A stretch of DNA of 64,000 nucleotides, from assembly GCA_020342235.1 (NCBI GenBank), contig CP073219.1:954028-1018027 (forward strand). The letters run 5' to 3'. The notes under the pieces are model-generated. The model was not told where the DNA came from, did no database searches, and saw only the letters and a program-made list of their open reading frames with translations. Both the position numbers and the translations under genes were made by a program. Below are positions 1 through 64,000 of this stretch, one piece after another; the first letter of the stretch is position 1, and the number at the start of each line of letters is the position of its first letter. The DNA comes from Saccharomycopsis phalli. Taxonomy: Eukaryota; Ascomycota; Saccharomycetes; Ascoideales; Saccharomycopsidaceae.

Positions 1-1836
1 CAACAATCATATGGACAAGGACAATATGGACAAGGACAGTATGGCCAGGGACAATATGGACAAGGACAGTATGGACAGGGACAGTATGGGCAACAATATA
101 ATCAGTACAACCAATACAACCAGTACAATCAATACAACCAGTATGACCAAGGATATAATGGGCAGTACCAGAATGCTTACGGGAACTCGTATGGAGCAGC
201 AGCTCCTAAAGCCAAGGGTATGACTTTGGATGATTTCAAGAAGCAACAGAGCAGTATCAATAACAACAACATTTCTTCCAAACCAAAGAAGACTTTAAAG
301 CTTACCTCTAGCTCTGGTATTAAGTTAGCAAATGCTCCAAAGAAGGAGGAGAAGAAGGAAGAAAAGAAGGAGGAGAAAAAGGAAGAAAAGAAGGAGGAGA
401 AAAAAGAGGAAAAGAAGGACACTGTAGATGAGGATGTGAAGAAGGAAAAGCCTGCAGAAAAGAAGGCCGAAAAGAAGGAAATCAAAAAGGACGAAAAGTC
501 CAAGAGCAACGAAGTTACCATTGACCCAGAAGTTGAAAAGGACTTGTTCAGTCGAAAGGAAACCATGTCTGTCATTTTCATGGGCCACGTTGATGCAGGA
601 AAGTCTACGCTTTCGGGAAATGTGTTGTTCTTGACTGGATCTGTTGATAAGAGAACTGTCGAAAAGTACGAGAAAGAGGCTAAAGACGCCAGTAGACAAG
701 GTTGGTACTTGTCCTGGATTATGGACACCAACAAGGAAGAAAGAAACGAGGGAAAAACCGTGGAAACAGGAAAGGCCTACTTTGAGACTGACAAGAGAAA
801 GTACACCATCCTTGATGCTCCAGGACACAAGATGTATGTGTCTGAAATGATTGGAGGAGCCTCGCAGGCAGATGTTGGTATTTTGGTCATTTCCGCAAGA
901 AAGGGTGAATTTGAGGCCGGATTTGAAAAGGGCGGACAGACTAAAGAGCATGCTGTGTTGGCAAAGGTCCAAGGTGTTGAAAGATTGGTTGTGGCGATCA
1001 ACAAGATGGACGACGACTCTGTAAACTGGTCTGACAAGCGTTACAAAGAGTGTGTGACAAAATTGGGACAGTATCTTAGAGGAGTTGGATTTGATTTGAA
1101 GAAGAACGTCTACTTTTTGCCAGTGTCAGGATTCACCGGGGCCGGTATCAAAGAGAGGGTTAAGGGATTGAAATTTTATGACGGTCCTTCATTGTTGGAG
1201 TACTTGGATGGTTTGGAAAATGTAAACAGAACCATCAAGGCGCCATTCATGTTGCCTATCTCCGGAAAGATGAAGGATTTAGGTACTATAGTCGAGGGTA
1301 AAATTGCGTCTGGGCACGTCAAGAAGAATGACAACTTGCTTCTTATGCCTAACAGAGCTAATGTTGAAGTTTTGAACATATACACCGAGACTGAAGCCGA
1401 AAATGACATTGCCAAGAGTGGTGAGCAAGTCCGGTTGAAGATCAAGGGAGTTGAAGAAGAGGATATTTCTCCAGGATATGTTTTGACCTCGCTCGCGGCT
1501 CCTGTCAAAACCGCCATAAAGTTTGAAGCTCAAATCGCTATTGTCGAATTAAAGTCTATTCTTTCTGCCGGATTTTCTTGTGTGATGCACGTTCATACTG
1601 CTATTGAGGAAGTAACCTTCACTGCTTTGTTGCACAAATTACAAAAGGGAACTAATAGAAAGTCCAAGCAACCGCCTTCTTTCGCCAAAAAGGGTATGAA
1701 GATCATTGCCGTTTTGGAGGCCACCGAGCCAATTTGTATTGAGACATATGATGAATACCCACAATTGGGAAGATTTACTTTGAGAGACCAAGGCACTACT
1801 ATTGCCATTGGAAAGGTAACTAAGTTGTTGTCGTAA
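1..1836 (+). CDS. SUP35: Translation termination factor eRF3, 5'-truncated by the window edge
   Basis: GTPase partner of eRF1 in translation termination. The frame is open from base 1, so the true start lies outside the window; 611 residues are visible. Bases 1 to about 200 encode a Q/G/Y/N-rich tail made of Q-G-Q-Y-G repeats followed by N-Q-Y repeats, the composition of the Sup35 prion domain. Next comes a highly charged linker with K-K-E-E repeats (about 340-420) like the M domain. The EF-1alpha-like GTPase domain follows: G-H-V-D-A-G-K-S-T at 583-609, then D-A-P-G-H and N-K-M-D. The beta-barrel domains II and III run to the stop. Standard family architecture; the identity is secure. The missing 5' end is only the window boundary. 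Confidence 0.97.
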   Translation, partial: QQSYGQGQYGQGQYGQGQYGQGQYGQGQYGQQYNQYNQYNQYNQYNQYDQGYNGQYQNAYGNSYGAAAPKAKGMTLDDFKKQQSSINNNNISSKPKKTLKLTSSSGIKLANAPKKEEKKEEKKEEKKEEKKEEKKEEKKDTVDEDVKKEKPAEKKAEKKEIKKDEKSKSNEVTIDPEVEKDLFSRKETMSVIFMGHVDAGKSTLSGNVLFLTGSVDKRTVEKYEKEAKDASRQGWYLSWIMDTNKEERNEGKTVETGKAYFETDKRKYTILDAPGHKMYVSEMIGGASQADVGILVISARKGEFEAGFEKGGQTKEHAVLAKVQGVERLVVAINKMDDDSVNWSDKRYKECVTKLGQYLRGVGFDLKKNVYFLPVSGFTGAGIKERVKGLKFYDGPSLLEYLDGLENVNRTIKAPFMLPISGKMKDLGTIVEGKIASGHVKKNDNLLLMPNRANVEVLNIYTETEAENDIAKSGEQVRLKIKGVEEEDISPGYVLTSLAAPVKTAIKFEAQIAIVELKSILSAGFSCVMHVHTAIEEVTFTALLHKLQKGTNRKSKQPPSFAKKGMKIIAVLEATEPICIETYDEYPQLGRFTLRDQGTTIAIGKVTKLLS

Positions 1837-2523
1837 ATAGATAATACCTTTATTTTATATGTACCGTGCTTCTTCTCGGAGATTGTAGTTCTGTATATAC
1901 CAGCATACCTAAAGACATGTAACCGTTGAAGTGCAGTCGTCAAATTACGGGTGTAGGATAATGTCAATTCCAAATGAATAAGTGATTAAGAAAATAGGAA
2001 AGTGAAATTCAACAGAGGTGCAATAAATATATATTATTTATGCTGTGCAGTGAAATAAGAGATGCGTACTCTTTTCTGTTTTTACTTCATGTTAAAAGTA
2101 TACAAACTCAAAGGTAGCTTACAAAAATCAGTTGTTTTATATATCAAGTATAATACCAGGATCCCTAGATCTAGGTATTGACTATCTATGTAAAAAAGTG
2201 TAGGTTTCGCCCCAGACAAGGGAGTTGAATCTGGTGACTAATTATGCGGCTATTCTATACTAAAGGAGTAGAACATGTGCATGATGAAGGAATGCACGAT
2301 TAACATGATTGAACCCTCAAAAAACACAACATCAACCATTATCTGTTTTTATAAATAAATAGAAAATATGTAGCCGAATCAGGCTTTTATGAGCTGGTAC
2401 ACGAATCTGTTTTACGTCCATGTGGTCCTTGAACAAACACAGTGACGTCAATACTTGACATTTGCAAAACACTACAAAGACCTTAAACAGTATTCCTATA
2501 TTAGATTATTTTTACACTTGCCG
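1837..2523. other. Intergenic, SUP35 / HSP31-like convergent spacer
   Basis: AT-rich spacer between two convergent genes. It should hold both 3' ends. I see no convincing ORF, tRNA or repeat; a short palindrome around the BamHI-like and BglII-like sites near 2160-2175 is the only structure. Confidence 0.6.
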
Positions 2524-3240
2524 TTATAAGCTAGAACATGCTTTTACTGCACCAAGTGCTGTAATCCTTGTACTTTGCAGGTTAGCACCTGTGACAACCC
2601 TGCCATCAGTTACCGTAAAAGCATCAAAGGGATCCTTTGGCTCAATGAAATCGGCTCCATTCTTGACAGCAACTTGCCTAACGGTAAGCAAGTTGTACTT
2701 TTTCATTTCTGCCACTACGTTAATAATCTCCTCCCCACGATCTGTAAACCCAGTAATGGCTTTGCCCTCAATAACATTGTTCCCAGTCTTCAAGTTTCTC
2801 AACCCATCAAAAATAAGAGGACCATGGCCGATTGCAGACACAACTCCTCCAGAAGCATATATCTCCTCAAATAAGCGTCTTAAATGCCTGTCAGTAGGAT
2901 AGTCAAAGCAAGCCGAGTGGCCAGCAGCAGCAAATATTAAAGTGTAGTCCGATGCTGTTAAATCAGAGGCCTTACGGATGCTGTTTAAGGCTATCGAAAA
3001 GTCTGATGCCTTGTCATTATAAACTTTTATTTCCTGTTTATCAAGCATACCAGGTAGAAACGAATTGTCACCGAATCCATAACTCCCCATTTCAGATACA
3101 AATTCAACATCAAAACCAGACCGTTTAAAAATCTGATAGGGCCGTAATGCTTCTACTAAAACAAGCCCAGTTGTCGTACCATCGGCGTAAAATGGCCCAT
3201 GATAAGAAGGAACTGCAATTAATGCCTTTTCCATTTTCAT
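2524..3240 (-). CDS. HSP31/DJ-1/PfpI family protein lacking the nucleophile Cys
   Basis: 238 residues, the normal length for the yeast Hsp31 glyoxalase III/chaperone group. The match runs end to end: S-Y-H-G-P-F-Y-A-D-G near the N terminus, the conserved Glu in V-S-E-M-G, A-A-G-H-x-A-C-F-D-Y-P, then G-G-V-V-S-A-I-G-H-G-P and E-G-K-A-I-T-G-F-T-D. In active members the nucleophile elbow is A-V-C-H-G-P. Here codon 138 (2827-2829) is GGC (Gly), so the catalytic Cys of glyoxalase III is absent while Glu and His remain. The open frame extends upstream to a GTG; I chose the first ATG (3240), with a second ATG at 3234. It may be a pseudoenzyme with chaperone-like function, or a relic. HSP31 family is certain; activity is doubtful. 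Confidence 0.92.
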   Translation of the reverse strand: MKMEKALIAVPSYHGPFYADGTTTGLVLVEALRPYQIFKRSGFDVEFVSEMGSYGFGDNSFLPGMLDKQEIKVYNDKASDFSIALNSIRKASDLTASDYTLIFAAAGHSACFDYPTDRHLRRLFEEIYASGGVVSAIGHGPLIFDGLRNLKTGNNVIEGKAITGFTDRGEEIINVVAEMKKYNLLTVRQVAVKNGADFIEPKDPFDAFTVTDGRVVTGANLQSTRITALGAVKACSSL

Positions 3241-3712
3241 AACTATTAAAAATAGGCCTAGATGGCAATGTTTATATACACTAGGAAAGAAAAAATACAC
3301 AATTTAGCAAAATTCCCATGCCATCATTTCTACAATAGAGTTATCCCCTTGATGGTTATGATTAGTAATAAACTTTACTTTGATAATAAGGACCCGAGTC
3401 TATCCGAATTCCCTGGATCAAAAGTATGGTCATCTCTTGCCCCTGAACTCTAAGTAATCAATGTGCTTCCACTGGGATTTACTATACCTGAAAGTGTCAG
3501 CATGACTTTCAAAGCAAATGGCTTAAGACGGAGTGAATTCTTATTAGCTATTAAACATCGATAACTAAAGCTGAGCACATGACTTTAATATTATAATATA
3601 TAAAACTGAATATGCCTACATAACTTGAAGGAAAATTAATATCCTTTGCCAATTGACAAACTATCCAGCTTTGCTGTCATGATACTGTCATGCGAGTGTG
3701 TGCGACGTGGTA

Positions 3713-3720
3713 TCACGTGA
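3713..3720. promoter_or_regulatory. TCACGTGA octamer (Cbf1/bHLH-type site)
   Basis: Perfect palindrome with CACGTG core, about 200 bases upstream of the CDC60 ATG. The same octamer occurs at 45066, 45529 and 49045, each in a non-coding spacer. Binding by Cbf1 is inferred from the motif alone. Confidence 0.5.
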
Positions 3721-3840
3721 CAGAATGGAGACTCGGGCTGCAATAGGTGATAATCATTATAGGCGACATATTTATTGACAAGGAACTTTTAAGGATAATT
3801 TGTGTTTTTAATCTTTCAATTTGCGACTATCATCGTGGCA

Positions 3841-3847
3841 TGAGTCA
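3841..3847. promoter_or_regulatory. TGAGTCA, Gcn4-type bZIP site upstream of CDC60
   Basis: Perfect 7-bp Gcn4 consensus 72 bases before the CDC60 ATG. Several yeast aminoacyl-tRNA synthetase genes are under general amino acid control, so the placement is sensible. Site function is inferred. Confidence 0.5.
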
Positions 3848-3918
3848 CGTAGTCACCGTTTACCCTACTTTGTAAAAGATGAAAAATGCATTGAAAAATT
3901 ATTCAATAGAAACCAAAC

Positions 3919-6900
3919 ATGTCATCAACTGCTCCCCCAGAAAAGGGCAAGGCTCTTGTTTTGGAAAATACAAGCAAGAGAGACGCCCTTATTGAAATTG
4001 AGAAGAAGTATCAAAAAAAATGGATTGAGGACAAGGTTTTCGAGCTTGACGCTCCTACTCTTGAAGAGTACCCAGATAGTGTTGACCCAGACGCTATTCG
4101 AAAAGAGGTTCCAAAGTATTTTGCCACTATGGCGTATCCATACATGAATGGTGTTCTCCATATTGGCCATGCGTTTACTCTTTCGAAAGTGGAGTTTGCC
4201 ACTGGGTTTGAGCGTATGAATTTTAAGCAGGGCGGAGCTCCAAAAAGGGCCTTGTTCCCATTGGGGTTCCACTGTACTGGAATGCCAATTCGGGCCTCGG
4301 CAGATAAGATTGCGCGAGAGTTGGAGTTGTTTGGTCCAAACTTTGAGAACTACCGGGAGGATGCCGAGGAAGTGGAGCCAGAAGTTAAGGAAGCTGCCAA
4401 GAATGAGGATGTCACCAAGTTCAAGGCAAAGAAGTCCAAGGCGTTGGCAAAGCAGGGCAAGTCGAAGTATCAGTTCCAGATTATGCAGCAGTCTGGCATT
4501 GAGCTTTCTGAGATTCCGAAATTTGCCGATGCGTCGTACTGGCTTGAGTATTTCCCACCGCTTGTTGAGAGAGATGTGAATGCTTTGGGAGGACGTGTTG
4601 ACTGGCGTCGATCGATGGTGACGACCGACGTGAATCCGTACTACGATCTGTTTATCCGCTGGCAAATCACCAAGCTCAGAGACTTGGGGAAGATCAAGTT
4701 TGGCGAGAGATATACCATTTACTCCGAGAAGGACGGACAAGCTTGTATGGACCACGACAGAGCCAGTGGAGAAGGTGTTGGACCACAGGAGTACACTGGT
4801 ATCAAGATTGAGTTGAAGGAGATCAACGACAAGGTCGCTGAGATCTTCAATGCAAGTAAGTTTGATGTCTCTGGTAAGAAGATCTTCTTGGTGGCAGCAA
4901 CTCTTCGGCCAGAGACCATGTACGGGCAGACCTGTTGCTTTGTGTCTCCAAAGATCACCTACGGGTTGTTTGATGCTGGAAAAGGAGAGTACTTCATCAG
5001 CACCCGCAGAGCGTTCAAGAACATGTCGTACCAGAACTTGACTCCTAAGCGGGGATTTCATGAGCCTGTGCTTGAGATTCCGGGTTCTGTTCTCATTGGA
5101 TCGCAGATCAAGGCTCCTTTGGTGGAGAGAATCCTCCACGTCTTACCTATGGAGACCATTTTGCCAAACAAGGGTACCGGAGTGGTCACTTGTGTGCCAT
5201 CGGACTCTCCAGATGACTGGATCACCCAACAGGAGTTGACTCAAAAGTCAGAGTACTACGGCATCAAGAAGGAATGGGCTGATGTGCCAGTGACTCCTCT
5301 TATTCGTACCAAGTATGGTGACGTGATTGCCAAGACTCTTTGTGAGGACCTCAAGATCCAGTCGCCAAAGGACGCGGTCCAATTGGCCAAGGCCAAGGAA
5401 ATCGCCTACAAGGAGGGATTCTTCCATGGTGTTATGATCTTTGGCAAGTACTCTGGCCAGAAGGTCGAAGACGTGAAAGCAAAGGTCAAGGAGGACTTTG
5501 TCACCTCTGGCGAGGGATTTGTCTACAATGAACCAGAAGGCCAGGTTGTCTCGCGGTCGGGCGATGACTGTGTGGTGTCCTTGGAAGACCAATGGTACAT
5601 TGACTATGGTGAAGAGAACTGGAAAGAACAGGCTTTGGAGGCCCTCCACATGATGAACACGTTTTCGTCGGATACCGAAAACGCGTTTGAGCGTGTCTTG
5701 GACTGGCTCAAGAACTGGGCCGTGACCAGAACCTATGGGCTTGGAACCAGACTTCCTTGGGATGAGCAGTACCTCGTGGAGTCTCTTTCCGACAGTACCA
5801 TATACCAGTCTTTCTACACATTCTGCCACTTGTTGCACTCCGACTTTTACGGCCGGGTGAAGGGTCCTCTTGGAATTGATGCCAAGGACATGACTGGCGA
5901 GGTGTGGGAGTACATTCTCTTGAGAAGAGAGAACATCAAGACAAACATTCCATTGAGCAAGTTGGATATCCTTCGAAGAGAGTTTGAGTATTTCTATCCG
6001 TTGGATATCTCCGCCTCTGGCAAGGACTTGATTCCTAACCACTTGACCTTCTACATATACACCAATGTGGCTATTTTCCCAAAGAAGTTCTGGCCTGCTG
6101 GAATCAGAGGCAATGGCCATTTGCTCTTGAACAACGCCAAGATGTCAAAGAGCTCTGGTAATTTCTACACTCTTAATGAAATCACCAAAAAGTTTGGTGC
6201 CGATGCCGCGAGAATCGCTCTTGCAGACGCAGGTGATTCGATCGAAGACGCCAATTTCGACGAGCAGAATGCCTCAGCTGCTATTCTCAGATTGTACACC
6301 TTTAAGGAGTGGGCCGACGAGATTGTCTCCTCTGTCGGATCGTTGAGAAGCGGAGAAAAGAACTTCTTTGACTTGGCTTTTGAGAACGAAATGGACAGTC
6401 TCACCGAGGAGGCTTATACCCAGTACTCAGAGACCAACTACAAGTTTGCATTAAAGGCTGCTTTGTTTGACTTCCAAACCGCAAGAGATTACTACGTTGA
6501 TGTTTCTGGAGGGTCCAAGGGCGTCCACAAGGACATTATTTTCGAGTACATTCGAAGACAAGCTCTTCTTCTCGCTCCTATTGCCCCTCATTTCGCCGAG
6601 TACATCTTTGTGGATGTCTTGGGCAATAAGGGTACGGTCCACTCTACTCCATTCCCTCGAGCAAGCAAGCCGCCTAGCCAAGGGCTTACAGACTCTTTGG
6701 AATACTTGAGAGAACTCGCTAGATCTATTAGAGAAGCAGAGTTTGCTGCCTCCAAGCCAAAGAAGGGAAAGAATGTCAAAAACTTGGATACTAGCAAGCC
6801 AGCGGACATTACCTTGTACATTGCTTCGTCCTTCCCAGAATGGCAAGAAAAGTATATTGAGATTGTCCGCGAGTTGTTTGAGTCGCATACTCTTGGTGAT

Positions 6901-7236
6901 AACAAGGTTGTCAAGTCTAAGATTGATCCTAAGGACATGAAGAAGGCGATGCCATTTATTTCTCTCATCAAGGCCAGATTGACCAAGGAGAAGCCGGAGA
7001 CTGTTCTCGATAGAAAGTTGAGTTTTGATGAGTTGGAGCTTGTTAAGAAGACTCTTTCTATTATCCAGAGAAGCACAGCCAAGACCACGATTGAGTCGGT
7101 CAAGCTTATTTCCTTTGCCAGTGGATCAGCCAAGGGTGTGGTTATTGGATCCAATGAAGAGGTTGAGCTTCCAAATATCAAGGCTGTTGAGTCTGCGGTT
7201 CCAGGGAAGCCAGGAATTTCTATTGCTAATGTATAA
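3919..7236 (+). CDS. CDC60: Cytosolic leucyl-tRNA synthetase
   Basis: Class I synthetase charging tRNA-Leu in the cytosol. 1105 residues, close to the S. cerevisiae protein (about 1090). Signature motifs: H-I-G-H in P-Y-M-N-G-V-L-H-I-G-H (about residues 75-85) and K-M-S-K-S in N-N-A-K-M-S-K-S-S-G-N-F (about 740). The T-rich/CP1 editing domain (T-L-R-P-E-T-M-Y-G-Q) and the C-terminal anticodon-binding region are intact. Codon 244 is CTG (4648-4650) inside N-P-Y-Y-D-x-F-I-R-W, where the S. cerevisiae residue is Ala as I recall it; this fits CUG read as Ser better than Leu. In CUG-Ser yeasts this enzyme is also expected to interact weakly with the ambiguous tRNA. The ATG at 3919 has an A-rich context and directly begins the homologous part. 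Confidence 0.97.
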   Translation: MSSTAPPEKGKALVLENTSKRDALIEIEKKYQKKWIEDKVFELDAPTLEEYPDSVDPDAIRKEVPKYFATMAYPYMNGVLHIGHAFTLSKVEFATGFERMNFKQGGAPKRALFPLGFHCTGMPIRASADKIARELELFGPNFENYREDAEEVEPEVKEAAKNEDVTKFKAKKSKALAKQGKSKYQFQIMQQSGIELSEIPKFADASYWLEYFPPLVERDVNALGGRVDWRRSMVTTDVNPYYDLFIRWQITKLRDLGKIKFGERYTIYSEKDGQACMDHDRASGEGVGPQEYTGIKIELKEINDKVAEIFNASKFDVSGKKIFLVAATLRPETMYGQTCCFVSPKITYGLFDAGKGEYFISTRRAFKNMSYQNLTPKRGFHEPVLEIPGSVLIGSQIKAPLVERILHVLPMETILPNKGTGVVTCVPSDSPDDWITQQELTQKSEYYGIKKEWADVPVTPLIRTKYGDVIAKTLCEDLKIQSPKDAVQLAKAKEIAYKEGFFHGVMIFGKYSGQKVEDVKAKVKEDFVTSGEGFVYNEPEGQVVSRSGDDCVVSLEDQWYIDYGEENWKEQALEALHMMNTFSSDTENAFERVLDWLKNWAVTRTYGLGTRLPWDEQYLVESLSDSTIYQSFYTFCHLLHSDFYGRVKGPLGIDAKDMTGEVWEYILLRRENIKTNIPLSKLDILRREFEYFYPLDISASGKDLIPNHLTFYIYTNVAIFPKKFWPAGIRGNGHLLLNNAKMSKSSGNFYTLNEITKKFGADAARIALADAGDSIEDANFDEQNASAAILRLYTFKEWADEIVSSVGSLRSGEKNFFDLAFENEMDSLTEEAYTQYSETNYKFALKAALFDFQTARDYYVDVSGGSKGVHKDIIFEYIRRQALLLAPIAPHFAEYIFVDVLGNKGTVHSTPFPRASKPPSQGLTDSLEYLRELARSIREAEFAASKPKKGKNVKNLDTSKPADITLYIASSFPEWQEKYIEIVRELFESHTLGDNKVVKSKIDPKDMKKAMPFISLIKARLTKEKPETVLDRKLSFDELELVKKTLSIIQRSTAKTTIESVKLISFASGSAKGVVIGSNEEVELPNIKAVESAVPGKPGISIANV

Positions 7237-7540
7237 GATGGGAAAGTAATTAATATAAGAAGATACATGTGATTGTACTTGGAGATCGTTGTACTTGTAA
7301 GGTATATTTATTGTAATGAATAGTGGGGTTTTAGAAAGATGCCGCGGTTGACTGAATATGGCACTATAAATTAGTGATTTATAGCAACTTGATACCTACT
7401 GTAATAAAGAGATGTATTTGGTGTTATATTATTTTACTTGACCGTCCTTTTACTTTTGTCTATTATTTCCTTCCCTTCTCTCAATGTAATTGCCTTGGCT
7501 CACCTGGTGTTTCATCAAGAGTTCGGTCTAATTTTTCACT

Positions 7541-7620
7541 ATAAATGGCCAAGACTTTAAATATTCAAGGGAATATATTTCAGCCACATTACCATCCCAG
7601 GTGCTATATTATGCTTGGCT
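7541..7620 (+). repeat. Direct repeat copy 1 (pairs with 8045-8140)
   Basis: Shares with copy 2 the order: TATAAAT box, GGC-type spacer, tattcaag-n-gaatatatt, agcca-attacc, then n-ctatatta. Divergence is moderate, with indels, so this is an old duplication rather than a fresh one. Confidence 0.6.
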
Positions 7621-7678
7621 AGTAGTAAAAAAGGGTTGCATTTCTTTCTGAAGCTACGCTAATCCGTTTGTTTCTCAC

Positions 7679-8005
7679 ATGCTTCTTGGCTACGCACTAT
7701 TTCCACTACTTTCTGGTAATTACGCTAGTATTATCAATTGTGCTAGCCCTATCAATTGTGCTAGCCCTATCAATTGTGCTAGCCCTATCAATTGTGTTAG
7801 CCCTATCAATTGTGTTAGCCCTATCAATTGTGTTAGTCTTATCAATTGCGCTAGTATTATTAACCGTGTTAGTCTTATAGATTGTGCTAGTATTATCAAA
7901 TGTGCTAGTCTTGGAAATTGTGCCGTCTTTGGCAATTGTGCTTTCTTTTATCCGTTGTGCTTCTTTCTGAAATCACCATTTGAAGACAAGAACCAATTCC
8001 AATAG
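7679..8005 (+). CDS. Possible repeat-encoded Cys-rich peptide (doubtful)
   Basis: ATG-initiated frame of 108 codons that spans the 18-bp minisatellite. It therefore reads as a hexapeptide repeat of the type I-N-C-A-S-P, with about 13 cysteines, followed by a hydrophobic tail. The N terminus is hydrophobic. A TATAAAT box (about 7550) sits in the upstream direct repeat, just as one sits before PEX14. Because 18 is a multiple of 3, an open frame arises easily from such a repeat, and the other forward frame and the reverse frame are also open over most of it. I recognise no family. Probably not a gene; listed because its promoter-like flank is duplicated. Confidence 0.15.
   Translation: MLLGYALFPLLSGNYASIINCASPINCASPINCASPINCVSPINCVSPINCVSLINCASIINRVSLIDCASIIKCASLGNCAVFGNCAFFYPLCFFLKSPFEDKNQFQ
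7728..7930 (+). repeat. 18-bp minisatellite, about 11 copies
   Basis: Unit ctatcaattgtgctagcc. The first units are almost identical; copies decay toward the 3' side (gtgtta variants, then cttggaaattgtgcc). The gradient suggests expansion from the left end. Period is a multiple of three. Confidence 0.9.
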
Positions 8006-8044
8006 GTCTTAGTTCTTTGACAAATGGGGTTTCAACTCATTTCC

Positions 8045-8140
8045 AAATATAAATAGTCTGGCTTTTCCCTGTATATTCAAGCGAATATATTAGCCATTTT
8101 ACCTATTCGTCTACTAGTACTATATTACGCCTACTATATT
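8045..8140 (+). repeat. Direct repeat copy 2 (pairs with 7541-7620)
   Basis: Second copy of the duplicated segment, lying directly upstream of PEX14. It includes an atataaat box at about 8047 that is a candidate PEX14 TATA element. Confidence 0.6.
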
Positions 8141-8180
8141 ACACCTACCTAGTCTGGATCACACCCCACAATTCACATGC

Positions 8181-8188
8181 CCGGGTAA
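8181..8188 (+). promoter_or_regulatory. CCGGGTAA (Reb1-type) upstream of PEX14
   Basis: Perfect octamer containing the Reb1 core CGGGTAA, 48 bases before the ATG at 8236. Same octamer occurs in other promoters of the window at similar distances. Confidence 0.5.
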
Positions 8189-8235
8189 CACATCCTGGTA
8201 TGGGATTGTTAACCGAGTATTACCTTCACAGCAAC

Positions 8236-9177
8236 ATGCCCGAAAGATCAGACATTGTCAAGAGCGCAGCTGAATTTTTAAACAGTCCGAAGATCGCCGA
8301 CGCCCCTTTGGAACAGAAGATTGAGTTTCTAAAGTCCAAGGGGTTGACTGACGCGGAAATTAACCACGCCATCACGTCAGGAAAGACAAGCGGTAAGCAG
8401 GAAGCACCATTTGGCCTCACGGATAAACAGTTTTTGAATGCTGCTGCGGCACAACCGCCGCCGCTTCCAGAGCGCGACTGGAAGGACTATTTTATCATGG
8501 CCACGACCACAGTTTCCATTGGGTATGGGCTCTACTTTCTCTTCAAAAATGTGGTGATTCCCACCTTGATGCCGCAGTCACATGACCAGTTGGAGGCGGA
8601 CCGGGAAGCGATCCAGCACGAGTTTGAGCGGGTGCAAGGATTGTTGGATTCGTTGGAGGAGCATAACAAGACGTTGGTGGAGAATGATGTAAGGAACTCT
8701 GAGAAGTTGGGGACGTTGGTTGCTAAGGTCAATGGGCTTGTGCTCAACTCTGACAACTCATTGACCAAAAACAGCGACGACTTGAAGTTGATCAAGTTGG
8801 AGATTGACAATTTGAAGACAAACTACAAGTTCCAGAACTCGTCTATTGAGAACATCATCGACAACAAATTGACCAACATCAACAATGAGTTGGAGTCGTT
8901 GAAAAAGTTGCTCAATGCTCGCGTCAGTGGGGATCCGTCGGCACAGAGACAAGCCAAGAGCTCGATTTCAGTGAGCTCGATTCCCTCAGCAGCAGATATT
9001 CTCAAAAAGCTACAGCCTGCAGTAGGCGACGAGAAGCCGTTGGAAGCGACCACCAAGGTGGATCAGCACGATACTCTGGACAAGGAAGAAAGCGGACAGC
9101 TGGCCGAGGACGACGTGAAGAAGGAGGCGTCGTCAGTCAACTACAACGAGGTACCTTCGTGGCAGTTGGCCAGGTAG
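8236..9177 (+). CDS. PEX14: Peroxisomal docking protein peroxin-14
   Basis: Peroxisomal membrane component of the import docking complex that binds PEX5 and PEX13. 313 residues. The N-terminal conserved PEX14 domain is clear: A-P-L-E-Q-K-I-E-F-L-K-S-K-G-L-T, then R-D-W-K-D-Y-F-I-M-A-T preceding the single hydrophobic segment (about residues 86-110). A long coiled coil follows (about 115-230), then an acidic, polar C terminus ending in S-W-Q-L-A-R, like the S-x-P-x-W repeats of yeast Pex14. An ATG 36 bases upstream (8200) is in frame and would add 12 residues. I prefer 8236 because the family start aligns there and the Reb1-type site would lie only 12 bases from 8200. Confidence 0.93.
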   Translation: MPERSDIVKSAAEFLNSPKIADAPLEQKIEFLKSKGLTDAEINHAITSGKTSGKQEAPFGLTDKQFLNAAAAQPPPLPERDWKDYFIMATTTVSIGYGLYFLFKNVVIPTLMPQSHDQLEADREAIQHEFERVQGLLDSLEEHNKTLVENDVRNSEKLGTLVAKVNGLVLNSDNSLTKNSDDLKLIKLEIDNLKTNYKFQNSSIENIIDNKLTNINNELESLKKLLNARVSGDPSAQRQAKSSISVSSIPSAADILKKLQPAVGDEKPLEATTKVDQHDTLDKEESGQLAEDDVKKEASSVNYNEVPSWQLAR

Positions 9178-9230
9178 TCTCTGATTTGTACGAATCTATT
9201 ATATTGTGAATGCAGTGATGTAGAGTATGC

Positions 9231-10499
9231 CTAGCTTGAGGTTCCGTTGGTGCCAGCGACGGCCGGAAGAAGCTCCAAATTCGTCTGCTGGACGTTTAGT
9301 TTCGACTGGGCCATGGAAATTTGTTTCTGGTCCAAGTCGTAATTGATGTACATGCTTTTCAACACCACGTCGCCCAAAATGTAGTATGGCTTGTCATGCG
9401 GGGTGACGGCAACATAGCAAAGCGGCTTCTTCCCCGTGAACGTCAAGAGCTTCCAAGGAGCCCCACTTCGGTGGTTGAGCGGCTTCAAGAGATCCGAGAG
9501 CGGCACCGTGATGTTCTTGCGGTCAAACTGGAACACCAAATTCTGATTGGAGTACTTTGAGCAGAAGGTGACATAGCCGATTTTCGGAATGTGCCAGCCA
9601 TACTGCTTGCCAATACTGGCATATTCGTTGGATGGTGCTAAGATCAACGTTGTGCCCGTGTCCAAGAGCGCAGGGTACGGTCTCGAGTTTAGCATCTGGG
9701 GCTTGGTGCCGGTGGATACAATTGCGTTCATGTAGATGTAGAAGCCAACAGGGTATGGGAGCGGCGCACCGGTGCTGGAAATGTTGACCAAGTTCATGGT
9801 CACCAAATCGCCGCTGTATTTTGCATGGTCGATTCCTCCAAACACAATGGTGCCTGAGCTGGACGCAGTGTCTGCCATGTATATCAGGTACGAGTTTCGC
9901 TTGGTGAAGCCTTGTTGTTTCAACGCAAGTGGGAAGTTGGCATACTTATTTGCCGTGACTTCGTTTCGGGTGAGCCCGAGCCCGAGAATAGGCTGGTCCG
10001 AGGTGAAGTTGTCGGACACTCCAAACTGTAAGTCTGTCACCTTCATGCCACCCAAGGTGACAGTATCAGTACCCCAGAACCCGCTGGCATAGGTGTTGCC
10101 TCCATACTGGATAAAGAAGTCAGACTTGCCCTTTTTGAACGTGCTCGAGTCCAGAGGCGTGAACTGCCCATAGATGCTTTTCGTCGATGGTACCCACAAG
10201 TCAGACAGACCGGTATCAACGAGGGTGGTGATCATGGTATGGGAACTGCCAATGGCAATGTCGACAGAATAGAACACCTTCTGGTCTTGGATCACCACGG
10301 TATTTGGCTGGCTCGACAAGTCTCTCTTGGTGTTTTCATTCTGGGCCGGTTGTGCCAAGCTTGTGTCCACGCTGGTCGACTTGTTTATAGTGACTCTTTT
10401 GAAGCTCACTACTAGCGGAACCTCGCTGGTGGACGGGGTGTTTCGTGTTACCAACGGCACACAGTGGACTATAGTGACAAGAAAAAATATTAACCACAT
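9231..10499 (-). CDS. Secreted aspartyl protease (candidapepsin/yapsin type)
   Basis: Pepsin-family endopeptidase, 422 residues. It begins with a signal peptide (M-W-L-I-F-F-L-V-T-I-V), then a propeptide ending in Lys-Arg at 58-59, a Kex2-type site. Catalytic motifs: D95-T-G and D280-T-G-T-T. The residue after the first D-T-G is encoded by CTG (10206-10208); serine is nearly invariant there (D-T-G-S-S-D-L-W), so CUG-Ser decoding restores the motif. The flap region Q-Y-G-G-N-T-Y-A-S-G-F-W is present. There is no obvious C-terminal GPI signal, so a secreted rather than anchored enzyme is likely. The longest frame begins at an ATG at 10595, but that would bury the signal peptide behind a TA-repeat-encoded stretch; the ATG at 10499 is the better start. 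The (TA)n box lies 33 bases upstream of it. Confidence 0.9.
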   Translation of the reverse strand: MWLIFFLVTIVHCVPLVTRNTPSTSEVPLVVSFKRVTINKSTSVDTSLAQPAQNENTKRDLSSQPNTVVIQDQKVFYSVDIAIGSSHTMITTLVDTGLSDLWVPSTKSIYGQFTPLDSSTFKKGKSDFFIQYGGNTYASGFWGTDTVTLGGMKVTDLQFGVSDNFTSDQPILGLGLTRNEVTANKYANFPLALKQQGFTKRNSYLIYMADTASSSGTIVFGGIDHAKYSGDLVTMNLVNISSTGAPLPYPVGFYIYMNAIVSTGTKPQMLNSRPYPALLDTGTTLILAPSNEYASIGKQYGWHIPKIGYVTFCSKYSNQNLVFQFDRKNITVPLSDLLKPLNHRSGAPWKLLTFTGKKPLCYVAVTPHDKPYYILGDVVLKSMYINYDLDQKQISMAQSKLNVQQTNLELLPAVAGTNGTSS

Positions 10500-10531
10500 G
10501 TATTGCTGACGATATTCAGGAAAATTATAGC

Positions 10532-10552
10532 CATATATATATATATATATGT
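10532..10552. promoter_or_regulatory. (TA)n run, candidate TATA element of the protease gene
   Basis: Uninterrupted alternating TA tract of about 20 bases, 33-53 bases upstream of the protease ATG on the minus strand. Serves as a plausible TATA box; also length-variable in principle. Confidence 0.5.
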
Positions 10553-10607
10553 ATAGTGGCAGATCCACTGCCCAGTAAAGGGAATTGCCGTGCATCAGTA
10601 GTGCGCC

Positions 10608-11127
10608 TCAAAGTGTCAAGACGATCGACCCATCCTCCAACTTGGAGACCTGGAGCTGCTTAAGAAGTTTCTTTTTCTTCATGTCGCCCGACTTGCTCAA
10701 CTTCTTTACTAGATCATATAGAGACGTGTCCTTGTGCACGCTCCCTGATAAATCAAGTTGTGCCTTGCGTTTGGTCTTGGCCTCGCTTTTGGTCTCGCTT
10801 TTGGTCTTGGCCTTAACCTCGCTTTTTTCTGACTCCTCGGGCTTTTTCTTTTCCTGAATCACCGGCTTTGGCTCCTGCCCCTTCTTGCCCTTTGGCTTGT
10901 ACAATTTCTTCTGGTACTTCTCGTCTTCCGTGATACACTGTGTGTGTGATCGATAATCAGTACCCTCAAATGTAACACTACAGTCTATACAGGTGAAGTA
11001 AGCACCTCGACATCGCTGTTTGTGTTGATCTAATTTCTTTTTTACAACAGTCTCATTACAAACCTATCATTAGTCCCAATCCTTTGCCTAGTTTACCATT
11101 ACCTACCTCACAAGAAAAGCTCACCAT
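10608..11127 (-). CDS. LYAR-type C2HC zinc-finger protein (YCR087C-A/LUG1 type), spliced
   Basis: Small nucleolar-type protein with an LYAR zinc finger. The gene has two exons on the minus strand: 11107-11127 (M-V-S-F-S-C-E) and 10608-11063, separated by a 43-nt intron. The joined protein has 158 residues. It starts M-V-S-F-S-C-E / V-C-N-E-T-V, then H-K-Q-R-C, Y-F-T-C-I-D-C, F-E-G-T-D-Y-R-S-H-T-Q-C-I-T-E-D-E-K-Y-Q-K, which is the LYAR finger followed by the signature basic helix. A K/E-rich linker follows, then L-Y-D-L-V-K-K-L-S-K-S-G-D-M-K-K-K-K. Without splicing the frame begins only at a TTG after the finger, which would remove the whole zinc finger. The S. cerevisiae protein (about 153 residues, from memory) aligns across the exon junction. 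Confidence 0.88.
11064..11106 (-). other. Spliceosomal intron of the LYAR-type gene (43 nt)
   Basis: Donor GTAGGT at 11106, branch-like GACTAAT, acceptor TAG ending at 11064. Only about five bases separate the branch-type motif from the acceptor. Removal joins the two halves of the zinc finger in frame; 43 is not a multiple of 3, so retention would frameshift. Confidence 0.8.
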
Positions 11128-11468
11128 GGCGTGAAAATTTTTATCCACAACAAATGCGCATCTTGCACACTGCAGAAAATTCCCAGTACCTGCCTACGAT
11201 AAATTGGAGTGTCCCAATCCAACCTTTTTTTTTATAAAGTATAGATCTTGATATTGTCTTGAATTTACACATGAAAAGACAAATGGCAGATCCTCCCAGC
11301 CACTACAACCTTGCAATTATGCCAGTTACCATAGATTATTACATTTCCACCCAAAGGCGACTTTCAATATAAGCCATGATTCCCAAAACATGCCAAGACC
11401 ACTCACAGTAACAACCATGGCATTCCCCCAAGATACAATTTAGTCTACGGATTCACAAGACCCAATCT
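11128..11468. other. Intergenic, LYAR-type gene promoter / GNAT 3' end
   Basis: About 340 bases. A T9 run followed by TATAAAG lies near 11225-11240. No ORF, tRNA or repeat seen. Confidence 0.5.
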
Positions 11469-11915
11469 TCAAGGTCTTTTGTAAGTAAGACGCCCCGTCT
11501 TTACGCCCACCTTGGTGTACAACAACTGCGCTCGGTGGTTTTCAAACTGGGTAGCCCAATATGCCTTTTCACACTTGAGTTTATCAGCCTCCTGGAAAAC
11601 ATATTCCATCAATTTCCGCCCAGTGCCTTTTAAACGGCTATCATCGGAAACAAACAAGTCGTTTATATAAAGCGAATCGCCAATGGTCCATGTGCTTCGA
11701 TGTGTAAGATAATTGGCAAACCCAATCAACTTCCCGGTCTCGTCCACCGCTACAACGGCATAAACAGGCTCCTGCTCATCAAAGAACCGCTCAAATGTTA
11801 CCTTTGAGACATTCTCGGGAACTGTGGACTTGTAGAATTCCAAATAGCCTCCTGGCCCAGCCCAGAGGTCATACCATTGTGCGTAGTCGCTTCGTTCAAT
11901 TGGTCGGACTGACAT
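11469..11915 (-). CDS. GNAT N-acetyltransferase, Hpa2/Hpa3-like
   Basis: 148 residues, a single GNAT fold transferring acetyl from acetyl-CoA. Conserved parts shared with yeast Hpa2/Hpa3: W-x-x-L-W near residue 15, V-Y-A-V-V-A-V-D-E in the centre, D-S-L-Y-I-N-D-L-F-V, then the CoA-binding turn R-L-K-G-T-G-R-K-L-M, and the C-terminal E-N-H-R-A-Q-L-L-Y-x-K-V-G. Hpa3 acetylates D-amino acids and Hpa2 acetylates histones and polyamines; the sequence does not tell which applies. The frame runs upstream to an ATG at 11969, but M-S-V-R-P-I at 11915 matches the family start. Confidence 0.88.
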   Translation of the reverse strand: MSVRPIERSDYAQWYDLWAGPGGYLEFYKSTVPENVSKVTFERFFDEQEPVYAVVAVDETGKLIGFANYLTHRSTWTIGDSLYINDLFVSDDSRLKGTGRKLMEYVFQEADKLKCEKAYWATQFENHRAQLLYTKVGVKTGRLTYKRP

Positions 11916-12368
11916 GGTGAATTTTCTACTGAGTAAAATCAATACAAGGTCAGATATATATATACGCATTATGGAAGTTTAAATTGCCAAGGGGCTTGCA
12001 AAATGACTCTTTTGATTACACATCTGCTCTGTTCCCTAAACGGCAAGTGTTCCCCACAATGCTGTCACTCTAGCAAACATGCACGGAACAGGGCAATCAT
12101 ACAGATGTTTGTCTAAAATTTGCGGCCTTTGCTGGGAAAGATGGTTTTAATTTTTCAAAAATGAGCTGCCTTTGAAATGAATTGGCCATCTTAGGGTCCA
12201 ACTGACTCATGCTACACAGAAAATGCCAAGACATCCATTTGCCCAGAAATAACTTATACATTTCTATAGTCAGGCCACACTTGCCAGAAATAACTTATAC
12301 ATTTTTATAGCCAGGCCATACTTGCCCAGAAACGATTCTACAACCTTCAGTGTAATGCCGCATGCAGC
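11916..12368. other. Intergenic, GNAT promoter / ELP2 3' end
   Basis: About 450 bases with a 41-bp tandem duplication (12243-12324) next to the ELP2 stop. A TATATATA run near 11953-11960 can serve the GNAT gene. No ORF recognised. Confidence 0.6.
12243..12324. repeat. 41-bp tandem duplication
   Basis: Two adjacent copies starting ccagaaataacttatacatt, differing at a few positions, followed by the start of a third (cccagaaac). Located in the ELP2 3' region. Confidence 0.85.
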
Positions 12369-14657
12369 CTAGTTATCAATAGTCAAGCTATAAATTCTCA
12401 CACTGTGGTCTGCACTAGCAACAGCCAACTGGAGTTGATCATGCCAATTAAGCCGATTAATTCTCCCAGCAGGGGTGATCCTTGGGTCAAACTGTTCAAC
12501 CAACTGCTCTTGCTTGGTTTCAATGTTATACTGGTATATAAAGATATCTCCATTTTCCAACCCCACTGCAATCACAATGTTCCCTTGTAAAACCTTTCCA
12601 TATACTGCCACCAGGGTGACTGACTCGGCGAATTTTATCTGCTTCTCTTCAACAATGCCTTGTTCAAACCTCCACACCTTTATGCTCTTGTCACGAGAAG
12701 CAGTGACAAAATAATTTCCAGTAGGGGCCCATGCACCGTCCCAAATGATTCTGCTGTGTGCCTTTGACAAGCTTCCCGCAATTGAATATCCGGCTTCCTT
12801 TCTTTCCCAAACAGACAAGCTTCTGTCCCGACTGACTGCAAGTATATAGTTGTCGTTTGGCGAGAATTCGACTCGTGTAACTGTCAACTCGTGAAACTTT
12901 AGTGGGGGCTTTACCTCAAGCCAGTCTTCAGTAGAAAATATACGGAGAACCGCATGCTGTGAGTTGTTGGCTTTGCATGAACTCACTATAAGTTTCCCGT
13001 CGTGCGACGTGTCCAAGGCAACTATCTCGTACCCATGGCCATACATCTTGTCGATTTCCGGCCAAAGAGTGTGTCTCTGAAGTTCGTCTTCGGTAGGAGG
13101 CTCTTGCAACTGCCCGAGAACCGAGTATGAGATGTTGTTTTCATTTTCACTCGACCCACCAACATCAACGTCTTCTTTTGCGTCGCTTTCAGCTTTGTTG
13201 GAAAGCCCTAGCGTAGGCAAGGAGGCAGCTTCGGGAAGATTCTCTGCCTGGATTTCCACCTCGCTGAATTTTCCCAACATGGTGGCCACGCTCTTTGGGA
13301 TGTTAAATGATCGGAGAACTTTCTCGTCGCCACCTGAAACAAACTCCCGGTTATTCAACGACGATACACACATCATATCATAGCCGTGGATCTGAGGTCG
13401 GGCATATTCTCGCCACGTAGTCACCGGCTTCTTGCTCTGGGCATACAACCTAGTGGTTTGGTCCAAAGAAGTACTCAAGGCATAACCACCCTCGGCCCAA
13501 ACCACATCAGTAACCTCCTTCACATGGCCAGTGATTCCTGGGTCCCGGAGCCACGAAATCTCGTCCTTGCTGCTCCAGGCTCTCCACGAACCGGTTTTGC
13601 CGTGGGTATACACGTGGTACTTTGCTGTCGCTTGATCGTAGTGCCATATACAGCTCCACAACCCTCCTGTGGCGCCGGTAGCGGTACTGGCTCCTTTGAT
13701 GGACAACTCTCCTAGTCTGGAGACACAGACCCAGACCCCAGACGCGGTGTCTGGTTCCCAAATGGCAACAGAGGTGTCTGCTGACGCAGAGAGAAGCTGT
13801 AGCTTACCGTTGGGATGCCAGCACAAGCTGGATATCCAGTCGTCATGTCCCATTATAAGAGCCTCAAAATAGGCACTGAGCCTGAGGCCACCAACCTCGA
13901 ACTTGTGCTTGCGGTTGCTTAAAAGCATCAATCTGCCGTCGGCAACATCGCCATCGTTTTCCGGCGCAAGTCTCCACAACCGTATGTATCGGTCCAACGA
14001 CCCACTGGCAATAAGATACCGTCCATCCAGCTCCTTTTTAACCACAACCGACCGGACCCAGTTCTCGTGGCCGGGTAGAACTGCGCTTTTTCGAAACTCA
14101 CGCACCGTGCCTCCCTCGAGAACAAAGCTGAATACATACACATTGGTGTCGGTACCACCAACCACCAATACCATGCCAGGCCCACTGACGGAAAACAAGC
14201 TCAATGCCAATGGATAAAAGCCCTCCTTGACACTGAATGCGTGAATAGACTCGAATCTATCCCCAATCTGCCGCCATACTAGTATTTCTCCGTCGGTCGA
14301 AGACGTGACAAACACTCCGTCATCTGCCACTGCCAAACAGTCCACCGAGCCGGAGTGTGCGCTTTCAATTGTCTGAAAAATCAGGTAATCATGGCCTTTT
14401 CCGGCAGCCCATACCCGAATACTCTTGTCCGCAGAAACAGATACCAAATAGTCCGACCCAGGGAGAAATTTAACGTTTAAAACTGTGTCTTTATGTCCCT
14501 TGAGTGTCTGATACACCCCATCTAGATCAGGGCTGAGTGGCCGCCAAAGTGCTACAGTGTTACCAGATCCAAAGGCAATTATATTACGCTTCGAATTTAG
14601 ATCACTAACGGATGTCTGAGCATTTGCTCCTATAAATATTGCTTCGACATTGGCCAT
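12369..14657 (-). CDS. ELP2: Elongator complex subunit 2 (WD40)
   Basis: Scaffold subunit of the Elongator complex, which makes the cm5/mcm5 side chains on wobble uridines of tRNA. 762 residues, close to yeast Elp2 (788). Two seven-bladed WD40 propellers are expected; repeats are visible throughout, for example G-H-K-D-T-V-L-N-V-K-F-L-P with S-A-D-K-S-I-R-V-W (about 55-85), H-D-D-W-I-S-S-L-C-W-H-P-N-G (about 275), T-S-L-D-Q-T-T-R-L (about 400) and S-R-D-R-S-L-S-V-W / S-R-D-K-S-I-K-V-W near the C terminus. The motif L-W-P-E-I-D-K-M-Y-G-H-G-Y-E is an Elp2 hallmark. Divergent from VPS3 with 350 bases between the ATGs. Confidence 0.96.
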   Translation of the reverse strand: MANVEAIFIGANAQTSVSDLNSKRNIIAFGSGNTVALWRPLSPDLDGVYQTLKGHKDTVLNVKFLPGSDYLVSVSADKSIRVWAAGKGHDYLIFQTIESAHSGSVDCLAVADDGVFVTSSTDGEILVWRQIGDRFESIHAFSVKEGFYPLALSLFSVSGPGMVLVVGGTDTNVYVFSFVLEGGTVREFRKSAVLPGHENWVRSVVVKKELDGRYLIASGSLDRYIRLWRLAPENDGDVADGRLMLLSNRKHKFEVGGLRLSAYFEALIMGHDDWISSLCWHPNGKLQLLSASADTSVAIWEPDTASGVWVCVSRLGELSIKGASTATGATGGLWSCIWHYDQATAKYHVYTHGKTGSWRAWSSKDEISWLRDPGITGHVKEVTDVVWAEGGYALSTSLDQTTRLYAQSKKPVTTWREYARPQIHGYDMMCVSSLNNREFVSGGDEKVLRSFNIPKSVATMLGKFSEVEIQAENLPEAASLPTLGLSNKAESDAKEDVDVGGSSENENNISYSVLGQLQEPPTEDELQRHTLWPEIDKMYGHGYEIVALDTSHDGKLIVSSCKANNSQHAVLRIFSTEDWLEVKPPLKFHELTVTRVEFSPNDNYILAVSRDRSLSVWERKEAGYSIAGSLSKAHSRIIWDGAWAPTGNYFVTASRDKSIKVWRFEQGIVEEKQIKFAESVTLVAVYGKVLQGNIVIAVGLENGDIFIYQYNIETKQEQLVEQFDPRITPAGRINRLNWHDQLQLAVASADHSVRIYSLTIDN

Positions 14658-15007
14658 TGGATGCCTTGCATCTCTCGCCCAGAAATATTTTTCCTACGCA
14701 TGCCTGGTTATGTGCCATGCTGATTTGGGTGCCCAGCAGCCACTGCTACGAACTCAATATCGGCATGTGATGTCCATATGCCTTGATAAAAGTGTGATTC
14801 TCGCATTTATAATCAGCGTAATTCTTTCCTTTATAAAAGACCCATGACGCCCTTTGGCGATTCAAGGCTGTGTGTCTTGTGGCTCAACCCACCTTAGATC
14901 ACATGCCTCCTTCAGTCATCTGCAGCGCCTCTACTGCAGCGCACAGAAGCCCTGGATGTTTCACACCGATCCATCTCTGACAGTGCAAACTACAGTGGTC
15001 TAGTAGC
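14658..15007. other. Divergent promoter region ELP2 / VPS3
   Basis: 350 bases. A TATAAAAG at about 14831-14838 and several AT-rich patches; CTGCAGCGCC repeats loosely near 14920-14945. No ORF supported. Confidence 0.5.
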
Positions 15008-18000
15008 ATGGGGAAGGGCAAAAGGAAGAATAAGAAGAAGAAGAGTTTATTAAAACTCGGGCCAGAAAATAATCAAGGCGTAGAGGGGAATCCCGATCTG
15101 CATGCCGTGGAAGAGAGGGTGGAAGATACAAATGTGGATGGTGAAGATGGTATAATCGACAGCAGGATTGAAACTGTGGCAAAAGAAGGGAGTAATTCTA
15201 GTGAATGCAGCAATGTGAATTATGAGCAGAGTTGCGAAGTAGATGCTTTGAATTCTCTGGTTCCTGAGGTAAAAGGGACGGAGAATAGCAACGAAACCGA
15301 AGGACTTGTACAAGACATTGAGTCGGATGACAGATTTCGCAAAGACGGAGAGGCTGAGTATCAGCAAGGGAAGGATGCAGAAGTAGAATTGATGAATGAT
15401 GATGCAGAGACGATTTTGTCAGAAGAGAACTTGCCACAGGGGAAATTAGAAGGAAGGTTGGAACAAAGGTTGGAACAAAGGTTAGAAAGAAAGTCAGAAG
15501 AGAAGATAGATGAGAATTTAGATGAGAAATTGGAAGTGGGATTAGAAGAAAAGTCAGAAGAGATGTCAGAAAAGTCAGAAGAGATATCAGAAAAGTCAGA
15601 AGAGATGTCAGAAAAGTCAGAGAAATTAGAAAAAGAAATAAAAGAACAGAAACAAGAACAGCTCATCGATAATGAAACTGAAATTTCTATTTCAGCTGAA
15701 ATGGTTTCAAACTGTAAAGTAGCTGCCGAATCCACATGTCCCTCTGAAATAATTTCCCATGACAAGAATATTGACTTAAATGACGCCAAAAGCCAGAGGA
15801 GTAGTGTATCAAATTATGTTAAACTAGACGAAAATAAACAAAAGCTCAATGAATCCAATGGGACTAATTATGCAAATGGAAAATTGAATGAAATCAACGC
15901 AAAAAATATTCCAATTATAACCGTCAACAGTGAACATTATGATTCAGAAATTTTGTCAAAAAGCCAGGAGCAAGATGAGTTATCTGAAAATGCCGTAACT
16001 ATAATTGATAAAACAGCAGCGATCCCTATTGTGCTAGAAAATAGTCACGACCCAGACGCAAACGTTATGACTGGCCATCTGAGCGAGATTCAAGCTGTTG
16101 ATAATTCTCTGAATATCGAAAATTCTCTAAACCTGCCATTGGAAATTCACAGTGAAGAATTGTCTGGCGAGAGGCTCAATGAAACACCAAAAGACTCAAT
16201 AAACTCTAAAGATACCGTCTCTAAAGATTCTGTTGCAGAAGAATCAGTCTCTAACGAAACCACAAAGAGTAATTTAAGTTTAAAAAAAGAACGCAAAAAG
16301 CCTTATGTCTCCGAGGGACCATTTGAGATCGAACAATTAATCCCAAGTGTTTGTCTCGCTAATAGTGAAATTCCCGAGTCTAATAATTCAAAAGTTTCTT
16401 TTGTTACTGGTTATGATAATAACATCTACGTTGGGACACAGCACGGTGAAATTCTTCATTACTATCAGATAGAATCAGAGACAGAGTATGTGTTAATCAC
16501 ACGGCAAAGGGTTCATGCGACCAAGAGGAAGCCTATCAACAAAATTGTGCTACTTGAGGGTATCAGTAGGGCCCTTGTTTTAAGTGGATCAATGTTAAAC
16601 GTCTTTACTCTACCCGAGCTTTCACCAGCAAATATTGGCAAAGTAAAAGACGTAAATGATTTAACCATCGACTTAGATAATGATCAGAGTGATGCATCCG
16701 AAGTACCTGTGGTTTTATTTACTAAAAAAATGATTCGTTTCATCAATGTCCTGCACGATAGCTTGAAGCTAGTGAAAGATATAAATTATCCACAGACTCT
16801 TAAAGGACTCCAGAGGTCCAAATTCTCGCTTGTTGCTACAAAAACAAACTATGACTTAATTGATATCGACAGTTTTCAGAAAATTCCATTATTTCCTGTG
16901 TGCTCGCTTCCCGATGATGAAATTGAAATTCAGCCTATTGTGAAGCCAGTCTTAGATCATGAATACCTAGTTGCTTGCGGATTGACACCTCTGGAGCCTT
17001 CTATGGGTATGATAGTCAACTCAAATGGTGATATTTCCCGCGGCACAATTCCTTGGAAGGTTTATCCCGAATCAATTGCAGTATCATTTCCTTATTGTTT
17101 GGCTAGTTATGGATTGAACCAAGATGACTACCTTTTTGAATTAGCGGTTAATTCAATAGTAACCCTGGAAACGGCACAGAAATTTCGGTTTGGACATCCA
17201 GTGCTACTTTTTGAAATTCAGAAAAAGATTACAAAGTATTATACTGACATTAGAGATATGCTAGAAAAAGTGGATTTTAAAGGACAAAAAGATCCATATT
17301 ATCCCGATCTGGCTCTATATTCATCTATTAGCTCTTTGTTGCTCGTTGATCCTGCTAGTGGACAAATTTCTATTCTTTATCAGCAACCTCTTTTCAATAA
17401 ATTGAAAGGGACGAACAACTTTTTGAATGAAAGAGAGAAATTAGTAAATTCTTTTTTGAATGGAGAAGAGGTTAGCTTGCAAAGTCTGACATTGTATGTG
17501 TATTTGACATGGCATTTGGCCTGCAATTTGATATTACAGGGCAAATTTTATGATGCAAAAAAATACTGGCTTATTGCTGATTCCTTGTTAAGTAAGTTAC
17601 TAAACATCGATTTATTATCTTTGAGGTTGAGTGTGAATTATCTTATATACTTGTTTGATGAAATTAGGGGCGCAGAATCACTGAGAGGTATTAGCGAGTT
17701 CATATTCACAAGTATTTTTGATATCACCAAAGAAGTGATCCAAAAGGCAAAAGACAATGATGCTTTCAAGATCAATCTCCTCCAATTCTGTACAGAAATT
17801 TTTGAGGATTGGCTAGACCGTTTGCAAGAATTCTTATACCCTTTGCCGTCATCTTCACTGGAAGTTCTTAAAATAAAATCCAAGAGAAGACTGTCATTTG
17901 ACACAGGGAAGTCGGTTCTTAAGGCTACTGAAGTCAAGACGAGTCTTTCAGACTCAAATTTAACGGATCTCAATTCTAACAGTGTTGGCACCAGTCATAG

Positions 18001-19333
18001 ATTGACAAGCCATCAACTAAGTATGGTCCCGTCAAAATGGCATAGTACCTTTGAAAATGTGGAATTACTGTTGTTTCAGTATTACTTGAGTTGTCGTTCA
18101 GAAAAGGAGTTATTGAATTGGATAAATACCCGTGTGAAAATTTCCACTTCTGAAGTCATCAATATTTTACGGGCGCATGGTAAATATAACTGTGTACTTC
18201 AGTTGTACGACAATTTAGACATGAAGCAGGAGTATCTTGAACTCTGGATGGGATTGGTAGAGGGGAATATTGTGGATAATAACTTCCATCAACAAAAGAC
18301 ATTTGAGAAGGTAGCTCAAGAGATCGATGATCCTATTGATTTTTGTCAATGGTTGGTTGATCGTGGCAAATTGGACTGGTTTAAGATGGTGATTTTTGAT
18401 AAGCGATTCTTGAAAATAAATCATTTGAAGTTTATTAAATTAATTGATTCAATCGACGACAGGCCTTTGAAGATTGAGTACTTGGAGTTCCTTGTTAACA
18501 ATGGCAATTATGCATACTTTGGCTTATTAACCTTGGAATATTGTGAATATCTTTGTGTGAGCATCAAGAATAACTTCCCTATAGTTCAACATTTGAATAA
18601 TTCAGTCACTGAGTACAAGCTGCTTGATTCATTTCCAAAGCTTTCAATTAAAAGTTTTTTCAGAGCGCAACAGAAGTCATATCACAATAACAAGGATTTA
18701 AGTGACACTTCATTTATTACTATTTCGAGTAAATTAAGAGGGTCAGTCCTGTTAATCATCCTAGAGAAAGATTTTGAATTATTAACCGATGGAGTCTTCA
18801 AAAAGTGCATTGGTAAAGATTTACTACATGCCATATATTCCAAACTTGAATCCATTCCTAGTACTGCGTCGGTGGTAAATCTTGTTGCAATTGAATCAAA
18901 GTTGAGCATGCTGGATAAGGTTATAGAGAGATTAATTGATATAACTGATTTTTCTTCGGCTGAAGAATACATTACTTCTGGAGGTGCGGCAGTATTTGGC
19001 ATTCCTACGAAAGCTCCTCCTTTTGAGCCTCCGTATATAAAGGAGAAAATGACTGAACTATATCATACATATTTGAAGAAAGAAGTTTCTTCTAGTCCCT
19101 TGATCCAGAACTTTTTGAAGAAGTACAATAACTATATTGAATTTGAAGATATTATTACCACCATTCCGGATGATAGTTCATTGGAGGGAATCACTGGAAG
19201 GTTATTAATTGATAATTTTATGAGAGTCAATAATAAGTACACTGATAGCTTATTGAAGAAAAATTTGGCACGAAGCCAGTTGAAATTCTATGAGAAGATG
19301 TATTCTCAATTGACAGTTAAGAGGGATGAATAG
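15008..19333 (+). CDS. VPS3: CORVET tethering subunit Vps3 with long acidic N-terminal extension
   Basis: Endosomal Rab5/Vps21-binding subunit of the CORVET complex. 1441 residues, against about 1011 in S. cerevisiae. A lysine-rich start (G-K-G-K-R-K-N-K-K-K-K) is followed by about 430 residues of low-complexity acidic sequence, including tandem L-E-Q-R and S-E-E-M-S-E-K repeats (nt 15450-15640). A CNH-type beta-propeller begins around residue 440 (D-N-N-I-Y-V-G-T-Q-H-G-E-I-L-H-Y-Y). The rest is helical and clathrin-repeat-like, with a Vps39/TGFBRAP1-type C-terminal part (L-K-K-N-L-A-R-S-Q). The downstream neighbour is an RSM28 candidate, the same adjacency as YDR495C/YDR494W in S. cerevisiae, which supports both calls. 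Confidence 0.85.
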   Translation: MGKGKRKNKKKKSLLKLGPENNQGVEGNPDLHAVEERVEDTNVDGEDGIIDSRIETVAKEGSNSSECSNVNYEQSCEVDALNSLVPEVKGTENSNETEGLVQDIESDDRFRKDGEAEYQQGKDAEVELMNDDAETILSEENLPQGKLEGRLEQRLEQRLERKSEEKIDENLDEKLEVGLEEKSEEMSEKSEEISEKSEEMSEKSEKLEKEIKEQKQEQLIDNETEISISAEMVSNCKVAAESTCPSEIISHDKNIDLNDAKSQRSSVSNYVKLDENKQKLNESNGTNYANGKLNEINAKNIPIITVNSEHYDSEILSKSQEQDELSENAVTIIDKTAAIPIVLENSHDPDANVMTGHLSEIQAVDNSLNIENSLNLPLEIHSEELSGERLNETPKDSINSKDTVSKDSVAEESVSNETTKSNLSLKKERKKPYVSEGPFEIEQLIPSVCLANSEIPESNNSKVSFVTGYDNNIYVGTQHGEILHYYQIESETEYVLITRQRVHATKRKPINKIVLLEGISRALVLSGSMLNVFTLPELSPANIGKVKDVNDLTIDLDNDQSDASEVPVVLFTKKMIRFINVLHDSLKLVKDINYPQTLKGLQRSKFSLVATKTNYDLIDIDSFQKIPLFPVCSLPDDEIEIQPIVKPVLDHEYLVACGLTPLEPSMGMIVNSNGDISRGTIPWKVYPESIAVSFPYCLASYGLNQDDYLFELAVNSIVTLETAQKFRFGHPVLLFEIQKKITKYYTDIRDMLEKVDFKGQKDPYYPDLALYSSISSLLLVDPASGQISILYQQPLFNKLKGTNNFLNEREKLVNSFLNGEEVSLQSLTLYVYLTWHLACNLILQGKFYDAKKYWLIADSLLSKLLNIDLLSLRLSVNYLIYLFDEIRGAESLRGISEFIFTSIFDITKEVIQKAKDNDAFKINLLQFCTEIFEDWLDRLQEFLYPLPSSSLEVLKIKSKRRLSFDTGKSVLKATEVKTSLSDSNLTDLNSNSVGTSHRLTSHQLSMVPSKWHSTFENVELLLFQYYLSCRSEKELLNWINTRVKISTSEVINILRAHGKYNCVLQLYDNLDMKQEYLELWMGLVEGNIVDNNFHQQKTFEKVAQEIDDPIDFCQWLVDRGKLDWFKMVIFDKRFLKINHLKFIKLIDSIDDRPLKIEYLEFLVNNGNYAYFGLLTLEYCEYLCVSIKNNFPIVQHLNNSVTEYKLLDSFPKLSIKSFFRAQQKSYHNNKDLSDTSFITISSKLRGSVLLIILEKDFELLTDGVFKKCIGKDLLHAIYSKLESIPSTASVVNLVAIESKLSMLDKVIERLIDITDFSSAEEYITSGGAAVFGIPTKAPPFEPPYIKEKMTELYHTYLKKEVSSSPLIQNFLKKYNNYIEFEDIITTIPDDSSLEGITGRLLIDNFMRVNNKYTDSLLKKNLARSQLKFYEKMYSQLTVKRDE

Positions 19334-19762
19334 AAAGAATTTAATGTGCTGGTGTCAGTATATTGGGGTGTCTTCATCAAGCTGTCTAGCTGCTAAGACT
19401 ACGATCACATAGCTGAAACAACAAAGGGTTTATCGATTGATGATTTACGAAATTTACGTAAAACAAAAGCTATTCACCACAAGAGGCTAATGTATGAGTA
19501 GCAGTTTGCTACGAAGGTACTTTTTTTTCAGGTTTAGTGGTATGGAGACAGAGGTTGGTGTTTCAAGCTTAGTGAAACATATAACATGAGGTATTTGTAA
19601 TAAAAAATTGCATTAAATTTTTTCGTTGTTTGACGTAGAATACCACTGCAGTTTATAACATTGATCTGTAAAATGGCAGCCAATAAACCGGGTAATCATC
19701 AGAGGCCGGGTAATAATGTGATGTCGTGAAAATTGAATATCCAACCAAGGTTGTACAAAAAG
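19334..19762. other. Intergenic VPS3 / RSM28
   Basis: About 430 bases with the VPS3 3' end and the RSM28 promoter. Two CCGGGTAA octamers at 19688-19695 and 19706-19713 lie 50-75 bases before the RSM28 ATG. A T10 run sits near 19522. No other gene seen. Confidence 0.6.
19688..19713 (+). promoter_or_regulatory. Two CCGGGTAA (Reb1-type) sites, RSM28 promoter
   Basis: Same-orientation octamers spaced 18 bases start to start (19688 and 19706). Each contains the Reb1 core CGGGTAA. Reb1 clears nucleosomes near yeast promoters; its use here is inferred. Confidence 0.55.
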
Positions 19763-20806
19763 ATGCAAGCGGTTTTCAAAAGAGCCTTTGCTACGGTACC
19801 GCCTAAGCTGCCAGGTAGCGATCTTGCCTTTCTTCAGAATATTCTCCTGAAGATTACCAACCTTGAAGAGCCTAAGAAGCTCCAAAAGCGAAAAAATGGC
19901 AAGAGGGACCGGTCTGATCGAAAAGATGCTAGACAGGGTGGGAAGAATGGCGGCAGAAAATTCAACAAGCCGCAAAAGTTTAGAGATGTTAAAGAGACGT
20001 CTGATGCACTGAAAGCCACGAATACCAAAACGAGCAGATACAACAAAGGTGACGGGGTTGTCGATGCTTTGGACTCTTCACAGCGCAAGAGCGTGGCTGG
20101 TGATGGAAGAAGGCCATTTAGAGACAATAATAAAAACGCCAAGAGTCGAAGCAAGCCACAAGGCAAGCGAAAGGTCAAGACTGGTAGAGAATTCAAGCGA
20201 CCTAATGTTGCATTTGAACCGCAGGTTTATGAGGGTGATGTTACTGCGTATACCCCGGATGCCGTGACGCCAGAAAAGTTGTTGAAGTTTTCGTCTGCTG
20301 CTCCTGTTAATAAGGAATTCCGAGTCTTGAATGCATGCATTGAGCTAATTAAGAGAAAGACGGCCAATGTCAGTTTTATCAATGACAGCACGCTAGTCAG
20401 TCATTGTGCGCAGATCATTTCGTACCAGGAAGTATTCAGACCGGGCTTCATCCCTTGGATGAAGACCAATTTGGATAGCAACGCCTCGGAAAGTATAACT
20501 GAGTTTACATACAAGGCCAATAAGTTAAATAAGCCTTTGAAAGAAGCCAAGACTTTGAAGCATATTATTGAAGGGATGAGTGTCTTTAATAAGGAGAATG
20601 ACTTGAAAATTTTCAATTCCATTGTCAAGGGAGAAACTTCTGACATAGGCATGAAGAAAATGGGCAGCAAGAAATTGTCAGACAACCTCGATGTTGTAAG
20701 AAGAACATTGAACAATAACCAGTCATATGATGAAATTGCCAAGATGAAGAGTTTCCAGCCTTGTATTGGAGAAAAGAGCGTGAAAGAATTGATTGCAGCT
20801 AAATAG
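19763..20806 (+). CDS. RSM28: Probable mitochondrial small-ribosomal-subunit protein mS46
   Basis: 347 residues. The N terminus (M-Q-A-V-F-K-R-A-F-A-T-V-P-P-K) is an amphipathic, Arg-containing mitochondrial presequence. Residues about 40-160 are extremely basic and disordered (R-D-R-S-D-R-K-D-A-R, K-R-K-V-K-T-G-R). The C-terminal half is a compact conserved-looking domain (E-V-F-R-P-G-F-I-P-W-M-K-T-N, then T-L-K-H-I-I-E-G). I call RSM28 mainly from synteny: VPS3 and RSM28 are neighbours in S. cerevisiae, and length and targeting agree (361 residues there). The open frame extends to a TTG at 19733; the ATG at 19763 gives the presequence. Direct sequence recognition is moderate. Confidence 0.65.
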   Translation: MQAVFKRAFATVPPKLPGSDLAFLQNILLKITNLEEPKKLQKRKNGKRDRSDRKDARQGGKNGGRKFNKPQKFRDVKETSDALKATNTKTSRYNKGDGVVDALDSSQRKSVAGDGRRPFRDNNKNAKSRSKPQGKRKVKTGREFKRPNVAFEPQVYEGDVTAYTPDAVTPEKLLKFSSAAPVNKEFRVLNACIELIKRKTANVSFINDSTLVSHCAQIISYQEVFRPGFIPWMKTNLDSNASESITEFTYKANKLNKPLKEAKTLKHIIEGMSVFNKENDLKIFNSIVKGETSDIGMKKMGSKKLSDNLDVVRRTLNNNQSYDEIAKMKSFQPCIGEKSVKELIAAK

Positions 20807-21100
20807 TGTACATAAGCAATGCATATTGAGGATAAATACAATTGAACCTATGATTTTCGGTGATATAGTGCGATGGAATTTGCTTAGTACGGCATAGTCA
20901 TCGTGCCCAAGAGACGATATTAATTTTGTTACTGGGACATTGTATACAATAAGCCAGATTCATTAGTCAAATGATTACACCTAGGGCCATATTTACCTCT
21001 GGTACGTCAGATATTAAAATATTTTAACGACATGCATATAAATTAAATAAGTATAAATACATCACTGGTTAAGAATCGCAATGATTTCCCAGCGTATCAT
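20807..21100. other. Convergent spacer RSM28 / SEC8
   Basis: AT-rich 3' ends of two convergent genes; nothing else seen. Confidence 0.6.
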
Positions 21101-24100
21101 TTAAGAATTACCGCTACCTTGACATGCCTCCAATTCTCTCATGGTTTCATTATACTTTCTGTTCAAAGCCAACGGAGGTCCATGTATCTTTTCCTGGTCC
21201 TTAAATTCCTGACTGAAAATCAATCTAATCATGTTCTTGTTGTGCCTATAGCTAAAAAGTGAGGTGTTGGACTTTGCAGACTCAATTATCTTGTCGCTTC
21301 CTTTCTTAAACAAGTCAAAATAAGCTAAACAATGTGTAAAGTCAACGTCACCGGGAAAGATCGTCACTGCTCTTAATGACTGTTGGATTGTGATAATATT
21401 CAAATACAATTTTTTAATACCAAAGCCGTTCAAAATTGGAATTAATTCTGCCCCAACGACAAATAACTTATCAATGAAGTTCGAAATTCCATACAAGACT
21501 TTCTTTGTGAGGGTTGGATCCACGTAGGTCAATAGCTTGTTATTGAACAGCTGAATCAAACTATTCAATTCTTTCACCTCGGGGCAGATGCCATTAACAT
21601 CACTAAATGGATTCCACACGTTATTGGTGATAGTCGCCCCTATATAATAGATTATTCTAAGCCGGATATCATATCTAACAGCTAGTAATATATTCAGGGA
21701 CAACTTTTCAAAATTGCTTACTAACTCATTGAATTGGACAAGCAAAGGTGAATCCTTGGCAAAAGTTAAATGTATGCTTGAATTAAAAGATTTTGTCTGT
21801 CTAGGTTCTGCTAGCATCCAATTGGATTTCAAAAAGTCCATCGTAGTAGAATTGACATTGGTTTCCTCAACTGGGTCAATGACTCGTTTCATGTCATTTA
21901 ACCAATTCAAAATCCAGCTAACGGTGCCAAGCAATTGGTACATCATTTCAAAGTTCTTCCAATGCAAAATTTGCGACTTATCAATGCTGCTCAATATCTT
22001 ACTTCCAGTCTGAAGCATGATATCTGTCTCTGAAGACAAAACTTTCCGAGGAACTTCTTCGAGGTTTGAGTTCAAAATCTGAAGAGAAATGTGTGTCAAT
22101 TCCGGTGACTTCAACCATCGGTTCAACTGTTTAAAACTGTTATTTGAATTCAACATTGGTTGTTCGATATTCGGCAAGAGCTCGCTGTATAAGCCGTTAT
22201 ACTTATTATAAAATCTCGCAATTAATTGACAGATCAACGAACAGTATTCCTCACGGTATTTCAAGTTGGTGTTCAATACAGAACAAGTTCTTGTGAACAA
22301 GTTATAAAAGTCAATTCCTGATTTGAATATCTGCTTGTCGGAGTCTCCCAAGTTCTTTGGCAACTCCTGAATATTGAAGGAGTTCACGTTGATGGTATGG
22401 CTGTACATGTACTCAAGTGTCTCATCCAACTGAGGCAAAAAAGTCTTTTTCATGAATTCATTGAACAAATCAATAGGCTCATTTATCCCAACCACTTTGT
22501 TGTCATTACCGTTACCATTATTGCTGTCTTTGTTGTTCGCAATCAAAATCTCTTTAGAACCCTGTATAAACATCAAAAAGGAATCCAAAATAACCCGCAT
22601 GTTAAACACATTTGGTGCAATCAATGTTTCTTGGTGTGAAGATTGCTCATTTTCCAAATAGAGCGAGGTGTTATTGTCTAAGTTGCTGGCCATATTCTCA
22701 TTGATTTTGAAACCTGGAAAAGCCTCCTTAAGGAAATGCTCCAATTCCTTTGAATGGAGATTGCTTAGTGACTTTTCTTCTGGTTTTTCATCAAACTGAA
22801 ATATTGTGCTCAGGCGTAAGCCATTAGATTTCGAATTGGTATTAAACAAGGAGTTGATATTCCAGTTATCGTTCAACTGAGAAAGCGGGGTGTTGCTATT
22901 GAGATTGGAACTCTTTAAATGACGTGACTCATTAAACACAACTTCATCATTGGTTATATACAAATAAATCAACGCCCGAACCTCTGAGGAAATATTCTTC
23001 CAAATTTCAATAAAGTTATAGTGGTTCATGGAGGAAATAAACTTCTCTTCGCTTAAATCTGTCAACTTCTTTGCAATATCGTAAACAATTCGGTGAGACT
23101 GGAAGATAAACAAAAATTTGGTAAAGATCTGCCAGAAAAAATCTTGTAGCACAATATTATTCAAGTCACCTATACCAAGACCAAATTCCACGGCTAAACG
23201 ATCCGTCTTACTATCTTGCAAAATCTCCTCACTTTCTTGCATTTGCTGTTTCGGTCTGTTTATATCCAAATTTGGATGTCTAAGTTTGACCTCATCAGTA
23301 GTTTCAGCCACGACTTTGTGAAGTTCTGTTGGATGGCGCTGGGCCAAGATCTCCAATGCTTTGGGTAAATTATTCAATTTTGCCAATGTCTGGAGAAGAA
23401 AAAAAATATAGTTATACGGGTCGTCGTCAAAATCCTGCTGCTGGTGGTTCAACGTGACGCCATTGTGCTTTTCTAACGTGTTTAAAAACTCGACCAACTT
23501 TGTTTGAATCAAAGAGGACTTTTCCAACACGTCGATATTGATGATATTACTGATGTATAACTCCAAGTTGGACATGTCATCTTCGGCAATATCGCCATTT
23601 TGAAACACCATGGACATGAGGTTCTGCGACTTGGATCTTAAATAGATTGTTTGGTTCAATTCTTCGACAATGGTATCAAAGAGGTTTTGCCTGGCAGAAG
23701 TGAAATACTGTTTGATACTCGCCAAGGCAGGAATCTTCCAAAGGTGATACTGTTCTGCCTGAAGTTCAGCAGACGAAATCAATTCTTCCGCCTTGAAGAA
23801 ATTCTTTTCGCTTAGCAAATTGTCAATTTTTCCTGGAAAAGTCTTGAACTCTTGAATGATATCTAGCAAGTCCATCATATCACTATACTGTTTACTGTTG
23901 GCGTTCAAATCAGATAAGGTCTGGTTCTTTGACGATATGTCGGCGCTGAATTTCTTAAGAGTGCTTTTGATTTCGGTCACTTTGGAGTGACTTTCGTTGA
24001 TAGAGCGCGAGACCATATCATAGGACCCCACACTTTTATTAAATGCCTGATAATGTTCGTTGACTGCTACCTGAAGAGACAGTGAAATTTTCTCAGTTAG

Positions 24101-24340
24101 CTTCAAAAATTCCGGAAGCTTGTATGCCATTCCGACAGAGGTGCTGTCTAGTAAAGGTAAGGCTATTTCCAATGGATTAGAGTTATCCTGGGAGGACACT
24201 TTCCAAGATCTGGAGGCTTGCTTAATAAGAGAATCTAATTGTTCTAGCGAAGAAGCCATCTTCGACTTTTCCAAGTCAGAATACTGGACAACCGATAAAG
24301 TTCGGGCCTTATTTCTAGGTTGACCCTTGGAAGCAAGCAT
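21101..24340 (-). CDS. SEC8: Exocyst subunit Sec8
   Basis: Component of the octameric exocyst that tethers secretory vesicles to the plasma membrane at the bud tip. 1079 residues, against 1065 in S. cerevisiae. The N terminus holds the coiled-coil CorEx segment and the Sec8 signature region (V-N-E-H-Y-Q-A-F-N-K-S-V-G-S-Y, then I-N-E-S-H-S-K-V), followed by the long helical rods typical of CATCHR proteins. N/S-rich low-complexity inserts occur in the middle (about 480-640), with poly-Asn-like runs. The first ATG is followed by a basic stretch; a second ATG (M28) would also be possible. CATCHR identity is firm and Sec8 is the best fit by length and N-terminal motif. Confidence 0.85.
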   Translation of the reverse strand: MLASKGQPRNKARTLSVVQYSDLEKSKMASSLEQLDSLIKQASRSWKVSSQDNSNPLEIALPLLDSTSVGMAYKLPEFLKLTEKISLSLQVAVNEHYQAFNKSVGSYDMVSRSINESHSKVTEIKSTLKKFSADISSKNQTLSDLNANSKQYSDMMDLLDIIQEFKTFPGKIDNLLSEKNFFKAEELISSAELQAEQYHLWKIPALASIKQYFTSARQNLFDTIVEELNQTIYLRSKSQNLMSMVFQNGDIAEDDMSNLELYISNIINIDVLEKSSLIQTKLVEFLNTLEKHNGVTLNHQQQDFDDDPYNYIFFLLQTLAKLNNLPKALEILAQRHPTELHKVVAETTDEVKLRHPNLDINRPKQQMQESEEILQDSKTDRLAVEFGLGIGDLNNIVLQDFFWQIFTKFLFIFQSHRIVYDIAKKLTDLSEEKFISSMNHYNFIEIWKNISSEVRALIYLYITNDEVVFNESRHLKSSNLNSNTPLSQLNDNWNINSLFNTNSKSNGLRLSTIFQFDEKPEEKSLSNLHSKELEHFLKEAFPGFKINENMASNLDNNTSLYLENEQSSHQETLIAPNVFNMRVILDSFLMFIQGSKEILIANNKDSNNGNGNDNKVVGINEPIDLFNEFMKKTFLPQLDETLEYMYSHTINVNSFNIQELPKNLGDSDKQIFKSGIDFYNLFTRTCSVLNTNLKYREEYCSLICQLIARFYNKYNGLYSELLPNIEQPMLNSNNSFKQLNRWLKSPELTHISLQILNSNLEEVPRKVLSSETDIMLQTGSKILSSIDKSQILHWKNFEMMYQLLGTVSWILNWLNDMKRVIDPVEETNVNSTTMDFLKSNWMLAEPRQTKSFNSSIHLTFAKDSPLLVQFNELVSNFEKLSLNILLAVRYDIRLRIIYYIGATITNNVWNPFSDVNGICPEVKELNSLIQLFNNKLLTYVDPTLTKKVLYGISNFIDKLFVVGAELIPILNGFGIKKLYLNIITIQQSLRAVTIFPGDVDFTHCLAYFDLFKKGSDKIIESAKSNTSLFSYRHNKNMIRLIFSQEFKDQEKIHGPPLALNRKYNETMRELEACQGSGNS

Positions 24341-24741
24341 CTGGGAAAATGGTAAACCAACAACTTAGTTCAATCAGAAAAACGATTCCAGCGACGCAGC
24401 TGCTCAATTATATGGATCAAAAACGCCAAAACAACAAGGAAACAGTGTCTTTTTCAGTTTCGATAGCCTGGTATTACTGATGCCTGTGACCAGTCGATCA
24501 GAAGCAGGGGCTCGCAATTGTATACAGGGCTCTCAACCACGGTCCAAGTGGGATCGCGAAATAGATTATGTCTGTTGAGAATGTCAGATGTGAGCATCAT
24601 AAAGAAAAAGTGAAATACCCATAAATCCATTAGAATAGGATAATGTGTATAGCAGCAGCATCACGGGCAAATATCAGAGCCGTAGAAACACCTACTTGAT
24701 TGAATTGTCATTAACTTATTATACATCCATATATACCAGAA
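24341..24741. other. Intergenic SEC8 promoter / MCD1 3' end
   Basis: About 400 bases between two minus-strand genes. No ORF, repeat or RNA gene recognised. Confidence 0.5.
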
Positions 24742-26424
24742 TTAGAACCGTTCAATTAATTCCTTCTTAAACCCAATATTGATTTTACCAAAATTTTCTT
24801 CCTGGGTCAACTTAATAGCATTGTTTGTTCCCAAGACCAATATTTCAAAAAAACACCGGGCAGCTTGCTTTTTTGCTTCACTGCTCAATGGATTTTCTTT
24901 CTTATCCAACTCAAGTAGTTGATCGAATCCAACTTGTTTCAGCTGATCTGTCAAAAACTCGATTTTAATGAGCTCTGCCACTTTCAATGTCGAACTCGAT
25001 ATCGAGTTGTCTTCATCCCTGTCATCTTGCTCTTGCTCAAGTTCTCTTGTCTCCATTTCTATTTCCATTTCTTCCTCTTTGTCCTCTTCTCTTATCTCCT
25101 TCTCTTTGACTGACTCCCTAATTGAGGCTGCAAACTCATTGGTAGAAGTGAACTTCTGCAAGTACGATTCAGTGCTCTTCAACTGCGACTCGTTTGCATC
25201 ATCATCGTCCATAGCAATATTCTCCGGCTCAAAGTTCTCTTCAAAGTTCTTGTCCAAGTCAAAGTCAGCAGCACCAAAGTCATCGTCAAATCCAAATCGC
25301 TCTTCATCTATTGGGGTGTTGGCACCCATCGGTTCTACTCTTCTTCTCTTGTATCCCTGAGGAACTTCGCTGTCCCATAGCCTTTTAAATGACTGATCGT
25401 CTTTAAACCGAGTGCCTGGGTTGGAATATTTCTTTATATAAAACAATCTCCGGGCTTGCAAGATTCTATTCTTGATGTCGCTATGAGAATCTTGAGCAGA
25501 CTCGGTCTCTTCATTTTGTGATACCTCGATTTCTTGATCGAAAATAATTCGTCTTCTATTGTCCTTGCTGGCCCTTCTCCGTGGCCCAGTGGCTCTACTG
25601 GCCCGTTTCCTTTTTCTGCCCTGCAATTCTTGCTCAATCATTTCCAAAGGCTCTAAAGGCTCCTGCTCGAGCAATTCTTGCACAATCGGATTAATGGGCT
25701 TGGTAGATACATCGACATCGCCCACTCCAAACGTCATGTCCTCTTCGTGGTGCAAAGGCATATCCCGACCGGCTTCAACAGTAGTCTCGCCAAAATCCAA
25801 CTCAAACCCACCACCATGATCTTCTCCAAAGTCCAACTGCAAGTCTTCTCCACCAATCTCGGTCATGTCATGCGCAGGAGAAACAACCAACTTGCTAGGC
25901 TGCTCCGCATGACTAAGATTAGCAATACCTGCTTCTCTCCCGACCTCGATGGACCGATCTATCATGCTCTCCAAGCCTGCACCCATAATACTTCCCAAGT
26001 CAAGAGGCTCCTGGTTCAACAACAGAGCTTCAAGATTTGCTTCGGTGATTGTATCTGGCAAAATCAACTTGTTGACATTGGCAATTGTTTTCGAAGCGGG
26101 GAGAATCACAGTACTAACACCTGCCTTTTTGAACGCAGCCTTGATCTTCAATAAGACATTCAGGGCATCATCAAACAAATACCGCTCCTTTCGAGAGTAT
26201 ATTTTCACCACCCCGTATAACAACTGGCCTGATAATCGTAAGGCAATTGGTTTGAACCCAATCAGGTCCTCTCCATCTTGATCCACTTCAATAATAGCTT
26301 CTGCGGTCTTGGTGATGTTGGCATGAAGAAACTGGGTTTTTGTTAATTTCTTGTCTAAATTGGCAGCCAACCACACTGTTGCCAAGGGCCCTTCTTTTGA
26401 AAGAAGATTTTGATCATAAAACAT
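24742..26424 (-). CDS. MCD1: Mitotic cohesin kleisin Scc1/Rad21
   Basis: Kleisin that closes the Smc1-Smc3 ring. 560 residues, as in yeast Mcd1 (566). The N-terminal Rad21/Rec8 domain is clear: G-P-L-A-T-V-W-L-A-A-N, L-R-L-S-G-Q-L-L-Y-G-V-V-K-I-Y-S-R. The C-terminal winged helix is K-Q-A-A-R-C-F-F-E-I-L-V-L-G-T-N-N-A-I-K. Two separase-type sites match S/T-x-E-x-G-R: S-I-E-V-G-R ending at R163 and T-V-E-A-G-R ending at R220, the same number as in budding yeast. A nuclear basic patch (G-R-K-R-K-R-A-S-R-A-T-G-P-R-R-R) lies near 270-290. The promoter carries an MluI cell-cycle box at 26674, fitting G1/S expression. A meiotic Rec8 is less likely on N-terminal and length grounds. Confidence 0.93.
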   Translation of the reverse strand: MFYDQNLLSKEGPLATVWLAANLDKKLTKTQFLHANITKTAEAIIEVDQDGEDLIGFKPIALRLSGQLLYGVVKIYSRKERYLFDDALNVLLKIKAAFKKAGVSTVILPASKTIANVNKLILPDTITEANLEALLLNQEPLDLGSIMGAGLESMIDRSIEVGREAGIANLSHAEQPSKLVVSPAHDMTEIGGEDLQLDFGEDHGGGFELDFGETTVEAGRDMPLHHEEDMTFGVGDVDVSTKPINPIVQELLEQEPLEPLEMIEQELQGRKRKRASRATGPRRRASKDNRRRIIFDQEIEVSQNEETESAQDSHSDIKNRILQARRLFYIKKYSNPGTRFKDDQSFKRLWDSEVPQGYKRRRVEPMGANTPIDEERFGFDDDFGAADFDLDKNFEENFEPENIAMDDDDANESQLKSTESYLQKFTSTNEFAASIRESVKEKEIREEDKEEEMEIEMETRELEQEQDDRDEDNSISSSTLKVAELIKIEFLTDQLKQVGFDQLLELDKKENPLSSEAKKQAARCFFEILVLGTNNAIKLTQEENFGKINIGFKKELIERF

Positions 26425-26766
26425 ATTTGCTGAGTGATGTATAATTTGCCGAGTGATGCGTGCTTATGGTTGGTAGACGTATTGGCTGAATGCTAGTGTA
26501 TTGAAGATATCTTTCTTTGTAGTTGCGCTGGTGATCCCACACGGGCTATGCAATGATGAATATAAATTACTTAATAGAACTCACGCCGATTCTAGTGTCT
26601 GGCTAGTATATGTGTCTGGCTAGTCTATTTACCAAAACTAAAGACTCAATAATACCACAAGTCGCGCAACACTACGCGTCATGTTACCCGCCCGTGTATA
26701 CAACCGAGGGTTCCCGCCTCAGGCTGCATGAAGTTCTACACTGGTAATATACATCTATCATCAATA
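26425..26766. other. MCD1 promoter / SNF2 3' spacer
   Basis: About 340 bases. Contains ACGCGT (26674-26679) and TTACCCGC (26684-26691). A short direct repeat gtctggctagt occurs twice at about 26598-26621. Confidence 0.6.
26674..26679. promoter_or_regulatory. ACGCGT, MluI cell-cycle box upstream of MCD1
   Basis: Palindromic MBF-type element 250 bases upstream of the MCD1 ATG. MCD1 in S. cerevisiae is an MBF-regulated G1/S gene, so the site is in the expected place. A Reb1-type core follows five bases away. Confidence 0.55.
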
Positions 26767-29700
26767 TTACAAGTCATCTAGATTACTGATACTGTTCAAA
26801 TCCAAGCCCATGTCATCACCAATATCGTCGCCCATGGCCGAAGCCATTATATCGTCTCCTCCAAACAAGCTTGAGCCTGCCATATCATTTGGGTCCAAGT
26901 GGCCGGCTTCCAAAGGCGTCAATCCTTCTGATTGGTTGTTCAGTTCTATACCAGGAGTCTCTAGCCCAGGGGCATCTAAGCCGGGAGCATCTAAGCCGGG
27001 AGCATCTAAGCCGGGAGCATCCAATCCTGGAGCCTCTAATCCACGAGCATCCAATCCACGAGCATCCAATCCACGAGCATCCAATCCACGAGCATCCAAT
27101 CCAGGAGCTCCAACGGTACTTGGTGGGAACGATGGACTAAGCCCCTGTAACTTCGAGTTGCATATATTCTCGAGCTTCACCGCGTCATTGTACACAATGG
27201 ATCCTTCTTGGTTGTACCGCTTAGCATTGGCAAACATCAACTTGAAGTCGTCGAGGAACGGCCCCAACAGGTAATACTTCATGCCATTCATCTTCTTTTC
27301 TATCTCCTTCATCGAAATCGGCTTGGCAATAATCTTGTAGTAGTCGGGATAGAGCCTGCGCGAAGGCTTCTCCTTAAACAACTCAGACAAGTATCTTGGA
27401 GGCCGGTCTTCGTACCCAGGAGTCACCTCCTGATAATCGAGCACCGCCATGTAAATCTGGTGCATATCCGCTTGGAGCTTCGACCGTTGCTCAGGTGACA
27501 ACTCCATGTACTCCTCAGGCTCGCTTGAAGCTATCCGGCCTCGTCCCCGACCTCTTTTGAGCCCACGGCCTCGTCCACGGCCTCGAGGCGGACGGCCCCG
27601 AGGCGATTTCAACCGCTTCATGTCGTCGAATCCGTCGTCAAATTGAAGCTTGCGCTTGACACCAACGATTTCGTCGTCGTCGTCAATATCGTCGTCGTCG
27701 TCCTTGCTCCGAATCTCCTCGTCGTCATCCATGATTGCCGGTAAGTCATACAGGATCTTCTTTCTGCCCCGCCGCTTCTTTGGCATAAGCATGCCTTCAG
27801 GGTCGTCATTCATGTCGTCCTCCACCAATCCATTGGCCCGCGACCACTCAAGCTCCGATAAACTCTCCTCCTTGTAGGAAACACGCTTCTTGTGTCGCAC
27901 GCCATCAACAACCTGAGTCTTCTCGATATCTGGATCTTCCCGGTAGCATGCAGGCAACTCGCTCTCGTCATACAACCGCAGCAAACTAGTCCCTGACTGA
28001 AGATTGTGCGCATGCCACTCCTGGTCCATCTTCTCGTCAATCTGCCGGAACAACTCCTTCTCCTCGTCGTTCCGCGCTAAGATCTCGTTCAACTCGTCCG
28101 GCGACAATTCGTCCTCTACCTCGTTGCTGCCTTTCTTCATCTCCTCTGCTTCAATCAACTGCCGCAACAACGCCTCCTGCTCCTGCGCAGTCGACTTGTG
28201 GTCAAACTTTCCCGCCTGGATAACCTTCCCGTCGATATCTAACTTCATGTGCGCCTTCTCAAGCACCACTTCCTCCACAGAGTCCTGGGTGATCAACCGC
28301 AAGATCCGCACCTCATTCTTCTGTCCAATTCTGTGGGCCCGATCCTGGGCCTGTAAGTCCTGATGCGGATTCCAGTCAGTATCAAAGATAATCACAGTGT
28401 CTGCAGTCTGCAAGTTCAATCCCAACCCACCGGCACGTGTGGACAACAAGAACGCAAAGTACTCGGAATCAGGAGCATTAAACCGTTTCAAAAGCCTCGT
28501 CCGGTCGTCGGCCTTGGTACTTCCATCCAACCGAAGGTACTTCAAACCCCGGAGACTCAAAAAGTCCTCCATTATTGTCATGATCGAGGTCATTTGGAAA
28601 AATAACAACACCCGATGGCCCGTGGCCTTGAACTTGGGCAAAATACGGTCGAGTATCTCAAACTTGCCGGATGTCCGCCAGATCAAGTCGTCCGTCTCTT
28701 TGGTTGGGTTGATGTCGTTCTCAATGGCCTCAAACACAAACGGATGGTTGACAATCTTTTTCAACTGCATAATCGGGTTGTTGTTTCCTTTCAATGCCTT
28801 CAACTTGTTGGTTTCAGGGTCCCGCGAAAACAACGCTCCGTAGCTCATCATGAACTTGTAAAGACGTGATTGCAACGCCGACATCTTGCACTTGATGACC
28901 TTTTCGACTTTACTAGGCAAATCCTTCTCCACATCTTTCTTCAATCTTCTTAACAAAAATGGACGGAGCACGGTGTGGAATCTCCGAATAACCAACAACG
29001 TCTCTTCTTCCGACAAATCCAACTTATCCTGGCTGCCGGCCGACGCAATTGGGGTATTGAACCACTCATCAAACGACTTTACCGAGTTGAAAATCTTGGG
29101 CAACACAAAGTTCAAGAGCGCCCACAACTCTGGCAAGTTATTCTGCAAGGGGGTACCGGTCAAAATCAACCGGTAATCGGTATGATAGAACGTGGTCAAC
29201 GTGTACGACAACTTCGACTTGGTGTTTTTCATTCTGTGACCTTCGTCGATTATCATGTGTACCCACCTTATCTTGGAGAGCAACTGCTTCTCCTTGAGAA
29301 CGTAATCAAACGTGGTCAACAAGATCTGGAAATTCCCTGTGCGGATGTCGTGGTACAATGCCTTTCGCTGAGGAGGCGAGCCCTTGAATGTGATTTTCTT
29401 CACCGCAGGGGCCCACTTTTCAAACTCCAAGTTCCAATTGGTCAACGTCGACAAGGGCACAATGACCAAAAACGGCCCATTGACCCGCTTGACCTCGATC
29501 AAGTAGGTGATCAACGATATGGTCTGGATGGTCTTGCCAAGCCCCATTTCGTCTGCCAAAATACCATTCAAGTTGTTGTTGTACAACGACACCATCCACT
29601 GCAAACCTTTTAGCTGGTACTCCTTCAAAGTACCGCCTACCAAGATGCTCGGCTGCTTGGTGACAATCTCCTTGTTCTTGTGGGCCACGTTATAGTAGTC

Positions 29701-31488
29701 GAGATCGGTGGTGTCTGTATCTTCGCCAAACTGTTTCTTGAACTCGCTTTCCGACTCGATAGCCTTGCTGGTGTTCTTGTGGGTCTCCTTCTGCTGGGCC
29801 CGAACAGACTCCACCAAGGATGCTAAAAATGTCTTGGTCTGCTTCAAGAGATGCGTGATGCGCGTATCCTTGGTCTTGGCCAAGAGCTTGATGTAAGCTT
29901 CTTCGTCGTTTGCACGCAACGCTTGCAAACGCTGTTTTGCCGTTCGTTCGATTCGTTTCTGCTCCTCCTTCTCGGCGTTGGTATGCAAGTTTCCGACCTG
30001 ACGCGCGAACTTCTTGAGCCTGCCAAAGGTCTCCATTCTCCGGTTGTGAGCCGCGGTGGCCTTGACCAACTTCCCCGAGACCTTGATGACCTTGCGGTCC
30101 TTTTTATACATTTTCAAGCTGACTTGCTGTTGGTCGTACAAGTTGTTGGTGACCATGGCCCCGCGGAGATTGACTTTGTTGATCTTTGCCAAGAAGTTTG
30201 GGTGCGAGTTGGAGAGCAATGTGTTTTGGAACCACTTGAACGATAAGTACTTGCCTCTGAGGTTCTTTTGGTCGGTCAACAACCGTAGCGCATCCAAGTC
30301 GATTTGCAACTCCAAGATCATGTCCTTGTCGTGCTTCGACAAGCTGTCCGTTTCCTGTTTCGACAAGCTGTCCATTTCCTGCTGGAGCAACTGCTCGACC
30401 TGCAGCTTCGACCGCTCAATCTCCAAGGTGATTATGTTTTCCCGGAGCCGGTGCATCTCAAAGATGTCGACACCAGTCGGATACACTCCCGGGACCACAA
30501 ATCGCGTGCGGGGCGACGTGAGCTGCTTGAACTGGATCTTTTCGCTGGCGGGAGGAAGACTAAACGCGTCGACCGCGACATTGGGCTCGCTAATCGGCAC
30601 AATCTTCGAGTTTGGATAGAGCTCCTTGATCTTGCTCTCAATGACCGGCGGGCCGGTCAAGCGCAACGTGACCGGTCGCCCGGAAATCGTGGTTGGCGTC
30701 GCTGCCTCGACAAAAGTTTCGGCAATCGGCTGAGCCACCGGCACGGGTTTTGGAGGAGCCTGTGGCGGGATCTGCTGGTGCATTGCTGGTGGCACGGGAG
30801 CAGATTCCTTCACCGGCGAGCCACTGGTGATGGACTTGTAGTGGCTGTTGAGCGCGTTGAAAAGATCCGCAGGTAACGGTTCCTGCCGGTACAAGCTTCG
30901 GAACGCGGCAATCTGAATGCGCGACAACACCGTTGTCTCTGGAGTAAGCAACTGCGAGCCGGCCGGCGGTGGTGGCTGGTGCACCTGTGGCTGGGGAGGT
31001 GCCTGGGACTTGAGCTCCGAGTACTGCATGTTGGGCTGCGGATGGTGCTTTGGCACCTGGTTGTAGCCAGAAGCGTGACTTGGCGTCGGCGATCCGGCAA
31101 ACCGGCCCCCGCCATTGATGTCGCTCGGCGGCATGTTTCCCATTGGCATTGGCATCGCCAGATTGACGTTGTTCATCATGGTCCCGGGCTTTTTTCTGTC
31201 AAAGTTTCCGCCGCCATAACTGTGCTGCTGAGGCTGCTGGTGCATCTGCTGCCGCCGCGCCATTTCAATCTGCTGATACTGGCTCGACGCCCGAAGAAAC
31301 CTGGTAATGTTCTGAAACTCTGGGTTATTCACTGCATTCTGCCCGAGCTGTGATTTCAATTGATTATAACGCTGTATGTTAGTCCGCTGGCCCCACACAC
31401 CCAATCTAATGGCTTTCAGAAATTAGCCAATACTTACTTGTGCCGCTCGTTGAATATTCTGTCTATTATATGTCTGCGAAGGATCCAT
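26767..31488 (-). CDS. SNF2: SWI/SNF ATPase Snf2, two exons
   Basis: Catalytic subunit of SWI/SNF chromatin remodelling. Exon 1 is 31438-31488 (17 codons) and exon 2 is 26767-31371; the joined protein has 1551 residues. The junction reads ...I-Q-R-A-A-Q / R-Y-N-Q-L-K..., which aligns continuously with the start of yeast Snf2 as I recall it. Order of parts: Q/P-rich N terminus, QLQ-like motif (about 160-180), HSA (about 430-510), DExx helicase with A-D-E-M-G-L-G-K-T (about 622-632) and D-E-G-H, helicase C (R-A-G-G-L-G-L-N-L-Q, H-R-I-G-Q), SnAC, AT-hooks (R-G-R-P-P-R-G-R-G-R-G-R), bromodomain (about 1335-1445), and a C-terminal G-L-D-A-R/P pentapeptide repeat. The Q-rich N terminus and length favour SNF2 over STH1. 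Unspliced, the frame would start at a Met inside the intron. Confidence 0.93.
26950..27113 (-). repeat. 15-bp intragenic minisatellite in SNF2
   Basis: About eleven units encoding G-L-D-A-[R/P] pentapeptides near the C terminus of Snf2. Two subfamilies (A-P and A-R types) are each homogenised in blocks, which suggests recent expansion. Reading frame is kept because the unit is 15 bp. Confidence 0.9.
31372..31437 (-). other. Spliceosomal intron of SNF2 (66 nt)
   Basis: Donor GTAAGT at 31437, branch-type GACTAAC at about 31378-31384, acceptor ACAG ending at 31372. The intron contains an in-frame TAA, so it cannot be read through. The branch-to-acceptor distance is only about seven bases, like the intron at 11064-11106. 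Confidence 0.85.
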
Positions 31489-31561
31489 GACAAACGCGTA
31501 AAGGTAAGGAGTGAAATGTAAACTTGATTTTCAGATGGCTGGCCGGGGCTTGTAACCACGA

Positions 31562-31569
31562 CCGGGTAA
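31562..31569 (+). promoter_or_regulatory. CCGGGTAA (Reb1-type), SNF2 promoter
   Basis: Perfect octamer 74 bases upstream of the SNF2 exon-1 ATG. Confidence 0.5.
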
Positions 31570-31659
31570 ATTGGACCAAGATGCGGTGCTCCACGACTGG
31601 CAATCAAACTATAATAATATTTAATAATAATAATATTATTATTATTTATTTAAGAGTAT

Positions 31660-32220
31660 AGTTATACTAGGCTCCCAGAGGAGATTTATACTTTGCCGTC
31701 CAAGACCAAGGACGGTGCTGCTATGTAGTCGTAGAAGGAAACTCTGCCACGGAGATGAAAAACTTTTGACTAGAGCTTGTGGGTATATATGGAAATGGAC
31801 ATTGGAGGGGCAATGAGCTTTTGTAGGGCATAGATGACTTGAACCACCCTCTTCCCAGGGTACTAGCATAGTAACCCTCTTAATAATATTCAAGGTTTGT
31901 CATGATAATAACGTTCATTACTTCCATAACTAGAGGCTTCCCTAGAAGGGGGTTGATATTTCACCGTTAAAACTAAGCACCGCGCCGTATAATGGGGATG
32001 AAAACTTTTAATTGTACCTGTGAAAACTGTCAATTAGAAATGACGAGCTATGGAGTCTTGCTCCAGCAGGAACTACCTAACTGGCTGTCCTTCTCGTGAC
32101 ATTGGTGAAAAATAAATCTACACTTGTAGCACTGACCTATGCAACCCTTCAAGTTAGTAAACTTCTTTTGAATCCGTAAAGAAGCAAAAAACTTTTAAGC
32201 TAGTTGTGAAGTCTTTTGTC
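31660..32220. repeat. Three diverged copies of an unknown repeat
   Basis: Copies end with AAAACTTTT followed by a TTGTG-like block at about 31758, 32001 and 32186. Copies 1 and 2 also share the preceding part (actag-gctccc ... ttatactttgccgt versus actagaggcttccc ... tgatatttcaccgt). Copy 1 holds a perfect 6-bp hairpin CCGTCC...GGACGG at 31697-31716. No coding frame is shared. Could be relics of a mobile element or duplicated regulatory DNA. Confidence 0.45.
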
Positions 32221-32868
32221 TCCTTTTCAAGTAAAATCCAATAAATTTGTATACCATGCTTCCATCAACGCGGCGCACTTGGAGTTGTAAAATGTTCGTC
32301 AATTCTCTCTTGTAATTAAAACACTTCCAAACGTGATATGATAGGTCATTAAAGGTTGTTGGGACCAATCAAGACCTTGTAAAGTAGAAACTTCCGTCAT
32401 GTGTGATACAGAGTGACTCCGTTCCACATGGAGTTTTACCATAATCTGAAAAGTAATTTCTTTGATATCCAGTCCTTTACTTTCCTTGATTAGTTTCTTG
32501 TTTGTCGTACGAGCTTTGACCATCGTTTCAGTTTATAGCGTATTTTCAATACGACTTTATTGAATAACCTTTGCCATATCGCTCACAACATGTGTAAACA
32601 CCGACAGTTTCTCAGAACATGATTGGGAATAACTCATAATAGACACACAAGACTAAAACAACAAATCTAGACTCACACTCAATTAATACCTTTGAATATT
32701 TGCAAAATGACAGTACAGGTTCCTCAATAGTTGCAAGTCATACCAGTCTATCCAGCATGGTACTCAGCAAGAATTTACTACATGAAAAATAAATCGCAAT
32801 TAAAACTGTAAATAGGTATAAAACAAATTGAATTAATATTAAGCAAAACATGATTTTGAACTTTCCAG

Positions 32869-35800
32869 TTACCACTTCTTAAGTCTAATATACAAACCAA
32901 GATACGAAATGGCCCTATAGCATACTGTGATAATTGCTAGCAACCAGAACAATTTCTTGTAATTCTTTTTTATCTTATAGCCCTCGAGGACTTCTGGCCC
33001 GTTATTAAAAATACAGGTGCCATTCCCATAAGAGCCCGGACCGTCAAAACCACAGGTAAACTTCTTCTCATCTTCAAAGACTATATTGATTGCCGACATG
33101 ACAGAATAGTAAACAGGACTGACCCAGTTGATTCCCTGAAAGAACGCAGGCATTTGCAACGAAAGGAGTCCCGACATAATCACGGCCACACATAAAAACA
33201 CGGAAATGATATTGATGGCAAAGCCAGTATGATCAAATAGTGTGTTAAATAAAATACCCAATGACTCGCCACAGTTGACAAGCATTAGTCCTGCATACAC
33301 AAAGGAAAAGAAAACAGCAGGTGTTCGTGGAAGTCCTACTGCCAAAACAGACAAGAGGGCATAGATAGCGGACGAAATAAACTCAAACGGCACTTCAAGA
33401 ATGAGATACGAAAAGAAAAACGGATTCAAGCCGTAGACTTTGTCCTCATACTCTTCATAAAAAAAGGCCTTTTCCAATGGATAGACAGCCACATTGTTCA
33501 ACATTCCAATGAAGTAAAGCGACGACAACTGCTGCACAAGACCAAGAATGTTTGTGATTCCTATAAAGTCCCGCTTCAATGGAGCGTAGAATAATGCACT
33601 GATACCTCCTACTCCAATGGTGTTGAATATCCGCACGAACAAAATGTCCTTGTGTCTGTACACGGTTATAAACTGTCGACGAAGGATAAGCGGGAACGCA
33701 ACGGCAAAAGATGCTGGAACTCTTTCGTAGGCGTTGAAGATTTTCGCAACGTCACCTTCTTTAGCTACTGGTGCCAGTTCTGAATATATTGGTGACAGTT
33801 TCCAGTTATCAATTAGATGGCGCGACCGTTCGATTGTAGTCTTTTCAATCTCGTCATTTCGAGTGTCGACGGAAACCAAGTCCAAGACAAAGTCTGCAAA
33901 ATTTGTCAATGGAGGACAGTTGTACCCCAATTTACTGAAGTATCCTTGCATATCTCCCGGAGATCCATTGAAAACCACATTTCCGCCCTTGGCAAGAAGC
34001 AAAATCTGGCCAAACTTTTCAAACAAATTGTATCGAGGCTGGTGGATGGTCATGATAATTGTGCGTCCCTCGTTGACGGCCAAATGCTCCAAAATATTGA
34101 GAATGTTGGAGGCAGTGAAACTGTCTAAGCCAGAAGTAGGCTCATCTAAAAAGAGCACCTGCGGATCGTTGAGCAATTGGATTCCAATGGAAACTCTGCG
34201 CTTTTCCCCACCAGAGATTCCCTTGACCAACTCCGAGCCGATCATGTTATTTTGACAGTCCTTCAAGCCTAGTTTTAGAATGATATTCAGAACCCTGGTT
34301 TCAATCTCCTCTTTTGAGAGGGATTTAGGAAGTCGCAACTTGGCAGCAAACATAAAAGTCTCCTTTACTGTGAGAGATGGGAGTAAACTATCGTCATCCT
34401 GTAGCACGTATGAGCATATGCTGGACAACAATTGTGGTGTCATTGGATAGCCGTTAAACAAGACGTCACCGCTACTGGAGTATTGTGTTACATAGTTGCT
34501 CTTCAACTTTCCACAGAGGAAGTTTAGCAATGATGTCTTGCCGCTTCCAGAAGGGCCCATGATTGCGTTGATTTTATTCTTCTCAAAGAGGCCACTTATG
34601 TTTTTTAATATAGGCTTTGGAGCCACGTTTCTGGACCGGTATATTAATGTCTTGAAAGAAAGAGCCGTGACCTTTACGCTGAGATTGATATCATGGAGCC
34701 TGATGGAGATGCATTTAGCCTCATCCACGGAAGAGTCCTTAATTTTGACGGCTTCGCCATCCTCACGAGCAACATTGTCTGATTTCTGCTTGCCCTGTTT
34801 GGCGATGGCAATGTCGTTTTTGCGGATGTACAAGAACAAACCGGCAATACCGTAAAAGAGAACAATCCACGCCAAGGCAACACAGGCAGGGACCTTTATC
34901 CAATTGTCCCAGAAGCCAAGCTGTCGGAGGATATCTGTGCCATTGTACTGCAAGCAGCGCGGGTCGTTTGGGTTGTTGCTAAACGGACAAGCACCAAAAA
35001 AGCCCGTGAACTCATTACTCACTGCGAGGCCGTAGGTGTACCATACGTAGCAGAGGTACTTTATCCACCGGACGTAAACCGGCATGGTGGTCAAGTTGAC
35101 AAAGAACCCGCAGCAGTAGGACTGAAGCGTGAAGTTGAGGTTGCCTATGAGGGAGGCGACTGGATAGTCGCGGGACAACGACACGCTAACCATGGAGAAG
35201 CCCATTGCAAGCTGCTGGGTGAGCAAGTTGACTGCCCAGTAGATGAAGAAGCCCTTTGGGCCGTGCTTGATGTCAAGCATAAAGTAGGTGATGATGGTGA
35301 AAACGGTAGGGACGATGAAGTCCTCGGTGATGAACTTGGATATGCGGCGGGCGATGAGAAATCCGGGGACACTGACGCTATTTTCTGCGCGTTCGCGGTC
35401 GAAGATCTTGATGTCCTTGTTGCACAATCTGTATGTTTCAAAGAGCAACATCAAGTAGCCCTGGAGCCCGTTGACGTTGTAGAGACACGCTGCCTTGGAC
35501 CGGATCCCCACAAGGGTCTTGTCAGGTTTGAGAAAGACCCAGCCGAGAATGACTCCGAGGAACACAGCTTCCAAGAGAAGTGAGAGCGATGTGAGGGGAT
35601 CTCGGGACGTGAGAAGCAACTCGCGGCGCACGAGGATCAGGACTTCCTTCCATAAGGAGGCCTTTGAGTTGAGGGAGTTTGGGGTGAGAGTGGATGCGAT
35701 GGAAGAGGCAGCGGAGTGAGTGCGGAGGAACTTGTGTTGGTTTTCACGCCACAGGAGCTTGAATTTCTCAAACTGGACCATGGTGAGCCTTTCGTTTGCG

Positions 35801-36702
35801 GCACTGGTGGTGTCTACGCTGGTGATATCAATCAAATGGTCGGCAGGGTTTGCGTTTTTCGGCATCTGGCAGCCCAACGAGGCAAAGTACCCAACCACCG
35901 AGTCGACCCTGCCACAATACACTGGGGTTCCGCGGCTCAAGAGACACAAGTAGTCGAACATGAAGAAGATGTCCGAGCGAGGCTGGTGGACGCTGAGAAC
36001 AAACGTGCGGCCGTTTGAGGCGAGCTGCCTGAGGGTCTTGATAAGCACAAATGCCGCGTGGGCGTCCAATCCGGTGGTGGGCTCGTCCAAGAACAAGATG
36101 GACGGGTTGGAAAGAAGCTGGATTCCGACGCTCAAGCGGCGTTTTTCGCCGCCAGACAAGCCCTTGTGCTTGCGATTGCCGACCAAGGTGTCTCTGCAGT
36201 CGCGGAGACCCAACTCGCGGATGATCAGGTCGATAAGCTGCTCCTGCTCGGCAAACAGCATCAGCGAGGATAACCGCAAGTTGGCGGCGTACTTCAAGGT
36301 CTCGTAGCAGGTCAAGGACTCGATCAAGATATCCTGCTGGATGACATATGCATGTCTGACCGAGTCGATGCTGGTGTCGCCGTTGTAGGTGATGGTGCCG
36401 GATTTCTTCAACTTGGAGTTGTTGATGGAGGACCGTTGCGCCAAGGTGTTGAGCAACGTGGTTTTCCCCGAGCCGGAGCCGCCTACAATAGCCAAAATCT
36501 TGCCCTTGGGCAAGTGGAAGCTGATGTGGTCGAGAATGACCTTGTTTTCCGCCGGGGCCTCGACGTCACCTTTGGCCAACTTTAGCTTTGGGTGTCTGAG
36601 ACCAATGGTCAAGTCCTCGACGTGCAACGACACCGAATCGACGCTGCCGAACTTCAAGTCCGCGACGTGATCCACCTCGCTGGCTTTTATGTCATCACTC
36701 AT
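32869..36702 (-). CDS. ROA1: Full-size ABCG transporter, YOL075C/Roa1 type
   Basis: 1277 residues with forward topology NBD-TMD-NBD-TMD, against 1294 in S. cerevisiae YOL075C. NBD1: G-G-S-G-S-G-K-T-T (about 74-82), L-S-G-G-E-K-R-R (about 179), D-E-P-T-T-G-L-D. NBD2: G-P-S-G-S-G-K-T-S, I-S-G-G-E-K-R-R, D-E-P-T-S-G-L-D. Both sites are canonical, unlike PDR-type pumps whose first NBD is degenerate, so this is the White-like full-length group rather than Cdr/Pdr5. Membrane segments follow each NBD (about 365-640 and 1010-1270). In C. albicans, loss of ROA1 alters azole response (from memory). The upstream spacer has two TCCGCGGA palindromes and a Zn2Cys6 gene beyond them. Confidence 0.88.
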   Translation of the reverse strand: MSDDIKASEVDHVADLKFGSVDSVSLHVEDLTIGLRHPKLKLAKGDVEAPAENKVILDHISFHLPKGKILAIVGGSGSGKTTLLNTLAQRSSINNSKLKKSGTITYNGDTSIDSVRHAYVIQQDILIESLTCYETLKYAANLRLSSLMLFAEQEQLIDLIIRELGLRDCRDTLVGNRKHKGLSGGEKRRLSVGIQLLSNPSILFLDEPTTGLDAHAAFVLIKTLRQLASNGRTFVLSVHQPRSDIFFMFDYLCLLSRGTPVYCGRVDSVVGYFASLGCQMPKNANPADHLIDITSVDTTSAANERLTMVQFEKFKLLWRENQHKFLRTHSAASSIASTLTPNSLNSKASLWKEVLILVRRELLLTSRDPLTSLSLLLEAVFLGVILGWVFLKPDKTLVGIRSKAACLYNVNGLQGYLMLLFETYRLCNKDIKIFDRERAENSVSVPGFLIARRISKFITEDFIVPTVFTIITYFMLDIKHGPKGFFIYWAVNLLTQQLAMGFSMVSVSLSRDYPVASLIGNLNFTLQSYCCGFFVNLTTMPVYVRWIKYLCYVWYTYGLAVSNEFTGFFGACPFSNNPNDPRCLQYNGTDILRQLGFWDNWIKVPACVALAWIVLFYGIAGLFLYIRKNDIAIAKQGKQKSDNVAREDGEAVKIKDSSVDEAKCISIRLHDINLSVKVTALSFKTLIYRSRNVAPKPILKNISGLFEKNKINAIMGPSGSGKTSLLNFLCGKLKSNYVTQYSSSGDVLFNGYPMTPQLLSSICSYVLQDDDSLLPSLTVKETFMFAAKLRLPKSLSKEEIETRVLNIILKLGLKDCQNNMIGSELVKGISGGEKRRVSIGIQLLNDPQVLFLDEPTSGLDSFTASNILNILEHLAVNEGRTIIMTIHQPRYNLFEKFGQILLLAKGGNVVFNGSPGDMQGYFSKLGYNCPPLTNFADFVLDLVSVDTRNDEIEKTTIERSRHLIDNWKLSPIYSELAPVAKEGDVAKIFNAYERVPASFAVAFPLILRRQFITVYRHKDILFVRIFNTIGVGGISALFYAPLKRDFIGITNILGLVQQLSSLYFIGMLNNVAVYPLEKAFFYEEYEDKVYGLNPFFFSYLILEVPFEFISSAIYALLSVLAVGLPRTPAVFFSFVYAGLMLVNCGESLGILFNTLFDHTGFAINIISVFLCVAVIMSGLLSLQMPAFFQGINWVSPVYYSVMSAINIVFEDEKKFTCGFDGPGSYGNGTCIFNNGPEVLEGYKIKKNYKKLFWLLAIITVCYRAISYLGLYIRLKKW

Positions 36703-36927
36703 GGGCCGTTGATGTGTTTCTGTTTTTTCCTAGGCGGGATTGCGAGTATAAATGCAGTTTCTCCCCCACCGGTATACATGACCGTGCAGACGCCCAAGGC
36801 GTGAGAACGAGCCATATGAGGCTTTCTTGAGGTGTGGTATGGACTGGTCTGGAATAAACTAGTACGAGTATCCATGCGGACCTGTCAAGGCTGTCATTTA
36901 TCCTGGGTCTGCCCAAAGCCCAGACGT

Positions 36928-36964
36928 TCCGCGGAGCCGCGCATGCAGCTGGCCGTTCCGCGGA
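36928..36964. promoter_or_regulatory. Two TCCGCGGA palindromes (PDRE-like) upstream of the ABC gene
   Basis: Perfect octamers at 36928-36935 and 36957-36964, both inside the decamer GTTCCGCGGA, 29 bases apart and 226-262 bases upstream of the ABCG ATG. TCCGCGGA is the consensus Pdr1/Pdr3 element of S. cerevisiae, and CCG/CGG inverted repeats are what Zn2Cys6 dimers bind. The binding factor in a CUG-Ser yeast is unknown. Confidence 0.6.
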
Positions 36965-37077
36965 CCCTGTGGACTTTGCGTGCTCTGATTGGCTCTCGTG
37001 GGTTGGCTAGGTTGACTGGCTGTAAAGCAGTTGAGGAAGAAATGAGCCAGGGGTTACGGGTCAACGACCCTACGCTA

Positions 37078-37172
37078 AAACCATGGGTCAAAACCATGGG
37101 CCAAAAACCAGGCCAAAACCAGGTCAAAACCAGGTCAAAACCAGGCCAAAAACCAGGCCAAAAACCACACCA
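37078..37172 (+). repeat. 11-12 bp tandem repeat, aaaaccaggcc type
   Basis: About eight degenerate copies (aaaaccatgggtc, aaaaccaggcca, aaaaccaggtc). Lies between the zinc-cluster stop and the ABC promoter elements. Confidence 0.85.
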
Positions 37173-37298
37173 AAAACTCCGCCTCAAGCTATGGAAATTG
37201 CCGTGTTGATTTTTCACCACATACCACTGCCAGCCGGCAAGGCTACCTACTAAAACACTCGACACGCTACAGGCCAATTCTAATTGTACATTAACCAT

Positions 37299-38243
37299 CT
37301 ATTTCACCAAAATATTCACCAAGTCCGGGTCGATACTCTCCAACCTGTCGTCGACGTCCATATCGGACTCTTCGTCATACCCCTGGTCGTCGTCGTCCTC
37401 GTCTGTATTGAGAAACTCGCTAGGAAAGTCGTGCAAGAGCGACTGCCTGGTTTTCTCCTGGAATATGTCTATGCTGTGGGGGAAAACATTGGCGATAATC
37501 TCGCCATATGGGTAGTGGTAAAACGACCGTTGTGCAGGAGGGGGAGGCTGCGGCTGGGCGACTTGTGGCGGGGCTATTTGCGGCTTGGCTGGCTGGATGC
37601 TCGGCTTGACCACCATCGGCTGGATGACCGGCACCTGATACACCTGGGGCTGTATATTGTACTGTTTCTTGACCACTGGCCTCGAGTTCATTGTATGCTT
37701 GAGTGCATGCGCGTGACTCTTTGGCGCACTGCCTGAGTTAGAGGCACTGTCCCGCGCGGCCCTGATGCTTGCGTTGTTGGACTGGCTCTCGATTGTAGAG
37801 TTGATGAACGTAGACCCCGCGACTTTTTTCTTTTCTGGCGTCGGCGGCACCGGAGGCAGAGCCACAGACACGTCCGCCAGCCGCTCGGGCGACTCCTTCG
37901 GCTCGCTGGGGCTCGCCGACCCCATGCTCATGTACTTGAGTCCACTCGAGTGCCGGTTCACCACACCATTGGTCTTCTCGAGGTACACGCACTCGTAGTT
38001 GGTCTTGAAGCAGTTGAGGCACAACGGCTTGTGCTTTGTGCACTTTTTCTTCAATTTCTTACACCGCTGACACGAGTTGGTCGCCTCGACGTTCTGCCCA
38101 GTGTCGTCCTTTTGCACGATCTTTTCAAACGAGTCGATAAGCGCCTGGTCGCGCGTGATGTTCGACACGTCCCGGATATTAATCAGCGTGTTCTCGTCGT
38201 CGGTCAGCCCGGACATTTGCCCAATTTTACTCTCCTCCGTCAT
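37299..38243 (-). CDS. Small Zn2Cys6 transcription factor
   Basis: 314 residues. The binuclear cluster is C58-x2-C-x6-C-x6-C-x2-C-x6-C85, exactly canonical, preceded by about 57 residues and followed by K-T-N-G. There is a polar P/Q/S-rich middle (residues about 110-250) and a strongly acidic C terminus (D-E-D-D-D-D-Q-G-Y-D-E-E-S-D-M-D-V) that could be an activation region. No fungal-specific middle homology domain fits in this length, so it is not a Pdr1, Tac1 or Mrr1 orthologue. It is transcribed in the same direction as the downstream ABC transporter gene. The frame extends to a TTG at 38267; ATG 38243 is the first. I do not recognise the orthologue. Confidence 0.85.
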   Translation of the reverse strand: MTEESKIGQMSGLTDDENTLINIRDVSNITRDQALIDSFEKIVQKDDTGQNVEATNSCQRCKKLKKKCTKHKPLCLNCFKTNYECVYLEKTNGVVNRHSSGLKYMSMGSASPSEPKESPERLADVSVALPPVPPTPEKKKVAGSTFINSTIESQSNNASIRAARDSASNSGSAPKSHAHALKHTMNSRPVVKKQYNIQPQVYQVPVIQPMVVKPSIQPAKPQIAPPQVAQPQPPPPAQRSFYHYPYGEIIANVFPHSIDIFQEKTRQSLLHDFPSEFLNTDEDDDDQGYDEESDMDVDDRLESIDPDLVNILVK

Positions 38244-38287
38244 CACTCCAGCCTCTGCTGCTCGCAACTCTCAACCCTACGTACAGG

Positions 38288-38295
38288 CCGGGTAA
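38288..38295 (+). promoter_or_regulatory. CCGGGTAA (Reb1-type), Zn2Cys6 gene promoter
   Basis: Perfect octamer 45 bases upstream of the chosen ATG, in the 97-base gap to ARG8. Confidence 0.5.
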
Positions 38296-38340
38296 TGACA
38301 GGGCTTCTACAAAAAACTGGCATTGCATATGGCACTCTCA

Positions 38341-39606
38341 CTATACACCTGCACGATACACCCGCGCAACCGCCTGCGCAAACAACGCCAAACCTTGCTC
38401 GAGAATCTCGTCCTCAATCGTCAAAGCAGGTACAAACCGCACCACGTTGCCTCCTGCGCTAATAACAATTAACCCTAACTCCCGCGCCGCATCGATAACC
38501 GCGCCTGGCGCCTCCGCAAACTGCACCCCCAAAAGTAAGCCCTGGCCCCGTACATCCACAATATGCTCAGGGTACTGCTCTTGAAGGTTGCGGAGCCCTT
38601 GCACAAGCACCCGCGACTTGCGCTCCACCTCCGCCAAAAAGCCCTCGTTGGCAATCTCAGAAAGCACATACGACGCCACCCGGGCCCCAAGCGGATTGCC
38701 CCCGTATGTCGTGCCGTGATCCCCAACAGCCAACGCCTGCTCGACCTCGGGCGTCACCAACGTCGCAGCAATAGGATACCCGTTTCCTAGAGCTTTTGCT
38801 GTGGTGAAAATATCAGGGTGCGCCTCCTTTGGCAAGCTGGAGTGCGCCCACAACTTTCCCGTACGTCCCAACCCACACTGGATCTCGTCATAGATCAAAA
38901 GCGCCCCGTGCTCGCGGGCAAGGGCTCGCAACCCGACAAGGAAGCCAGGGTCCACCTGGATGACTCCGCCTTCGCCCTGGATCGGCTCAATGATAATCGC
39001 TGCGGTTTTGTCGCTGATGTTCGCCCGCACAGAGTCCAAGTCGTGGATCTGGCTTACTCTTGTGCCGGGAATAAGCGGGGCAAAAGGCTGCTGGTACTTT
39101 GGGTTGGGAGTCACCGACAACGTGCCCATGGTGCGTCCATGGAACCCGTTCTGGAACGAGATGATCTCGGACTTTTCCGGATCCAGGGCCTTGCCGTACT
39201 TCCGGGCAAACTTCAAGGCCGCCTCGTTCGCCTCGGTGCCGCTATTGGAAAGAAACACATTCAGCACCCGCGACATTCCGTCATGAGCCCTGGTGGCCTC
39301 GACCAACTCACGTGCGAGTCTCGACGTCCAGAGGTTGTGGAAGAGATTTGACGAGTGGATCAATTGGCCAGCCTGGTCAGCAAGAATCTGCTGCACCTTC
39401 TCGTTCGCATGACCAAGGGCCGTGACTGCGATTCCCGAGCTAAAGTCGATGTAGCGATTCCCGTCAACGTCCCAAAGCTGGGCGTTTTTGCCGCGTTGCA
39501 ACACAATTCCCGGTCGCGAGTACGTGGTGACATTGTACGACGCATTTTCGCTGAGAAATTTCGAAGCGTTTCGAAGCGAAGAGAGATGTCTAGCGTGCTT
39601 CATCAT
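38341..39606 (-). CDS. ARG8: Acetylornithine aminotransferase, mitochondrial
   Basis: PLP enzyme converting N-acetylglutamate semialdehyde to N-acetylornithine in mitochondrial arginine synthesis. 421 residues (yeast 423). The N terminus (M-M-K-H-A-R-H-L-S-S-L-R-N-A) is a mitochondrial presequence. Class-III motifs: S-N-S-G-T-E-A-N-E-A-A-L-K-F-A-R, G-F-H-G-R-T-M-G, L-I-Y-D-E-I-Q-C-G-L-G-R-T-G-K-L, and the PLP lysine in T-T-A-K-A-L-G-N-G-Y-P. The open frame starts at a TTG (39624); ATG 39606, or 39603 one codon later, starts the targeting peptide. It diverges from the mL59 gene with 184 bases between ATGs. No perfect Gcn4 site is visible there. Confidence 0.96.
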   Translation of the reverse strand: MMKHARHLSSLRNASKFLSENASYNVTTYSRPGIVLQRGKNAQLWDVDGNRYIDFSSGIAVTALGHANEKVQQILADQAGQLIHSSNLFHNLWTSRLARELVEATRAHDGMSRVLNVFLSNSGTEANEAALKFARKYGKALDPEKSEIISFQNGFHGRTMGTLSVTPNPKYQQPFAPLIPGTRVSQIHDLDSVRANISDKTAAIIIEPIQGEGGVIQVDPGFLVGLRALAREHGALLIYDEIQCGLGRTGKLWAHSSLPKEAHPDIFTTAKALGNGYPIAATLVTPEVEQALAVGDHGTTYGGNPLGARVASYVLSEIANEGFLAEVERKSRVLVQGLRNLQEQYPEHIVDVRGQGLLLGVQFAEAPGAVIDAARELGLIVISAGGNVVRFVPALTIEDEILEQGLALFAQAVARVYRAGV

Positions 39607-39687
39607 GGTTGCAAGCTGAATCAATGGCTGAAGAATTAGTCATATGCATGGCGTGGTATGTGGTAGGGTAAGATGATTAACGTCATT

Positions 39688-39695
39688 CCGGGTAA
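39688..39695 (+). promoter_or_regulatory. CCGGGTAA (Reb1-type) in the ARG8/mL59 divergent promoter
   Basis: Single octamer near the middle of the 184-base bidirectional promoter: 82 bases from the ARG8 ATG and 96 from the mL59 ATG. Confidence 0.55.
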
Positions 39696-39790
39696 GCCAT
39701 GATTGATGCCTTGTGGCCGGGCAACTCTTCTGGACATCTGGACCTCGCATCCAGACATTTTTCGTTTTTTCAAACCACCAACAAGTCAAC

Positions 39791-40279
39791 ATGAGACCGA
39801 CGCTTGGATTGTTGACCAATAATACCGCAGTGTATGAGCAGCTACCGTTGATTTTGCGCAACTTCTTCCAGAAGCACTTGCCTGCGACATATGTCAAGTA
39901 CAACGACAAGCCAGGGTTGACTACCGACGCCAACGCCAATCCGTTTTTGCCAAACAAGCATCCAGTGACGAATAAGTACCATTCGCCCAAGTATTCGCTC
40001 AGAAGACAGTCTGTGTTGTTTAAGACCGCCAAGCGGTATGGCATTGAAGATCTTTTGCCGGGATTGAATAAGAAGTTTTTTGAGGACAAGTACAACAGCA
40101 AGAAGTTTATGAAGGGCGTGTTGCGGCCAAAGGGACACAAGCACGAGTTGGCTAGTGAGGCCAAGCAGGAGAAGATCCAAAAGGGTTTGGACGGCATGAA
40201 TGACAAGATTATTGCCGTAAAGGGCAGCAAGTTTAAGAAGAGATTGGAGAGTAAGAAGCAGGAGAAGAGTTTCTATTAG
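39791..40279 (+). CDS. MRPL25: Mitochondrial large-subunit ribosomal protein mL59
   Basis: 162 residues, near yeast Mrpl25 (157). The N-terminal L-P-L-I-L-R-N-F-F, then N-P-F-L-P-N-K-H-P-V-T, Y-H-S-P-K-Y-S-L-R-R-Q and a lysine-rich C terminus are characteristic of this fungal-specific mitoribosome protein. The frame continues upstream to 39713, but those codons cross the promoter; ATG 39791 begins the homologous protein. Confidence 0.85.
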   Translation: MRPTLGLLTNNTAVYEQLPLILRNFFQKHLPATYVKYNDKPGLTTDANANPFLPNKHPVTNKYHSPKYSLRRQSVLFKTAKRYGIEDLLPGLNKKFFEDKYNSKKFMKGVLRPKGHKHELASEAKQEKIQKGLDGMNDKIIAVKGSKFKKRLESKKQEKSFY

Positions 40280-40368
40280 AATATGATAGATAGCATGTAT
40301 ATATAACAAGCCACTGTGTGTGTAGGCATTGGGAGGTATCTGGCATGGCAAAGGGATGGGATTGTTAG

Positions 40369-40432
40369 ATTGTTGATCCCATGATTGTTGATCCCATGAT
40401 TGTTGATCCCATGATTGTTGATCCCATGATTC
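40369..40432 (+). repeat. 15-bp tandem repeat, about 4 copies
   Basis: Unit gttgatcccatgatt, nearly perfect, downstream of mL59. Confidence 0.95.
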
Positions 40433-40667
40433 AGGTAATTATTGATTCATAGATGGTGTCAATTCCCACGTCAATTCCATGACAGTGCCTCTTCCAGTTA
40501 CAGGTACAGTTTACGTATCACTTACCTATCCATCAGACTCACTACTCCATTTGGACCCAGTCTGCATCTGGTTTCATCAACATGCCTTCCATAGTTTGTA
40601 TTAAGGAACATCTCAACACTATAATATTGCAGACAATCCCCAGAATTCTCACTAATCATCTATTCAA

Positions 40668-40763
40668 ATGTGGTGCTGCTGTCAATGTAAAATTTGCTGG
40701 GAAGACTTTGAGTCCTACTGTGACTGTTGTGGACACACCTTCTGTCGAGGATGCCGCTACTGA
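40668..40763 (+). CDS. Cys-rich zinc-ribbon-like microprotein 1
   Basis: ATG frame of 31 codons: nine Cys and one His. Spacing is W-C-C-C-x-C-x2-C, then C-x-C-C-G-H-x2-C-R-G-C. Such pairs of Cys knuckles with a final C-x2-C resemble tiny fungal zinc-ribbon proteins that start M-W and end in C-G-H-x-x-C-x-x-C (recalled, not searched). The composition is very unlikely in random AT-rich intergenic DNA, and a second frame with the same plan follows 106 bases later. Function unknown; nucleic-acid or protein binding by a zinc knuckle is only a guess. An AT-rich actataata lies about 50 bases upstream. Confidence 0.5.
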   Translation: MWCCCQCKICWEDFESYCDCCGHTFCRGCRY

Positions 40764-40818
40764 GTGATGGTGGAATGAGGGAACAAGTGATGCTACGTAT
40801 AACTTTTCTCCAAAATAG

Positions 40819-40826
40819 TATATAAA
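40819..40826 (+). promoter_or_regulatory. TATATAAA box before microprotein 2
   Basis: Good TATA element 44 bases before the ATG at 40870, supporting transcription of the second mini-ORF. Confidence 0.5.
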
Positions 40827-40869
40827 ACGACCTGGCTCTATTTTCTTGTATCATATTGAATTTATCAAC

Positions 40870-41004
40870 ATGTTCTGGATGTGCTGTAAATGCGGTAGAA
40901 TGAATACATTTGTGTATGCCTTGGGTAGAGGAACGTGCCCAAATTGCTGTCATGTTGCTACTGGCTGTCGGGGCTGCAAAAGATATGGTCAGTCGTCAAT
41001 TTAA
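40870..41004 (+). CDS. Cys-rich zinc-ribbon-like microprotein 2
   Basis: ATG frame of 44 codons with eight Cys: W-M-C-C-x-C-G near the start, then C-P-N-C-C-H and C-R-G-C-K. It shares with microprotein 1 the order W / C-C-x-C / C-x(1-2)-C-C / H / C-R-G-C, so the two are probably tandem paralogues. A TATATAAA box lies 44 bases upstream. A C-x2-C ... C-x2-C arrangement would suit a zinc ribbon. No known yeast gene matches from memory. Confidence 0.55.
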   Translation: MFWMCCKCGRMNTFVYALGRGTCPNCCHVATGCRGCKRYGQSSI

Positions 41005-41169
41005 GTTGGTCTGGTCAATTGTATGGCAAATATATATTGTGGCTAGTACGATTTGTTGTAGTATCTTGGTGCCGGGATATGTTGATGGCCTGACTATACT
41101 TTGTGCAGTTGATTATCCTGAGGTGATGAGCGAGTTGTTTAGTAGTTCTCTGTTGTGGTTGGGTTAGTT

Positions 41170-41310
41170 GTAGCTGTAGTTATCTAATAACTGTAGTTAT
41201 CTAATAACTGTAATCTCTAGTAACTGTAATCTCTAGTAACTGTAATCTCTAGTAACTGTAATCTCTAGTAACTGTAATCTCTAGTAACTGTAGTCTCTAG
41301 TAACTGTAGT
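41170..41310 (+). repeat. 16-bp tandem repeat, 7-8 copies
   Basis: Unit taactgtaatctctag, preceded by two related copies with ttatctaa in place of atctctag. Last copies change to gtagtctc. Confidence 0.95.
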
Positions 41311-41444
41311 ATTTGTATATGATAGGTATAGTTGTATTTGTAGTTATCTGGTAGCTGTATCTGGTAGCTATATCCACCAACTATAATTACCAGTCACATT
41401 GTATGCAGGTCAATCCATTCCTCATGCCAACTAACCATGTCTTA

Positions 41445-41560
41445 TAAACCAACCATTTCCTATTATACACTACCCATTCCTCATAGCCACCCACTCCTCA
41501 TAACCACCACTTCTCATAACCACTCACTCCCCATAACCACCATTCTTCATACAAACCATC
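41445..41560 (+). repeat. Degenerate ctcataaccaccact repeat
   Basis: Pyrimidine/CCA-rich tract with 5-6 loose copies of cctcataaccacc, upstream of VNX1. Confidence 0.7.
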
Positions 41561-41875
41561 CCATCAACCAATCCACCTTCTCACATTTCTTCCCCTTCCA
41601 GCATTTTATTTCCGCTAAAGGCATGATAATCTACACGCATACACTCGGCCTCACAAGGCAAAATACCCCATAGCCCAGCTCACACAACAGTAAATCGCCA
41701 CCCAATTCCGCCCCAATTCTACCCCCAATGCTCCCACCAATTTTTCCATTCTCCATTCTCCGCCAGGTTGCCTGGTGGCCTGTGTATTTCCGCGTAACAT
41801 GGCGCATACTACTGCGGTATCGTGCATCATCAATTTCTAAAATTCTCTATATTTAGGAGACAAGTTAATCTTTAC

Positions 41876-41891
41876 TTCATTCATGAAGTAA
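41876..41891 (+). promoter_or_regulatory. Hairpin and ATG-AAG-TAA uORF in the VNX1 leader
   Basis: ACTTCATTCATGAAGT is a perfect 7-bp inverted repeat with a 2-base centre. Its right arm contains ATG AAG TAA (41883-41891), a two-amino-acid upstream ORF ending 12 bases before the VNX1 ATG. Could reduce initiation; inferred. Confidence 0.45.
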
Positions 41892-41903
41892 AAAGTCTTG
41901 AAC

Positions 41904-44900
41904 ATGCCCACCGCAAAAAAAGATGATTCTTCTGAAAGCTCCAGCCCGCTTCTCCACTCGCAATCTTCCAGCCGCTACTTGAAGAACCCCGCGCCAACTC
42001 CTCCCGCTGACAACCATCACAAGCAGTTTGTGCTCTTGCAACCGAAAAAGCTACTCCAGGTCCAACGGACCGCTTCCGCATCTGCTGTGCAGCAGACCGG
42101 TTCGCGGAGCATCAGCGGCGACAAAAAGAAAAAGCTCCAAAAGCTCCCAATCACTCCGTCCAAATCCAGGTTCATCTTCAGTGTCGAAGACGGCGAGGAT
42201 GAAATCGAGCAGGACTTGGAACGGGAGTATTTGGAAGGCTACCACGATGCACTCAGGGGGAAATTACGCAAGAAGCTTTCGAAAAACCCATTGCCGTCGC
42301 CCAGACTAAATGGCTCCGACTTTGAGCATCCAGACTCCAAGACCATAAAAGAATTGGAGAGCACTGTGGCCCAGAACCTCTTGAAAGTCGAGGAAGGCTT
42401 GAAAGAATTGGAAATCAGAGAGGACGACTTGGTCCATCAGATGGACCCGCGTGTTTCCGAAAGTAACCACTCGCTTCATGAGGAGACCTTTACCGATACC
42501 GAGCATGAGAATGCGCCAGAAGATCACGACGCGGCATCTGTTGACGGAAAGTCGGTCCAGGGGCCTGTCGTTGAAGAAGGCTCGAACAGCGACGATACCG
42601 AGTCGATTTCTTCGATTGAGAGCTTCACGTTGAGAGAGCGACAGGACGCAATCAACACCACCCACCCGTTTGGTATACGTATCTGGAAGCCTGCCATCTA
42701 CAAGAAGTTCCGGTCGGTGCAAAAGGAGGCGGACTTGGATATCCACGAGGAGGAGGACTCGAGCCGGAATATCCACAACAGTGTGTATATTGGGAACTTT
42801 CTTTGGACGTTGACGTTTGGTTGGGTATGCTTAGCAGTGTGTTCAGTAGGCCTGTTGTTGTCGATCATTACGTTTGGCTGGACCGAGAACTCGATTGAGT
42901 ACGCGCAGGTGTTTTGGAAGGTCGGGGTCTACTTGTTTTATCCGTTTGGCAAGGTGGTGTACTTGTACAAGGACGAGAACTACATCCACGAGGACATCAA
43001 TGAGGGCAGCTCGATCAACGAGTATCGGCGATGGGCAAACGACCTGGAGACCGGGTTCTTGTTCACGTCGAACCACCGTGCGGCGCGCGACGAAAGTGCC
43101 CCGCTTCTTGGCGATTCGTCCAGCAGCATCAACTACAGCAGCGTGCGTCGGCACCACGATCCGGAGTTCAACGTCAAGGTGCGGTTGTTTGGACGAGGCC
43201 AGTGGAGCATTGGCCGGATCTTCTTCTTCCTCTACTTCTATCTTGTGCTCCAGCCGGTGCTCGTGCTCATTTCCGCGCTCTGCTGGTTGTTTGTGTTCAC
43301 CATTCCCATGGCCAATGTCACGTTTACGCTCTGCACCCACTTACGTCAGCGGCCATTGTCCATGTTCTTCAAGTCAGAGAAAAACACCAAGATCTCCAAC
43401 AAGGACGCCAGCGTGTTGCTCTGCACCTTCAGAGCCAGTGGGCTCCACTATTATCGGTACACTGTGGACGGTACCAACGTGATCATTCTCAACTTGATGG
43501 CCATTGTCTTGTTTGTCATTTTCGACTTCTACTTCATCAGGGAGTTTCTCGAGGTCGACAACTTCCTCACAGACTCGTCCTTGATCTTCTTCATCTGCTT
43601 GCTCAGCATCATTCCACTTGCCTACTTCATTGGCCAGGCTGTTGCCTCGATTTCGGCCCAGTCTTCCATGGGCGTTGGTGCAGTCATCAACGCATTTTTC
43701 TCCACCATCGTCGAGATATACCTCTACTGCGTGGCCCTCAACCAGCAAAAGGGCCATTTGGTTGAAGGTTCCATGATCGGCTCGATCTTGGGCGCAGTAT
43801 TGCTCTTGCCAGGGCTCTCAATGTGTGCCGGTGCCATCAAGCGCAAAACCCAACGGTACAACCCGCGGAGTGCCGGGGTCAGCTCGACGATCTTGTTGTT
43901 TTCCACCGTGGTAATGTTCCTCCCATCGGTGTTCCATCAGATCTTTGGCATCCACGAGTTGCGCTGCTTCCCGTGCAACACGAAAAACGACGCCTTTGGG
44001 GCCACCATCCAGTCGGTGACCCTGACGTTTGTCGACATCAGCGCAACCTGCGAGAAATGCCACATTTCACAGCCTCCGTTGAAGGCAGACAAACTCTATC
44101 TCCACATCTTGAAGCCCTTTTCGCTCTTTGCAGGCTGCGTCTTGTTCTTTGCCTACCTCATTGCGCTATGGTTCACGCTTCGTACCCACGCCGCATTAAT
44201 CTGGCAGGGCTCCTCCGAAACCCGCCACGTGGCTCCGTCCATTTCCAATTCCGAGCCTCTTCGGCCAGAACCACCTAGCAGCTTGAAGTCCCCTAGCGTC
44301 TTGTCCTTGAACGAGATAGCCCCACCGGCTCGCCCAGGCGTCACCAGAAGAATGACAAACTCCACCTCGCAAAAGGGACGCAAGGACCAGCCAAAACAAG
44401 AGGTATTGGACACTCAGCGCCAGCAACTTCCGGCCGACGAACAGCATGCCGATGAGTCCTCTGGTGGCCACGATGCGCCAAACTGGTCGAGAACAAAGTC
44501 GGCTGTGATATTGCTTGGTGCCACACTTCTCTATGCCGTGATTGCCGAGATCTTGGTGGACTGTGTCGACGCAGTGTTGAAACAATTCCCAATCAACCCC
44601 AAGTTCCTTGGGCTCACGGTGTTTGCATTGGTTCCAAACACCACGGAGTTCTTGAACGCCATTAGTTTTGCAATCTACGGCAACGTCGCCTTGTCCATGG
44701 AGATTGGAAGTGCCTACGTGTTGCAGGTGATCCAGTTGCAGATCCCTGCTCTTGTGTTTTTTTCCATTTGGAGACTCTCCCAGGTACCTGCCGACAAGAT
44801 AGGATCATGGGACTTGTCTGACAACATGCTTGCCTTGATATTCCCCTTGTGGGACTGTCTTAGTGCCGTGACCTCGGTGTACATCTTCACATATATCTAC

Positions 44901-45014
44901 GCTGAGGGTAAGAGTAACTACTTTAAAGGAAGCTTGTTGATTTTATTTTACTTGGTGGTCATGCTAGGGTTTTACTACTCTGGAGAGGTATTCCCTACCT
45001 TTGTGAGACCTTGA
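41904..45014 (+). CDS. VNX1: Vacuolar monovalent cation/H+ exchanger, CAX family
   Basis: Vnx1-type low-affinity Na+/H+ and K+/H+ antiporter of the vacuolar membrane. 1036 residues (yeast 908). The long N-terminal cytosolic part (1 to about 290) is Ser-rich and acidic. It is followed by the conserved DUF-like hydrophobic block (S-V-G-L-L-L-S-I-I-T-F-G-W). The two Na/Ca exchanger repeats come next: first I-N-A-F-F-S-T-I-V-E-I ... G-S-M-I-G-S-I-L-G, second L-V-P-N-T-T-E-F-L-N-A-I-S-F ... L-S-M-E-I-G, each with the membrane-embedded Glu. About 11-13 membrane segments overall. A hydrophilic loop (about 775-860) separates the halves. The frame extends to a TTG at 41898; ATG 41904 is first. In S. 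cerevisiae the same family includes YDL206W; length and N-terminal block favour VNX1. Confidence 0.88.
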   Translation: MPTAKKDDSSESSSPLLHSQSSSRYLKNPAPTPPADNHHKQFVLLQPKKLLQVQRTASASAVQQTGSRSISGDKKKKLQKLPITPSKSRFIFSVEDGEDEIEQDLEREYLEGYHDALRGKLRKKLSKNPLPSPRLNGSDFEHPDSKTIKELESTVAQNLLKVEEGLKELEIREDDLVHQMDPRVSESNHSLHEETFTDTEHENAPEDHDAASVDGKSVQGPVVEEGSNSDDTESISSIESFTLRERQDAINTTHPFGIRIWKPAIYKKFRSVQKEADLDIHEEEDSSRNIHNSVYIGNFLWTLTFGWVCLAVCSVGLLLSIITFGWTENSIEYAQVFWKVGVYLFYPFGKVVYLYKDENYIHEDINEGSSINEYRRWANDLETGFLFTSNHRAARDESAPLLGDSSSSINYSSVRRHHDPEFNVKVRLFGRGQWSIGRIFFFLYFYLVLQPVLVLISALCWLFVFTIPMANVTFTLCTHLRQRPLSMFFKSEKNTKISNKDASVLLCTFRASGLHYYRYTVDGTNVIILNLMAIVLFVIFDFYFIREFLEVDNFLTDSSLIFFICLLSIIPLAYFIGQAVASISAQSSMGVGAVINAFFSTIVEIYLYCVALNQQKGHLVEGSMIGSILGAVLLLPGLSMCAGAIKRKTQRYNPRSAGVSSTILLFSTVVMFLPSVFHQIFGIHELRCFPCNTKNDAFGATIQSVTLTFVDISATCEKCHISQPPLKADKLYLHILKPFSLFAGCVLFFAYLIALWFTLRTHAALIWQGSSETRHVAPSISNSEPLRPEPPSSLKSPSVLSLNEIAPPARPGVTRRMTNSTSQKGRKDQPKQEVLDTQRQQLPADEQHADESSGGHDAPNWSRTKSAVILLGATLLYAVIAEILVDCVDAVLKQFPINPKFLGLTVFALVPNTTEFLNAISFAIYGNVALSMEIGSAYVLQVIQLQIPALVFFSIWRLSQVPADKIGSWDLSDNMLALIFPLWDCLSAVTSVYIFTYIYAEGKSNYFKGSLLILFYLVVMLGFYYSGEVFPTFVRP

Positions 45015-45065
45015 GACCAACTTCTATTTAATAGCCTAATTAATTGTTTCACCAATCTAGTAGCG

Positions 45066-45073
45066 TCACGTGA
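45066..45073. promoter_or_regulatory. TCACGTGA octamer
   Basis: E-box palindrome between VNX1 and the small GPI protein 3' end. Assignment to a gene is unclear. Confidence 0.35.
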
Positions 45074-45155
45074 TGTGTCACTTTGGCCAAGAAAAAAAAA
45101 CGTAACCTGCCTGCCAATGCACATGTAATATCAATGACCATGTCCTTTTATAAAT

Positions 45156-45449
45156 CTATAACAACGCAACAAGGCCAGCACCAAATAAAAGCGAGTAGCC
45201 ATACACAGCAGAGCTGCCTCCAAAACCCTTGGACAGCGAGGAGACCAGCGAAGAGACCAGCGAAGAGACCAGCGAAGACGATTTGCTATCAACAGCTGCC
45301 AATGATCCATTACTGTTTGTAGCAATGCCAAACAAGGCAGAATCTAGGGAATTTCGTTGAGCAGACACACCCATGCTCAAATTAAAGGCCGAAACCGGCA
45401 ACGACGGCTCGGAAACAGAGACTGTGGCCATCAACGGCAAAAATATCAT
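45156..45449 (-). CDS. Small Ser-rich GPI-anchored cell-wall-type protein
   Basis: 97 residues. The N terminus is hydrophobic (M-I-F-L-P-L-M-A-T-V) and serves as a short signal peptide. The C terminus ends in G-G-S-S-A-V-Y-G-Y-S-L-L-F-G-A-G-L-V-A-L-L, a good GPI signal: small omega residues, spacer, hydrophobic tail. Between them, codons read T-C-G C-T-G repeated four times; with CUG as Ser the stalk becomes an almost pure Ser/Val run, as in mannoprotein stalks. A 12-bp repeat underlies it. TATATATA is 30-40 bases upstream. The frame extends to a GTG (45467); ATG 45449 is used. I see no orthologue; KRE1, near VNX1 in S. cerevisiae, is larger and unlike this. Confidence 0.6.
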   Translation of the reverse strand: MIFLPLMATVSVSEPSLPVSAFNLSMGVSAQRNSLDSALFGIATNSNGSLAAVDSKSSSLVSSLVSSLVSSLSKGFGGSSAVYGYSLLFGAGLVALL

Positions 45450-45508
45450 TGTGTCGACAAAAACCACACTCTAGGATAATTTATATATATACCGTGTTTC
45501 AGATTCAC

Positions 45509-45536
45509 TTACCCGGTCTGCGTGTGCGTCACGTGA
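45509..45536. promoter_or_regulatory. TTACCCGG and TCACGTGA(CGTC) in the GPI-protein/GPI15 divergent promoter
   Basis: A Reb1-type octamer (45509-45516) and a TCACGTGA (45529-45536, overlapping ACGTCA-like TGACGTC) lie in the 132 bases between the two start codons. Confidence 0.55.
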
Positions 45537-45581
45537 CGTCTGCCCTGGAAAACGTCTACATTTGTCCGCATAGTGGAGCTC

Positions 45582-46175
45582 ATGGCAGGCTCAAAGCAGT
45601 ATATTCTCACTGAATGGCCGAGAAATGACACGATAAGCAACACCAAAAAGTATAGAATCACCCGAAAAACCCCTGTGCCGGTGCTGATCAAGCTCATTGT
45701 GTCGGTAGTGCTAGTATCCCTGGCGGTGTTTTTGGTGCCCAAGTATTGGCAAAGTGCCATGAGCAGTCCGTGGAGGGTAATAGCGTGTGGGTTGGGGCTA
45801 GTGGTTACGAACGAGATTCTACGGGCGGTGTACCAGACTGATTTGGAGGAGTCAATCATGCTTCTCAAGAACATTGGCATTGAAATGTCGTCAGCGAGAC
45901 CAGGCCGGTTGTTCTTCATGGGCAATGTCACCGAGGAGATATTTGTGCCGATTAGCGACGTGGTGGACATAATCATCCACGAGGGATTTGTCGGGTTGGA
46001 GGTGATATTCTACATGGCGATAATCAGGCGGGACGCCAACGAGTTGATTCTTGTGTTTGAGAATTTGCTTCCACGACGCCCCCAGTTGGAATATGTCTTG
46101 AAAGGAGCAAGACGGGTGCTCTTTTCCGGGCGCCAGGATAATAAATTGGCGATCCCCGGCATCGAGACAGACTGA
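45582..46175 (+). CDS. GPI15: GPI-GlcNAc transferase subunit (PIG-H)
   Basis: ER-membrane subunit of the complex that makes GlcNAc-PI, the first step of GPI-anchor synthesis. 197 residues (yeast 229). Two hydrophobic segments (about 30-50 and 60-75) are followed by the PIG-H domain: E-E-S-I-M-L-L-K-N-I-G-I-E-M, F-V-P-I-S-D-V-V-D-I-I-I-H-E-G-F, and the C-terminal Y-M-A-I-I. The spacing of the I-x-D-x-x-I-x-E motif is characteristic. The frame runs upstream to a GTG at 45573; ATG 45582 is the first. Neighbour CBF5 begins 105 bases downstream, same direction. Confidence 0.85.
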   Translation: MAGSKQYILTEWPRNDTISNTKKYRITRKTPVPVLIKLIVSVVLVSLAVFLVPKYWQSAMSSPWRVIACGLGLVVTNEILRAVYQTDLEESIMLLKNIGIEMSSARPGRLFFMGNVTEEIFVPISDVVDIIIHEGFVGLEVIFYMAIIRRDANELILVFENLLPRRPQLEYVLKGARRVLFSGRQDNKLAIPGIETD

Positions 46176-46280
46176 TTTGTAGAGTAATATTCGTGATCCA
46201 GACCTCTGTAGTGGTTATGAGCGTGTGCGGACAAAATTTTCTTCCGTGCTGAAAAATTTCCAGTGTCTTTGCATTGCACC

Positions 46281-47681
46281 ATGAGTGATTATATGATAAA
46301 GCCAGAAACCGTGGCGCCGTCGAACGATACCTCTGACTGGCCGCTCCTCTTGAAGAACTATGACCAGTTGTTGGTGAGAACCGGCCACTACACGCCAATT
46401 CCCTCCGGAAGCTCCCCATTGAAGCGGGACATAAAGAGCTATGTTTCCTCTGGTGTGATCAACTTGGACAAGCCATCGAACCCTTCTTCGCACGAGGTTG
46501 TCGCCTGGATCAAGCGGATCTTGCGCTGCGACAAGACCGGCCATTCGGGTACCTTGGATCCAAAGGTCACCGGCTGTCTTATCGTGTGTGTCGACCGGGC
46601 CACCAGACTCGTCAAGTCGCAGCAAGGTGCGGGGAAAGAGTATGTGTGTATTGTGAGATTGCACGACGCCTTGAAGGACGAAAAGGACTTGGGCAAGTCG
46701 TTGGAGCAGTTGACTGGCGCCTTGTTCCAGAGACCTCCGTTAATATCTGCGGTCAAGCGGCAGTTGCGGGTCCGCACAATCTACGACTCGAAGCTCATTG
46801 AGTTTGACAACAAGCGCAACTTGGGTGTCTTCTGGGCTTCCTGTGAGGCTGGAACATATATGCGAACGTTGTGTGTCCACTTGGGGATGCTTTTGGGCGT
46901 CGGTGGTCACATGCAAGAGTTGCGAAGAGTCAGATCCGGAGCTTTGGACGAGACCGACAACTTGGTGACTCTCCATGATATTTTGGACGCACAATACATG
47001 TACGACAACAACAGAGACGAGTCGTACTTGAGACGCGTTATCCAGCCTTTGGAGACGTTGCTTGTTGGTTACAAGAGAATGGTGGTGAAGGACTCGGCCG
47101 TCAACTCGGTGTGCTATGGTGCCAAGCTCATGATCCCAGGGTTGTTGCGATACGAAAAGGGCATTGAGTTGTACGATGAGGTGGTCTTGATCACCACCAA
47201 GGGCGAGGCCATTGCCATTGGCATTGCCCAGATGTCGTCAGTGGACTTGGCTACTTGTGACCACGGAAACGTGGCCAAGGTCAAGCGTTGTATAATGGAA
47301 CGGGACACATATCCACGCAAGTGGGGTCTTGGTCCAGTGGCGCAAAAGAAGAAGCAGTTGAAGGCCTCTGGCCAGTTGGACAAGTTTGGTAGAGTCAACG
47401 AAAACACTCCAGACTCATGGAAGAAGGAGTACGTCGACCACGAGAACACCGAGCCAGTGGCTCCAAAGCCGCTTGTCGAGGAGGTGGAACAGAAGGAGGA
47501 ACAAGAGGACTCTGACGACGAACAGGACGAATCCAAGGTGGAAGAGACGCCAAAGAAGGAAAAGAAGGACAAGAAAGAAAAGAAGGACAAGAAGGAAAAG
47601 AAGGATAAAAAGGACAAGAAAGAGAAGAAGAGAAAGGCCGAGGAGGACGGCGAGGGAAAGAAGAAGAAAAGTAAGAAATAG
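46281..47681 (+). CDS. CBF5: Pseudouridine synthase of H/ACA snoRNPs (dyskerin)
   Basis: Catalytic subunit of box H/ACA particles, guiding pseudouridylation of rRNA. 466 residues (yeast 483). The TruB catalytic motif [12 protein letters not shown] places the nucleophile at D93. The upstream conserved block is [19 protein letters not shown]. The PUA domain is C-terminal ([24 protein letters not shown]). The tail is a long K-K-D/K-K-E repeat (about 420-460) as in yeast Cbf5, typical of nucleolar targeting. The frame begins at a GTG (46263); ATG 46281 starts M-S-D-Y. No frame breaks. Confidence 0.98.
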
Positions 47682-47886
47682 ATAATGTGATATGCGTGAT
47701 ATCAGCCGTGTAGTCCCAGTGTTCGTAACCAGCGAGACCAGATGAACATCTCTACAAGGATTGGAAAAAAAAAGTCTACATTGGTTTATTATTGTACATA
47801 CAAGCAGCACGTTTATGCAGTTCACAAGTTTATCATTACCTTGTTCCGTAATATAGTAGTTGAAAATTAACTGTTCCTCATGAGGT

Positions 47887-48945
47887 CTAAAACTCATTGT
47901 TGATAACCTCCTTCTGCTTGGCCGTCAAGCTCACTGGATAGTTAACTTTGAAAGTGACATCCAAGTTACCCTTTTGCCCAGGCTGCTTGGAGATTGGCAT
48001 ACCCAGTCCCGGGTAGTTGGATACATAGTTTGGGTTGATTGGCGAGGCCCGATCCACGTGGATCGTCTTTCCGTCAAGCAACTTCAATTCCTTCTTAAAG
48101 CCAAGAAGCGACTCCTTGAAGGTCAAGTTGATGGTCGCCTTCAAGTCGTTGCCGTCTCTTGTGAATTGTGGGTGCTTCTTTTCTTCTATCACAAACTGGA
48201 CCGTCTGTCTTCCCTGCGGGGTCCAGTCGCCTTCATTCTTAAAAGTAACCTTGGTACCGGACTTCCAGCCCGCCTTGATAGGAACCTCAATCAACTTCTT
48301 CTCCTGGGTGCCGTTGGCGTTTTTCCGCGTGAGGTTGAGTCTCTTGGTTTTTCCCATGTATAATTCCTCTAAGCTGCATGGCAACTTAATAGTAGCAGTA
48401 GAAGGCTCTGGCGACTCTCGGAAGGAGCTTCCGCCTCCGCCAAAGCCTCCAAATCCTCCAGGAACCGAGCCGTGCATGCCTCCACCTCGGCTGCTTCCTC
48501 CAAATGGACTACCACCAAAGCTTCCAAAATCATCGCCCATGCCACCGCTGCTGAAGAACTGCTCGTACGTCTTGAACGCGTCGTTGGATGAAAATGGCGA
48601 GCCGCCAGAACTGAAGGAGAAGGTAGTTCCTCCTGGTCCGCCAAATCCGCCAAATCCTCCGGCACCAGGACTAGCACCACCAGCGCCGCCAGCACCACCA
48701 AAGCCACCTTGAGGAATTCCTCCGTGACGAGCGGCTTCCAAGCCGTACTGGTCGTACAAATCACGCTTCTCCTTGTCGGACAAGATTTCAAAAGCTTCGG
48801 AAATCTCCTTGAACTTTTCTGTATCACCAGTGGGCTTATCAGGATGGTATTTAAGGGCCATTTTTCTATAGCCCTTTTTTATTTCGGCCTCGGAAGCAGA
48901 GGAACCGATGCCAAGCACGTCATACAATTTTGTATCTTTGACCAT
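47887..48945 (-). CDS. SIS1: Class B J-domain co-chaperone
   Basis: Hsp40 partner of cytosolic Ssa Hsp70, essential in yeast and needed for prion propagation. 352 residues (Sis1 is also 352). The J domain runs 1-70 with H-P-D in [13 protein letters not shown]-rich region follows (about 70-165), including the S-F-G-G-F/G-G motifs. The client-binding CTD I/II barrels contain [25 protein letters not shown], and end without a CaaX box. No zinc finger is present, so it is Sis1 rather than Ydj1. The frame extends to a 48975 ATG with extra residues; M-V-K-D-T-K-L-Y at 48945 is the family start. A strong heat-shock element lies upstream. Confidence 0.96.
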
Positions 48946-49010
48946 TTTGAAAAGTTGTCGCGCAAGTCTGGGCAAGGGTGGTTTTTTATATAGGGGACGC
49001 GAGGTTTACT

Positions 49011-49034
49011 CGAAAGTTCCAGAAGGTTCCAGAG
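49011..49034. promoter_or_regulatory. Heat-shock element upstream of SIS1
   Basis: Inverted pentamers GAAnnTTCnnGAAnnTTCnnGAg: GAA at 49012, TTC at 49017, GAA at 49022, TTC at 49027, GAg at 49032. Four perfect plus one partial unit, 67-90 bases upstream of the SIS1 ATG. SIS1 is a known Hsf1 target in yeast. Confidence 0.85.
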
Positions 49035-49040
49035 CCCGCC

Positions 49041-49052
49041 TGAGTCACGTGA
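49041..49052. promoter_or_regulatory. TGAGTCACGTGA composite
   Basis: TGAGTCA (bZIP-type) overlaps TCACGTGA (bHLH-type) by three bases, directly next to the HSE. Confidence 0.4.
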
Positions 49053-49239
49053 GTTCAGGTAGACGGAGAGGGTCACAATGGGATCTAGTGGTTGCTGTTA
49101 TATACATTGAGCCATGGTACACGGAAATTGTAGGTGGGAACTGGGTTTTTATTGTTGAGGACCTGGCCATAAGCGTTGGCAATTGTAATTGAGTTATGGG
49201 CAGACTGTGGTTCCTAAGTTGCGTTTGCACTTGGTAGTG

Positions 49240-49590
49240 TCTTTATATTTTTCGCTTGGTAGGCTATATAATATTTTTCACTTGGCAGATCTCTAATCTC
49301 ACACTTGGTAGCTAGCTCTATAATATCTTTCATTTGGTAGCTCTCTAATCACACACTTGGTTGCTAGATCTATAATATTTTTCACTTGGTAGCTCTATAA
49401 TATTTACACTTTGTAGCTCTATAATCTCACACTTTGCAGCTGTCTAATCTCACACTTGGTAGCTTTATAATATTTACACTTGGTAGCTTTATAATATTCG
49501 CACTTGGCACCTCCATGATATTTACTCTTGGCAACTCTCCAATCTCACACTTTGTAGCTCTCTAATATTTACACTTTGCAGCTCTATCTC
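49240..49590 (+). repeat. Degenerate cacttggtagctctataatattta repeat
   Basis: About a dozen units of 22-35 bases. Two endings alternate: ctataatattt-type and ctaatctca-type. A larger unit may thus have been built from the two. Lies in the SIS1/SCP160 divergent region. Confidence 0.85.
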
Positions 49591-49841
49591 ACGACATTGC
49601 CCCATCTCTTGTGCTTGTCATGCCAGGCTGTTAAGATCATGCACGTTGATGCCACTATGGGGATTGCCTATTAAAGCTGAAAAATCTTCAGCACACTCCC
49701 CTTGCGCATCAGACAAAAGTTTGTTTGAGAATCTAAATATAGATTGCAACACATTAGTTATCCTCCAGTACATTGACACAGTTTGTGTGCTTTATTCCCG
49801 CTTCCTTCTGGCTTCCCTGATTCGGACTTTGTGATTTAACC

Positions 49842-52800
49842 ATGGCGACTCCTGCTGAAAAATTGGCTGCCATCCATGCGATTGGCGACGAAACTGGCGA
49901 TGATTTCTCTGCTGGTGACTTATCTGCTGACGAGTTATCTGCTGCTCCCAAGAAAACTGCGTCCATCAACGACGAAAAGGCGTTTCCTGCGCTTGGATCC
50001 GGCAACGGCGTCGTGAGCGCTGGGCCTTCGGCCTGGGGCCCAAAGACACTGGTGGCTATGCGGTCGAAGGCGATTCAAGAAGCGTTTTCACTTGACTTTG
50101 ACTCGCAGTTGAACATCAACAAGAGCGAGTTTGCCGGGCTTTTGGCCAAGTTGAAAAAGTCCACCAACTGCTCGATTGAGTGCACCTCATCGCAACAGAC
50201 CCGCAAGCGGACGTTTTTGCTTACGGGTGAGCCGTCGGCGATCTCCAAGGCCAAGAAGGAGATCATTCGCAAGCTCACAAAGCCGGTGACCATCTCGTTT
50301 GCTGTGCCTAGTGCGTCGCGGTCTGCGATCATTGGACCGGGCGGACGTAACTTGAAGCCGATTTTGGAGGCCCACGGCGTCAAAGTCGACATCTCCAAGA
50401 GCGACAACAAGGCCTCCGACGACGACTTTGAGGACACCACCACCGTCACCATCCAGGGCGATATCCAAGGCTCCAACGAGGCCAAGGCCGCGATCTTGGC
50501 GATTGTCAACCAGCACAGCAAAACCGTCACTGCTGGCGTCGCGGTTCCGGAGTCAGTCAAGCCCTTCATCAAGGGCGCGCTTGCGTCCGCCGGACTCGAC
50601 TTGGCCGGAGTCGAGATCGACGTGTTGAGCGAGAAAGTCGCGCTCACCGGGGCTCGGGAAAAGGTGGTGGACCTCCGGGGACAGGTCAAGAGCTTTGCCG
50701 AGTCGCTTGAGGGCCGTATTGGCGTCAAAGAGCAGACCGTGCCAAAGAAGTTCCACCGATTTATTGACGTGGCCGGTATTAAGAACACCTTGAACGTGGT
50801 GGTTGAGGTTCCGGCCGAGGACGATGCGTCCAGCACCATCAAGTTCATTGGAGAGCGAAACAAGCTTCAGGACGCAGTCAACTTGGCCAAGACATCGTCC
50901 ACCAAGCGCGACATCGAGTCGTTGAACATTGCCCGAGCCCACAACAGCGACGCAGTCCACGCTACCCACTTGGCAATCTACTTCAAGTACACCAAGAAGT
51001 TGGATGCCATTGGCAAGAGCCACGGCATCGACATCATCCCACCAAGCTACCGCGCGTTGCTCAAGGGGAACCTCCAGGAGGTGTCGATTGACTTTGTCTA
51101 CGACAGTGGCAAGTCCAGTGATGCCAAGGCTGCGCGGAAGAGCGTGATCGAGTTGGTCAACACCTTGCCGCAGACCAGCGTGAAACTCATTGCCGACATC
51201 GACGGGTTCTTTGCCGAACAGGCCAAACAAGATACCGTAGCTTTGTCCCATGACTTGGGGGTTTCGGTGATTGCCCTTGGCAACTTGACCGACAGCGCCC
51301 ACAACGGGGTCTTGCTCATTGCCGACAGCGACTCCGACGACGACTTTGGGCCGACCCAGCTGGAAATCGACAGCAAGTTTGCCCAGATCGATCTGGCCTT
51401 GGACAATGTCCGCGCTCTTGGCAAGAACGTGGTCTCCGAGACTGTCGAGGTCGACGCCAAGGAACAGGACCACGTCGCTGGACCTGGTGGATCGACGCTT
51501 CGGTCGTTGAAGGGCGCCGCCAAGGCTCGTTTGGAAATCAGTTTGCACACTCCTTCCAGCAACGACATCACCATCAGGGGCTTGAAGCAAGAAGTCGCCA
51601 AGACCATTGCCGACATCAAGCAGATCTTGCAAGATGCAAAGGACTATGCCGCGGCATCAGGCTACGTCACCACTTTGGAGTATCCAAGGGCCGTGCTCTC
51701 GAGATTGATTGGTAAGAGCGGCTCATATGTTAGTGGCCTTAGAGAGGAGTATGGTGTCAGCATCGACATGGCCAAGGAAGAGGATGGCAAGCCGACGGTA
51801 TTGATCACCATCACCGGTATCAAGAGAAACGCCGACGAGGCCAAGGCCAAGATCATTGCCCTTGGAAAGAAGTGGGCCGATGAAACCACCGAGATCCTCA
51901 AGGTGCCACCTCAGTACCACCGTCGCTTGATTGGTGCCAAGGGCACATATGTCATTCGCTTGCAAGACAAGTATAACGTGTCCATTCGCTTTCCAAAGGA
52001 GGGCGACGCCAAGAACAGCGACGTCGTGATTCGCGGCTCGTCCAAGGGTGTTAAAAAGGCCCACGACGAGTTGAAGGAACTCTTGAACTACGAGATCGAA
52101 AACGGCCACAAGTCGCTAATCGAGGTCCCTGCCGCTGCGCTTTCCCACATCATTGGCAAGAGCGGCTCCCATGTGACTTCCTTGCGTGATGAATACGGCG
52201 TCGAAATCGAGTTCCACGAGAACCAAGACAAGTGCCAAGTGGAGATCATTGGATCCAAGACAAACATCAAGGAGGTTGAAAAGAAAATCAAGGAAATTGT
52301 CACCGAGATTGAAAATACCGTCACCGAGGAAATTGAGGTCGATCCAAAGCACTACCGCGCGATCTTGGGTCCTGGCGGAAGCAGAGTCAAGGAGATCCTT
52401 GCCAAGGCCAAGGTTCCTGACGATGTCGGGTCTCGTAACAAGCTTTTGAGCATCCCAGACAAAAACAGCTCCAGCCATACTATCAGCTCCTCTGGATTCA
52501 AAAACTACGTCGAGCTGATCATCAGCCAGATCAAAGAGATTGTCGCTCAAGAAGAAAAGACCATCGAGGAGGAGATCAAGGTTGCCCAAGAGAAGCACGG
52601 CTTGCTCATTGGACCAGGAGGGTCTACCAGAAGAAGCCTTGAGGAAGAATTTGGCGTCAGAGTGCAGATTCCAAAGGCCTCCTTGAAATCTGATGTCATC
52701 CAGGTCAGAGGTTTGCCTGAAAACGTCGCCAGCGCCAAGGAAAAGATTGAAAAACTCACTGCTGACAACTGGGCTGCTTTGGTCGAGGTCTCGCGAAGCT

Positions 52801-53309
52801 TACACGGAATGTTGGCTTCCTCGGGCTCTTTGTTTGCCAAGCTCAGAAGCGACTTTGGTGTCAAGGTTGAGCATGGCAACTTGTCCAGAGAGGCCTCCAG
52901 ATTGTCCTCAGCCAAACCAAAGATTCCTGCAGATGCAAATGCAACTGAAGGAGAAGATTCCAAATGGACTGTGGTTGAGGACTCTGCTAGTTCTGATGAG
53001 GGCAAGATAATCCCTTGGAGATTGATTGGTAAGCCAGAAAATGCTGCCAAGGCCGAGGAATACATCAAGCAGCAGTTGAAGGCTATCCAGGAATTTAATA
53101 CCACCGGGTACTTGTACTTGAAGGACCGTTCCTTGTTTAGAAAGATTATTGGTCTGAAGGGTTCTACTATTGAGAAATTGAGATCAAAGACCAACACGCA
53201 AGTCACCATTCCTCAGGCCAGCGCCGAATCCAGCAACGTGATTGTGATCAAGGGTACGCAAGAAAACGTCGAGAAGGCCAAGGACCAGATTTTGGAGTTG
53301 ATTAAATAG
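49842..53309 (+). CDS. SCP160: Multi-KH RNA-binding protein (vigilin family)
   Basis: Polysome- and ER-associated protein with many KH modules. 1155 residues (yeast 1222). About eight KH domains retain a recognisable G-x-x-G loop: I-G-P-G-G-R-N-L-K (about 165), A-G-P-G-G-S-T (about 545), I-G-K-S-G-S-Y-V (about 625), I-G-A-K-G-T-Y-V (about 700), I-G-K-S-G-S-H-V (about 770), L-G-P-G-G-S-R-V (about 845), I-G-P-G-G-S-T-R-R (about 925), I-G-L-K-G-S-T (about 1105). Other modules lack the motif, as in the vigilin family. The start ATG has an accATGg context. There are no introns or breaks. Confidence 0.95.
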   Translation: MATPAEKLAAIHAIGDETGDDFSAGDLSADELSAAPKKTASINDEKAFPALGSGNGVVSAGPSAWGPKTLVAMRSKAIQEAFSLDFDSQLNINKSEFAGLLAKLKKSTNCSIECTSSQQTRKRTFLLTGEPSAISKAKKEIIRKLTKPVTISFAVPSASRSAIIGPGGRNLKPILEAHGVKVDISKSDNKASDDDFEDTTTVTIQGDIQGSNEAKAAILAIVNQHSKTVTAGVAVPESVKPFIKGALASAGLDLAGVEIDVLSEKVALTGAREKVVDLRGQVKSFAESLEGRIGVKEQTVPKKFHRFIDVAGIKNTLNVVVEVPAEDDASSTIKFIGERNKLQDAVNLAKTSSTKRDIESLNIARAHNSDAVHATHLAIYFKYTKKLDAIGKSHGIDIIPPSYRALLKGNLQEVSIDFVYDSGKSSDAKAARKSVIELVNTLPQTSVKLIADIDGFFAEQAKQDTVALSHDLGVSVIALGNLTDSAHNGVLLIADSDSDDDFGPTQLEIDSKFAQIDLALDNVRALGKNVVSETVEVDAKEQDHVAGPGGSTLRSLKGAAKARLEISLHTPSSNDITIRGLKQEVAKTIADIKQILQDAKDYAAASGYVTTLEYPRAVLSRLIGKSGSYVSGLREEYGVSIDMAKEEDGKPTVLITITGIKRNADEAKAKIIALGKKWADETTEILKVPPQYHRRLIGAKGTYVIRLQDKYNVSIRFPKEGDAKNSDVVIRGSSKGVKKAHDELKELLNYEIENGHKSLIEVPAAALSHIIGKSGSHVTSLRDEYGVEIEFHENQDKCQVEIIGSKTNIKEVEKKIKEIVTEIENTVTEEIEVDPKHYRAILGPGGSRVKEILAKAKVPDDVGSRNKLLSIPDKNSSSHTISSSGFKNYVELIISQIKEIVAQEEKTIEEEIKVAQEKHGLLIGPGGSTRRSLEEEFGVRVQIPKASLKSDVIQVRGLPENVASAKEKIEKLTADNWAALVEVSRSLHGMLASSGSLFAKLRSDFGVKVEHGNLSREASRLSSAKPKIPADANATEGEDSKWTVVEDSASSDEGKIIPWRLIGKPENAAKAEEYIKQQLKAIQEFNTTGYLYLKDRSLFRKIIGLKGSTIEKLRSKTNTQVTIPQASAESSNVIVIKGTQENVEKAKDQILELIK

Positions 53310-55383
53310 ATGACTAAAGTTCGGAAATTTATATGCATTAAGAAAACAGTTTTATCATTCTGTAGGGCACTTAGACTAGTAGATTCAATCAACTTAGCCA
53401 GTGTATATTGTGCGTATTCTTTTTTCCTAACAGATTGTCGCAACTTTACTTCACAACTTTATTATCACAACTTCTTTATTATTACAACTTCACACTTCAA
53501 AAAAACTTCCATTTCAACCCCTAAAACATGTCTTTTGGCGGTCTCTTGTCTACAAGCTACTTGTTTAGCCAGTCCATTCCATTCTACCAAGAGAACAAGT
53601 CTCCTTTTTCAAGTGTAAAGAGTCTGCCTTTTAGAATAGTCAAGCAAGTATATCCAAACTATATTATCAGCTCGTAGCTTAGTTACTATATTATCAACAC
53701 GTAGCTTAATTACTATATCATACAAGTAAACATGTCGTAATTACAGGACTCTGGCAACCGGTTCACATCGAGACATGAGACACTCACACATGCATATTCA
53801 CTACTTATTATATTCGTAAAACCAACAGAGCAATCATTAAGTATAAGAGGCTAAATAGTCCACCTACAAAGTAAGAGCATTTTTATATGCCGTTACGCGT
53901 TATTATATCTTAAAATCAATTACTCGGGTTTAAAAGAACCACAAAATACACAGTTGCACGTTTTTAAAACAAGTCTTCTTCCATACCTAATCATATGAGT
54001 GATACATTGGGAACATGGTATAGACCGAAAAACATTCATGGTGCTCATCATGAATTGGATAAAGATTCTCTTTTACCAATGCTGCTTTGATATAAACACG
54101 CGATGCGGGAACTAGCGTCTCTAACCAGACTTCCACCACGGGAGAATCATTGGCGATATGTCAATGAAAGCAATTTGAGCAATCTTTGACAATTTGCAGC
54201 ATTAAACATTTGATTAAAGGTAATGATCTGACTTGTCAAATCATGTTCGCATTGTTTCTCAATGTTTTGATACCGAGACGGCATATCATATGTTGGATTT
54301 GCCAAAATCAACCTACAAAATATTGTATAATTGAAGCTAATAATTGGAAGATTCAGAGTTTGAAGCTACCATGACCTATATTACCGATTTAATCGAGTCT
54401 CGAATTGCAAGAATTCTCAAACCGACAGGATCCTACCATTACTAAAGTATCAACTAGTGAATTACAGGCTGATTTTTCACAAAACCTAAAGAGTTTACAG
54501 TTACTGACAAACCTTGGGTAGATAAGTTGATTAAACACGGAATGACCATCGCTAGTTAGGTGATGGGTACACAATTTATGTTCAGATAATCCGTTGGTTG
54601 GAGAGTCCTTGTATCTTTTTTGCTATGTTTTGATTGGGTGAACAGACTTCATTATTAACAGATTAAGATCTATATTACACGCGTGTGTATCAACGGTATC
54701 CTTGTTCAAGTAACGACTCGAAAATTAGAATCAATGGTAAAGACACTATAACCAAACAACAAAGACAGGCATTGATCAATCAGGAAAAGTGCCCCTAAAA
54801 TTAGTGGGGTATGCTTGTACAAAAGAGTGGCTTATGACACTGGCACGAGTAACATTCAAATTACGGTGGATTGAGTGGCTTATGTTCCCTATGAAAAGTT
54901 TTGGAGCGTTTCTTCCCGTTGAATGATTCACGCTACTGGATTGTGGTATTCACCAGTTGTAATGTCTACTATAGCAAACATTACTTTATCCAAAGAGAAA
55001 TTGATGTTGTAATAACCAGACTCGGACAAACGGCTCCCGTCTGAATGTGTTGTTCAGGCATAAGTAAACAGCACATATGCAGAGATCAGGCTAGATCCAA
55101 GTTACATGTCAAGATATCTTAATATTTAATCATCCAAGTCTAAAGATATAGTAAAATACATTGATCTATAACATATACCTTTGAAATATGCCTTTTTCTT
55201 ATCTTAACCACGCAAGTGATTTATCAAAATCACAACATTTCCTTGTTGGGAATCCACGTTATCTTCGTGCAGCGGAGAGCCATCACCGACGGAAAGCGAT
55301 GCCCGCACGCAAAATGCATTATAAAATGTGCCTAATGAATTGAAATATACAAAAAAAAACACATACAATCAGAGAAATTCAAA
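53310..55383. other. 2-kb spacer with decayed coding-like DNA
   Basis: Holds the SCP160 3' end, a 28-bp direct repeat near 53641-53705 (tagctta-ttactatattatca), coding-like relics (53995-55020, annotated separately) and the aminotransferase promoter. No intact gene. Confidence 0.6.
53995..55020 (+). pseudogene. Possible decayed gene of unknown origin
   Basis: A short ATG frame (53995-54090, 31 codons, M-S-D-T-L-G-T-W-Y-R-P-K) stops abruptly. Further on the + strand, protein-like stretches separated by stops share the frame of S-D-L-S-N-H-V-R-I-V-S-Q-C-F-D-T-E-T-A-Y (about 54225), L-E-D-S-E-F-E-A-T-M-T-Y-I-T-D (about 54341) and F-T-V-T-D-K-P-W-V-D-K-L-I-K (about 54495). Later A-P-K-I-S-G-V-C-L-Y-K-R-V (about 54790) and V-V-M-S-T-I-A-N-I-T-L-S-K-E-K-L (about 54955) look coding in another frame. 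I cannot name a family. Composition alone could produce some of this; treat as tentative. Confidence 0.3.
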
Positions 55384-56766
55384 ATGACTCAGACTTTTCA
55401 GCCGTTGGTTATCCAAAGCACTATTTCTGCCCCTAAGCCCATGGCTGTTGGTGGAGATGGCATATACATCACTCTTGAAGATCCAGTTACAAAGGTTCGC
55501 TCCACATTAATTGATGGCTCTACTGGAGCCTCAGTTGGCGCCGTGGGACATTGTGACCGGGAAATCATTGATGCCATGAAGCAAGCCGCTGAGACTAGTG
55601 TTTATAATTACCCCACTGCAATCTCAAACTACCCCTCTGAAGAATTGGCCAAGTTTTTGATCTGCAACTCACCTGCCCAGGCATTTGGTGCAGCCCTAAT
55701 CACTGGGTCGGGATCGGAGTCAATTGAAAATGCCCTCAAGTTAGCCAAACAATATCAGGACCAAATCGGGCAGTCCCAACGGTACAAGTTTGTTTCACGT
55801 AAACAGTCGTATCACGGATACACATGCGGTGCTCTTGCCTTGGGAGACAATCCGCGAAGAGTGCGCTTTGACAAGTTTCTTGCGCCAAAAGACGTGTTTT
55901 TGAAGTCTGACGCAGTATATCCCTACCGCCAAGCTAAGGAAGGGGAATCGTTGGAGGAATATAAGGACCGGTTGATTAAGCAGGTTGAAAAAGTGTTTGT
56001 TGATAACGACCCTAGTACTATTGTCGCCTGGGTGGGAGAGACCGTTGGCGGGTCTACCTTTGGAACCTGCCCACCACCACCAGGTTACCTTGAAGAAGTT
56101 CGGAATCTTTGCCACAAGCATGGAATTTTATTCATCTTGGATGAGGTCATGTGCGGCATTGGCAGATGTGGCACGTTTCATGCTTGGGAACAATTCTTGC
56201 CAAAGGACAAAGGACCAGATATCCAGACTATAGGAAAGACCCTTGGTGGAGGATACGTCACAATTGCTGCAGTATTAGTATCTCCAAAAGTTAAAGATGG
56301 GTTGGCGTCTGAATCTGGATACATTGTAGGTGGGCAAACCTACCATCAGCATGCATTCAACTGCTCAGTAGCACTAGCAGTGCAAGAAAAAGTTAAACGA
56401 GACGGACTAGTCGAGAATATTAAGCAAAGCGGGAATTATCTTGGCAAGCAATTACAAGAAAAGCTCCTTGGAAAATCTAAGATTGTTGGTGATGTCAGGG
56501 GAGTAGGGGGGTTCTGGTCCATTGAGTTTGTCAAAGATACAAGCACCAAAGAGCCATTTCCAGCCGCTATGAAATTCCACGGTATAGTGGGAAATCAAAT
56601 CACCAAAAATGGTGCAGTTACCATGCCATGCCCAGGTACAGCAGATAATGTTGACGGTGACCATGTTCTCCTCTCCCCAAGCTTTATTATCACTAAGGAG
56701 CAAGTGGCCCAGTTGGTGGAAATCATTGTCCAGTCAATCCAAGAAGTGGAATCTGAATATAGCTGA
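55384..56766 (+). CDS. Class-III PLP aminotransferase, paralogue 1
   Basis: 460 residues, fold-type-I aminotransferase of subgroup III. Motifs: T-G-S-G-S-E-S-I-E-N-A-L-K-L-A-K (about 107-122), S-Y-H-G-Y-T-C-G-A, L-D-E-V-M-C-G-I-G-R-C-G with PLP-binding D253, and the Schiff-base lysine K285 in T-I-G-K-T-L-G-G-G-Y. It resembles uncharacterised fungal aminotransferases of the S. pombe C27F1.05c/C1771.03c type (from memory). It is not ARG8 (present elsewhere), CAR2 or UGA1, which have different N-terminal motifs. Substrate unknown. No targeting peptide. A highly similar gene lies directly downstream, same strand. Confidence 0.85.
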   Translation: MTQTFQPLVIQSTISAPKPMAVGGDGIYITLEDPVTKVRSTLIDGSTGASVGAVGHCDREIIDAMKQAAETSVYNYPTAISNYPSEELAKFLICNSPAQAFGAALITGSGSESIENALKLAKQYQDQIGQSQRYKFVSRKQSYHGYTCGALALGDNPRRVRFDKFLAPKDVFLKSDAVYPYRQAKEGESLEEYKDRLIKQVEKVFVDNDPSTIVAWVGETVGGSTFGTCPPPPGYLEEVRNLCHKHGILFILDEVMCGIGRCGTFHAWEQFLPKDKGPDIQTIGKTLGGGYVTIAAVLVSPKVKDGLASESGYIVGGQTYHQHAFNCSVALAVQEKVKRDGLVENIKQSGNYLGKQLQEKLLGKSKIVGDVRGVGGFWSIEFVKDTSTKEPFPAAMKFHGIVGNQITKNGAVTMPCPGTADNVDGDHVLLSPSFIITKEQVAQLVEIIVQSIQEVESEYS

Positions 56767-56966
56767 GTTGTATACTTTTGTTTTTATCGATATTGGTCAC
56801 ACTAATAAACTGGCCTACCGAGTAGCTCGTATGATCTTACATGTCAAAACGCCAAATGACCACCAAATAATAACAAGCGCCGAATTAACATGCTCATGCT
56901 TTTTGGTTCTCCACCTGATAGATAAAGCTCATCGCAGCTCATCGCGCACTTGCCTGATTTGGAAAG

Positions 56967-58412
56967 ATGCGACATGGCTATATTAACCAGGAAATTTCCA
57001 TGAATTGGTGTAAATTATATATTTTTATTTTACTCATGACTATTTCTGTTATTCAAGGTCACGTCTCTGATATCAAGCCTAGAGTAGTCGATGGCAAAGG
57101 GTGCTACCTCACAATCGAAGACCCCGTTACTAAAGAAAAGATCACAAAGTTGGATGGTGCTACGGGGGCCGCAGTAGGAAATGTCGGATATCGCGATCCG
57201 GAAATCATCGAGGAAATGAAGAAAGCTGCCGAGGAATCCGTGTACAATTTCCCTTTGTACGTGTCCAACTATCCCGCTGAGGAATTGGCCAACTTCTTGA
57301 TTGAATCCTCCCCTACTGGTACTTTTAAGACGGCACTACTCACATGCTCTGGCTCTGAATCAATAGAGAATGCTCTTAAGCTCGCTAAGCAGTACCAAGA
57401 CGAGGTGGGCGAAAAGCAGCGCTACAAGTTTGTCAGCAGAAAAAAGTCTTACCACGGGTATACATTTGGCGCCATGTCCTTGGGCGATAACTCAAGAGCA
57501 ACGCCATTCGATGCCATTGTATGTGACAAGAAAAACCAGTTTATCAAGTCCAGCGCTGTTTACCCATATAGAGATGTGAAGCAGGGAGAATCTTTGGAAC
57601 AATACAAAGATAGATTGGTTCAAGAAGTCGAGCAGGTATTTATTGCCAATGACCCAAGTACTATTGTCGCATGGGTTGCTGAAACCGTTGGTGGTACCAC
57701 TTTTGGAACCTGCCCACCAGTTCCAGGCTATTTTGAAGGAGTTCGAGATTTGTGCCACAAATTTGGCATCTTGTTCATATTGGACGAGGTCATGTGTGGA
57801 GTTGGAAGATGCGGCACGTTTCATGCCTGGGAACAATTCTTGCCAATTGACAAGGGTCCAGATATTCAGACTATAGGTAAGACCCTTGGGGGAGGATATG
57901 TTACTATTGCTGGTGTTTTAGTCTCGCCAAAGGTCACTGATGCCATTGCAAAGGGCTCTAATAACATTTTGGGGGCACAAACATATCACCAACACGCGTT
58001 CAACTCGAGGGTGGCCCTTGCTGTCCAAAAGAAGGTCAAACGTGAAAACATCATTGCGAGTATTCGTGAAAATGGCAGCTATTTTGGCAAAGAACTAGCG
58101 TCAAGACTCTTGGGCAAGTCTAAAACTGTTGGTGACGTGAGAGGCGCAGGGGGATTTTGGTCTATTGAATTGGTACAAGATACTGTAACAAAAGAGCCAT
58201 TTCCGGCAAGTTCCCATTACTATACAAAAGTATACAACAAGCTTTATGAAAATGGACTTATCACTTTACCTGGTGCAGGAACCGTTGACAATGCGGTAGG
58301 TGACCATATCTTATTCTCTCCTAGTCTAAACATCAGCAAAGATGAGATTGACAAAATGTTACAGATCGTGGAGAAATCAATCTTTCAAGTAGAGGCAGAC
58401 TTAGGCTTATGA
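56967..58412 (+). CDS. Class-III PLP aminotransferase, paralogue 2
   Basis: Clearly a tandem duplicate of the preceding gene: the catalytic blocks are almost the same (T-I-G-K-T-L-G-G-G-Y, L-D-E-V-M-C-G-V-G-R-C-G), including S-Y-H-G-Y-T-F-G-A. Three in-frame ATGs compete: 56967 (481 aa), 57000 and 57036 (458 aa). From 57000 the protein would begin with M-N-W-C-K-L-Y-I-F-I-L-L-M-T-I-S, a textbook secretory signal peptide. From 57036 it matches paralogue 1 in length. I list the longest; the short form is more typical of the family. The gene gap is 200 bases. Substrate unknown. Confidence 0.8.
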   Translation: MRHGYINQEISMNWCKLYIFILLMTISVIQGHVSDIKPRVVDGKGCYLTIEDPVTKEKITKLDGATGAAVGNVGYRDPEIIEEMKKAAEESVYNFPLYVSNYPAEELANFLIESSPTGTFKTALLTCSGSESIENALKLAKQYQDEVGEKQRYKFVSRKKSYHGYTFGAMSLGDNSRATPFDAIVCDKKNQFIKSSAVYPYRDVKQGESLEQYKDRLVQEVEQVFIANDPSTIVAWVAETVGGTTFGTCPPVPGYFEGVRDLCHKFGILFILDEVMCGVGRCGTFHAWEQFLPIDKGPDIQTIGKTLGGGYVTIAGVLVSPKVTDAIAKGSNNILGAQTYHQHAFNSRVALAVQKKVKRENIIASIRENGSYFGKELASRLLGKSKTVGDVRGAGGFWSIELVQDTVTKEPFPASSHYYTKVYNKLYENGLITLPGAGTVDNAVGDHILFSPSLNISKDEIDKMLQIVEKSIFQVEADLGL

Positions 58413-58461
58413 TTATATGTTATGGAGGTAGTACTGTACTAGTAATGGCCCATTATGATAT

Positions 58462-61431
58462 CTATAATGATTCGTAAAACAGGTCTTGCAACTCCTTAAT
58501 CAACTTGTTGAAATAAAATTCCTTCAAATGACTTGGTAAATCGTCTTGCTTCTCCATCATAGCCAAAAATTGGTTCAACTTTCCTTTACCTTCGTTGTAT
58601 ATCTTTAAATCTTTGTTACCATATACATCCTTTCCGTTTTCAAATAATGTTTCAGGCAAATCTTTCCAGAAACAGTTCACAGAAATGGACGGAGAAAGTG
58701 TTTTTGTTGCATGCAACCACATATGAGGGATAAACAAAACGTCTCTTGGCTTGAGCACCGTTTCAAAAGGGGTTAGTAATGGATTATTATTGAATGCTAG
58801 TTTAGGGTTTTGGCTGAAAATATCTGGAATAGTGGATGTAGTCCCATGAAAGTTGAGATGGCTGATTTGGGCTGGGGGGTATACTCTGATTAATTTCTCG
58901 CCAACTACTTGCGTAAGCAAGTTAGCAGTGCAGTCATAATGAAGCCAAATTGAAGTCTTTGTAGATGTGATTCTTAGAATAGACAGAAAGAGATTCTCCT
59001 GGTAAATAGACTCAAACGGACCAGGTAAATTGAAATCCAGAGTCAACTCTGGAAAGTCAATTTGAAACACAGTGGCTTTTGAAGTAGGCGCATCGCTAGA
59101 CAAAGACCGGAGATAGAGCTTCTGTCTACTTGACTCGGTGGAGTTAAATACCAGCTGAATAAATTCACCAAAACTAATTTGCCGATACTTGAAGTTCTTG
59201 CTTGAGAAATTGAGTTCTTTCGAAGGTGACTCATGGACTGTGAATTTCCTGTCTGCACCTATTTTGTCTATTAAATATTGTGGGTCCAGCCAGGTGCCGG
59301 AAGACTTGCCAATGTCACAGTCTTCAAACACCACAGGCATATTATTTTCAAGAATTGCCTTCCATTTGGCAGAAGTTAGCTCCTTAAATGGCATTCGAGT
59401 AATTGGGGATATACCTAAACAGGACTTCTGAGCAGATGATTTAGGCACGGTATCTTGAAGTTTTCTGAGTGGCTGTTCGATTCTAGTTGACAAATATTCT
59501 GTAAATTTGGGTAAGATGGAAATCTGCAACATTTCATTCCAGTAAGATCCAAAGGAAAAGCATACAGCACCACCACCAATATAACTTATCTCAGAATTAT
59601 CACGAGAAGTCACGGCAGTACCTCCAATAAGCATTGGAAACTGTTTCCAAGATTCTGAATCAATAACAACCTTCTGTACTCCATCTTTTATCACAACAAT
59701 AGTGGTTTCTTGGTTTAAAACGAATTCATTAGATACTCCTCCAAATAAAATCAAATGCTCACCCAAGAGAACTAAGCTGGCCGAATATCTGGCAATCAAT
59801 GGTGACTTTAACACCTCCTTGGTCACTACCTCATCTCCCAGAATTGTAAAGCTATGCAAAGTATCATTTATATTGTCAAAGGCATCTTTACCACCCAATA
59901 TATATCCAGTTTTACTGGTAGGATCAAAGCAGACTGCCGAACCAATTTTTGAAGGAAGGTCGCACTTTAATTCTGACCAGTTCTTTGTGTCGATGGAATA
60001 TTTTAAAAACATTTTTCCCCTGTTCATTGTACCGCCAACCACAATAATGGTATTATCATCATACTTGAAAGTCACATGACGGAATCTACCATCAGGTAAA
60101 TCAGTCGTCTGGGTCCACTCATAATGCTCATCAACTTTACGGAGTATCCAACAATCCCTAAGTGGTTTATTTGGAGCTAATCTGCCTCCAATCAACATGA
60201 CCAGGTCACTGCCAATATTGGTAAGAGTATGACATAACCTCTCTGGAACATTCGCAGGTTTTATCAACAAATGATCCACATCTTTATCCGAAACTAGCAC
60301 TGAGCTATTAAGTTTTGTTTTGGCAAATCCGGAATTATAAATAATCTTCCCTGTTTCCAATTCACACCCACTGGCAAACCGGCGCTGTAAAAGATTGACT
60401 TTCTTGTTAACTTTGAATTTTAATTTCAAGTCACACACGGGTAATTCAGAAATATAGACATCAAACTGTTGATGATTTCTGACAGCAGGAAATAGTGAAT
60501 TGGCGGTGTTTGTATAATGCCCAAAATAATAATGCATGCAAAATAGATTGAATTCTTCAAATTCATCGAAAGACTCAATTTCATCTATTCTCTGCTTATT
60601 TTCAACATACTTAAGCCAGAAGTCCATTAACAGGATAAGCTCAAAGTGGCCTTGGCCGTTGGTTAATTCATTAAATCGCTCGTGCTGCTGGGAAACAGTA
60701 TGATATTTCTCCTCTACCGATTTAATTGGAGAGTTGATGAAATTAAAATGACTGATCATCGTTTTTACAAACTTATTGTCAAAGTCATTGTATGGTATCA
60801 ATTGTTCAAGAATAAGGAAGTGGGAATTCGGAACTTGACAAGATATTTTAATTATAGAATCGGCCAATTCCGGCAGCATATAAGTTATTGAGACTTCTGC
60901 CAAAAATATTTTAGTAGTAGAACTTTCAAGATTCCCATCAATGAAAGACTTATATGTATCAGGATAATTTAAGTCGCACTTTATAGCCTGGTAATTCTTC
61001 GTTTTAAGAGAAACGATCAGATCATCTGGCGTCTCAATTAATTCCCCTATGATCCCCATAATCTTTTTGGACGATTTAATCATCTTAACTTTTTCTTCTA
61101 TAAGGTCTGGGTAGTCGATATCAATGAACTGGACATTCGGATAGTCCTCCAATACTTGAAATGCAACAGGATCAAACCCACATCCCAAATTAACAATTGT
61201 AATATTTTGTTTATCTGACAAAATATTCCGTAAAGCATACTTAAAGACTAGAAGTCTTAATAGATACCCTCGGTTTATGATTGGAGAACGGCGCTTGAAT
61301 TTAGGGACAAAAGCCTTAAAAAATCCAGGGTCATTTTTGGAATCATCATCTAGTATCTTATAATACAATCTTTCAACAGATCTTTTGGAAACAATCGAAG
61401 AATTATTTGTAGCCTGCACGAATGAGTCCAT
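58462..61431 (-). CDS. PPM2: tRNA wybutosine-synthesising protein 4 fused to a JmjC domain
   Basis: 989 residues. The N-terminal third is an LCMT-type methyltransferase (I-V-N-L-G-C-G-F-D-P-V-A-F, about 77-89), as in Tyw4/Ppm2, which completes wybutosine at position 37 of tRNA-Phe. The middle (about 390-650) has kelch repeats (M-L-I-G-G-R-L-A, I-L-G-G-K-D-A, L-F-G-G-V). The C terminus is a cupin/JmjC domain with iron ligands H831-x-D833 (W-L-H-Y-D) and H907 (F-I-P-H-M-W-L-H), similar to the wybutosine hydroxylase TYW5. S. cerevisiae Ppm2 stops near residue 695, without JmjC. The fused form is common in other fungi, as far as I recall. It is the last single-copy gene before the rDNA. Confidence 0.88.
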   Translation of the reverse strand: MDSFVQATNNSSIVSKRSVERLYYKILDDDSKNDPGFFKAFVPKFKRRSPIINRGYLLRLLVFKYALRNILSDKQNITIVNLGCGFDPVAFQVLEDYPNVQFIDIDYPDLIEEKVKMIKSSKKIMGIIGELIETPDDLIVSLKTKNYQAIKCDLNYPDTYKSFIDGNLESSTTKIFLAEVSITYMLPELADSIIKISCQVPNSHFLILEQLIPYNDFDNKFVKTMISHFNFINSPIKSVEEKYHTVSQQHERFNELTNGQGHFELILLMDFWLKYVENKQRIDEIESFDEFEEFNLFCMHYYFGHYTNTANSLFPAVRNHQQFDVYISELPVCDLKLKFKVNKKVNLLQRRFASGCELETGKIIYNSGFAKTKLNSSVLVSDKDVDHLLIKPANVPERLCHTLTNIGSDLVMLIGGRLAPNKPLRDCWILRKVDEHYEWTQTTDLPDGRFRHVTFKYDDNTIIVVGGTMNRGKMFLKYSIDTKNWSELKCDLPSKIGSAVCFDPTSKTGYILGGKDAFDNINDTLHSFTILGDEVVTKEVLKSPLIARYSASLVLLGEHLILFGGVSNEFVLNQETTIVVIKDGVQKVVIDSESWKQFPMLIGGTAVTSRDNSEISYIGGGAVCFSFGSYWNEMLQISILPKFTEYLSTRIEQPLRKLQDTVPKSSAQKSCLGISPITRMPFKELTSAKWKAILENNMPVVFEDCDIGKSSGTWLDPQYLIDKIGADRKFTVHESPSKELNFSSKNFKYRQISFGEFIQLVFNSTESSRQKLYLRSLSSDAPTSKATVFQIDFPELTLDFNLPGPFESIYQENLFLSILRITSTKTSIWLHYDCTANLLTQVVGEKLIRVYPPAQISHLNFHGTTSTIPDIFSQNPKLAFNNNPLLTPFETVLKPRDVLFIPHMWLHATKTLSPSISVNCFWKDLPETLFENGKDVYGNKDLKIYNEGKGKLNQFLAMMEKQDDLPSHLKEFYFNKLIKELQDLFYESL

Positions 61432-63313
61432 CTTCAGTTGAGCTGCGGTGAAGAAATCAAAATTTTGTGTATGCAGTTGAGTGCGTTAATATGCATCATG
61501 TGCGTCCCGTTTGTTAGAGAAAATATCGAGAGTCACAGCCAGCCAGACACAGTATGAATATACGACTTCAGAATATTATAAAAAAATTTATCCAAAAAAT
61601 ACTTTTGACCCTAATTAAATAAAATTACTCTCTGACATTAATACCGCACTTTAATTAAAACATAAGCTCTCTTGGATAATCGAAAGCTGTCCTACTTTAT
61701 GCAAAGAATCAAGAAGCCCACAACGTTTAAAGAAATATAATAAAAAACCAGGCAGGCAATTACTGGGTACTGAACCAGTAACCCTACACGAGCCCTAACT
61801 GGCTGAGACGTTCTGGTAACATAGACTAAGACAATCAGAGAAATGGGGCTAATATCCCACAATCGTACATGAGATCCAAAGCTGCAACATGCTAGGTTTG
61901 TCAATTCATTTGCAACTCAACTAAACAATAAGCAATCCCTAAGAAACAATAAACAGATTTACAATAGCCTATTCCAATCTTTAATCAATCCACCGACAAA
62001 TAAAATTTCACTAAGCTGTAAAAGAGTATGCCACTCACAACAAACCAGCGACCCAGCTGGCACCTTCGAATCCGAAAAAATACAATAGTCTATCCTTAAC
62101 TCCATTACCTTCTTCCAGTAATTCTATTACTATTTATTTATTGATTTAAAGAGTTTTTGGAGATATATTGAGAGAAAAGGATTGCATGTAAGGTGGTGCA
62201 TGATATTATGGTTGAGCGGTTCGAATCTGGGAAGTGAGGAAATAAAGGAAGAGTGATAAGAGGATAAAAAAAGAAGATATGAAGATATAAATGAGATAAT
62301 ATGAATAAGAAAAAAAAGAGAAATTAAATGATATGATTTTTGATAATTGAAGTGGAGGAAAAAAAAAATGATAAATTTTGAAATTAGAGTGGGAGAGATG
62401 ATAAAATAAAGAAGATGAAATAATATTAAAAGAAGGAAAAAAAAGGAAAAAAAAAATAATAGAAAGAGAAGATGGAATTTTTTTTAACAAGGACAAGTAT
62501 AAAATAAATAATACTAAGGTGTTGTTGTTGGGGAAGATTTGGTGGGTAGGAAATATAAATGGATGGGCGTGGGAGATTTAGTGGGACTGGGGGAGAAAAA
62601 AGGGCAAGGGAGAGAAAAACAAAGCTGCATGTGGGCGGGACGGGCGTTGTGCGTGGGAAAAAGCCGTGCAAAGCATGAAAAATGAAAAAGTCAAGGGGGA
62701 TAAGAAACCTCGATTTTCAAGATTTTTACAAGAGCGTTGTATGTAAAAGCATTTTTTTTTTGCTTAACAGGGGTCGGAGGTTATACATGAGAAAGAAAAC
62801 AAAAAGAAATTGAAAGCGTATGAATAATACGAGTTTAATGGAAGTTTGGAATATTTTTCATATAAATTTATTTTATTTAGCAATGCTGTTTAGTGGAAAA
62901 CCGTTAAAGCTGTTCCGAATAATTAGGAGTAAGCTGGTTTAGAAACAAACAGTATGAGTATTATTACTCAAACAGTCTTAGCCCAGGACTTTTCTGTGGT
63001 TAAGCACTGATGGATTTGGTGGACTACTAGCCTATGGCAAGTAAAAACTAAAGACGAACTTGGGGATCTGTTCTGGGAAATAGCCGGGGCGATATTTTAT
63101 ATCAAACTGTTGATTTCTCAAGGATACTCTCCTTTTTGGAGCGCCATCCTAAGACTACCGGGGGCAACCTTGGTGGGAACTTGGGGGAAGTGGTCCAGAA
63201 GAAATTAAAGAGAGCTACAAGGATTAGCGGGAAAATTAAGTTTTTCTCTGCTACAAACAACTATAATAACTCGGGCGGGTTCTTTGGACCTGCCCACGGC
63301 CTAGCCAAATAGT
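61432..63313. other. Single-copy/rDNA junction, spacer and 5' ETS
   Basis: About 1.9 kb before the 18S gene. AT-rich to about 62200, then a purine-rich tract on the + strand (62216-62480), then a G-rich part (62515-62680) and the 5' ETS. No 5S rRNA gene is seen: none of its internal control sequences occur. The Pol I start site cannot be set from the sequence. The exact edge of the rDNA repeat is not visible. Confidence 0.6.
62216..62480 (+). repeat. Purine-rich low-complexity tract
   Basis: Almost all A/G with T islands: repeated gaagatga, aaaaaaag, gataaaa motifs over about 260 bases. Any frame here on the minus strand is low-complexity and not called. Confidence 0.75.
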
Positions 63314-64000
63314 TATCTGGTTGATCCTGCCAGTAGTCATATGCTTGTCTCAAAGATTAAGCCATGCATGTCTAAGTATAAGCAATTATACAGTGAAACT
63401 GCGAATGGCTCATTAAATCAGTTATCGTTTATTTGATAGTACCTTTACTACTTGGATAACCGTGGTAATTCTAGAGCTAATACATGCTAAAAATCCCGAC
63501 TGTTTGGAAGGGATGTATTTATTAGATAAAAAATCAATGCACTTTGTGCTTTTTGATGATTCATAATAACTTCTCGAATCGCATGGCTTCATGCTAGCGA
63601 TGGTTCATTCAAATTTCTGCCCTATCAACTTTCGATGGTAGGATAGTGGCCTACCATGGTTTCAACGGGTAACGGGGAATAAGGGTTCGATTCCGGAGAG
63701 GGAGCCTGAGAAACGGCTACCACATCCAAGGAAGGCAGCAGGCGCGCAAATTACCCAATCCTAATTCAGGGAGGTAGTGACAATATATAACGATACAGGG
63801 CCCTTTTGGGTCTTGTAATTGGAATGAGTACAATTTAAATACCTTAACGAGGAACAATTGGAGGGCAAGTCTGGTGCCAGCAGCCGCGGTAATTCCAGCT
63901 CCAAGAGCGTATATTAAAGTTGTTGCAGTTAAAAAGCTCGTAGTTGAACTTTGGGTTTGGCTGGCCGGTCCGTTTTTTTACGAGTACTGGTTTCAGCCGA
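63314..64000 (+). rRNA. 18S (SSU) ribosomal RNA, 5' part
   Basis: Begins tatctggttgatcctgccag, the universal 18S start; the conserved gtgccagcagccgcggtaat element is present at about 63873. About 687 of roughly 1790 bases are visible before the window end. The sequence up to the 530 loop looks intact, so this is a real unit rather than a fragment. The identity is secure; its place in the array cannot be seen. Confidence 0.99.

Follow-up and report, generated by a model that had tools for sequence, protein, structure and literature searches.

A tandem pair of unannotated, probably zinc-type microprotein genes in a yeast nuclear spacer

Results

Two short cysteine-rich frames between MRPL25 and a VNX1-like gene

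The DNA analysed here, a stretch of 64,000 nucleotides that we refer to as the window, is yeast nuclear DNA. At its 5' end lies a gene for an EF-Tu-type GTPase with QYGQG-type repeats ahead, which we take to be SUP35-like, and its 3' end enters ribosomal DNA, where the 18S rRNA gene (Rfam SSU_rRNA_eukarya) begins at 63314. Upstream of the 18S gene, positions 62150-62720 are strongly purine-rich, and a GC skew of 0.44 and an AT skew of 0.20 are found across 62001-63000. Two class-III aminotransferase genes stand in tandem on the + strand at 55384-58412.

The frames described in this report lie in a spacer of 1,624 bases (40280..41903), the third longest of the window's 16 stretches of more than 200 bases in which no ATG ORF reaches 100 aa. 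Upstream, the spacer is bounded by the gene for mL59 (MRPL25; 39791..40279, + strand; Pfam PF18126, E 1.2e-31; PDB mL59 chains, best E 2.6e-40), which adjoins an acetylornithine aminotransferase gene (ARG8-like). Downstream, it is bounded by a gene for a YccF and Na/Ca exchanger protein (41904..45014, + strand; Pfam PF01699 and PF03733) that is presumably VNX1-like. The spacer also holds several tandem repeats, among them a 15-base unit, GATTGTTGATCCCAT, present in 4.3 copies at 40368-40431 with 100% matches, and a 16-base unit, TCTAGTAACTGTAATC, present in 7.8 copies at 41183-41308 with 95% matches. The repeats flank the two frames on either side and overlap neither of them.

The first frame, P1 (40668..40763, + strand), has 31 codons and encodes the 31-aa peptide MWCCCQCKICWEDFESYCDCCGHTFCRGCRY, with ten cysteines, one histidine, two tryptophans, two phenylalanines and two tyrosines. 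The second, P2 (40870..41004, + strand), has 44 codons and encodes the 44-aa peptide MFWMCCKCGRMNTFVYALGRGTCPNCCHVATGCRGCKRYGQSSI, with eight cysteines, one histidine, one tryptophan, two phenylalanines and two tyrosines. We treat them as candidate zinc microprotein genes 1 and 2. They are separated by 106 bases and share the strand of both neighbouring genes; 388 bases separate the MRPL25 stop from the P1 ATG, and 899 bases follow P2 before the VNX1-like ATG. Each frame is preceded by an in-frame stop, followed by 4 codons before the ATG in P1 and by 17 in P2. The ends, strand and spacing are as given in a preliminary description of the locus, which had counted nine and eight cysteines; the count for P2 is correct, but that for P1 is one too low. 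The same description placed an upstream element 44 bases from P2. The element, TATATAAA (40819..40826, + strand), is present, but 43 bases before the ATG; as a possible TATA element it is weak evidence, because TATAWAWR sites are common in the window (58 matches, counting both strands and overlaps, vs 14.3 expected in shuffles).

Two other identities for the frames were considered and set aside. P1 closes with a stop and P2 lies in another frame, contrary to their being exons of one gene, and a search with Rfam at gathering thresholds for an RNA gene matched nothing in the window but the 18S rRNA.

A shared ligand pattern that is not due to chance

P1 and P2 have in common the start methionine, one tryptophan placed right after it or one residue past it, seven cysteines, one histidine, a threonine and a C-R-G-C-(K)-R-Y end. 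The shared motif can be written as W-x-C-C-x-C ... C-x2-C-x-H-x2/4-C-x2-C, and the elements by which the frames were originally recognised (W-x-C-C-x-C, C-x(1-2)-C-C, a histidine and a final C-R-G-C) are all correct in both peptides. A six-frame scan of the window finds the motif at P1 and P2 only. It is absent from all 36,858 ORFs of 25-60 aa in 6 Mb of sequence simulated with a third-order Markov model built from the window's own spacers, a post hoc test, as P1 and P2 themselves supplied the motif. Of these 36,858 simulated ORFs, 8 have at least eight cysteines; the departure from chance therefore lies in how the cysteines are spaced and the frames paired, rather more than in the number of cysteines.

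Alignment of the two peptides gives a score of 75, which none of the 36,343 ORFs of a second simulation reached (maximum 51). The window itself has 252 ATG ORFs of 25-60 aa; ranked by their score against P1, and leaving P1 aside, P2 comes first at 75 and the next reaches 46. The score is likewise reached by none of 5000 composition shuffles and by 7 of 5000 with the cysteine positions fixed; local alignment at standard gap costs sets the pair apart less clearly, the corresponding numbers of shuffles as good as the real pair being 19 and 62 of 5000. The pairing of P1 with P2 is therefore not due to chance. Once every motif column is fixed, the real score is matched in 135 of 3000 shuffles. Apart from the motif and the CRGC(K)RY end, then, the peptides share little, and for this reason the origin by duplication that had been proposed for them is likely rather than demonstrated.

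Likeness in the protein without likeness in the DNA

The coding DNA of the two frames shows no DNA-level similarity (156 of 500 shuffles are equally alike), and for the DNA upstream of them 215 of 500 shuffles are equally alike. Codons differ at 9 of the 13 identical degenerate residues, a count conditioned on residue identity, and over 31 aligned codons pS is 0.91 and pN 0.41, the latter biased downwards by a protein alignment in which one end was re-placed by hand. The silent sites look saturated while the protein pattern appears to have been kept. Likeness in protein without likeness in DNA is the trace that selection on the protein would leave, and supports such selection without proving it; the codon differences alone are compatible with an old duplication and with convergence. 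Taken with the shared tryptophan, seven cysteines and histidine, and with a score never seen in simulation, the lack of DNA similarity favours the earlier suggestion that the frames encode related zinc-type microproteins. Codon-usage scores are +1.98 for P1 and -0.57 for P2, against gene quantiles (5%/50%/95%) of -5.7/4.9/13.2 for 40-codon stretches.

Comparison with known zinc families

Neither P1 nor P2 passes the cut-off of any Pfam or NCBIfam family. Among Pfam matches listed to E 10, from which the HMMER filters drop most weak ones, P1 matches zf-RING_UBOX (PF13445) at E 8.5e-4 with 19.7 bits, under the cut-off of 25.2, and the best match of P2 has E 0.16, with no match to RING. The RING C3HC4 consensus is C-x2-C-x(9-39)-C-x(1-3)-H-x(2-3)-C-x2-C-x(4-48)-C-x2-C. 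Residues 7-29 of P1, C-x2-C ... C-x-H-x2-C-x2-C, match positions 1-24 of the 39 in the zf-RING_UBOX profile and resemble RING ligands 1 to 6. P1 ends two residues after the sixth, however, and so lacks ligands 7 and 8, and P2 differs further in having H-x4-C, likewise with no seventh or eighth ligand. Neither peptide has the full eight-ligand consensus or passes the curated profile cut-off. In a search of PDB sequences, the three best matches of P1 are RING chains (E 0.02-0.03, best 0.021) and P2 has one chance-level match (E 0.87), while a profile of P1 and P2 together matches a cysteine-rich stretch of RNF31 (E 0.038).

Proteins of the RanBP2 type follow the consensus W-x-C-x(2-4)-C-x3-N-x6-C-x2-C. 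The W-x-C-x2-C-x3-N of P2, found also in the bacterial peptide described below, resembles this consensus and N-terminal bacterial zinc ribbons. In contrast to RanBP2-type fingers, however, P1 has no asparagine, P2 has ten residues before the next cysteine, and the H-x2-C-x2-C end is extra; zf-RanBP is absent among the Pfam matches listed for P1, P2 and the bacterial peptide, and the peptides depart from the type. The name zinc ribbon used in the preliminary description thus suits the first half of the peptides (W-x-C-x2-C ... C-x2-C), but their H-x2/4-C-x2-C end is more like a RING or treble clef.

Searches in phage, plasmid, viral and prokaryote collections

With tblastn, P2 gave chance-level matches to 2 phage and 3 plasmid records and P1 to 4 plasmid records, all at E 2 to 8; one of the phage records covers 84% of P2 at 38% identity (E 8). 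In viral contigs, query A1 gave 33 pattern stretches, of which two loci were kept (L001 and L002), both of them 48% matches to residues 5-29 of the query. L001 was rejected as a relative, its match lying inside a 558-aa ORF that is helicase-like by eye. Query A2 gave 259 pattern stretches in viral contigs with none confirmed, and query A1 gave 38 in prokaryote genome contigs, again with none confirmed. The motif pattern beginning M-W found no stretch in viral contigs. The only viral stretch with the W-[FY] pattern, L003, is a frame opposite ORFs of 110 and 116 aa and was taken as chance.

A scan of prokaryote contigs for M-W-x-CC-x-C...CxxCxHxxCxxC returned one stretch, in a Thermoflexales MAG, where 0.001-0.004 would be expected with independent bases in a set that, by the tool's description, holds one genome for each of 84,980 species. 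The L003 case shows that chance matches to the motif pattern can arise despite a low expectation. The stretch is a micro-ORF of 43 codons (contig JAUQXC010000340.1, positions 6860-6991 of locus L004) encoding MFRTMLRILAGAMWACCQCHTQNKGTAKCANCGHVKCANCINR, of 43 aa, or 31 aa from an inner ATG. The peptide has the tryptophan, seven cysteines and histidine of P1 and P2 in register, but it is bacterial, was retrieved by the motif itself and has no likeness to them beyond it: 642 of 3000 motif-fixed shuffles are as good against P1 and 264 of 3000 against P2. A Shine-Dalgarno-like AAGGAG lies shortly upstream of the ATG, and no promoter-like or terminator-like sites were found around the micro-ORF. 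Further upstream the frame stays open as far as a GTG, which would give 101 aa, and the contig carries ordinary bacterial neighbours (CtaG, a histidine kinase and Memo/AMMECR1). The best Pfam match of the peptide is Siva, at E 0.014 and below cut-off.

Matches of this type were then counted in two overlapping samples of related genomes, with not every candidate scored in the larger genomes. The class sample of 298 genomes has 34 with a match at E <=0.1, and the phylum sample (Chloroflexota) of 400 genomes has 9 at E <=0.005; the Thermoflexales MAG leads both at E 2.6e-13, followed by a match at E 8.1e-4. The other four matches in the same MAG are weak (E 1.1 to 2.2). Loci were obtained for 20 of the 39 class-sample matches and for all 9 phylum-sample matches. 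In the fetched loci, 12 of which were also translated around the match, the full motif occurs only at the place already known in this MAG and in the viral L003, and the loci sampled from Chloroflexota added no further example. Against plasmids, the bacterial peptide gave five matches; the annotated genes under the two that were examined lack the C-terminal H-x2-C-x2-C. In a hypothetical protein of a Nostoc plasmid (L038, 338-841), MWECCKCHEQN...C-x2-C is a stretch of zinc-ribbon type that resembles the beginning of P2 but has no H-x2-C-x2-C end, and two more Nostoc records match the same part of the query.

Discussion

The locus holds what are probably two real, paired and unannotated genes for zinc-type microproteins, each a stand-alone ORF of less than 100 aa with paired Cys/His ligands. 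We consider it likely that P1 and P2 are paralogous genes for small binuclear zinc-binding proteins and descend from an ancient tandem duplication. Translation would start at the ATG of each frame and yield soluble proteins of 31 to 44 residues, and the eight ligands that they share (seven cysteines and one histidine) would match the number needed for two tetrahedral Zn(II) sites. An N-terminal zinc-ribbon-like pair (C-x2-C ... C-x2-C) may be joined to a C-terminal H-x2/4-C-x2-C knuckle, predicted to be RING-like in P1 apart from the absence of RING ligands 7 and 8. Our best guess is that such a protein would be a binding module, stabilised by zinc, that modulates a partner, either a protein or a nucleic acid, by docking on it; this action seems the most likely because the peptides are too small for a catalytic domain. 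A regulatory or adaptor role as such is guesswork, which we hold with considerable reserve.

Small proteins of this general kind have been described elsewhere. One report (PMC11241148) describes the Haloferax volcanii HVO_2753 kind, stand-alone one-domain zinc-finger proteins that stay under 70 aa, carry two or more Cys-pair motifs and are predicted to bind zinc. P1 and P2 are also small and stand-alone, with cysteine pairs predicted to bind zinc, but the HVO_2753 kind is archaeal, has another ligand pattern and gives a profile match of only E 5.3. According to the same source, 5 of 14 purified haloarchaeal zinc-finger microproteins were zinc-free, and AlphaFold2 cannot tell if cysteines are set for metal binding (PMC11241148). 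AlphaFold2 models of P1 and P2 are poor, with mean pLDDT of 46 and 55. Microprotein regulators occur in budding yeast generally, an example being Nrs1, of 108 aa (PMC8893695).

The main rival to a binding module is metal buffering, in which P1 and P2 would be metallothionein-like peptides holding Cu, Zn or Cd clusters and duplicated as metallothionein genes often are. Their very high cysteine content (10 of 31 residues in P1 and 8 of 44 in P2), small size and tandem order would suit this, but typical metallothioneins have cysteine clusters without aromatic residues or histidine, whereas P1 has two W, two F, two Y and one H and P2 one W, two F, two Y and one H. The ligands of both are spaced as in a folded zinc finger, and no metallothionein family appears in the Pfam listing to E 10. 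We therefore regard metal buffering as improbable.

Somewhat less probable again is that the frames do not code, being pseudogenic or other non-coding DNA in which cysteine-rich peptides can be read by chance or after decay. Such an origin would fit short frames with uninformative codon-usage scores and repeats on both sides, and the phage, plasmid, viral and prokaryote collections, none of them fungal, yielded no convincing homologue; against it stand the alignment score, unmatched among simulated ORFs and far above that of the next real ORF, and a motif found nowhere else in the window or in the simulations. We give very little weight to the idea that P1 and P2 are short ORFs within the 3' untranslated region of MRPL25 or the 5' untranslated region of VNX1, acting in cis on these genes. 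The common strand would allow it, but P2 ends 899 bases short of the VNX1-like ATG and P1 is 388 bases from the MRPL25 stop, and a cis-acting uORF would presumably need no matched zinc-type motif in two frames.

P1 and P2 might be members of an as yet unnamed microprotein family, stand-alone and with eight ligands (W-x-CC-x-C ... CxxC-x-H-x2/4-CxxC), whose truncated RING-like binuclear zinc fold would occur in yeasts and, here and there, in bacteria, and which annotation would overlook for its shortness. We think membership of such a family unlikely, though well short of negligible. The likeness of the Thermoflexales peptide to P1 and P2 may reflect convergence, rare transfer or a sparse old family. 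Short hypothetical proteins with W-x-CC-x-C ... CxxCxHxxCxxC in filamentous ascomycetes are a lead only; six fragments of such proteins were not found in the literature searched, and in that search, by titles and the starts of abstracts, the motif of P1 and P2 was not found as a subject.

Should the two genes be real, they would be unusually small folded zinc proteins of yeast, of lengths that gene callers usually skip, and would supply a definite motif for seeking a missed family in other fungi. Their tandem arrangement means that the pair could easily be deleted and tested.

A minor observation concerns the genetic code of the host. CTG is rare in the window, at 77 of 1520 Leu-type codons, and neither P1 nor P2 has one in frame. 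Five of the CTG codons, from an ABC transporter gene (three) and the ARG8-like aminotransferase gene (two), were compared with PDB alignments: nearly all stood opposite non-leucine residues or gaps, and one met leucine, in one alignment. This would fit a CUG-Ser yeast without settling the matter.
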